DNA of 34,518 nucleotides from NCBI GenBank assembly GCA_021323735.1, contig JAJPKM010000029.1, forward strand, positions 1 to 34,518, in the 5' to 3' direction. A program made the position numbers and the translations under genes. Shown in pieces: positions 1-34,518 of this stretch (its first letter is position 1; every line of letters begins with the position of its first letter). The notes beneath the pieces were generated by a model, which saw only the letters and a program-made list of their open reading frames with translations, made no database searches and was not told where the DNA came from. The stretch is from Gammaproteobacteria bacterium (GTDB taxonomy: Bacteria; Pseudomonadota; Gammaproteobacteria; Steroidobacterales; Steroidobacteraceae).

Positions 1-240
1 AATGACACTGCCTGCAGCCACGGTAGCACTCGACTGCATGGTCACGGCGCCGGCGGTGAGCCCGGCTCCGGTAATGGCGCTCGTGGCCGCAGCCTGCGTA
101 TCACCGACCACATTGGGGATCGAAATTGTGGTACCACCGCCGGGTGAGCTCCCACCGCCTCCGCCGCAGGCCGCCAAGGCTCCCAAGAACCCTGCCAGGG
201 CATATCGCTGCATCAATCTCTTTACGTGGCCAATGCTCAT
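1..240 (-). CDS. PASTA-domain lipoprotein, 5' part only
   Basis: This gene runs off the left edge of the window; only its first 80 codons are present. It begins with ATG at 240 and has a lipoprotein signal: basic N-terminus, a hydrophobic stretch and a lipobox A-L-A-A-C with the lipidated Cys at residue 25. A Gly/Ser-rich linker follows (residues 26-37). From about residue 39 the sequence matches a PASTA repeat: I-P-N-V-V-G, then a helix of alternating Ala, then A-G-L-T-A-G and a final S-x-x-V-x-x-G-S-V-I. PASTA repeats occur in surface and cell-wall proteins as stalks or ligand-binding modules. The mature protein is presumably anchored in the outer or inner membrane, facing the periplasm. 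The rest of the protein is not visible, so its overall function stays open. It is divergent from the regulator at 405. Confidence 0.75.
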   Translation of the reverse strand, partial: MSIGHVKRLMQRYALAGFLGALAACGGGGGSSPGGGTTISIPNVVGDTQAAATSAITGAGLTAGAVTMQSSATVAAGSVI

Positions 241-404
241 GATGACGCTCGTTCCTCTCAATGTCGCACTATTGTCAAATATTGGTTGGCGCCGGGGTGG
301 CCCGGCGGTCCAGCGATCCGGACCTCACTTTCCCAGACAAAGTTGTGTATGAGCGCGCGCCTGGGCTCAAGATTGGTTGAATCTTTTCTCAAGAAGCCTA
401 AAAT

Positions 405-2429
405 TTGAGCGAACTGAAAGCCATTGAGCCGCACGTCCCAATGCCTGAGGAGACGATCAAACGATTCAGGCTTGGCCCTTGGCTGGTCGATCCGATGCTG
501 GATACTATTTCCCGCGACGGCGCCGTCGTCAAGCTAGAGCCGCGCGCCATGCGATTGTTGTCATGCCTCGCGAAACGACCGGGTGAAGTTTCAACCATCC
601 AGGAACTGCTGGACGAATGCTGGCGGGGAGTGGTGGTCACATCGCAATCGGTGTATCAGGCTGTTGCCCAGCTGCGCAGCGCATTGGGCGACAACCCGCT
701 GAATCCCACCTACATTGCGAGCATACCCCGGCGCGGCTATCGGCTGGTGGCGCCAGTCATTCCGGTCGAGGAACCCGTCGGCGAACTTAATCAGGTCTCG
801 CCTTCCGAGCGCCCGAGCGCATCTAGCGGCGTGCCCGGCGACGCTGGCGGCGCAGCTATTGAGCCCCCAATTCCCCGACCTGCGAGATGGCTCAGCCGGC
901 GGCGGTCGCTGACTTTGGCCGTTATCGGTGTTGCCTCGATATGCGCCGCGGCGTTGCTGTTTGCGCTCGCCGGAAAAGAACCTGCTCCTCAACGGTCCGC
1001 TCCCGGCACCCAGGCGACAAACACGGTCGGCCCGGCCAAGAGCACATCGGACGCGCATGTTATCGCACCGCCCGGGCCCTCTATCGTGGTATTGCCGTTC
1101 GTCAACCTGTCAAACGACCCGGATCAGCAATACGTCGCTGACGGCCTTGCCCAGGAAGTCACTGTTCATTTGGCGAGCGTCAAGGGTTTGCGGGTCATCG
1201 CACGGACTGGGCTCGACCTCGACACCGATAAGCCGGAGTCCCTCCAGGCCAGCGCTCGATCGCAGAACATTACTCACCTGCTGCGAGGAAATGTGCGCCC
1301 GATGGCCGATCACTTGGAAGTCACTACGCAATTGATACGCGCCGACAGTGGCGAAATCGTCTCGTCCGGCCGCTACGATATCGCGCTTGCAGATCTATTT
1401 CGAACTCAGGACCAAATTGCCCGGGCAACGGTACAGACTCTCCAGCGGGGCCTCACGGCCCCGACAGCCCTAGGACCGCACTACTCGCCGGTCGACGAAG
1501 CCTATCGCCAATTCTTGTTGGGTCGGAAATTCGCCGGCGGCAATAACGTCGAGAGCTGGCGCCTCGCGGCCGCCGCATTTAATCGGGCGATCGATCTCGA
1601 CCCGCATTATGCGGCTGCCCACGCCAACCTCGTGGAACCGGAAACCGATTTGTGGGGTGAAACCGGAGATTCTGAGTGGCTTCGCCGGGCCCGTGCGGAC
1701 GCCGACCAAGCGGTGGCGCTCGGACCCGACCAATCGGATAGCTATCTGGCGCGGGCGATTCTGCGCCACTGGTACGACTTCGACTGGGATGGCTCGAAGG
1801 CAGATTTCGAGCGAGCCTTGGCTCTCGATACCAGTCAAAGCGATGGCACGATTGAGGTCTGTTACGCTCAACTGCTCGCATCCACGGGTCAATTGCCGTC
1901 CGCCATCGCCGCCCTAAGAAGGGCCATTGAGACTGACCCCTTGTCGCATGACGCCTGGCTATATCTCGGCGTCTACCTGATTGCCGAGCATCACTACCCG
2001 GCGGCGGATCAAGCATTGCGCCGTGCGATCGAAATTGAACCACGCGCGTTGTATGGCTGGGGCATGATGGGCATCTTGCAATTGCATGAGGGCCAGAGCG
2101 AGCTGGCGCTCAAGAGCTCTGAAAAACTTCAATCAGAGGCGCTGCGCCTACGCGGGCGGGCGCTCGCTGAACACTCCTTGGGTCACGCCGAATCGTCGCG
2201 ACGAGCCACCAAAGCTTTGATTGCACGCTACGCCCGATTCGATGCGTATCAAATCGCACAAATTTTTGCCTGGCGTGGCGAGAAGGATGCCGCGTTCGAC
2301 TGGTTGAACCGCGCGCTACTGCAGCGCGACGCCGGTCTGGCACACCTGAAATACGATTCCCTCATGGAGTCTTTGCGAGCCGACCCCCGCTATCTTACGA
2401 TTGTTAAGAGAATGAACCTCTCGATATAA
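405..2429 (+). CDS. ToxR/CadC-like membrane-anchored winged-helix regulator with periplasmic FlgO-like and TPR domains
   Basis: This 674-residue protein looks like a one-component transcription regulator that spans the inner membrane. Residues about 20-118 form an OmpR/PhoB-type winged-helix DNA-binding domain (ending R-R-G-Y-R-L-V-A-P). A Pro/Ser-rich linker follows, then one transmembrane helix at about 168-190. The periplasmic part starts with a FlgO/TolB-N-like domain (P-S-I-V-V-L-P-F near 225, G-L-A-Q-E-V near 247) and continues with several TPR units from about 360 to 660, including A-A-A-A-F-N-R-A-I-D-L-D-P and A-L-R-R-A-I-E-I-E-P. CadC/ToxR proteins bind DNA from the membrane without phosphorylation; TPR versions are common in GC-rich gammaproteobacteria. 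The start is uncertain: TTG at 405 is the longest choice and ATG at 441 would lose only 12 residues; neither has a strong ribosome-binding site. The target genes are unknown; the divergent lipoprotein is one possibility. Confidence 0.85.
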   Translation: MSELKAIEPHVPMPEETIKRFRLGPWLVDPMLDTISRDGAVVKLEPRAMRLLSCLAKRPGEVSTIQELLDECWRGVVVTSQSVYQAVAQLRSALGDNPLNPTYIASIPRRGYRLVAPVIPVEEPVGELNQVSPSERPSASSGVPGDAGGAAIEPPIPRPARWLSRRRSLTLAVIGVASICAAALLFALAGKEPAPQRSAPGTQATNTVGPAKSTSDAHVIAPPGPSIVVLPFVNLSNDPDQQYVADGLAQEVTVHLASVKGLRVIARTGLDLDTDKPESLQASARSQNITHLLRGNVRPMADHLEVTTQLIRADSGEIVSSGRYDIALADLFRTQDQIARATVQTLQRGLTAPTALGPHYSPVDEAYRQFLLGRKFAGGNNVESWRLAAAAFNRAIDLDPHYAAAHANLVEPETDLWGETGDSEWLRRARADADQAVALGPDQSDSYLARAILRHWYDFDWDGSKADFERALALDTSQSDGTIEVCYAQLLASTGQLPSAIAALRRAIETDPLSHDAWLYLGVYLIAEHHYPAADQALRRAIEIEPRALYGWGMMGILQLHEGQSELALKSSEKLQSEALRLRGRALAEHSLGHAESSRRATKALIARYARFDAYQIAQIFAWRGEKDAAFDWLNRALLQRDAGLAHLKYDSLMESLRADPRYLTIVKRMNLSI

Positions 2430-2510
2430 GGATACGACCCAACAGTTGGGCGGCGAATGGGCCTCCATTGAACAAATCGTTTGGCTTGAGGAGCACTACC
2501 GGGGGATCCG

Positions 2511-3137
2511 CTAAGGCGCAATGCTCGTAGCCTCCAGGCGGTCGGCCATGCGCACCAGCTCGGGCAGCGACCCCGCCCTCATCTTCCGCATGACCTGTCC
2601 ACGGTGAACTTTCACGGTCATCTCGCTCAAGCTAAGCTCCGCCGCGATCTGCTTGTTCACTTTCCCCGAAACGACGAGCTTCATGATTTGGCGCTCGCGC
2701 TCGGTTAGGGTGGCGTGGCGCTCACGCAGATCGCCGACGAGCACCGTCCGCCGGCGATTTTCTCTGTCGCGCTCGATCGCCTCGTGGATTGCGTCGAGCA
2801 GCTCCTGATGATGGAACGGCTTGGTCAGGAACTCGACGGCGCCGGCCTTCATGGCTCGCACGCTCATCGGGATATCACCGTGGCCGGTGATGAAGATAAT
2901 GGGGAGATCGGAACCCGCCCTTGCGAGTTCCTTCTGAAACGTCAACCCGCTCATCCCCGGCAATCTCACATCGAGGACGAGACAGCCGGGGACCTCCGGC
3001 CGTTTGCTATCCAGGAATTCCTGGGGGGAGGCGAAGGCCCGTACCTGCAGCCCAATGGAACCGACCAAATCTTCGAGCGCGGCTCGCATCGACGGGTCAT
3101 CGTCGATGATAAAAACAACGGCGGTTGCGCCTGTCAT
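2511..3137 (-). CDS. FixJ/NarL-type two-component response regulator
   Basis: This 208-residue response regulator has a receiver domain at residues 5-120 and a LuxR/FixJ-type helix-turn-helix at about 140-205. The receiver shows the acidic pocket D12-D13-D14, the phospho-acceptor D56 in L-V-L-D-V-R-L-P-G, T84 in I-T-G-H-G-D and the conserved K106 in L-T-K-P-F, so it should be phosphorylatable. The output domain has L-T-E-R-E-R-Q-I-M and N-K-Q-I-A-A-E-L-S-L-S-E-M-T-V-K-V-H, the classic FixJ recognition helix. The ATG at 3137 overlaps the stop of the hybrid kinase gene in an ATGA junction (3134-3137), so the two are translationally coupled and almost certainly form one signalling pair. The sequence is closest in style to the FixJ/TodT/StyR group that partners PAS-containing histidine kinases with a FixL-type core. 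The regulated genes are not shown; the divergent RND operon is a neighbour worth testing. Confidence 0.93.
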   Translation of the reverse strand: MTGATAVVFIIDDDPSMRAALEDLVGSIGLQVRAFASPQEFLDSKRPEVPGCLVLDVRLPGMSGLTFQKELARAGSDLPIIFITGHGDIPMSVRAMKAGAVEFLTKPFHHQELLDAIHEAIERDRENRRRTVLVGDLRERHATLTERERQIMKLVVSGKVNKQIAAELSLSEMTVKVHRGQVMRKMRAGSLPELVRMADRLEATSIAP

Positions 3138-6100
3138 GAGATTCTCGCCCCGCGCCGCGCGACGGGCTCCTCGACGGGCAGAGAAAGCCGAAACACGGCA
3201 CCGTCCGGGGAATTCGGTCCAGCTGAAAGCTGTCCGCCATGGGCCTCGACGATCGCGCGGCTGATCGATAGGCCAATGCCGATCCCCTCAGCCTTTGTGG
3301 TGTAAAAGGGTTCGAATAGGCGAGTTGCGTGTTCCGGGTCGAGCCCGGCGCCGGAGTCGCGCACCTCAATCCGCAGAACACCCGGCCCCTGTGCGCACGA
3401 TACGATGGTCAATTGACGGGGCCGCTCGTTCGTCTCGCTCATGGCTTCGATTGCATTGACGATCAGGTTGAGAAGCACCTGCTGAAGTTGCACCCTGTCC
3501 ACTTGAAGGGGCGGGAGGTTCTCAGCGAGCTGTGTCTCGAGGAGGATATCGTTCCGGCGAATCTCGTGCTGCGTGAGCGCGATCACTTCGCGGATGGCAT
3601 CGTTGAGATCCAGCGAGCTCTTGCGTGGCGCCTGCCTCTTCATCAGCGTCCGGATCCGCTTGATGACATCACCTGCCCTCCTGCCGTCGTTCACGATACG
3701 TTCGAGGGCACGCCGAGCCTTATCCATGTCGGGTGGCTGGGCTGCCAACCAGTGCGCACACGAGCCCGCGCTCGTCACGATGGCCCCCAGCGGTTGGTTC
3801 ACCTCATGTGCGATGGAGGCCGTCAGTTCACCCAGCGTCATTACCCGCGTCGCGTGAGCCAGTTCCGACTGCGCTCGCTGTAGCGCACTCTCCGCACGCT
3901 TGCGTTCCATGAACTGTCCGATTTGACTCCCAAGCGTGGTCAGTATGTCGAGCAGGACAGGGTCAGGCTGCCAGACGTCGCGGCTCAGCAGTTCAATTAC
4001 GCCGAGGACCTCGCCATCGAGCAGTATGGGAAGCGCAGCGGCCGCGTGCAAACCCTCGCGCGCAGCCACTTCAGCGTGTTCGAATTGGGAGTCTCCGGCC
4101 ACATCGGAAATGCAAGCAGCCGTACCACCTGCCCAAACTCGACCCAGGAGTCCTGCCCCGCGCATCACGCCGCCCGTCGGAGCGGCAGATTCGCCTAGGG
4201 CCATATCGTTCGATCGCACCCTCCACAGATCCGCGCAGCGCAGTACTCCCTTCTCGGAGTCCATGCGCCAGTGCATGCCGAGGTGGCAATCCAAGCACTC
4301 ACACAGGGCTTGCAGAATCCTCGGGACCGCCTCCTCGAGGGTGCCCGCGTCGGCGAAAATCCTGGTGACACGATGTTGTGCAAGCAACCGTTGCTCGGCA
4401 CGCCGGCGTTCCGTCACATCCATCACGGTACCAAAGTGTTCGAGCAGCTTGCCGCCTTCACCCAACACCGCGTGCCCGGTCGAATGCAGGTACTTGACTG
4501 TTCCATCGGGCAGCAAGATCCGGTAGTCGATCGAAAAACCACGCGCTTCACGGATTATCGTCTCGATGTGATTCAGCAGCCTCTCGCGATCTTCCGGATG
4601 GAACCGATCGAGAATCTCGCTCAATTCCGGTGGATGGCCGCGCCGAGGATCGTGTCCATAGATTCGATACTGTTCGTCCGAGTAATAGGTGTATTTCCCC
4701 AGGGCGTAGTTGTATGCCCAGCTGCCGGTGTGCGTGAGCCGCTGCGCTTCGGCGAGATACGCCTCGCCCTGCTTCAATGCCTGCTCCGCGCGATTTCTCT
4801 CGGTCAGATCCAGCACGAAGCTGACACCACGGGCCTCACCGTCAAAAGTCGCCGAGCCGATGAGAGTGGGCACACGGCTGCCATCTTTACGAATGTATTC
4901 CCACTCGGTCGGTTGCGCACTGCCGGTGCGCACGAGCTCTGCCACGAGGTCCTCGCGAATACGTCCCTGGTATTCGCGCGGGGTCAGATCGGTCCACCGC
5001 AGGTGGCCGGCCGCCAGGTCCTCGCGCTCGTATCCCAGCATGCGTAAAAATGCGTCATTGGCCTCGAGCACCAGGCCATCGAGACCCCAAACCAGTATCC
5101 CGACGATATTGGCGTCGACCAGGCGCCGAATCTTTGCCTCCCGCTCGGCCAGATCCCGGTAGAGTCGGGTATTGTCGAGCGACATGGCCGCCTGTGAGGC
5201 AAGCAGCTTCAACACCGTGACGCGGCCCGCGCCAAAGACGCGCGGAGCAAGACTGTTCTCCAGATAGAGCGCACCGATGAGCTTGCCGCGGTTCAAGAGC
5301 GGCATGCACAGCACCGAGCGCGCACCGCATCCATCGATGTAGGGGTCCGCTGAAAAAGGGTTTTGCACGGATGCATCGTCCAGGATGACCTTCGCCTGAG
5401 TACGCTCGACGCTGTGCAGAACCGATTCCGGCAGGGTGAGCGCGCTTACCGGCTCGTTGCGCAGCCGCACCACAATGCTGTCTGCGGTCGTGGCCTCGGC
5501 GGCGATTCTCGATCCCGCCTCTTCCGCAAGTATGAGCAACCCACGGTCCGCGCCGGAGTGCTCCATCGCGGTTCGCATGAGCGTTTCAACAAGCCTTTCC
5601 AATACGATCTCGCCCGAGACGGCTTGCAGCACCTTGATGACCGTGGCGAGATCCAGATGCTCGACCGGCGCATCTATCGTGGCGGTCAGGTCCGATACCC
5701 GCTCCTCTTGCCGCAACCAGGGATGGCGTTCGCGGAGCTGGTGCACCTTGCCGGTGGCGCCCCAGCGCAAGTAGCATGAATGTGCCGCCTGCAGGTAGGC
5801 ACGCGAGATGGTTTCGATCCCACGGCGTGCATGAAAACTCGCCGCGCGCTCATTGGCAATGGCCTGATTGTGAATGAACCCTTTGTCCCGGGACAGGCCG
5901 ATGGCGCGTTCGAAGAGCTGCTCGGCATCCAGGAAACGGCCATCGAGGGCCGCCACCTCAGCGCTCACCAATACAGCGCGGTTCTCATAGTCCTCGGAGG
6001 AGTACGCGGACCAAGTCTCGAGCTGCCGCAGGTGCCGGGTCAAGGCATCCAAGTGCTTCGCGTGTTGCGTGCTCGATGCGGTATCGCAGCACGCCGCATG

Positions 6101-9100
6101 CGCGAGCGCGCCATAATAGTGATATTCGGCGTGTTCCTCGGCACCAGGAGCGGTCACGGCGGCCAGGTGAGCCTTTTCCGCCGCAATTGCCGCCGCCGCG
6201 TAGTCACCCGCGAAGAAACACGCTTGCAGCTTGCGAACCCAATATTTTCCCTCCGCAAGCACAAGACCGGGATTTCCGCACACGCGAGACGCGAATTCCG
6301 GCTCACCGATATAGGTATCGAAACGTTCGAACTTTCCGGCAGTCCCACGGAGCATTTTGATCAATGCCAGTTGCGGCACGATCATGTCGGCCGCAAAGTC
6401 GAACTGCGCCGTCTGTGCCAGAGCCATACCGCGCTCGGCAGCCTGTTGCGCATCCTGCAGCGGTTCGCCCGTGAACAGCAGGCTTGCGGTGGTGACCGGC
6501 CAGCAGAGCGTCGCAAAATTCAGCTCGGCGTTGGAGTTGGCCACTTCGAAGGCGCGGCGAATCACCGACAGCGCGTAGCGCTCGCCTTTCACCCAGCGGC
6601 CGGTGTAAATGGCATAGGCCACATAGGTACAGGCTTGATAGCGTTTCAACCCGCGCTGTTCCACCAGGTCATAGCCAAGCTGGCCGAATCGAAAGCCCAT
6701 GGAATGATCGCCGAATCGAGGTCCCGCCATCTGAGCCAACATGACGTAGGAAAAGCAAGATCCGTCCCCGTTGCCCCGCTCGAGGCTTAAGTTGACGGCC
6801 TTGCAGATCATCAAAAAAGCCAAATTGATGTCAATGAACGCCGTGGGTGGGATTGCCCGGGCCAAAACATCATGCGAGGCGAGGATCTCCGGATCTTTGA
6901 GGAGCGGCTCGTTGAGCACATCCGCCGTATCACGGCTGCCAAGCGTTTCTCGGATCCGCTCGTACTCGCGTTTGACCTCATCGTCAGACGGATGCGGCGA
7001 ACACGAGATGCCTACCTTCCGTAGGTATTCGAGCGCCACATCTACCGCGCGTGCGGTCTGATTGAGCGTCGTGCAAACATCGATGTGCAGGCATGCGATC
7101 GCCGCTCTCTCGATGGCATCGACCGCCCGATCTTCGAGAGTGATGATTCGCTTTTGCGCATCGAGCGGGTGGCCCGTCAGGAACTCGCATTCCGCACGAA
7201 TCAACTCCAACGTGAAGCACAACTCGCGCCGGCTTTGCCAGGAATGCTCCGGCAACAACGCCGCTCCGGCCGCCAGGTAGACCAGCGCAGAGGCATATGC
7301 GGAAGAGGCTTTGGCACGTTTTGCGGCCAGCACGCACAGCTCGGCGACCTGTTGGCGTTCCACATAGGAGTTGATCGCGGAGGCGCCAAGGTTGAACTGG
7401 TTCACGATCTCGAATATTGCCTCCTCGCGTTGCTCCGCAGGCGTGTGCGCCATGAGCAGCCTGCCGATCCGTAAATGCTCCTCGGCGCGAGAGGCCTCTG
7501 GAATGATCGAGTAAGCGGCTTCCTGAACCCGGTCGTGAGTGAATTCGTAGGAATCCTCCAGCTGAATCACCAAATCGGACTGGGTCGCCTCCAAGAGCCG
7601 GCCATACACTTCATCCGTCGATTGCTGGCACACTCTCGCAAGCCAGTCGATCTTCGCACTGTTGCCTATGCACGCCAGTAACTTCAGTGTCTGCTTGGTG
7701 AGGATCGGCAGACGGCTCAGCTTGCCGATCAAAAGATCGACCACGTTGTCCGCAAGACCCTTGCGGCGAATGCTCTGCAGGTCCCAAACCCACTTTCCTG
7801 CGCCGTAGTCGAATGCGAGCAGGCCCTCCTCCTGGAACTCCGTCATGAACTGAATCGCAAAAAATGGATTGCCGGCCGTCTTTTCATGCACCAGGGCCGC
7901 CAGTGCGGCAGCCTGCTCGCGTTCGCAGCGAAGTGAATCGGCGATCAGACAACCTAGATCCAGTGCGGTCAACGGAGCGAGTACGATTTCGAGTACTGGA
8001 ACCCCGGCTCTTTTGATGGCCTCCAATTTCCGAGCCAGCGGATGCAAGGCATCTACCTCATTGTCCCGGTACGCGCCGATCAACATGAGGTGGCGCAGAT
8101 CGGATTGGACGAGAAGATCCTCGATCAGATCCAGAGTTGCCGAATCGAGCCACTGCAGATCGTCGAGGAACAGGACAAGCGGATGCTCCGGACGCGCGAA
8201 CACGCCGATGAATCGGCGCATGACGAGTTGGAATCGGCGCTGGGCCTCCTGCAAAGGAATATCGGGGACCGCCGGCGGTTCGCCGATGATGAGTTGTAAC
8301 TCCGGCACCAAATTCACAATGAGCCCGGCGTTCGGACCGAGTGCATCCTTGAGCGTGCCGCGCCAATGGTGGAGCTCCGCTGCACTCCTGCCCAGGATAG
8401 GGCGGATGAGGCTCTGAAACGCCTGCGCGAGCGTCGAATAGGGGATGCCGCGCTTGTACTGATCGAATTTTCCCGAGGCAAACAGGGCGCGTGGTGGAAC
8501 CAATGCTTTCTGCAGCTCGTTGACGACGGAGGACTTGCCCACGCCGGAGTATCCCGAGACCAGGACCAGTTCCGGCCGGTCGCCTGCCACGACGCGATCG
8601 AAGGCCGTCAGCAGGTCGGCTATTTCGGATTCTCGCCCGTACAACTTCTCCGGGATGAGCAGCCTGTCCGGAGTGTCGTGCGTGCCGAGCGCAAACTCCT
8701 CGATCCGATGCAGCGATTGCCACTGAACCAGGCAGCTCGAAAGATCGCTCTTGAGACCTGCAGCCGTCTGGTAGCGATCCTCTGCCGTCTTGGCAAGCAA
8801 CTTCACGATGATCGCAGAAAGCGCCTTCGGAATGCTCGTCCGCTTCTCGTGCGGCGGGATGGGCCTGCGCGCAATATGGCAATGGAGCAATTCCATCGGA
8901 TCGGCAGCCGCGAATGGAAGAGTGCCCGTGAGCATTTCGTAGAAGGAAACGCCCAAGGCATACAGATCGCTGCGCGAGTCGATGGAACGGTTCACGCGGC
9001 CAGTCTGCTCGGGCGCCATGTAGGCCAGAGTACCGGCCACCACCTCCGGCGGATGGGGCACTTGACGCTCGCGCGGCCGGCGCGAGGCAATGCCGAAACC

Positions 9101-9607
9101 CATGAGCCGGACCTGGTCGAGAGCGGCATTCGCCAGCATGTTGGCCGGTTTGATGTCCTTGTGCACCAGGCCATGGCTGTGCACATGGCCCACGGCAGCG
9201 GCAACACTGATCGCCAAGCGCAGAAACCTCTCTATCTCCATCGCTTCGCTTGTCAGGCAATCCAGCGGGACGGCGCCTAAGTCCTCGAGGATCAGCATCG
9301 GGCGGTCGGTTTGATGGCGATGCAGCGAGAGGGAGCGGATCACATACTGAGGATCGAGTGTCGATCGCAGGGCATGATCTTCCTGCATTCTGTGCAACGT
9401 CGCCGGCGACGGATGATCGCCGGCCGGGGATAAGACCAGAATGCCGTCTGGGTTAGCATCCGCGGGACCTCGGTAGCGGCCCCGATAAAGTACGAACTCG
9501 GCGTCGCCCTTCAGCCGCTCCAGAGAGTACTGCGTCAAGTCGGGCACGCTCTGTCCCGGCTCGCGAGTCGCATCAGAAGAGTCGATCTTGGTTGCGATTG
9601 CGCTCAT
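3134..9607 (-). CDS. Giant hybrid: Ser/Thr kinase-like domain, AAA-type ATPase, GAF, PAS, PAS, GAF and histidine kinase
   Basis: This 2157-residue cytoplasmic sensor has the order known from the 'trifunctional serine/threonine kinase / ATP-binding / sensor histidine kinase' family. Residues about 25-295 are an eukaryotic-type kinase fold with H149-K-D-I-K-P-A-N and A-P-E at 198-200. The DFG motif reads G-F-G at 170-172 and no VAIK lysine is recognisable. Residues about 320-700 are an AAA-type (MalT/AfsR-like) ATPase with Walker A G-Y-S-G-V-G-K-S at 352-359 and Walker B L-F-L-D-D at 479-483. A helical TPR-like region spans about 720-1300. Then come GAF (about 1320-1480), PAS (1490-1605), PAS (1620-1735) and GAF (1745-1900). 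The kinase core has the H-box S-I-A-H1934-E, an N-box around N2051 and a G-x-G-x-G-L-S ATP lid. No transmembrane segment is seen. It is translationally coupled to the FixJ-type regulator, its probable partner. The ATG at 9607 lacks a clear ribosome-binding site. Confidence 0.93.
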   Translation of the reverse strand: MSAIATKIDSSDATREPGQSVPDLTQYSLERLKGDAEFVLYRGRYRGPADANPDGILVLSPAGDHPSPATLHRMQEDHALRSTLDPQYVIRSLSLHRHQTDRPMLILEDLGAVPLDCLTSEAMEIERFLRLAISVAAAVGHVHSHGLVHKDIKPANMLANAALDQVRLMGFGIASRRPRERQVPHPPEVVAGTLAYMAPEQTGRVNRSIDSRSDLYALGVSFYEMLTGTLPFAAADPMELLHCHIARRPIPPHEKRTSIPKALSAIIVKLLAKTAEDRYQTAAGLKSDLSSCLVQWQSLHRIEEFALGTHDTPDRLLIPEKLYGRESEIADLLTAFDRVVAGDRPELVLVSGYSGVGKSSVVNELQKALVPPRALFASGKFDQYKRGIPYSTLAQAFQSLIRPILGRSAAELHHWRGTLKDALGPNAGLIVNLVPELQLIIGEPPAVPDIPLQEAQRRFQLVMRRFIGVFARPEHPLVLFLDDLQWLDSATLDLIEDLLVQSDLRHLMLIGAYRDNEVDALHPLARKLEAIKRAGVPVLEIVLAPLTALDLGCLIADSLRCEREQAAALAALVHEKTAGNPFFAIQFMTEFQEEGLLAFDYGAGKWVWDLQSIRRKGLADNVVDLLIGKLSRLPILTKQTLKLLACIGNSAKIDWLARVCQQSTDEVYGRLLEATQSDLVIQLEDSYEFTHDRVQEAAYSIIPEASRAEEHLRIGRLLMAHTPAEQREEAIFEIVNQFNLGASAINSYVERQQVAELCVLAAKRAKASSAYASALVYLAAGAALLPEHSWQSRRELCFTLELIRAECEFLTGHPLDAQKRIITLEDRAVDAIERAAIACLHIDVCTTLNQTARAVDVALEYLRKVGISCSPHPSDDEVKREYERIRETLGSRDTADVLNEPLLKDPEILASHDVLARAIPPTAFIDINLAFLMICKAVNLSLERGNGDGSCFSYVMLAQMAGPRFGDHSMGFRFGQLGYDLVEQRGLKRYQACTYVAYAIYTGRWVKGERYALSVIRRAFEVANSNAELNFATLCWPVTTASLLFTGEPLQDAQQAAERGMALAQTAQFDFAADMIVPQLALIKMLRGTAGKFERFDTYIGEPEFASRVCGNPGLVLAEGKYWVRKLQACFFAGDYAAAAIAAEKAHLAAVTAPGAEEHAEYHYYGALAHAACCDTASSTQHAKHLDALTRHLRQLETWSAYSSEDYENRAVLVSAEVAALDGRFLDAEQLFERAIGLSRDKGFIHNQAIANERAASFHARRGIETISRAYLQAAHSCYLRWGATGKVHQLRERHPWLRQEERVSDLTATIDAPVEHLDLATVIKVLQAVSGEIVLERLVETLMRTAMEHSGADRGLLILAEEAGSRIAAEATTADSIVVRLRNEPVSALTLPESVLHSVERTQAKVILDDASVQNPFSADPYIDGCGARSVLCMPLLNRGKLIGALYLENSLAPRVFGAGRVTVLKLLASQAAMSLDNTRLYRDLAEREAKIRRLVDANIVGILVWGLDGLVLEANDAFLRMLGYEREDLAAGHLRWTDLTPREYQGRIREDLVAELVRTGSAQPTEWEYIRKDGSRVPTLIGSATFDGEARGVSFVLDLTERNRAEQALKQGEAYLAEAQRLTHTGSWAYNYALGKYTYYSDEQYRIYGHDPRRGHPPELSEILDRFHPEDRERLLNHIETIIREARGFSIDYRILLPDGTVKYLHSTGHAVLGEGGKLLEHFGTVMDVTERRRAEQRLLAQHRVTRIFADAGTLEEAVPRILQALCECLDCHLGMHWRMDSEKGVLRCADLWRVRSNDMALGESAAPTGGVMRGAGLLGRVWAGGTAACISDVAGDSQFEHAEVAAREGLHAAAALPILLDGEVLGVIELLSRDVWQPDPVLLDILTTLGSQIGQFMERKRAESALQRAQSELAHATRVMTLGELTASIAHEVNQPLGAIVTSAGSCAHWLAAQPPDMDKARRALERIVNDGRRAGDVIKRIRTLMKRQAPRKSSLDLNDAIREVIALTQHEIRRNDILLETQLAENLPPLQVDRVQLQQVLLNLIVNAIEAMSETNERPRQLTIVSCAQGPGVLRIEVRDSGAGLDPEHATRLFEPFYTTKAEGIGIGLSISRAIVEAHGGQLSAGPNSPDGAVFRLSLPVEEPVARRGARIS

Positions 9608-9908
9608 GATTCAGCAGCGGACACGATCCTGAGAGCCCATACGAGTATTCCGCGTGCGCGTTGGCTCTGCAAGGGAGCGAAATACTCCGACAGGCTCCAA
9701 GCCTATGGTACTCCTTTGCCCACGGATTGCCGCTTCGCCTATGGTCGTAGACCATCCCTACGAAGGTATAGCCTTTCCAGATCCGCGACTAGACCGCTCT
9801 TCGCCGCATACCCGGGCATCGTCCCCATGTGCAATGGCTTTACGCCCTGCATGGGTGGTTTGCTATCTCCACTAGGTCGTACTGCAATTCCCAAACGAGG
9901 AATTTGAA
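9608..9908. promoter_or_regulatory. Divergent control region between the hybrid kinase and the RND operon
   Basis: This 301-bp gap separates two long divergent transcription units and holds no gene I can support. It contains a nonanucleotide GCCTATGGT twice on the plus strand, at 9701-9709 and 9737-9745, spaced 36 bp apart (centre to centre). The second copy runs into a short palindrome at 9741-9755 with 6-bp arms ATGGTC and GACCAT around GTA. Such spacing and symmetry are what a regulator-binding region could look like, but no particular regulator is implied. A Shine-Dalgarno-like GAGGA at 9896-9900 precedes the ATG of the adaptor gene at 9909. I could not pick confident -35/-10 boxes on either strand. 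Confidence 0.4.
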
Positions 9909-11219
9909 ATGAAACCGCAAATTTCTTGTAGCCCAAGGCGGGACTGGCTCGCTGCGACGGGATGTTGGGGAGCGGCGGTCGTCACGATGCCGCTGCTTCT
10001 GACCGGCTGCGGCCATCGGGCACCGCCCGCAGCAGCTCCCCCGCCGCCGAAGGTTTCAGTCGTCACCGTGCAAGCCCGGACGGTTCCGATCACCACCGAG
10101 CTCCCGGGAAGAATCACGGCTCGTCGCACGGCCGAAGTGCGCCCGCAGGTGAGCGGAATCATTTTGAAGCGGCTGTTCGTCGAAGGCAGCGAGGTGCGGG
10201 CGGGGCAGCAGCTCTATCAGATCGACCCGGCGCCATACCAGGCCGCCTACGACAGCGCCGTCGCGGCAGAAGCCTCCACCCGCGCCCTCTTCGAACGCTA
10301 CAAGCCGCTGGCCGAAGCCAACGCCGTCAGCAAACAAGATTATGACAACGCCCTTGCCGCCCATTTGCAAAGCCTCGCGGCAGTGGAGACCGCGCGCATC
10401 AATCTGATCTACACCAAGGTGCTCTCTCCCATCACCGGCCGCATCGGCCGCACCTTCATCACCGAAGGCGCGCTGGTCACCGCCAACCAGGCCACGGCGC
10501 TCGCCACCGTCCAACAGCTCGATACGGTATACGTTGATGTGACGCAACCGAGCAGCGCCCTGCTGCGGCTGCGGCGCGAGGCCGCCTCCGGCCGGCTGAA
10601 GCAGAACGAATCAGGCCAGACGCAAGTGCGGGTGAAGCTGGAAGATGGCAGCGACTACGCGCATGCCGGTACCTTGGAGTTTTCCGAAGTCACCGTAGAT
10701 CCGGGGACGGGATCCGTCACGCTGCGCGCGGCGATGCCCAATCCCGAGCGCCTGCTGCTGCCGGGCATGTTCGTGCGCGAACAGATTCAGGAGGGAGTTC
10801 GCCCGGGCACGGTGCTCGCGCCACAGCAGGCCATCGGCCACGACATCAAAGGCGAACCCACCGTACTGGTCGTGGGAACGAACGACATCGTCGAGCTGCG
10901 AAACCTGCAGACCGGTGCCGCCGTCGGCGATCAATGGATCGTCACGTCGGGCCTGAAGGCCGGCGAGCGCCTCATCGTTGAAGGGTTGCAATTCGCCCGA
11001 CCCGGCTCGAAGGTAGTCGCCGAGACATATCGCGCGCCGTCGGACGGAGCACCGTCGGACGGACAAGCCGCGCGAGAAGCCGCCGCAGCGCCGCCCGCAC
11101 CAGCTGCCATCACGCCTGCGCCAGCTGCCATCACGCCTGCGCCAGCTGCCATCACGCCCGCACCAGCTGCCATCACGCCCGCACCAGCTGCCGTCGCGCC
11201 CGCGCAGCCTGCCGAGTAG
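9909..11219 (+). CDS. RND efflux periplasmic adaptor (membrane fusion) lipoprotein, AcrA/MexA type
   Basis: This 436-residue protein is the periplasmic adaptor that links the inner-membrane RND pump to the outer-membrane channel. It has a lipoprotein signal with lipobox L-L-T-G-C, Cys34 being the lipidation site. Two lipoyl half-motifs (V-R-P-Q-V-S-G-I-I near 77-85 and [10 protein letters not shown] near 171-180) flank an alpha-helical hairpin at about 110-165. The beta-barrel (D-T-V-Y-V-D-V near 205) and membrane-proximal domain follow to about 375. Beyond this the protein has an unusual Ala/Pro tail of about 60 residues, including A-P-S-D-G twice and a 7-residue unit repeated five times (398-432). 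The ATG at 9909 has GAGGA upstream. The RND pump gene starts 5 bp after the stop, so it is the first gene of a pump operon. The substrate cannot be read from the sequence; the closest family is hydrophobe/amphiphile efflux (HAE1). Confidence 0.94.
11100..11204 (+). repeat. Five tandem 21-bp units encoding a 7-residue Pro/Ala repeat
   Basis: Five head-to-tail 21-bp units lie inside the 3' end of the adaptor gene, at 11100, 11121, 11142, 11163 and 11184. Each encodes P-A-A-I-T-P-A (the last one P-A-A-V-A-P-A). The first two units are identical, units three and four are identical to each other and differ from the first pair at two third-codon positions, and the last is diverged. This pattern points to slippage duplication with little time for drift. 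Being in frame, gain or loss of units changes only the tail length. Confidence 0.95.
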
Positions 11220-11224
11220 GCAAC

Positions 11225-14200
11225 ATGGTCAATTTCTTCATCGATCGTCCGATTTTTGCCTGGGTGCTGGCCATTGTCGCCATGCTGGCGGGCGCGCTGG
11301 CCATCGTGACTCTGCCCGTCGCCCAGTATCCCAGCATTGCCCCGCCGGCCATCTCCATTACCGTGATTTATCCGGGCGCCTCGGCCGATACCGTGCAAAG
11401 CACCGTGACGCAGGTGATCGAGCAACAGCTGAGCGGCATCGATCACCTGTTGTATTTCGGGTCCGAGAGCGATGCCGACGGCAGCATGACCATCACGCTC
11501 TACTTCGAGCAAGGTACCAATCCCGATATCGCACAAGTACAGGTGCAAAATAAATTGCAACTGGCCACTCCCCTTCTGCCGGTGGAGGTGCAACAGGCCG
11601 GCCTGCGCGTCGCCAAGGCAACCCGTAATTTCCTGCTGGTGGTGGGCTTCTATTCCACCGACGGTTCGATGAGCAGCGAAGACATCAACGACTACATCGC
11701 ATCTCACGTGCAGGACCCGATCAGTCGCACGCAGGGTGTTGGCGACTATCAACTATTCGGCACCCAATACGCCATGCGCGTGTGGCTGAATCCCGTCAAG
11801 CTCACCAGCTATGGGCTATCGCCGGTAGACGTGAGAAACGCCCTGCAGGTGCAAAACGTGCAGATTGCCGCGGGCGAACTCGGCGGCCTGCCCTCGCTGC
11901 AGGGACAACGCCTGCACGCCACCATCGTGGGTCCGGAACGCCTGACCACTGCCGAAGAGTTCGGCCGGGTGCTGCTCAAGGTCAACACCGATGGCTCGCA
12001 AGTGCGGCTCAAGGATGTGGCGAACATCGGCCTGGGCGCGGAAAGCTACTCGATCCACACCGAGTACAACGGGAGGCCTGCGGGCGGTATCGCCATCAAG
12101 CTCGCCACGGGAGCCAACGCGCTGGAGACGGCTAAAGCAGTGCGTGCCACCATGGACGGGCTGACGCCGTTTTTCCCCCACGGCCTGCAACTGATCTATC
12201 CCTACGACACCACACCCTTCGTGCGCGTCTCCATCGATGAAGTCGTTAAGACCCTGTTCGAGGCGATCGTGCTGGTATTCCTGGTGATCTACCTGTTCCT
12301 GCAAAATCTGCGGGCCACGCTGATTCCGACGATTGCAGTCCCGGTGGTGCTCTTGGGTACTTTCGCGGTACTCGCTGCCGCCGGCTACTCCATCAACACC
12401 CTGACCATGTTCGGTATGGTGCTCGCAATCGGCCTCCTGGTAGACGACGCCATCGTCGTGGTCGAGAACGTCGAGCGCGTCATGGAAGAGGACAAGCTCT
12501 CACCGAAGGAGGCCACACGCAAATCCATGCGCGAGATCACGGGCGCGCTGGTCGGCATCGCCATGGTGTTGTCGGCGGTATTCCTGCCGATGGCCTTCTT
12601 CAGCGGATCCACCGGTGTCATCTATCGCCAGTTCTCGATCACCATCGTATCGGCCATGGCCTTGTCGGTGCTGGTGGCGTTGGTCTTTACTCCCGCCCTG
12701 TGCGCAACGCTGCTGCGGCCGCGCGCGGCCGGGGCGCACGAGCGCCAGCGCGGTTTCTTCGGCTGGTTCAACCGCGGCTTCGGCCACATGAACCGCGGCT
12801 ACGAGCGTGGGGTTGGCCACGTCTCGCGGCGTATCGGACGCTATCTGGTGATCTATCTGGCCATCGTGGTCGCCATGGGAGTGCTGTTCACGCGGGTACC
12901 CACGTCCTTCATGCCGGATGAAGACCAGGGCATCCTGTTCGTGCAGGTGTCCGCCCCACCCGGGACCGCCAGCGAGCTGACGCAGCGCTCGTTGGACGAG
13001 GTTCGAGACTACTTCCTCGAGAAGGAGAAGGACCTCGTCAGCGGTGTATTCACCGTCAACGGCTTCAGCTTCGGCGGCCGCGGACAGAACGCCGGGTTGA
13101 TATTCGTGCGCCTCAAGGACTGGGCGGAGCGTCCGGGGAAACGCAATTCCGTGTTCGCCATGGCAGGCCGTGCCAACCAGCACTTCCGGCAAATCCGCGC
13201 TGCATTCGTGGTCGCGTTCGCGCCTCCGGCCCTGCTCGAGCTCGGCAATGCGACAGGATTTGACTTCGAGCTAGAGGATCGCGGCAACCTCGGGCACGAG
13301 GCCCTGATGAAGGCGCGCGACCAGCTGCTCGGCATCGCCGGCAAGGATCCGGCGATCGGTCTGATCCGGCCCAATGGGCTCGACGATGAGCCACAGTACA
13401 AGCTCGACGTCGACCGGGAACAGGCGAGCGCGCTCGGCGTCTCGATCAGCGACATCGACGACACCCTAGGTGCCGCCTGGGGCTCTGCCTATGTCAACCA
13501 GTTCGTCGACCGCAATCGCGTCAAGCGTGTCTTTCTGCAGGGCGATGCCGGCTCACGCATGCTGCCGCAGGACTTGGATGACTGGTATGTGCGCAACAGC
13601 GCCGGTCGAATGGTGCCCTTCTCGACATTCGCCTCGGCGCATTGGACCGTGGGCTCGCCGAAACTGGAACGTTACAACGGCACACCGTCTCTGGAATTCC
13701 TCGGTGCTCCGGCGCCCGGCAAGAGTACCGGCGATGCCCTCGCCGTGATGGAGGCCGCCGTGGCCAAGCTCCCCAAGGGGGTGGGCTATGAATGGACCGG
13801 CCTGTCCTACGAGGAGAAGCGCTCGGGCTCACAAGCGCCGGCGCTGTACGTCATTTCACTCACCGTCGTGTTCCTGTGTCTGGCGGCTTTGTACGAGAGC
13901 TGGTCCATTCCCGTCGCGGTGATGCTGGTGGTGCCGCTCGGCATCATCGGCACGATCTTGGCCACGCTGCTGCGTGGACTCGGCAATGACGTTTTCTTCC
14001 AGGTAGGGCTGCTCACCACGGTAGGCCTTTCCGCCAAGAATGCGATCTTGATCGTTGAGTTCGCCAAGGCCAATGTCGAGCACGGCATGGGGCTGATGGA
14101 GGCCACCATCTCTGCGGCTCGCCAGCGTCTGCGGCCCATCATCATGACCTCCATGGCATTCGTCTTAGGTGTACTACCGTTGGCGATCGCCACCGGCGCC

Positions 14201-14374
14201 GGGGCCGGAGGACGCGTCGCCATCGGCACGGGCGTGATAGGCGGCATGTTGACGGCGACGGTGCTTGCCGTGTTCCTCGTGCCGGTGTTCTTCATCGGCG
14301 TGCGCTCCTTGTTCCGCGGATCCTCGCGAAGCGAAGAGCCGGCGCAATCCGCGCTGCCGGCGCCGGAGACCTGA
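11225..14374 (+). CDS. RND multidrug efflux pump, inner-membrane subunit, AcrB/MexB (HAE1) type
   Basis: This 1049-residue protein is the proton-driven pump of the tripartite system. Its length matches AcrB (1049). The N-terminus [11 protein letters not shown] is diagnostic for the family. The proton-relay aspartates fall at D407 and D408 in [13 protein letters not shown], the same numbers as in E. coli AcrB. The relay lysine is K938 in [13 protein letters not shown] (K940 in AcrB). Two sets of hydrophobic helices, each preceded by one helix and a large periplasmic loop, are visible (loops about 35-335 and 560-870). All key residues are present, so the pump should be active. It sits 5 bp after the adaptor gene and 2 bp before the channel gene. 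Substrates are probably amphiphilic drugs, dyes or solvents by family analogy. Confidence 0.97.
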
Positions 14375-14376
14375 CG

Positions 14377-15837
14377 ATGAGCCGCGGAATCGCGCGCCTT
14401 CTTGCCGCAACGCTGGCCGCGCTGCTCGGCGCCTGCACCTTGGAGCCGCGTTACCAGCGTCCGGCCTCGCCTGTCCGGGCGCTCGAAGGGACCGGCAGCT
14501 CCACCGCCGCCGCCGACATCGGGTGGCGTGAGTTCTTCGTCGATCCACAGCTGCAGCAGCTGATCGCACTGGCACTTGCCAATAACCGCGACCTGCGCGT
14601 GGCAGCGCTCAACGTTCAATCCGCACAAGCGCACCACCGCGTCCAACGCGCCGAATTGTTTCCGACCATCGACGCCAGCGCGGTCGAACAGGTGGATGAA
14701 TTTCCGGGCGGGGCGTTCGGCGCCTTGGTTCCCGGCGGGAGCTCTACCCCGGGCACGACCGGCGGAACCACCCTGCGCTTCTACGACGTCGGTATCGGCT
14801 TCACCAGCTACGAGCTGGACTTTTTCGGCCGCATCCGCAGTCTCAACCACGCCGCTCTACAACAGTATTTCAGCTCTGGTGAAACACGCCGTAGTGTCCA
14901 GCTGACCCTGGTGGCCGAGGTCGCGACGGCCTACCTCACGTTGCTCACTGATCAGACCCTGCTGGACATCGCCCGTGAAACATTGAAGAACCAGAGCGAG
15001 TCCTTCTCGTTGACGCAGCGGATGTTCGGCGCCGGTGCGACCACGGAGCTGACGCTGCGCCAGGCGGAAAGCACCGTGGAGGCGGCCCGTGCGGATGTCG
15101 CGCAGTACAAGCGTCGTTTGACTCAGGATCGCGATGCCCTCGAGTTGCTGCTCGGGGCGTCGATGCCCGATGGCATCGATTTTTCCGGCGGCTTGGACCG
15201 CGGAACCCTGGTGGCCGAACTCGAAGAGGGTATCCCCTCGGATGTGTTGGTGCGCCGCCCCGACGTGCTCGCCGCCGAGCATCAGCTGCAGTCCGCCAAT
15301 GCCCAGATCGGTGCGGCACGCGCCGCCTTTCTGCCGGCCATCACGCTTACCGGAAGCTTCGGTACCGCGAGCACACAGCTGTCGGGCCTATTCAACGGCG
15401 ACTCGCGCATTTGGACCTTCTCTCCCCAGATCAGCCTCCCGCTCTTCGCCGGTGGGGCCAACGTCGCCAATCTGCGGGCCACCGAGCTCGCGCGCGACAC
15501 GGCGCTCGCCCAGTACGAAAAGGCCATTCAAAGCGCCTTCCGTGAAGTAGCTGACGCGTTGGCGGCACGCAGTGCGCTCGATGAGCAGCTGCTGGCACAA
15601 CAGGCGCTGGTCGCTGCCTCGGCCCAGGCATACCGGCTGGCGGACATGCGCTTCCGCGGCGGTGTCGACAGCTACTTGAGCGCACTCGATGCGCAGCGCT
15701 CGCTGTACAGCGTCCAGCAGCAATTGCAGAGCGTACGGCTGCTGCGGCTGCAGAATCTCGTGACACTCTACAAGGCCTTGGGTGGGGGGCTGCTGGAACG
15801 CGCACCGACGCCACCGAGCCTGTCGCCGTCGACATGA
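14377..15837 (+). CDS. Outer-membrane efflux channel lipoprotein, NodT/OprM family
   Basis: This 486-residue protein is the outer-membrane exit duct of the tripartite pump. The signal has a lipobox L-L-G-A-C with Cys20 as lipidation site, followed by E-P-R-Y-Q-R-P, typical of OprM-type channels. Two repeated OEP domains can be seen, with R-D-L-R-V-A-A-L-N-V near 68 and R-R-P-D-V-L-A-A-E-H near 290, the latter a family hallmark. The length agrees with OprM-type proteins. The ATG lies 2 bp after the pump stop, with GGAG just upstream in the end of the pump gene. Its own stop overlaps the start of the flippase gene (15834-15837, ATGA). Confidence 0.95.
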   Translation: MSRGIARLLAATLAALLGACTLEPRYQRPASPVRALEGTGSSTAAADIGWREFFVDPQLQQLIALALANNRDLRVAALNVQSAQAHHRVQRAELFPTIDASAVEQVDEFPGGAFGALVPGGSSTPGTTGGTTLRFYDVGIGFTSYELDFFGRIRSLNHAALQQYFSSGETRRSVQLTLVAEVATAYLTLLTDQTLLDIARETLKNQSESFSLTQRMFGAGATTELTLRQAESTVEAARADVAQYKRRLTQDRDALELLLGASMPDGIDFSGGLDRGTLVAELEEGIPSDVLVRRPDVLAAEHQLQSANAQIGAARAAFLPAITLTGSFGTASTQLSGLFNGDSRIWTFSPQISLPLFAGGANVANLRATELARDTALAQYEKAIQSAFREVADALAARSALDEQLLAQQALVAASAQAYRLADMRFRGGVDSYLSALDAQRSLYSVQQQLQSVRLLRLQNLVTLYKALGGGLLERAPTPPSLSPST

Positions 15838-17129
15838 CCCGAACTGCCGCAATCCTTCGGGAGCTGTCGGCATTTGGGCAGTTAAGGTTCGGCGCGCTAC
15901 GCCTGCTGGGCGCCACGCTCCAGATCCTGGCGACCTGGGCGTTGGTGCACGCACTCACTCCCGAAGAAGCGGGCATCTACTTTCGTGGGTTCGTCATCGC
16001 ACTTGGCCTCAGCACACTGCTGCGTGGCAAGTATGAGATCTACATGGCGCAGCACATCCTCGGTCGAGATGCGGCCTCCATCAGCATGTCCACCGGCGCC
16101 CTCCTGGCGCAACTCGCGCGTCGCACGCTGCTGCGTGCCGCGCTGCTGTGCGCCGCCCTGCTGGTAGTGACGGCCGACCTCGATATCCAGGCGCCCCAGC
16201 TGCAAACCGTGCTGCAGACTTATCTGCCCTTCGTGCTGGCTCTTCCCGGCGTCAGCCTCTCGAGCCTTCTCGGCGAGGCGCTGCGTGCGGCCAACCGTAC
16301 GCTCGGCGTGGTCGTGGCAACCTACGCCGTGAATCTGTCCATTCTGCTCGCCGTGGCGTTTGCGCCCGCGGACGCATCGCTCGCCTTTTATTCATGGTCA
16401 TTCTTCCTCGGCAGCTTAGTCGCCGCGGCAGTGGCGGTTGTGCTCGCCAGACGCGTCTTCCCGACCACGCCGGAGGAGGCCGCCCAACCGGCCTCACCTG
16501 AGCAGTTGCAGTCGGTGGACTCGCTGGAGCTCATCGGTCTTGCCCGTGGTGCCCAGTTGTGGGGGCCTTTGTGCATCCTGTCAATTTGGGCCACGCCGTT
16601 GCAGATGGCGGAGTACGCCGTCGCGGCGCGCACGGCCATGATCGTCGACTTCTTCCTGCCGGCGCTGAATCTGACGGAATTGAACCTGACGGGAGAGGAT
16701 TCGATGTCGGCTACGTGGCCGACGCTCACCTCGGAGAGCCGTTTGGCCCGACAGCTTGCCGCCGCTTTGTTCTATAGCTGCGCGATGGTAGCGCCACTGC
16801 TGATACTGGCACCGGCCACGCTGGCGCTGTATGGGAGCCCCTACGGCTCGAGCTTGACGATCTATGTGCTGCTGCTCGGCGTACAGTGGGTCAACGGCGC
16901 AGGTCGTCCGGCCGTGCGATTCGCCGTGATGCAGTGGGACGCAAGGCGGATTGGGCTCGTGATCGGTTCGGGCGCCATCGCCGGCGTGCTGGCCTGCTCA
17001 TTGGGCGTTGCCGTCTACGGCGCCATGGCGGCTGCCGGAGGCTCGCTGATCGGCGCGCTGATCCTCAATGCCGGCGCCATCCTGATGGCCTTTTGGGGCC
17101 GCCCGCGTTTAGGCTCCGGGTACTCCTGA
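15834..17129 (+). CDS. MOP-superfamily membrane protein, polysaccharide/lipid flippase-like
   Basis: This 431-residue protein is almost entirely hydrophobic with about ten to twelve predicted membrane helices, and it resembles O-antigen/teichoic-acid flippases (Wzx/MATE-like, MOP superfamily). Features that fit are the long amphipathic N-terminal helix leading into L-R-L-L-G-A-T-L-Q-I, the paired helical bundles separated by a cytoplasmic Glu/Pro-rich loop near 212-228, and the absence of any soluble domain. I see no motif that fixes the substrate. Its ATG overlaps the stop of the channel gene by 4 bp, so it is translated with the efflux operon. That context is odd, because flippases usually sit with glycosyltransferases. 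It may move a lipid or glycolipid, or export something together with the pump; this is a guess. The gene downstream is convergent, so the operon ends here. Confidence 0.7.
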   Translation: MTRTAAILRELSAFGQLRFGALRLLGATLQILATWALVHALTPEEAGIYFRGFVIALGLSTLLRGKYEIYMAQHILGRDAASISMSTGALLAQLARRTLLRAALLCAALLVVTADLDIQAPQLQTVLQTYLPFVLALPGVSLSSLLGEALRAANRTLGVVVATYAVNLSILLAVAFAPADASLAFYSWSFFLGSLVAAAVAVVLARRVFPTTPEEAAQPASPEQLQSVDSLELIGLARGAQLWGPLCILSIWATPLQMAEYAVAARTAMIVDFFLPALNLTELNLTGEDSMSATWPTLTSESRLARQLAAALFYSCAMVAPLLILAPATLALYGSPYGSSLTIYVLLLGVQWVNGAGRPAVRFAVMQWDARRIGLVIGSGAIAGVLACSLGVAVYGAMAAAGGSLIGALILNAGAILMAFWGRPRLGSGYS

Positions 17130-17187
17130 GCTGTCGTCCGGCAGGATAACTCCCAACGACAGGAAGATTCCCAACAGAGCTGCCACA

Positions 17188-18120
17188 TTACAGCTCCGCG
17201 GGTAATAGAACTTCGGCGTAAGCAATGGCGGCAAGGCTTCCCTGCGCGATGGCAACCACTCGTTTGTTCGATCCGTCAAGTTTCGCCGAATAGATCGAAC
17301 CGCCCTGTTCGGTCACGAACATTCTTCCGCCGGGGACATCCAGTGCGATACCGATTCCCTCCATCAAATGGCTTAGCACTCTGCTCTGACTGAGTTCTCC
17401 GTCGATTGACGTTCGATTCACGGTGTTTCCGTGCGGCGGGTTGCTCCGATCCGTCCAATAAAGGACGCGATTCGCAAGGTCGAGTTCCAAATCGATGGGC
17501 TCGGGCAATTGTTCGAACAGAATCTCAACATCGCCGCGGTGAGCCGGCGTCTGCCCCGCGGGAATCTCCAGGCCCGCGCGAAAAATGCGCCCGTGCTCTG
17601 CGCCGCCCCCGCTCTTTTGCGTCCAATAGACCTGCTCTCGATCCATGTCGACCGCGATACCCACGCACCAGTTCGAGGAATTTCCCCGATCGGCATCGCC
17701 GCGGCCGGTCTCGATGAGCGTCTCGATCCCCGAACCGTCAAGATTCGCGCGCATGACTCGCATGCCTTCGCGATCCGACCAATAGAGCTTGCGGTTCTTC
17801 TTGTCCAGATGTATCTGCTTCGGCGTGAAGGTGGCGCCTTTGGGCACTATCGTCCTGCGGTTACCGCCTTCGAGGTCCACGCGTTGGATCGTGCCGTCAT
17901 TGCGATTGGGAATCCCCATGTCGCTCCAGTAGAGATGTCCGGCGTCGGCATCCACAGCGATGCCATCCGAGAGGCGACAGCCGGTCACGAGGGTTTTCGT
18001 TTCGGAACCGTCCGGATTCATCGAAAACACGCGACCACCGCTCATATCCAGGACGAACAGACGGCCGGTCCTAATCGTGCGGCACTCGCGCATGAGTGTT
18101 GAACGCCATGACGCGGTCAT
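17188..18120 (-). CDS. YWTD-repeat beta-propeller protein
   Basis: This 310-residue protein is built from LDL-receptor class B (YWTD) repeats, which form a six-bladed beta-propeller. The diagnostic strands are L-Y-W-S-D (twice), V-Y-W-T-Q and L-Y-W-T-D, each preceded by a D-G-I-A-V-D or I-A-V-D-M-D type strand. N-x-D-G-S motifs occur between blades. No signal peptide or membrane helix is visible, so it is probably cytoplasmic, unlike many members. Bacterial relatives are often annotated as sugar lactone lactonase-like or 3-hydroxyacyl-CoA dehydrogenase-like by error; I see no catalytic motif for either. The ATG at 18120 has a near-perfect AGGAGG site 6 bp upstream, a strong start. It is convergent with the flippase gene and divergent from the Pqi operon. 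Function unknown. Confidence 0.8.
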   Translation of the reverse strand: MTASWRSTLMRECRTIRTGRLFVLDMSGGRVFSMNPDGSETKTLVTGCRLSDGIAVDADAGHLYWSDMGIPNRNDGTIQRVDLEGGNRRTIVPKGATFTPKQIHLDKKNRKLYWSDREGMRVMRANLDGSGIETLIETGRGDADRGNSSNWCVGIAVDMDREQVYWTQKSGGGAEHGRIFRAGLEIPAGQTPAHRGDVEILFEQLPEPIDLELDLANRVLYWTDRSNPPHGNTVNRTSIDGELSQSRVLSHLMEGIGIALDVPGGRMFVTEQGGSIYSAKLDGSNKRVVAIAQGSLAAIAYAEVLLPAEL

Positions 18121-18325
18121 GGTTTCCTCCTACACGCTGCGATCTTGATATAGCTTGCGCCCGCCGGAGCGTGCGCTCTAGCCAGAACGTGACGACCCGT
18201 GGTACGAAACCCACTTTTTATTCGCGGCGGCGCTGCCGACCACGGATACAAACAAAAGTCACGATTGGCCAATACGTCAATGCCCTGTGTCATTACTCTG
18301 CAAACGCACACGGCCTGCACCAGGA

Positions 18326-18375
18326 GCTTGCCTGGGTATTCTCCATGGCCGCGAGCGCGGAATACCCAGGCAGGC
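18326..18375 (+). repeat. Inverted repeat upstream of the Pqi operon
   Basis: A 15-bp inverted repeat with one G-T pair lies 38 bp before the first pqiA-like start codon. The arms are 18326-18340 (core GCCTGGGTATT) and 18361-18375 (core AATACCCAGGC), separated by 20 bp. In RNA this would form a stable hairpin. No T-run follows, so it does not look like an intrinsic terminator. Operator for a dimeric regulator, or a leader structure controlling the operon, are the two readings. Confidence 0.75.
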
Positions 18376-18413
18376 CCCTAACGCCGGCACTTACGGCGCT
18401 ACAGACGAGGACC

Positions 18414-19046
18414 ATGGAACGATTGTCGCAACCCGATTCCCGCGCGCACCTTCACGACAGAATCGTTTGTCCGCATTGCGATGGTTATTTCAAGACCCCG
18501 AAGTTACAGGCAGGTGAATACGCCAGGTGCCCGGATTGCCGAGGCGTATTGCAACGTCACCGGACACTCTCGTTACAATTTGTACTTGCCTCAACCCTTT
18601 CGGGCATCATCTTTCTGTTGATAGCCCTGATATGGCCGGTACTTACTACCTCCTTCGGGGGCATTCGTAACGAAGTCAATCTGCTAACCGCGCCCGACGC
18701 ATTCAACGGCGACTGGTTCGCCATCACCGCCTACGTGATGGTATTTGTCTGCGTCGCAGCTCCTCTCGCCCAGGTATTGTTGCTGTCTTGGCTACTCGCC
18801 TTCGCGCTGAACAATCGCCGCGCTCCCGGATTCTCCGCGCTCCTGCCCCTGCTGAAAGTACTTCGGCCCTGGGCCATGATCGAAGTATTCTTTCTCGGAG
18901 CGCTCATCGTCGTCGTGAAAGTCGGGGGTTGGGTATCCGTCTCGCTGGGCCCGGGAATCTGGTCATTGGCGGCATTTTCCGGTCTATTGGCTGCCGTACA
19001 CCGATTTGATTCCGCGACCTTGTGGTCGAAGCAGGATCTTCGATGA
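18414..19046 (+). CDS. PqiA-like integral membrane protein, first half-PqiA
   Basis: This 211-residue protein has a single PqiA domain. It opens with a zinc-ribbon-like pair C19-P-H-C22 and C39-P-D-C42, followed by about four membrane helices starting at residue 55. E. coli PqiA has two such modules in one chain of about 417 residues; here the modules are separate genes. PqiA works with the MCE protein PqiB and the lipoprotein PqiC in moving lipid between inner and outer membrane, and the locus is linked to envelope stress. I chose ATG at 18414 because it starts just before the Cys module and has ACGAGG upstream; the open frame runs further upstream but would overlap the 5' end of the divergent propeller gene. 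The stop overlaps the next gene in an ATGA junction. Confidence 0.85.
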   Translation: MERLSQPDSRAHLHDRIVCPHCDGYFKTPKLQAGEYARCPDCRGVLQRHRTLSLQFVLASTLSGIIFLLIALIWPVLTTSFGGIRNEVNLLTAPDAFNGDWFAITAYVMVFVCVAAPLAQVLLLSWLLAFALNNRRAPGFSALLPLLKVLRPWAMIEVFFLGALIVVVKVGGWVSVSLGPGIWSLAAFSGLLAAVHRFDSATLWSKQDLR

Positions 19047-19669
19047 GCCTGCGAGCCGCACAACTTAAGGTAGCGCTGTGTCATGTCTGTGGACAGATAG
19101 AAGACACCACCATCGCGGCGCGTTGCGGCCGCTGTGGCCGCAAGCTGCGCCTCCCCGATCCGCGCAGCAGTGCGGAACGCTCGATGGCGTGGTTGATCGC
19201 CGCCATGGTGCTCTACATTCCAGCCAATGTATTGCCGGTCCTATATGTCAGCGGACTCGGTGGAGGAAGCGAGAGCACGATTTTCGGTGGCATCGTGGAA
19301 TTCCTACGCAGTGGATCATGGGGCTTGGCCCTGCTGATATTCGGTGCCAGCGTTGCCGTGCCCATCACCAAGTTCGTCGCGCTCGGCCTGCTCATCGGCA
19401 TGAGCCATGGCAACTCCAGCGCAGCACCGTCGCAGCGCGCCAAGCTATACCGATTCGTCGAATTCATCGGCTATTGGTCCATGCTCGATGTCGTCGTGGT
19501 GGCACTCACCTGTCGATTGGTTCGTTTCGGTTCACTGGCGGCCGCAGAACCCCGGCCCGGCATCATCTTCTTCTGCGCCGTCGTTATCGCCACCATGATC
19601 TCCGCCTTCAGTTTCGACCAGCGCTCGATTTGGATGGCAGGATATCGCCCGGGACACCGCCATGGATGA
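19043..19669 (+). CDS. PqiA-like integral membrane protein, second half-PqiA
   Basis: This 208-residue protein is the second PqiA module. The N-terminus again carries two Cys pairs, C13-H-V-C16 and C28-G-R-C31, then hydrophobic helices from about residue 51 (I-A-A-M-V-L-Y-I-P-A-N-V-L-P is a PqiA hallmark). I prefer ATG at 19043, which gives a 4-bp ATGA overlap with the preceding gene and has AGGA upstream; a GTG at 19022 would add seven residues. The gene overlaps pqiB by 8 bp. Together with the preceding gene it accounts for a complete PqiA and presumably forms a heterodimer in the inner membrane. Confidence 0.85.
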   Translation: MSLRAAQLKVALCHVCGQIEDTTIAARCGRCGRKLRLPDPRSSAERSMAWLIAAMVLYIPANVLPVLYVSGLGGGSESTIFGGIVEFLRSGSWGLALLIFGASVAVPITKFVALGLLIGMSHGNSSAAPSQRAKLYRFVEFIGYWSMLDVVVVALTCRLVRFGSLAAAEPRPGIIFFCAVVIATMISAFSFDQRSIWMAGYRPGHRHG

Positions 19670-21272
19670 TCCAGGCGAAGTGCTGGTCGAGCAGCACCGG
19701 TGGCGGCCACAGCTCGTTTGGGTCGTGCCTATCCTGGCGGCACTGGTCGGCGCCTCACTCATGGTGGAATCCTGGAAGTCCCGCGGCCCCCGCGTGACGC
19801 TCAGCTTTCAATCGGCTGAGGGCCTTCAGGTCGGCAAGACCCTGGTCATGTACCGCAGCATTGCCGTGGGGCGCGTGATCGCCCTTGCCTTGAGTCGCAA
19901 CGGGGACGGCGTGGTGGTCACGGTGGATCTTGATCGAAGCGCCGCGGGTGCGGCCACCGAGGGCAGTCACTTCTGGGTACAGCACCCTCGGCTTGGCATC
20001 GACGGAGACGCGAGGGTCGACTCACTGCTCAGCGGTGCGTTCATCGGCGTCGACATGGCGAATTCAGGCAAATTCAAAGACACTTTCGTGGGCTTGGAGG
20101 AGCCCCCGGCCTTGGCACATGGCCGGGCCGGCCGACTGCTGACCCTTCACGCGGACACTCTCGGGTCCCTGTTACCCGGCGCCCCGGTGTACTTTCATCA
20201 AGTTCGCGTCGGGCGGGTCACCGAGACCCGACTGGAGGACGACCACCACGGTGTCCTGATTCGAGCATTTGTCGACGCACCGCATGATCAACTCATCTCC
20301 GCCCGCTCCCGCTTCTGGAATGCCTCGGGTATCAATCTTTCCCTGAATGCCGACGGCTTGCAGGTCAAGACCGAATCCCTGACCGCCGTGCTTTCCGGTG
20401 GCATTGCCTTTGAAGACGGGCCGTCGGGACTTCCCAGCACGGAGGACGCGCACGGTGCGGATTACTCGCTATATCGAGATCGGGCGACGGCCTTCACGCC
20501 CTCTCCCGGCGAGCCGGACTTGGTCCGCATGCGGTTCAAGCATGCACTGCGTGGCCTGAATATTGGTGCGCCGGTCGAAATGGTCGGTGTCGATATCGGC
20601 CATGTCAGCGCCATCGATCTGGAGTTCTCTCCGAAAGATCAGTCGTTCTCGGTGGTGGTGAGTGCGTTGGTCTATCCGCAATTGATGGGTCATGCCTATG
20701 ACACGCTGGCCGAGCAGGGCACGGCAGGCTCGCAAGATCGCGTGGCAGCACTCGTTGGCCGTCTGGTGACTCGTGGGTTGCGGGCGCAGCCAAGGATGGG
20801 CAGTCTCCTGACGGGACAACTCTACTTGGCGGTGGATTTTCTGCCCACCGCACCAAGGGTCACATTCGATGCGAGTCGGCGCCCCTTGGAAATCCCGACA
20901 GTCGAGTCCAGCACCGGTGAACTTCAACTGCGGGTGTCGAGCATAGCCGAGAAGCTCGACAAGATACCCTTCGCAGACATCGGTAACCACCTCGACGGCG
21001 ACCTCTCCACCTTGCAGACGCTGCTTGCACACGTGGACCATGACTTGCTGCCCCCGGCGACCGCGACGATATCGGAGGGACGCTCGACCCTGTCGGCGCT
21101 GCATGACGCGCTTTCCAGCGATTCGCCCCTGCGAGGGAGCATCGACAAAACGCTCGAGGATGCGGATGCCGCTCTGCAGGAAATGCGAGCCCTCGCAGGA
21201 TACCTGCAACGCCATCCGGACGCGTTAATTCGCGGCCGGAAGCCAGACCCGAAAGATCCCGGGACCCCATGA
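19662..21272 (+). CDS. pqiB: PqiB-like MCE-domain lipid-transport protein
   Basis: This 536-residue protein matches PqiB (546 in E. coli). One transmembrane helix near residues 18-34 anchors it in the inner membrane. Three MlaD/MCE domains follow, starting at about 45 (V-T-L-S-F-Q-S-A-E-G-L-Q-V-G-K-T), about 160 (L-H-A-D-T-L-G-S-L-L-P-G-A-P-V) and about 285 (V-R-M-R-F-K-H-A-L-R-G-L-N-I-G-A-P-V). The C-terminal 130 residues are helical and should form the long coiled-coil needle that crosses the periplasm in PqiB. In the known system a hexamer makes a tunnel for lipids. It overlaps the second pqiA-like gene by 8 bp and pqiC by 4 bp, so the four genes are one translationally coupled operon. Confidence 0.93.
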   Translation: MDDPGEVLVEQHRWRPQLVWVVPILAALVGASLMVESWKSRGPRVTLSFQSAEGLQVGKTLVMYRSIAVGRVIALALSRNGDGVVVTVDLDRSAAGAATEGSHFWVQHPRLGIDGDARVDSLLSGAFIGVDMANSGKFKDTFVGLEEPPALAHGRAGRLLTLHADTLGSLLPGAPVYFHQVRVGRVTETRLEDDHHGVLIRAFVDAPHDQLISARSRFWNASGINLSLNADGLQVKTESLTAVLSGGIAFEDGPSGLPSTEDAHGADYSLYRDRATAFTPSPGEPDLVRMRFKHALRGLNIGAPVEMVGVDIGHVSAIDLEFSPKDQSFSVVVSALVYPQLMGHAYDTLAEQGTAGSQDRVAALVGRLVTRGLRAQPRMGSLLTGQLYLAVDFLPTAPRVTFDASRRPLEIPTVESSTGELQLRVSSIAEKLDKIPFADIGNHLDGDLSTLQTLLAHVDHDLLPPATATISEGRSTLSALHDALSSDSPLRGSIDKTLEDADAALQEMRALAGYLQRHPDALIRGRKPDPKDPGTP

Positions 21273-21910
21273 CTCCTCGGCAGTCCCTTTGCATCGTTCC
21301 CATCGCCTGCGCGCTCTTAAGCTGCACGACGGCGAGCGTCCATCTTTATACGCTCTCCACGCCCCCGCCCTCGCCCCTGCTAACTTCGACTTCGACTGCG
21401 AGCTTGACAGCGGCGAGGCAAGCCCACGATGTCTTTGTCGTCGAAAGCATTCGAATACCGAGCGCAGTCGACCGCAAGGAACTGGTGGTACGCAAATCCG
21501 CGAATGAATTGGTCCTTCTCGAGAATGCCAATTGGGCTGCCCCGTTGCGCGAAGAGGTCTGGCGTGCGCTCGTCGCGGACTTGCGGATGGCACTGCGGGA
21601 TTCGGCGGCAGGTGATTCAGCGAGTCCGATGCCCACCATCGGACTTCGGGTTGACATTGGCGTTTGGGAAGCCACCGCTCAGACCGTATACCTTCACGCA
21701 GAATGGCGGATACGGTCTCGTGGCGCGGCCACGCCCTTCGAACTTCGCTGCAACAGCGATCTTAGGGAAAGCACGTCGGGATCGCCGGGCGACCTGGTCC
21801 GCGCCGATCAAGCCTTGCTCGCAGATCTCGCCAAGTCGATCGCACCTCTATTGCGAACCGATCAACCCACCGAATGCGGACCGACTGCTACCGCCCTGGC
21901 GGCTCCGTAA
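21269..21910 (+). CDS. pqiC: PqiC-like outer-membrane lipoprotein
   Basis: This 213-residue protein has a short lipoprotein signal with lipobox A-L-L-S-C, Cys19 being the lipidated residue. The body fits the PqiC / ABC-transport auxiliary (DUF330) family: an early Y-T-L-S strand, then V-F-V-V-E-S-I-R-I-P and the R-K-E-L-V-V-R-K-S-A-N-E-L region. In E. coli PqiC sits in the outer membrane and receives the PqiB needle. Start ATG overlaps the pqiB stop (21269-21272). Its last 49 bp overlap, tail to tail, the 3' end of the AraC-type gene on the other strand. Confidence 0.85.
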   Translation: MTPRQSLCIVPIACALLSCTTASVHLYTLSTPPPSPLLTSTSTASLTAARQAHDVFVVESIRIPSAVDRKELVVRKSANELVLLENANWAAPLREEVWRALVADLRMALRDSAAGDSASPMPTIGLRVDIGVWEATAQTVYLHAEWRIRSRGAATPFELRCNSDLRESTSGSPGDLVRADQALLADLAKSIAPLLRTDQPTECGPTATALAAP

Positions 21911-22602
21911 TACGATTCAGGGTGCCTCGCAGCCGCTGCCGATCGCAAGCTCGCTTCTTCCCACATGACCCCTTCGGAGTCATCTCTATTCGAACGACGC
22001 CAGGCGGCGGGTGTTGTGCCCATGAGCTTGCGAAAGCTCTTGTTGAAATGTGCCTGATCGCTGAACCCACACCTAAGCGCGACCTCGCTCAATGGCAAGC
22101 CACCCTCCAGCATGAGGCGGGCGCCGCGCTGGACTCGACGGCGCACGATATAGGTATGCGGGGAAGTCCCGAGTCGACGTTTGAATGCACGGGAAAAATA
22201 ACCCTCGGTGAGATTGACGAGAGCGCTCAGATCGCAAACCCGGATCGGCTCTGCCAGATGCTCTTCGACGTAATCTAAGACGCGGCGGGCCTGCCAGGAT
22301 GGCAACGCACTGCGGCTTGCAGCACCCGGCTCGGAGATGAGATGCGTCATTCTGAGCGGTTGCCCGATCTCCTCGCGCAATATCAAGGCGGCCTGATCGA
22401 TTGAAGACCTTGCACCGCTCGAAGAGCGGTCAAGCTCGGCCGCCGCGAAATTCAGCAGCGTCATGATGCGGCACACGGTGCCCCTAAGCCGAGACACTGT
22501 CAAGGATGTCGCCTCCCCGGTCATGGACTCGATCGCCGGGGCCGGGTCAGCACCACAGGATTGACGCGTGCCGTGTGCAGTACTTTCGAATGTGGTCATC
22601 AT
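21862..22602 (-). CDS. AraC-family transcriptional regulator
   Basis: This regulator carries the AraC/XylS double helix-turn-helix at about residues 104-205 of the 246-residue form, with A-R-R-V-L-D-Y-V-E-E-H-L at its start and C-G-F-S-D-Q-A-H-F-N-K-S-F-R-K as the second, best conserved helix pair. The N-terminal 100 residues match no effector domain I recognise and contain no cupin motif. I chose the ATG at 22602 (M-M-T-T-F) because AGGA lies 8 bases upstream; the frame stays open to a TTG at 22737. The 3' end overlaps pqiC by 49 bp, convergent. It is divergent from the quinol-oxidase operon, the most natural target by position, but this is inference only. Confidence 0.87.
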   Translation of the reverse strand: MMTTFESTAHGTRQSCGADPAPAIESMTGEATSLTVSRLRGTVCRIMTLLNFAAAELDRSSSGARSSIDQAALILREEIGQPLRMTHLISEPGAASRSALPSWQARRVLDYVEEHLAEPIRVCDLSALVNLTEGYFSRAFKRRLGTSPHTYIVRRRVQRGARLMLEGGLPLSEVALRCGFSDQAHFNKSFRKLMGTTPAAWRRSNRDDSEGVMWEEASLRSAAAARHPESYYGAARAVAVGPHSVG

Positions 22603-22990
22603 CGATTGTCCTGATTGGTTCGCCATCACCATCGGGGGAAGTCGATCTTGCCCCGCCCCGGGCGCAACGTTCGCGCGTTTCACCGATCCATCGGTTGCTA
22701 GCAAATCATCTATGCCGGGTTGAAGACCATTGCCCAAGGAGACGGTGCCATCGCACGCGCCGAAGATACGATAGTCACAGTCGCAGGACGGATGCGCTTT
22801 GGTATTACCACCCTACTGCTTTTGGGTGGTTTGATAGGCCTTCTGTTATACGCACATCGAAAGTCGCGCCGCCCTGCATACATTGAATTTTCGATGGGGC
22901 AATGACGGGCCGACGCGACAACCGGGGAACGTTAAAAAAGATCGCTTATCTACAAGATTCCCTCCCGCGTTGATGCGACTTTCGTAGCGT
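22603..22990. promoter_or_regulatory. Intergenic region between the AraC-type gene and the cyo operon
   Basis: This 388-bp divergent gap should hold the promoters of the AraC-type gene and of cyoABCD. One possible small membrane ORF (22792-22905) lies inside. The stretch just before cyoA (22922-22960) is relatively AT-rich, with a run of A at 22935-22940. I could not fix promoter boxes with confidence and see no clear operator symmetry. Confidence 0.35.
22792..22905 (+). CDS. Possible 37-residue single-helix membrane protein
   Basis: An ATG at 22792 opens a 37-codon frame encoding one clear hydrophobic helix (residues about 4-20, rich in Leu and Gly) followed by a basic stretch H-R-K-S-R-R. 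That positive-inside layout fits a small inner-membrane protein with its C-terminus in the cytoplasm. An AGGA lies just 3 bases before the ATG, closer than ideal. A TTG at 22720 would extend it to 61 residues. It lies upstream of cyoA in the same direction. Small membrane peptides near terminal oxidases are known (for example CydX with cytochrome bd), but I see no similarity that proves a link. Confidence 0.3.
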   Translation: MRFGITTLLLLGGLIGLLLYAHRKSRRPAYIEFSMGQ

Positions 22991-23995
22991 ATGCGCTCCC
23001 CCTCGTTGTCCATGACACCCGGTTCCGGCCTCCGTTTCGACGACCGATGCGACAAAATGCGCCCTCGCGATCTCAGCTTTGGGGTTCTCCCTGCGGGCGA
23101 AATTCCCCTTGCCTGCGAGATTTTCCATGCATGGGGGATTCTCCGTGCATGCGCGACCTGCGCGCTTCTGGCCGGTTGCTCACAGGGAGTGCTCGATCCC
23201 CAGGGTCCCGTAGGGGCCGATGAGAAGGTCATTCTCTTCGATGCAACCACCATCATGCTGGCCGTGGTCATTCCCGTGATCATTTGCACCTTGGCCTTCG
23301 CCTGGTGGTTCCGCGCACGCAATAAACGCGCTCGGCGTCTCCCCGATTGGGAGTACTCCGGCCGCATCGAGTTCGTCACCTGGTCCATCCCGGCGATGAT
23401 CGTCATGTTCTTAGGCGGAATCGCCTGGATTGGCTCCCACGACCTCGATCCCCGAAAGGCTCTAGGCAGCGCGAAGCCTGTGGAGATCGAAGTCATCTCG
23501 CTCGATTGGAAGTGGCTTTTCATCTACCCCTCAGAGCGGGTGGCCACGGTGAATGAACTGGTCCTGCCGGTCAACACGCCGGTCCATTTCAAGCTCACCT
23601 CCGCAAGCGTCATGAACAGCTTTTTCGTGCCGCAGCTGGGCAGCCAGATCTACACCATGGCGGGCATGACGACGCAGCTCAATTTGCTCGCCTCGAACGC
23701 CGGCACTTACGCTGGGCTGTCTGCCCAATTCAGCGGCGATGGCTTCTCGGACATGCGTTTCGACGTGAAGGCCGTGCCGGAAGACGAGTACGAGGAGTGG
23801 CTCAGATCGACACGCGCCGGCACGGAATACCTCGACGCCGTCCGTTACGCTCAATTGGCGGCGCCCAGCGGCCCCGATCCGCCCCATACCTTCGGCCAAG
23901 TCACGCCAGGCATGTTCGACAGCATCGTGCATAACCACGGCGCACCGATCGGCTCGAGCCCAACCTCGGCATTGACCAGCGGCCGATCCCTGTAA
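22991..23995 (+). CDS. cyoA: Cytochrome o ubiquinol oxidase subunit II
   Basis: This is the cupredoxin-fold subunit II of a bo3-type quinol oxidase. It has a lipobox A-L-L-A-G-C (Cys63 from the ATG at 22991), two membrane helices at about 85-107 and 130-148, and a periplasmic cupredoxin domain from about 160. The line F-V-P-Q-L-G-S-Q-I-Y-T-M-A-G-M is characteristic of CyoA. The CuA cysteines of cytochrome c oxidases are absent, as expected for a quinol oxidase. The start is unclear: ATG 22991 gives an unusually long 62-residue pre-lipobox region, and ATG 23057 still leaves 40; neither has a good ribosome-binding site. The pre-lipobox region contains imperfect repeats of a GARATTYYCC-like DNA motif. 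cyoB starts 10 bp after the stop. Confidence 0.92.
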   Translation: MRSPSLSMTPGSGLRFDDRCDKMRPRDLSFGVLPAGEIPLACEIFHAWGILRACATCALLAGCSQGVLDPQGPVGADEKVILFDATTIMLAVVIPVIICTLAFAWWFRARNKRARRLPDWEYSGRIEFVTWSIPAMIVMFLGGIAWIGSHDLDPRKALGSAKPVEIEVISLDWKWLFIYPSERVATVNELVLPVNTPVHFKLTSASVMNSFFVPQLGSQIYTMAGMTTQLNLLASNAGTYAGLSAQFSGDGFSDMRFDVKAVPEDEYEEWLRSTRAGTEYLDAVRYAQLAAPSGPDPPHTFGQVTPGMFDSIVHNHGAPIGSSPTSALTSGRSL

Positions 23996-24005
23996 GAGGT
24001 GACAC

Positions 24006-25979
24006 ATGTTCGGAAAATTGACCTGGGATGCAATTCCGCTGCACCAGCCGATTCCGCTGATTACGGTTTGCATTCTCATGGTCGGGATCGCCGGTGTTTT
24101 GACCATTGTCTCTTGGAAGGGCTGGTGGCCGTACCTGTGGCGTGAATGGATCACCAGCACCGATCACAAGCGGATCGGCGTCATGTATGTAATCCTGGCG
24201 CTCGTCATGCTGCTGCGCGGTTTTGCCGACGCCATCATGATGCGCGCGCAGCTGGCGCTTGCCGCGGGACATGCGGCCGGATACCTGCCGCCGGAACACT
24301 ACAATCAGATCTTCTCGGCCCACGGCACCATCATGATCTTCTTCGTCGGCATGACGTTTGTGGTCGGACTGATGAACTTCGTGCTGCCGCTGCAGCTTGG
24401 GGTCCGTGATGTGGCCTTCCCCGTTCTCAATTCGGTCAGCTTCTGGCTCACCGCGGCTGGCGTCCTCCTGGTCAATCTCTCCCTGGGTGTCGGCGAATTC
24501 GCCAGAACCGGCTGGTTGGCCTATCCCCCGCTTTCCGAGATCGCTTATTCGCCGGGGGTGGGCGTCGACTACTACCTCTGGAGCCTGCAGATCTCAGGGC
24601 TCGGTACCCTGTTGTCAGGGATCAATCTCACGACCACCATTCTCAAGCTCCGTGCGCCCGGCATGGGGTACGGGCGGATGCCGGTGTTCTGTTGGACCGC
24701 GTTGGCCTCCAATCTGCTCATCGTCGCCGCATTTCCCATCCTCACCGCCACATTCGCCATGCTGCTGCTGGACCGGTATCTCGGATTTCATTTCTTCACC
24801 AACGATGGCGGCGGGAATCCGATGATGTACATCAATCTGATCTGGGCCTGGGGTCATCCGGAAGTCTATATCTTGATCCTCCCGGCATTCGGCGTGTTCT
24901 CCGAGGTCATCGCAACCTTTTCCGCCAAGCCGCTGTTCGGCTATCGGTCCATGGTCATGGCCACCATGGCCATCTGCGTATTGTCCTTCATGGTGTGGCT
25001 GCATCATTTTTTCACCATGGGTGCTGGGGCCAACGTGAACGCGTTCTTTGGCATCGCCACGATGATCATTGCGGTTCCGACGGGCGTCAAAGTCTTCAAT
25101 TGGCTATTTACGATGTACGGCGGAAGCATCCGATTCACCACGCCGATATATTGGGCCATCGGCTTTATGATCACCTTCGTCATCGGCGGAATGACGGGCG
25201 TACTCATGGCCATCCCGCCGGCAGACTTCGTGCTTCACAATAGCCTCTTCCTCATTGCGCATTTCCACAACGTCATCATCGGCGGCGTCCTGTTCGGTGT
25301 GATGGCTGGATACACCTACTGGTTCCCCAAGGCCTTTGGCTTCACGCTACATGAGGGTCTGGGCAAGGCTGTCTTTTGGTGCTGGTTCGTCGGGTTCTAT
25401 CTTGCCTTCATGCCTCTTTACGCATTGGGCCTCATGGGTGCCACACGGCGAATGCAGCACTACGCCGACCCGACATGGCAACCGCTCATGATGGTGGCAC
25501 TCGGCGGTGCCGTGGTTATTCTGGTGGGGATCGTGCTCACCGTCGTGCAACTCGTGGTCAGCATTCGCACTCGCGAGACGCGACGCGACCTCACAGGGGA
25601 TCCTTGGAACGGTCGTACACTTGAATGGTCCGTCTCGTCGCCACCACCCGAATGGAACTTCGCATTGCTGCCGACCGTCGTCGGGCCTGATGCCTTCTGG
25701 AACGCGAAGCGTCATCCGAGCCTCCGCAACGCCGCCCCGCGGCTCGTGGCTTTGACTGTTCCCAAGCGTAGTGCGCTCGGCTTTTGCGTGGCTTTCTTTA
25801 TGGCGATCCTGGGATTTTCATCGATCTGGCATATCTGGTGGCTGGCCATGGTCGGGTTGTTCGGCGCGATCGCCGTAACCTTGCGCCATGCGTGGCGCAC
25901 TGAACTCGAGGATTGCGTGTCGATCGCGACGATTGCCGAACACGAGCATGCCCACTCACCGCAGGCCGGACGGGCATGA
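24006..25979 (+). CDS. cyoB: Cytochrome o ubiquinol oxidase subunit I
   Basis: This 657-residue protein is the catalytic haem-copper subunit that oxidises quinol, reduces oxygen and pumps protons. Key residues fall at the same numbers as in E. coli CyoB: quinol-site R71, D75, H98 and Q101; low-spin haem ligands H106 and H421; CuB ligands H284, H333 and H334; the His-Tyr cross-link partner Y288; high-spin haem ligand H419; D-channel D135; K-channel K362; and E286. All are present, so the enzyme should be active and of the A-type. The length is close to the 663 of E. coli. It has GAGG upstream at 23997-24000 and overlaps cyoC by 4 bp. Confidence 0.97.
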
Positions 25980-26605
25980 ACACTCTCGTCGATGTCGTCT
26001 CGGCAGAAATACCGGTGGGCGTTCCGCTCTCCGAGCGCGGACCGGCACCTAAGCGCATTGTCGCGGCATTCGGGTTTTGGCTGTTTCTCCTCAGCGATAT
26101 CATCATTTTCGCCGGGCTCTTTGCCGCCTATGCCGTGCTCTGCGGGGCGACCGATGGCGGACCCTCCGCGGTCGAGCTATTCGACAAGCGCCACGTACTC
26201 ATCGAAACGGGTTGTCTTCTGGCCTCGAGTTTCACCTGCGGAATGATGATGATTGCGGCGGATCGGCGCGAAACGGTGCTGACGTACTCCTGGGCGCTTG
26301 TTACGGCCGGATTGGGTATTGCGTTCTTGTCACTGGAGTTCTCGGAGTTCGCCCACATGGTGCACCAGGGCGCCGGACCGACTCGCAGCGCCTTCCTGTC
26401 TTCGTTCTTTACCTTGGTCGGGACACACGGCGCGCACGTCACAGCCGGCATTGCATGGCTGGCGATCATGATGGCCCAGGTGGGCACGCTGGGTTTCCGG
26501 CCGATGGTCATCCGGCGCATGCTGTGCTTCAGCCTATTCTGGCATGCGCTCTATATCGTGTGGATCGGCGTTTTTACCGTGGTTTATCTGGGAGCACACG
26601 CATGA
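25976..26605 (+). CDS. cyoC: Cytochrome o ubiquinol oxidase subunit III
   Basis: This 209-residue membrane protein is subunit III, with five predicted helices as in E. coli CyoC (204 residues). Diagnostic parts are [10 protein letters not shown] near 33, E-F-S-E-F-A-H-M-V near 120 and T-H-G-A-H-V-T-A-G near 150. I set the start at ATG 25976, which overlaps the cyoB stop as ATGA; the frame is open upstream but would read far into cyoB. It overlaps cyoD in the same way. Confidence 0.93.
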
Positions 26606-26988
26606 ATGCGCATAGTGAAGTTGCCGAGGCCGAGCGGGCACCCGGGTCTCATCAAAGCGGTCGCGAGCGACTAAGAAGTTACACACTGGGTCTTGCGCTG
26701 GCGGTATTGCTGACCGCGGCTTCATTTGCCGCTTCTTCCTCGAGCTACGTGTGGACCCCGAGCATCCCGATACTCCTTGCCGTCCTGGCAATCGCCCAGA
26801 TGGGCGTGCACCTGGTCTTCTTCTTGCACATCAGCAGCTCACCCGATTCCACCAACAACATACTGTCCCTGGCCTTTGGCATCTTCGTGGTGGGACTCGT
26901 CATTTTCGGATCGATGATTATCGTCTCGAATCTCAATCATAATATGCAGCCGATGGATCAGCTCATGGACATGCATAGGCAGCGGTAG
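26602..26988 (+). CDS. cyoD: Cytochrome o ubiquinol oxidase subunit IV
   Basis: This 128-residue protein matches CyoD, slightly longer than E. coli (109). Three membrane helices are visible; the central one includes A-Q-M-G-V-H-L-V-F-F-L-H, typical of prokaryotic cytochrome oxidase subunit IV. The start ATG at 26602 overlaps the cyoC stop (ATGA) and has GGAG upstream. The frame is open for 500 bp upstream, but that part is only the shadow of cyoC. No cyoE (haem O synthase) follows; the next gene is on the other strand. Confidence 0.92.
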   Translation: MNAHSEVAEAERAPGSHQSGRERLRSYTLGLALAVLLTAASFAASSSSYVWTPSIPILLAVLAIAQMGVHLVFFLHISSSPDSTNNILSLAFGIFVVGLVIFGSMIIVSNLNHNMQPMDQLMDMHRQR

Positions 26989-27010
26989 ACGTTGCGTCGC
27001 GAATTAGGAG

Positions 27011-27559
27011 CTATTGCTTCGCTTTGCAAGTTCCCGGAATCGTCTGCACGGGCGGGTGCCCGATTCTGCTACCCGCAACTATGATGGGGTCGTAGGGGGA
27101 CTCGGTGAATGTCGTGGTTTGATCGCTCGGGGGAAGACAGAAGACGATTACAACCCGATACCGCACAGCCGCGTTCTTCGCAGTCCAATCGGCAGGCACA
27201 TTGTACCTATCGGCCGACAATTCCTGCATCGCGACATCGGCAAATAGTGGGTTGTCCGCCCGTATCAACTTTATCCCGGTTGCCTTGCCTTTTGCGTTGA
27301 TGCTGAACTCGGCTAAGACGCTGCCTTCGAGGTCACGGAGCCTGGCTTTGTCCGGGTAATAGACACCGCCTAGGCTTTTGATTTGCGGGAGGGGCGGTGC
27401 ATCTTGAGCAGCAGTTGCCGGCTCCTCAGCGATGGCGCCTGGAATACAGAGGATCTGCAACGCCACAGACACCGCGAGAGACCGCAGGCATCCAACGGCC
27501 ACGCGCCGAGCTTGCAACGATTTCTCTAGATCAGACAAGCAAATCCCCTCTTTGCCCAT
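27011..27559 (-). CDS. Exported TonB C-terminal-domain protein
   Basis: This 182-residue protein has a signal peptide (hydrophobic core about 27-40, cleavage likely after A-I-A at 44) and a TonB C-terminal fold: Y-P-D-K-A-R-L-R-D-L-E-G-S-V-L-A-E-F-S-I-N-A-K-G is split across residues 68-92, then V-R-Y-R-V-V-I-V-F near 131. It lacks the membrane anchor and Pro-rich spacer of true TonB, so it is a soluble or loosely anchored periplasmic member of the energy-transducer family. ATG at 27559 has no ribosome-binding site; a TTG at 27535 preceded by GAGGGG is a good alternative and keeps the signal peptide. It is convergent with cyoD. Confidence 0.7.
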   Translation of the reverse strand: MGKEGICLSDLEKSLQARRVAVGCLRSLAVSVALQILCIPGAIAEEPATAAQDAPPLPQIKSLGGVYYPDKARLRDLEGSVLAEFSINAKGKATGIKLIRADNPLFADVAMQELSADRYNVPADWTAKNAAVRYRVVIVFCLPPSDQTTTFTESPYDPIIVAGSRIGHPPVQTIPGTCKAKQ

Positions 27560-27711
27560 GATGGACAGCGACGCTGAATGGTCGTGTCAAGCTTATCGCG
27601 ATCAGCCGATGGAAGTCGAACAACGCGCATAAATTGCAGGTCTTTTCCGCCGACTGCGACGATCCTATACACTCGCTTGATGAAGGGCGGCTATCTGGCA
27701 CTGCACGGCAA

Positions 27712-27789
27712 TTGGCCGGCACTAAGGGTTTCATTTGGCCGCCAATAAGGGTTTCATTCGGCCGGTACAAGGGCTTACAATTAGCCGGT
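27712..27789 (+). repeat. 23-bp tandem repeat, three units plus a partial fourth
   Basis: Three head-to-tail 23-bp units lie at 27712-27734, 27735-27757 and 27758-27780, and a fourth begins at 27781. Each starts TTGGCCG or a near variant (unit 3 TCGGCCG, unit 4 TTAGCCG) and contains AAGGG followed by TTTCAT or CTTACA. Units one and two differ at only a few positions. The series ends at the ATG at 27790 of the DUF4143 ATPase, which lies in the fourth unit. Because 23 is not a multiple of three, it is not a protein repeat. Binding sites of an autoregulator, or the multiple terminal repeats of an IS21-type element end, are possible explanations. Confidence 0.9.
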
Positions 27790-29064
27790 ATGGCTGCAAT
27801 CCTATACCGTCGATTGGCGGAAACCGCCCTCATCACCGCACTCGCGGACACGCCAGTCGTCCTCATCCACGGGCCGCGACAATGCGGGAAGACCACTCTC
27901 GCCCTCCAAGTCGGCAAACGTCGACGATTTCGCTATTACACCTTCGACGATGCCGCAACACTCGCCGCCGCACGGTCGGACATTACTGGCTTCGTCTCGC
28001 GCCTGGAAAAGCGTGCAATATTAGACGAAGTCCAGCACGTCCCCGAGCTATTTGCCGCCCTCAAGCCTATCGTTGACGCAAACCGTAACGCCGTGCGTTT
28101 CATTCTAACCGGCTCATCGAATGTCCTGCTGATTCCTCGTTTATCAGACTCGCTGGCCGGCCGCATGGAGATACTGCGCCTTTACCCGCTCTCACAGGTC
28201 GAGCTCGAGCGTGCTCGCCCAACCTTTCTTGATACCCTCTTCAGCGATGCACAGTCATTCCGACATAGCGGAAGTCTCGGTAAGGAACTGGCAGAACGCA
28301 TCGCTCGCGGCGGCTACCCCGTGGCCCAAAACCGGACGCCAAAGCGAAGAGACGATTGGTACGCGAACTACATAGAAACCCTTGTCCAGCGTGACGTGAG
28401 GGATCTCTCTCACATCGGAAGCCTTGATGCTCTGCCAAAGCTTCTCACGCTTGCCGCGAGCCAGACTGCGCGGCTCGCCAACTTAAGTGAGATGGCGAGC
28501 CAGTTCGAACTCAGCCGCCCGACTATCCGCAGCTATCTCACACTAATCGAGCGACTGTTTTTGGTCGAATTCCTGCCACCCTGGTTCAGTAATCGCATCA
28601 AACGACTGATTAAAAGTCCCAAACTCCACTTTGGCGATACCGGCTTGGCCTGCAGTCTCCTTCACTGCAGCGCCGCCGAACTCGACGGCCAGCGCGACCT
28701 GCTCGGTCAGCTACTCGAGACATTCGTATTTGGCGAAATTGAAAAGCAGGCGGGTGCTCATCCCGAAAGGATTAACCTCCATCATCTACGCGACAAGGAT
28801 GGTTATGAGGTCGACATCGTGGTGCAGCGAGGCACACACCACGCCGGCATTGAAGTCAAGGCGGCGAGTTCGGTCCGCGAAGGCGACTTCCGCGGGCTAA
28901 AACGCTTGCGTGAACTGCTAGGTCGTCCTCGCTTCCACAGCGGAATCATCCTATATGACGGCGAACATGTATTGCCGTTCGGTGAGCGTCTACTGGCCGT
29001 CCCGCTCAGCTCATTATGGGTTCGTAGCCCGCGGCCTGCCACCATCGCAAGTCAATCGAAGTGA
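27790..29064 (+). CDS. AAA-type ATPase with DUF4143 (PD-(D/E)XK-like) C-terminus
   Basis: This 424-residue protein belongs to the large family of P-loop ATPases with a DUF4143 C-terminal domain. Walker A is G28-P-R-Q-C-G-K34-T-T, a Walker-B-like A-I-L-D79-E80-V-Q is present, and a sensor-like I-L-T-G-S-S-N follows near 105-111. A winged-helix segment (T-I-R-S-Y-L near 245) leads into DUF4143, which ends with Y-E340-V-D342-I-V-V and G-I-E355-V-K357, the layout of a PD-(D/E)XK nuclease core. Cellular function is unknown in this family; members are frequent in accessory DNA. I chose ATG 27790 because it begins the conserved Y-R-R-L start; the frame extends to 27634 but that part covers the 23-bp tandem repeats. 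No neighbour is co-transcribed. Confidence 0.85.
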   Translation: MAAILYRRLAETALITALADTPVVLIHGPRQCGKTTLALQVGKRRRFRYYTFDDAATLAAARSDITGFVSRLEKRAILDEVQHVPELFAALKPIVDANRNAVRFILTGSSNVLLIPRLSDSLAGRMEILRLYPLSQVELERARPTFLDTLFSDAQSFRHSGSLGKELAERIARGGYPVAQNRTPKRRDDWYANYIETLVQRDVRDLSHIGSLDALPKLLTLAASQTARLANLSEMASQFELSRPTIRSYLTLIERLFLVEFLPPWFSNRIKRLIKSPKLHFGDTGLACSLLHCSAAELDGQRDLLGQLLETFVFGEIEKQAGAHPERINLHHLRDKDGYEVDIVVQRGTHHAGIEVKAASSVREGDFRGLKRLRELLGRPRFHSGIILYDGEHVLPFGERLLAVPLSSLWVRSPRPATIASQSK

Positions 29065-29144
29065 GCGCGTATGCGGTGTACCGGGGGGTTAATCGAGATG
29101 CTTCAAATTCTAGAGGCCAAAGCGTTTCAAGCAGTTGCGTTTAA

Positions 29145-29336
29145 AGTGGCGGAGAGGGTGGGATTATTCGCGCTGCGCGCTCACCCTGCGGGCCGCCGTC
29201 GGAGAGACCTCCGGCGTTCAACGCGGCCAGACGGCTGCGTTAGTGCTCGCGGCCGGGGACGGCCGCTCGTCCTCCGCTTCGCTCCGGACCGACGCTTTCG
29301 CGTCGTCCCAAATCGCTCCGCGATTTGGTCGAACCC
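29145..29336 (-). repeat. tRNA-Ser 3'-end copy with inserted hairpin array (copy A)
   Basis: The block opens at 29145-29165 with 21 bp identical to the 3' end of the tRNA-Ser gene and its flank (34412-34432). Instead of continuing with the T-loop, it runs into 79 bp of short hairpins (29166-29244), then 92 bp (29245-29336) that match copy B at 34252-34343 with one mismatch. The 92 bp contain palindromes such as arms CCAAATCGC and GCGATTTGG at 29308-29328, GACGC/GCGTC and GGACG/CGTCC, and end in TCGAACCC, which is the tRNA sequence that should have followed. The array therefore sits exactly inside a duplicated T-arm. No open frame here is credible. The adjoining 29337-29442 shows nothing else. 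Confidence 0.88.
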
Positions 29337-29442
29337 CACATAGACGCAAATAGAAATCAGTAAGTCGCTGAAAAATTGAGGCTCGCCGTCCCCTAGAATC
29401 CGCTCTCTTCCCCGCTTTTGGCAGTAGATTTCGCAGTAGGCC

Positions 29443-29625
29443 TCACTCAGCGCGGTTGCGCAGTTCGCGTTTGGCGGCGCCCCAGTCGATCGGCTGCTCC
29501 TTGCCTGCATCGTGACGCACAACGGTCTCGCGGAGTGCCTCCTCGTGCCAGGGTGGAGATTCGAGCTGGGCTTCCTCTTGGCCTAACGGCATCCGGATTT
29601 TGAACAGGTGCAAACGGCTCTTCAT
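29443..29625 (-). pseudogene. Addiction-module antitoxin remnant (C-terminal half)
   Basis: The last 45 residues of this frame, with E-S-P-P-W-H-E-E-A-L-R-E-T, then G-K-E-Q and I-D-W-x-x-A-K-R-E-L-R, follow the pattern of the putative addiction-module component family (antitoxins of RelE/ParE-like toxins). The N-terminal part that should carry the dimerisation helices does not match and is only 15 residues long, so the gene looks truncated or rearranged. The frame is continuous with the DUF2442 fragment upstream, without a stop between them. No toxin gene follows: the tRNA-derived hairpin array (copy A) begins within about 100 bp. I read this as the dead remainder of a toxin-antitoxin locus. 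Confidence 0.5.
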
Positions 29626-29670
29626 GGAAATGTTGCCCAGATTGTCACGTCTGTCGAGAACCTCTCGAAC

Positions 29671-30047
29671 GCGAGGCCGACCCCCTCGTTTACCATTAAG
29701 GCGGGAGCTAGACGCCTTGCGCGCAGAAGTACTCGATCCCGCATAGCGCGCCAGCTCGCTCATCCATGCCTTCGAACCAAAGACACCGGCAGCGAGTCCA
29801 GCGACACTCAGGTCCGCATCCAGCCCCTCCCAATGCAGTCCGGTGCCCAAAGGGGTCAACTCTACTTTCGCAAGCTGCGACGCCGTGGCGTTCTTCAACC
29901 CTGCAATAACTTTGGCGGTAACATCAGAATCACGCCATTCGTAAGCTCAATCACAAGACGAGATTTGCGCGCATCGTAATGCGCCTTGGCGGCGCGAGGC
30001 TGTCTCGCCAGGCGCGTTTCGCCCGCCTTGGTCGCGCGCGTCCCCAA
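29671..30047 (-). pseudogene. DUF2442 protein gene broken by a frameshift
   Basis: Two adjacent minus-strand frames together spell a DUF2442 protein. The first part (from a TTG near 30047) includes Q-P-R-A-A-K-A-H-Y-D-A-R and L-V-I-E-L-T-N-G-V, and ends at a TGA right after L-L-Q-G. The second frame, one base off, resumes with L-K-N-A-T-A-S-Q-L-A-K-V-E-L, G-T-G-L-H-W-E-G-L-D-A-D-L-S-V and G-K-R-G-G-R-P-R. Adding one base near 29896-29903 would restore a single chain, so a one-base deletion (or a sequencing error) broke it. DUF2442 proteins are usually antitoxin-like partners of DUF4160 proteins; no DUF4160 gene is present upstream. The second frame then runs without stop into the addiction-module remnant. 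Confidence 0.65.
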
Positions 30048-30358
30048 AAACGAGCATTACCGCTGACCAACGATAGAAGACTCCACCGCGTGCGAAACCC
30101 ACCTCCCGGCGCCAGTAACTCGCGCGTTTTGGGCGGGAAGTTGGCGTAGAACGAAAGTGCCAGACCGGTTCGGACTAGGCGTCAATGCGGCAACTAATCT
30201 GAACATACCATTCGGCATCAGCGAACGAGTTGGGGCGCATGCGAGGATTTCCAACCCTGCATTCATTATACGGCATGGCCATTCGCCCGAACAGACTGCC
30301 GCTGCGGATGGAACTCCTATATATACGCGTCGGCAGCCTACATTTCCTGGAGCTTCAA
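30048..30358. other. Gene-poor stretch upstream of the dehydrogenase
   Basis: This 311-bp stretch lies between the broken DUF2442 gene and the dehydrogenase. Open frames on both strands (for example minus 30057-30266) have no recognisable domain. A TATATATA at 30319-30326 could be part of a -10 region for the dehydrogenase. I see nothing else I can support. Confidence 0.5.
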
Positions 30359-31237
30359 ATGAAGGACTTCAAAGATAAAGTCGCCGTTGTCACTGGCGCG
30401 GCAAGCGGTATCGGTCGCGGCATGGCCGAGACCTTCGTCGCCGCAGGTATGAAGGTGGTGCTAAGCGACATCGAGCAGCGGCCGCTCGAAGAAACTACTC
30501 GCCTATTGCTTGCAGCTGGCGCGGATGTGCACGCTGTGCTGACCGACGTGTCAAAGTCAGATCAGGTAAATAACTTGGCGAAGCAAACGCTAAGTAAATA
30601 CGGCGCAGTGCATGTGCTTTGCAACAACGCCGGCATTGGTGGACTTAGCGGCGATGGCAACGGCACTAGCTGGACAAGTTCTCTCGACGATTGGCATTGG
30701 ATACTGGGTGTCAATCTCATGGGCGTCGTGCACGGTATTCGTTCGTTTCTACCGATCATGATTGAACAAGATACCGAGGCCCACATCGTGAACACCGCTT
30801 CGTTGGCAGGACTCATCGCAGCTGGCACGCTGTACGGAACGAGCAAATTCGCGGTGGTGGGCCTCTCCGAGAACGTGTATCTAGAACTGCAGCGCGGCGG
30901 GTTCAAACCGAAGGTGTCGGTTTTGTGCCCCAGCTTTGTCGACACCAATATCATGAACTCCAACCGAAACCGGCCAGCGGAATTCGCGATCGAGACGTCG
31001 GCGCACGCGGAGCCGGTAGCGGCAGCGATGCGGGAGTGGGTCACGGAGCAATGCAAGAGAGGCTTAAGTCCGCGCGCTGTAGGCGAACAAGTGCTGGCCG
31101 CCATCCGCGATGAGCGCTTCTACATTCTGACGCATCCCGAGTTCAACCCGATCATCGAACTACGGATGAAAGACATACTGAGTGGCGCAAATCCCACCCT
31201 ACGGCCACCGCCTAGCGTCGCCGCCCGAGACGGTTGA
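30359..31237 (+). CDS. Short-chain dehydrogenase/reductase
   Basis: This 292-residue protein is a classical SDR, a Rossmann-fold NAD(P)-dependent oxidoreductase. The cofactor motif T-G-A-A-S-G-I-G is at residues 12-19 and N-N-A-G at 89-92. The catalytic set S148, Y159 and K163 is present (N-T-A-S and L-Y-G-T-S-K). The Asp at the end of the second strand (L-S-D37) favours NAD over NADP. I chose ATG 30359 because GGAG lies 8 bases upstream and it begins the conserved F-x-x-K-V-A-V-V-T-G start; an upstream open frame adds 43 unrelated residues. The substrate cannot be told. It seems to be a single-gene unit inside the accessory region. Confidence 0.93.
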   Translation: MKDFKDKVAVVTGAASGIGRGMAETFVAAGMKVVLSDIEQRPLEETTRLLLAAGADVHAVLTDVSKSDQVNNLAKQTLSKYGAVHVLCNNAGIGGLSGDGNGTSWTSSLDDWHWILGVNLMGVVHGIRSFLPIMIEQDTEAHIVNTASLAGLIAAGTLYGTSKFAVVGLSENVYLELQRGGFKPKVSVLCPSFVDTNIMNSNRNRPAEFAIETSAHAEPVAAAMREWVTEQCKRGLSPRAVGEQVLAAIRDERFYILTHPEFNPIIELRMKDILSGANPTLRPPPSVAARDG

Positions 31238-31502
31238 GTGAGATTGAGATCCTGAATATCAGCAGGAGTTCCTTTCCTCGAGCGACATGAGTTGACAGAG
31301 ATCGTCCCTCCCCTTCTAAGTTGGCTCAAGGCTCGGAGCAGCCTGCCGCTTGCACCCCGTTTTGCCGATGAGACCTTCAAGGCTTCTATTCCTACCCTGA
31401 GATTGTTTCGGCTCTAGATTGGCTGGGCGAGGCTTCAGGAGATCCCTGCCGGGTTGTGGACCAGCGCGGTAGAGTGCTGAGACCCCCAAACCAGACCGGA
31501 TG

Positions 31503-32102
31503 TTAGGCCCAATTTGACGCCGCATCATCCTGGTGGGAGAAGTCGAGGTACGCGCACTCGAAAAAATTCATCAAGCCAGCCATCACCTCAGGAAGATTGT
31601 CGAGATCAATACCCTGATCGCCGAATGCGAACGGTAGACCGCGAAGCGTTGCCGGAAACCGGAAGCTGTCGGACCTCTTGTCTGCCTGATCCAGTTCCGC
31701 GACAAGCACCTGCACCGGGCTGAGGCCGATGGTCTGCTCTCTGCCACGCTCAATCACTAAAACAACAAACTGCTTCCAAAGAGTAGCAAGATCGTGCGTG
31801 ACCGTCGCATCCCGGTTGATGGAGGCGAATTTCAGGATAATGCGCTTTAAGTGGAGCTCCACGGACTGCCGATAGCAGAACGGCGCTGCGTATATGACGT
31901 TATTACGATCGACGACGTTCGCCGCAGCCTGCTCAACAAGGAGATCGGCCGCGCGGCTGTATCCCATGGGCATTCGGTAGAGGCGTTCGTTCGGATCCCT
32001 AACGACTTGAGCATCGTATGCCCATGATCCTTCAACAAAGAGACGATAACCGTCGCGAGGCCAGGGATCCTCAAAACCCACGCCCTTAGTTCCCGTAGTC
32101 AT
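31503..32102 (-). CDS. HEPN-like hypothetical protein
   Basis: This 199-residue protein has no catalytic domain I can name for certain. Its centre, Y-R-Q-S-V-E-L-H-L-K-R-I-I-L at 77-90 followed by T-H-D-L-A-T-L-W at 102-109 and later S-F-R-F-P at 146-150, follows the pattern of HEPN-like helical proteins, in which a helix ending in E-L-x-L-K-x is followed by H-D-L. HEPN proteins are common in defence and toxin systems, often as RNases, but the R-x4-6-H active motif is not clear here. The ATG at 32102 has AAGGGG upstream, which favours it over the longer frame. It is divergent from the two-gene nuclease unit at 32429, separated by 326 bp. Confidence 0.6.
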   Translation of the reverse strand: MTTGTKGVGFEDPWPRDGYRLFVEGSWAYDAQVVRDPNERLYRMPMGYSRAADLLVEQAAANVVDRNNVIYAAPFCYRQSVELHLKRIILKFASINRDATVTHDLATLWKQFVVLVIERGREQTIGLSPVQVLVAELDQADKRSDSFRFPATLRGLPFAFGDQGIDLDNLPEVMAGLMNFFECAYLDFSHQDDAASNWA

Positions 32103-32365
32103 GTGATTTCCCCTTCTCGCCGCGCTCCTCAAAGTGATGGGACGTCATCACAGCTTAGCCTGCCACGTTGACCGGGGATCCGGCGTCCGCCTTTCCGAGA
32201 AAGCGCGGCCGGCGGCGCGCCGAGTTACCGCCCACGCATCATCAGGGTTTTCGGCACTCAATCGCGATGGATCCGCGCCCGGACTCCGTCGAGGCTCGCC
32301 TCCATTGACGGATCGGAATCGCAGTCTCGCGAGCCCGCTACGCATGTGAACCGGTCATTGAACTC

Positions 32366-32412
32366 TTGCGCTCTACGTACTAATACACGTATACTATTAC
32401 ATATAGTAGTAC
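32366..32412 (+). promoter_or_regulatory. Promoter with nested inverted repeats before the nuclease unit
   Basis: An AT-rich island in the otherwise GC-rich 326-bp gap (32103-32428) carries a plausible sigma-70 promoter: TTGCGC at 32366-32371 and TATACT at 32390-32395, 18 bp apart. Two inverted repeats overlap it. The inner has arms TACTAT (32392-32397) and ATAGTA (32403-32408); the outer has arms GTACTA (32377-32382) and TAGTAC (32407-32412). They would cover the -10 box and start site, as a repressor operator does. No regulator gene is obvious unless one of the neighbours is autoregulatory. The rest of the gap shows nothing I can name. Confidence 0.5.
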
Positions 32413-32428
32413 TTATGGATGAACATAG

Positions 32429-33307
32429 ATGACCGAATCCGCGCCGCAGCACACGGTTCCCGAAACTGTGCTTTCGCCGAAGGGAGCGGTTGCGAACCTG
32501 CACATCTTGCAGAACACGGGAGAGGGAGGGTGGGCGCTTGCCTCCATGCAGTGGGAGGGTCGAGACTCTCTCGGGATTCGGTGGAACGGGACCCCGGAAA
32601 ATCCGATCGGAAATCCGCAGTCCCGCGGCATTCCGACGTGGTTCATCCTCCCCGACGAAGTGGCCGCGAAACTCCGAGACCCTGCATTGGGGGGACTAGA
32701 CGAGAGCAACGCGGACGTGACGCGTGTTCGGGTTCGGCCGCTGCCCTACCGAATTTGGCATGGTGAACAACAGGAGCCCCTAGATGATGAGTGGGTGATG
32801 TCGGTGACAGACCGCACCCGTCGACTTCTTGAAATTATGAATCCCCGGACTGGCCATTTCATGGCTGTGCACCCTGAGCAAATTGTGAGGTTGGTGCGAG
32901 ATACGGTGAGAGATCTTCCGAGCGGTCCGAAGCACGGCATCCTCGAACTAAACGTGCAAATGATTTTCGAGAACGGTCAACTTAGCCTCGAACCGGTGGA
33001 GACCCTCTCGGCGCGGCTCGACTTGGTAGCGTGCGAATTGGATGAACACGGCTATGAGGGTCGGAGCGAACTGCTTAGAGCGTTGATCGCGGAGGCGAGA
33101 ACATCATTGACGGGGTCCGACGGAGCGCTCGGACCATGGGAAAAGGCCGAACTCGAGTACGCCGAGGCGGCAGTGAACACTAATTTTCTGAGGCTCGCGC
33201 TCACCTGCATAGACAAGGCGATAGCGGTCCACAACCTGCCCGATCAGGACTACGAATATGGGTTTAATTATGGACGCTGGCCGACTGGCGGAGCACCACG
33301 GCCGTAG
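32429..33307 (+). CDS. Hypothetical protein, first gene of a nuclease two-gene unit
   Basis: I do not recognise a named domain in this 292-residue protein. The N-terminal 100 residues look like a compact beta-rich domain: W-A-L-A-S-M-Q-W-E-G-R, then G-I-R-W-N-G, I-G-N-P-Q-S-R-G-I-P-T-W-F and I-L-P-D-E-V. The rest is mainly alpha-helical, with a Glu/Ala-rich helical stretch from about 205 to 265. No signal peptide or membrane helix is present, so it should be cytoplasmic. ATG 32429 has GGA 8 bases upstream and follows the promoter at 32366. The Mrr-like nuclease gene starts 11 bp after its stop in the same direction, so they are probably co-transcribed and work together; it could be a specificity, sensor or inhibitor partner. 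Confidence 0.7.
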   Translation: MTESAPQHTVPETVLSPKGAVANLHILQNTGEGGWALASMQWEGRDSLGIRWNGTPENPIGNPQSRGIPTWFILPDEVAAKLRDPALGGLDESNADVTRVRVRPLPYRIWHGEQQEPLDDEWVMSVTDRTRRLLEIMNPRTGHFMAVHPEQIVRLVRDTVRDLPSGPKHGILELNVQMIFENGQLSLEPVETLSARLDLVACELDEHGYEGRSELLRALIAEARTSLTGSDGALGPWEKAELEYAEAAVNTNFLRLALTCIDKAIAVHNLPDQDYEYGFNYGRWPTGGAPRP

Positions 33308-33318
33308 TCGATCGCACG

Positions 33319-34191
33319 ATGCCCAACCTACGCTCCGTTGATGTGCTCTTCCTGAACGACCTCTTCGAGATGGGCAGCGGGTACGTGCTCAATTTTTCAA
33401 ATGCCACCTTCGGAGACTTTTTTCGAGAAGAAGTGGGCATTGACATCGATGACTCGCGTTACGATGTCGATGGCACATCGAAGGCCAAGCGGCTGCGCTA
33501 CTTTTTGAGGACTGCGGATGCCGCGACGGCGGTGCGAGCACTTGAGGCCCTGTGGGAGTATCGGGAAGCCCTTCGGCGGCGCGCTCGGAAACCGGAGTCC
33601 CTTGAGGACCCACAGTCCGAACTTTCCTCACTGATTGCGCGACTTCAAGGGAAAGGTCCGAGCACACCGCATGCTACGGCCTTCACCGCTACAGGCGTTA
33701 ACCGGTCGGTCCTAACCTCGATGCGTTCCGAACTCGTGGCGCTATCAAGCCTTGAACCACAACCGCGGGGCTACGAATTTGAGAAGTTCCTAAAAAGATT
33801 CTTCGATGCTTCCGGGCTCGCGGGCCGCGATCCCTTTCGCCTGCGCGGCGAACAGATTGACGGGAGCTTTCTACTACGAAGCGAAATCTATCTTCTCGAA
33901 GCGAAGTGGCAGAATGCACCCTGCGGGGCTGAAGATCTGCACGCCTTCCACGGCAAAGTGGACCAGAAAGCCGCCTGGGCGCGGGGCCTATTTATCAGCA
34001 ACTCCGGGTTTACGGAGGATGGATTAATCGCGTTTGGGCGGGGGAAGCGAGTTATCTGCATGGACGGCCTGGATCTATACGATCTCTTGGATCGCGCGAT
34101 CCCGCTCGAGCACGCTCTAGATCTCAAGGTTCGACGGGCGGGGGAGACCGGACTGCCATTTCTTCGAATTCGTGATCTATTTCCAAAATAG
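33319..34191 (+). CDS. Mrr-like (PD-(D/E)XK) nuclease with AbiJ-type N-terminal domain
   Basis: This 290-residue protein ends in a restriction-endonuclease-like domain of the Mrr type (about 148-260): G-Y-E153-F-E-K-F-L, then I-D181-G-S-F and Y-L-L-E194-A-K196-W, which gives the D...ExK active site with the upstream Glu. The later G-L-F-I-S-N-S-G-F-T is also typical of Mrr-like enzymes. The N-terminal 90 residues (M-G-S-G-Y-V-L-N-F-S-N-A-T-F near 18-31 and S-K-A-K-R-L-R-Y-F-L near 54-63) resemble an N-terminal domain found in abortive-infection (AbiJ) and other defence proteins; I recall this from family knowledge and cannot verify it here. A nuclease with such a domain next to an unknown partner suggests phage defence. 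The active site is intact. Confidence 0.8.
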   Translation: MPNLRSVDVLFLNDLFEMGSGYVLNFSNATFGDFFREEVGIDIDDSRYDVDGTSKAKRLRYFLRTADAATAVRALEALWEYREALRRRARKPESLEDPQSELSSLIARLQGKGPSTPHATAFTATGVNRSVLTSMRSELVALSSLEPQPRGYEFEKFLKRFFDASGLAGRDPFRLRGEQIDGSFLLRSEIYLLEAKWQNAPCGAEDLHAFHGKVDQKAAWARGLFISNSGFTEDGLIAFGRGKRVICMDGLDLYDLLDRAIPLEHALDLKVRRAGETGLPFLRIRDLFPK

Positions 34192-34197
34192 AGACAC

Positions 34198-34220
34198 CAA
34201 AATCGCTCCCGGCGATTTTG
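34198..34220. repeat. Perfect hairpin after the nuclease gene
   Basis: Arms CAAAATCGC (34198-34206) and GCGATTTTG (34212-34220) form a perfect 9-bp inverted repeat around a 5-bp loop, 7 bp after the nuclease stop. It could act as a weak terminator, although no T-run follows. Its core AAATCGCTCC...GCGATTT is almost the same as the hairpin found in both tRNA-derived arrays (29308 and 34315). Confidence 0.8.
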
Positions 34221-34232
34221 TAATGTAACGAC

Positions 34233-34343
34233 TGGCGGAGAGGGTGGGATTGCTCGCGGCCGGGGACGGCCACTCGTCCTCCGCTTCGCTCCGGACCGAC
34301 GCTTTCGCGTCGTCCCAAATCGCTCCGCGATTTGGTCGAACCC
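34233..34343 (-). repeat. tRNA-Ser 3'-end copy with inserted hairpin array (copy B)
   Basis: Bases 34233-34251 equal the last 19 bases of the tRNA-Ser gene (34414-34432). The next 92 bp (34252-34343) match 29245-29336 of copy A with a single A/G difference (34272) and end in TCGAACCC, the tRNA sequence that should have followed directly. Copy B lacks the extra 79 bp of copy A. It lies 70 bp from the tRNA gene end, just before the terminator hairpin at 34374. No protein-coding role is credible. Confidence 0.88.
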
Positions 34344-34373
34344 GGGTAGGTTCGTCCACACACCCTGCACCTG

Positions 34374-34413
34374 CTGAAAATAAAAAGGTCCCGATGGGAC
34401 CTTTTATTTTCAG
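34374..34413 (-). terminator. Rho-independent terminator of tRNA-Ser
   Basis: An 18-bp inverted repeat with one bulged A abuts the tRNA CCA end. The G/C core is GGTCCC/GGGACC around a 3-base loop, and A-rich/T-rich arms flank it, so transcripts from the minus strand end in TTTTTATTTT. It would work in both directions. Confidence 0.88.
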
Positions 34414-34506
34414 TGGCGGAGAGGGTGGGATTCGAACCCACGTGCCGGAATTACCCGACCATCCGATTTCGAGTCGGCGCCGTTATGACCACTTCGGTAC
34501 CTCTCC
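34414..34506 (-). tRNA. tRNA-Ser(CGA), reads UCG
   Basis: The minus strand folds into a serine tRNA of 93 bases including an encoded CCA (34414-34416). The acceptor arm pairs GGAGAGG (5' end, 34506-34500) with CCTCTCC, followed by G as discriminator. The anticodon arm is CCGA-CTCGAAA-TCGG with anticodon CGA. A long variable arm typical of class II tRNAs lies between it and the T-arm, which contains GGTTCGAATCC. The terminator starts directly after CCA. Two partial copies of its 3' end lie at 29145 and 34233, so the gene appears to have served as an insertion site for accessory DNA. Confidence 0.95.
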
Positions 34507-34518
34507 GATTAACTTAAA

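Follow-up and report, generated by a model that had tools for sequence, protein, structure and literature searches.

The window analysed here, a 34,518-nucleotide stretch of DNA, carries a tRNA-Ser(CGA) gene on the minus strand at 34414..34506, identified by ARAGORN and by Rfam model RF00005 (50.2 bits), together with two hairpin arrays on the same strand that incorporate parts of this gene. Read on the plus strand, the tRNA gene runs ...GGGATT followed by CGAACCC, and both arrays occupy the junction between these two motifs in the T-loop. In the tRNA sense, each array, together with its borders, forms a unit that begins with GGGTTCGA, the T-arm 5' half, continues as a chain of hairpins, and ends with AATCCCACCCTCTCCGCCA, in which the 3' end of the tRNA itself is repeated from T-loop to CCA. 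The tRNA-Ser(CGA) gene and its flank are identical at the ends of two contigs, C36 (window 34414-34506) and C31 (L029:3-95), which probably adjoin at this gene.

The unit closer to the tRNA gene, unit A, is separated from it by a terminator-like hairpin with a 10-pair stem followed by a T-rich stretch (34383..34405, minus strand), so that unit A would be transcribed only by read-through. The scan for terminators is weak on its own, since it returned 7 sites against a mean of 5.4 in shuffled sequences. The left border of unit A (34336..34366, minus strand), read by eye, first repeats the tRNA 3' end in inverted, degenerate form (AGGGTG..GGACGAACC) and then gives the direct T-arm 5' half. An 84-base hairpin chain follows at the T-loop position (34252..34335, minus strand), and the unit closes with a 19-base tail made up of AATCCC, the acceptor 3' strand and the CCA of tRNA-Ser(CGA) (34233..34251, minus strand). 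On the plus strand, copy A therefore reads as 19 tRNA-identical bases up to GGGATT at 34251, 84 bases of array, and TCGAACCC at 34336. A lone hairpin, AAAATCGCCGGGAGCGATTTT, of the type found in the unit on contig C5, stands directly after tail A on the minus strand (34199..34219); it may be the beginning of another unit, split by the block of genes that separates the two copies.

Unit B has the same plan and is longer. Its T-arm 5' half (29329..29336, minus strand) is followed by a 163-base hairpin chain (29166..29328, minus strand), which comprises the 84-base array of A with one mismatch and 79 further bases, and by a 21-base tail identical to the tRNA 3' end plus the two bases after CCA (29145..29165, minus strand). 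The plus strand accordingly shows 21 tRNA-identical bases to 29165, 163 bases of array, and TCGAACCC at 29329. At the junction, one T is either common to both parts or duplicated. An exact repeat of 19-21 bases of the tRNA end is far beyond chance. Unit B also contains a conserved family core, AACG-hpB-hpC-GA-hpD-GAATAATCC (29161..29220, minus strand), which is recognised at 39.7 bits (E 1.2e-8 for the genome) by R1, a covariance model of the core built from 12 units of the organism's own genome, genus and family, two rows of which are not letter-exact. R1 reports no core in unit A. When the copies are folded as RNA, the z-score is -3.40 for A together with its left border (34231-34370), with none of 200 shuffles as stable, and -2.13 for B, with 5 of 200. 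Unit B is the full unit with the family core, unit A is a shortened unit, and the gene block came between them. The initial annotation had described both copies as the 3' end of tRNA-Ser split in the T-loop, with 92 bp in common (one mismatch) and 79 bp only in B, and this description is correct (the common part measures 92-93 bases). It had overlooked two points: the 79 bases present only in B hold the family core, and the copies are separated by about 5 kb of genes.

This gene block (29443..34191, about 5 kb) encodes a DUF2442 protein (29443-29898), a short-chain dehydrogenase (30362-31237), a protein with an Mrr-type restriction endonuclease domain (33319-34191), and two open reading frames without a Pfam match at E <= 0.001 (31503-32132 and 32429-33307). 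No match to Phage_integrase was obtained in the five open reading frames tested between the units (29.4-34.2 kb). A DUF4143/AAA_14 protein adjoins unit B. Some of the genes beside and between the units (DUF4143/AAA_14, Mrr_cat, SDR and DUF2442; window 27634-34191) are of kinds that are frequent in defence or toxin-antitoxin settings. Elsewhere in the window, a 21-base tandem repeat of 5.3 copies with 93% matches (11092-11203) lies within a 436-residue open reading frame (9909-11219).

A second locus of the same genome combines units with other genes. At tRNA-Ser(TGA) (C5:100.4-115.7 kb; L059 and L074), a phage-type integrase gene lies directly behind the tRNA, and about 14 kb away there is what looks like the old 3' part of this tRNA, displaced together with its RtT-type unit. 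A second unit follows and holds an NYN-domain gene. Together with the block in the window, this makes two loci at which genes stand between or inside units. A candidate selenocysteine tRNA at C5:114.2 kb was rejected, as the displaced 3' part of tRNA-Ser(TGA) behind the integrase island would be a simpler reading. Between a tRNA-Asn gene and its unit (L037:1576-2950) there is a segment of about 1.3 kb with short repeated ends like those of an insertion sequence, presumably IS481-like.

A search of the organism's own genome with copy B found arrays behind other tRNA genes, with a tail that varies with the tRNA. The array-bearing tRNAs that were read are Thr(TGT), Thr(CGT) with two tandem units, Glu(CTC), Pro(TGG) with two units, Asn(GTT), Ser(GCT) and Ser(GGA). 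Overall, the units of this genome trail Ser, Thr, Pro, Glu, Asn and Arg tRNAs, and one at a Gln tRNA is decayed. Over 138 bases, the array behind tRNA-Ser(GCT) on contig C38 shares 90% identity with window B, and each of the two tails matches its own tRNA. At E <= 1, model R1 matches the genome in 20 places, and in 16 of these the E-value is below 1e-4. Thirteen of these 16 strong core matches lead into a tRNA tail in which 0-3 of 19 bases differ, and seven of the tails are perfect, including six of Thr, Pro, Asn and Ser tRNAs; among the 13 is one (C28:510) that precedes its tRNA gene instead of trailing it. The remaining strong matches comprise one with a decayed Gln tail (8 differences; C52:81992) and two without a tail (C55:65951 and C40:60265).

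The association between tails and T-loop sequence was measured with a scan that uses no model of the unit, in which repeats of the last 18 bases of 43 tRNA entries were sought with at most two mismatches over downstream lengths that varied from 2 bases to 34 kb. Repeats were found behind nine tRNAs, all with the T-loop sequence TTCGAATC; the 26 entries with a different T-loop gave none. When a gene present at two contig ends is counted once, this amounts to 9 of 16 tRNAs with TTCGAATC against 0 of 26 others (Fisher p 2.6e-5). Adding two cases recognised by eye, Gln(TTG) with a decayed tail and the displaced Ser(TGA), raises the count to 11 of 16 (p 1.0e-6). The same preference in a detailed set of loci from many genomes (51 of 53 tRNAs) is biased by the fact that R1 ends in AATCC, and only the own-genome scan is free of the model. 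The exact junction in the T-loop noted by the initial annotation is systematic across units. Its view of the array as a distinctive single insertion in a tRNA-Ser fragment is not supported in that form.

The core of a typical unit starts about 54-140 bases behind the tRNA gene, on the same strand. By eye, the usual order of parts is an inverted copy of the tRNA 3' region, a linker, GGTTCGA, a long hairpin, GAACG, hpB, hpC, GA, hpD, GAGTA, and ATCC with the tail. The small hairpins are linked by GA, many have three-base GNA loops (also by eye), and the end of the unit consists of the T-arm 3' half, the acceptor 3' strand and CCA. At tRNA-Thr(CGT), the inverted copy is TTCGAACCCCTGAC and the linker is AGACAAAAAG. 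There is a second form in which the inverted part is made up of the T-stem 3' strand and the acceptor (GGAAGGAT at Gln, GGACAGGAT at Pro). In many units of other genomes the inverted copies are longer than in unit A. When 54 units within 200 bases of a tRNA are compared with that tRNA's reverse complement, the longest match averages 9.80 bases, against 7.43 for other isoacceptors, and it exceeds the other-isoacceptor average in 49 of the 54. Tails can decay while the core persists, as in L080, L086 and L087.

The hairpins of the core are conserved as pairs. Pairing holds in 98.1% of stem cells across an alignment of 103 distinct matches, and changes on both sides occur at 13 of 14 base pairs (248 cells), compared with 2-9 pairs and 7-30 cells in slid controls; fitting the alignment to the model works in favour of this pairing result. 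The stems of the units contain 20 G.U and 7 A.C pairs in 1316 cells, and the tRNA stems at the same loci contain 32 G.U and no A.C in 960. The wobble comparison of 20 G.U with 7 A.C gives p 0.019, and the model itself favours G.U over A.C. The few G.U pairs and the presence of some A.C pairs may indicate that the hairpins are maintained or corrected at the level of palindromic DNA and not of RNA.

The units resemble the RtT repeats of Escherichia coli. In the stretches searched, R1 finds the tyrT/rttR repeats of E. coli K-12 at 51.7 bits (E 4e-14), and the E. coli sequence has its parts in the same order as the units. A single model thus recognises a folded core common to the E. coli repeats and to window B, and of the two window copies this applies to B. 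As with E. coli tyrT/rttR (RF00391), the units lie behind a tRNA on the same strand, carry that tRNA's 3' tail from T-loop to CCA, consist of a hairpin chain with GA spacers and a GAACC..GGTTCGA element, and occur in repeated copies; copy B is some 5 kb from its tRNA. The window itself has two copies 5 kb apart, and tandem repetition is seen at Thr(CGT) and Pro(TGG) of the same genome and in other genomes. Unlike the E. coli repeats, the units of this genome stand behind Ser, Thr, Pro, Glu and Asn tRNAs, behind Arg, and in decayed form behind Gln, and the window arrays have more hairpins and about 5 kb of genes between the copies.

The window copies also score below the curated cut-off of RF00391, which is 45 bits. 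Copy A matches over the full length of the model (34254-34379) at 27.9 bits and copy B partially at 18.9 bits, so we class the two as divergent RtT relatives and not as members of RF00391. Among relatives, the matches are mostly full length, with L090 (Gln) above the cut-off at 47 bits and the others at 30.8-41.3. Six of 12 named loci exceed the cut-off: those at Marinobacter tRNA-Ser (52.5 bits), Thioalkalivibrio tRNA-Gln (60.7) and tRNA-Ser (46.9), and tRNA-Tyr of Enterobacter, Salinisphaera and Aquisalimonas. RF00391 matches 62 of 274 genomes of the class at E <= 0.01, only 18 of them above the cut-off, and E. coli alone among 14 control genomes. Taken together, these comparisons make us highly confident that the units are of RtT type.

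Parts of the pattern have been described before. One study places the Pasteurellaceae RtT relatives Arrc20 and Arrc21 near tRNAs other than Tyr (Asn and Lys), so that RtT-type units at more than one tRNA are already known; compared by description, these share the family and the non-Tyr setting with the present units and differ in being described upstream of tRNA genes (PMC4986893). The same study mentions a role for RtT RNA in E. coli and Northern signals for two relatives in Actinobacillus pleuropneumoniae (PMC4986893). Two further sources list a 175 bp VNTR at Salmonella rtT RNA (PMC2658671) and note a tandem GA motif in RtT RNA (PMC7657543). Our search of the mostly open-access literature returned no account of tails and inverted copies specific to each tRNA, or of the spread measured here. 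The initial annotation had raised the idea of a structured RNA made by read-through from the tRNA; the RtT relationship and the A. pleuropneumoniae signals fit this idea, and in the present organism such an RNA is a prediction.

Units are widespread in the class and beyond it. R1 matches 94 of 274 genomes of the class at E <= 0.001. In a sample of 249 genomes of the phylum it matches 57: 23 belong to the class, the organism's own among them, 27 to a single outside family (f204), and the other 7 match more weakly. The detailed set holds 76 loci with 114 R1 matches, of which 67 have a same-strand tRNA within 600 bases, 44 have no same-strand upstream tRNA in the stretch searched (only 9 of these with less than 400 bases there), and 3 were set aside. 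Tails were compared with the nearest upstream tRNA over 16 bases: 45 of the 67 are identical, 50 match at 14 or more positions and 17 at fewer than 14. The unit's own tRNA is the best or tied-best match in 60 of 67, with a mean identity of 14.36 of 16 compared with 9.13 for the other tRNAs of the set, and the 50 units with tails of at least 14/16 span 14 isoacceptor types.

Family f204 contributes four loci to the detailed set, all beside Ser or Gln tRNAs. Eight more f204 loci were picked because their copies looked dispersed; three of these lie behind a tRNA-Ser or tRNA-Gln gene, and the stretch searched shows no tRNA upstream of the other five. An exact core pattern gave 34 matches in 33 stretches of named genomes, including Halopseudomonas, Marinobacter, Thioalkalivibrio, Salinisphaera, Aquisalimonas, Halospina, Enterobacter and others. 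A same-strand tRNA lies at most 2.5 kb upstream in 26 cases, and at least two of the remaining eight (Microbacterium and an alphaproteobacterial MAG) look like chance. A MAG labelled Chitinophagaceae has a core match beside tRNA-Arg with a matching tail (L169:4336-4357; AATCCTGACAGGGTCAC); unless the contig is mis-binned, this unit lies outside the phylum. Genomes G520 and G364 (L279-L298 and L239-L245) hold 55 and 14 core-like copies at E <= 0.1. Of ten copies read there, two are behind tRNA-Lys and eight have no upstream tRNA in the stretch searched, so the core is not confined to tRNAs. From the 12 of 20 loci viewed, the copies in these genomes look like dispersed palindromic repeats of other lineages. 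The matches with tRNA-derived borders that the initial annotation anticipated are thus present at 13 of the 16 strong own-genome places; two strong matches without a tail, one with a decayed tail, one before its tRNA, a weaker one inside a protein gene, and these eight copies depart from that expectation.

Units vary in number and in presence. Near-identical copies are arranged in tandem at spacings of 154-213 bases, and the terminator is sometimes part of the repeat (spacing 183 bases in L133 and 178 in L156); L154 has a spacing of 154. Within the genus, tRNA-Thr(CGT) is followed by units in G000, the genome studied here, and in G007, and none were seen by eye in the 200-300 bases shown for G001, G008, G016 and G020. 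The protein gene mentioned above is dnaE-like, with PHP and DNA polymerase III alpha domains, and carries an 81-base hairpin array in frame (L124:1440-1580; C5, about 76.27 kb) that is a weaker own-genome match to the core. In five relatives the two aligned parts of its protein directly adjoin, leaving out about 27 query residues, and L262 has the uninterrupted reading ...NCADGLKLV... at the position of the array. As for the suggestion that the arrays are small mobile elements, absence from relatives, and hence mobility, is established for this related array outside the window and does not extend to the window copies.

We consider it probable that the units are tRNA-trailing relatives of RtT that copy the 3' end of the neighbouring tRNA, are amplified in tandem and may give rise to a structured RNA by read-through. 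The observations behind this reading are the shared anatomy, the tail that matches the neighbouring tRNA, the covarying hairpins, the tandem copies and the patchy presence. Against it stand the scores of the window copies, with A below the Rfam cut-off and B a partial match, the 44 of 114 matches that have no same-strand upstream tRNA in the stretch searched, the 17 of 67 tails below 14/16, the two high-copy genomes, and the scarcity of G.U beside some A.C pairs in the stems. A rival explanation is a mobile palindromic module of the Rickettsia palindromic element kind, which would insert widely and be commonest at T-loops because copies are tolerated there behind an intact tRNA. The in-frame dnaE-like array, absent from five relatives and L262, recalls the in-frame palindromic arrays in protein genes of Rickettsia (a likeness in setting), and the two tail-less strong matches, the copies away from tRNAs in other genomes, and the C38 array, which is nearly that of window B yet has a tRNA-specific tail, point the same way. 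We nevertheless regard this module as unlikely, because an element of constant sequence would not be expected to have both a tail and an inverted copy suited to each tRNA, and 45 of 67 tails are identical to the nearest upstream tRNA at 16/16; Rickettsia palindromic elements are not known to bear tRNA tails. Mobility of the REP/RAYT type was rejected, as the one transposase family sought, Y1 (PF01797), has no matches in this genome (95.94% complete) and matches in 5 of 14 control genomes. A plasmid or phage origin was likewise set aside, with one weak match to a Serratia plasmid (84% over 56 query bases) and no phage match.

The tRNA T-loop and 3' end are a common integration site, and the tails, which duplicate the tRNA 3' end from the T-loop, could be attR-like repeats left by tyrosine-recombinase islands, with the genes between A and B as one such island. 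The integrase gene directly behind tRNA-Ser(TGA) in the same genome would suit this account, and the units share with integron attC sites and tRNA att sites folded repeats, T-arm symmetry and genes between copies. It is nonetheless very improbable, and the integron version was rejected with it: the five open reading frames tested between the copies contain no integrase, tandem units spaced 154-213 bases apart are too close to enclose a gene, the folded core conserved in the arrays is not known from att sites, and the Ser(TGA) island appears to have pushed its unit some 14 kb away rather than made it. Another reading is that selection in each species keeps the unit as a conserved regulatory RNA, which might modulate the stringent response or act as a decoy for tRNA-processing enzymes, with gene conversion maintaining the tails. 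Strong covariation, wide spread, the reported E. coli role and the Northern signals speak for it. We hold this to be rather doubtful in view of the many decayed tails, the variable copy number and the Thr(CGT) units that only G000 and G007 of the six genomes show in the bases displayed. Chance palindromes in GC-rich intergenic DNA have next to no probability; high G+C does make hairpins common, and copy B folds only moderately better than shuffles, but the own-genome matches, class-wide spread, tail identity and covariation refute this origin.

Under the preferred reading of tRNA-trailing RtT relatives, a hairpin core that was already present would become flanked by direct and inverted copies of the neighbouring tRNA's 3' end, the likeliest route being a template switch of the polymerase at TTCGAA, the palindrome in the T-loop. 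The T-loop preference fits template switching because TTCGAA is palindromic there, and we put this origin forward, from sequence patterns, as a possibility somewhat short of likely. Units would then multiply by unequal recombination between the tails of about 20 bases. RNA polymerase reading through the terminator would transcribe the unit with its tRNA, and the 3' processing of tRNAs, cutting at the unit's own CCA, would set free an RtT-like folded RNA that ends in CCA and is closed by a stem in which the tail is paired, as has been reported for RtT. The chances that such putative processed RNA is made from the units seem to us evenly balanced; a regulatory role for it is possible and is not needed to account for the units.

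A broader and more speculative proposal, which we hold to be less likely than not, is that one palindromic family is found at E. coli tyrT, at many gammaproteobacterial tRNAs, in one outside family and rarely in a protein gene, and that tRNA 3' ends serve as the templates for its multiplication. Each new unit would be an inverted and a direct copy of a TTCGAAT tRNA around a DNA hairpin core, making a selfish repeat with custom borders and without an enzyme of its own. The repeats at E. coli tyrT, a long-standing curiosity, have, to our knowledge, mostly been treated as the oddity of one operon, with a small RNA of uncertain role. With tails of at least 14/16 behind 14 isoacceptor types, borders that match each unit's own tRNA and a patchy presence, the question shifts from the job of one RNA to how a repeat copies the ends of tRNAs.
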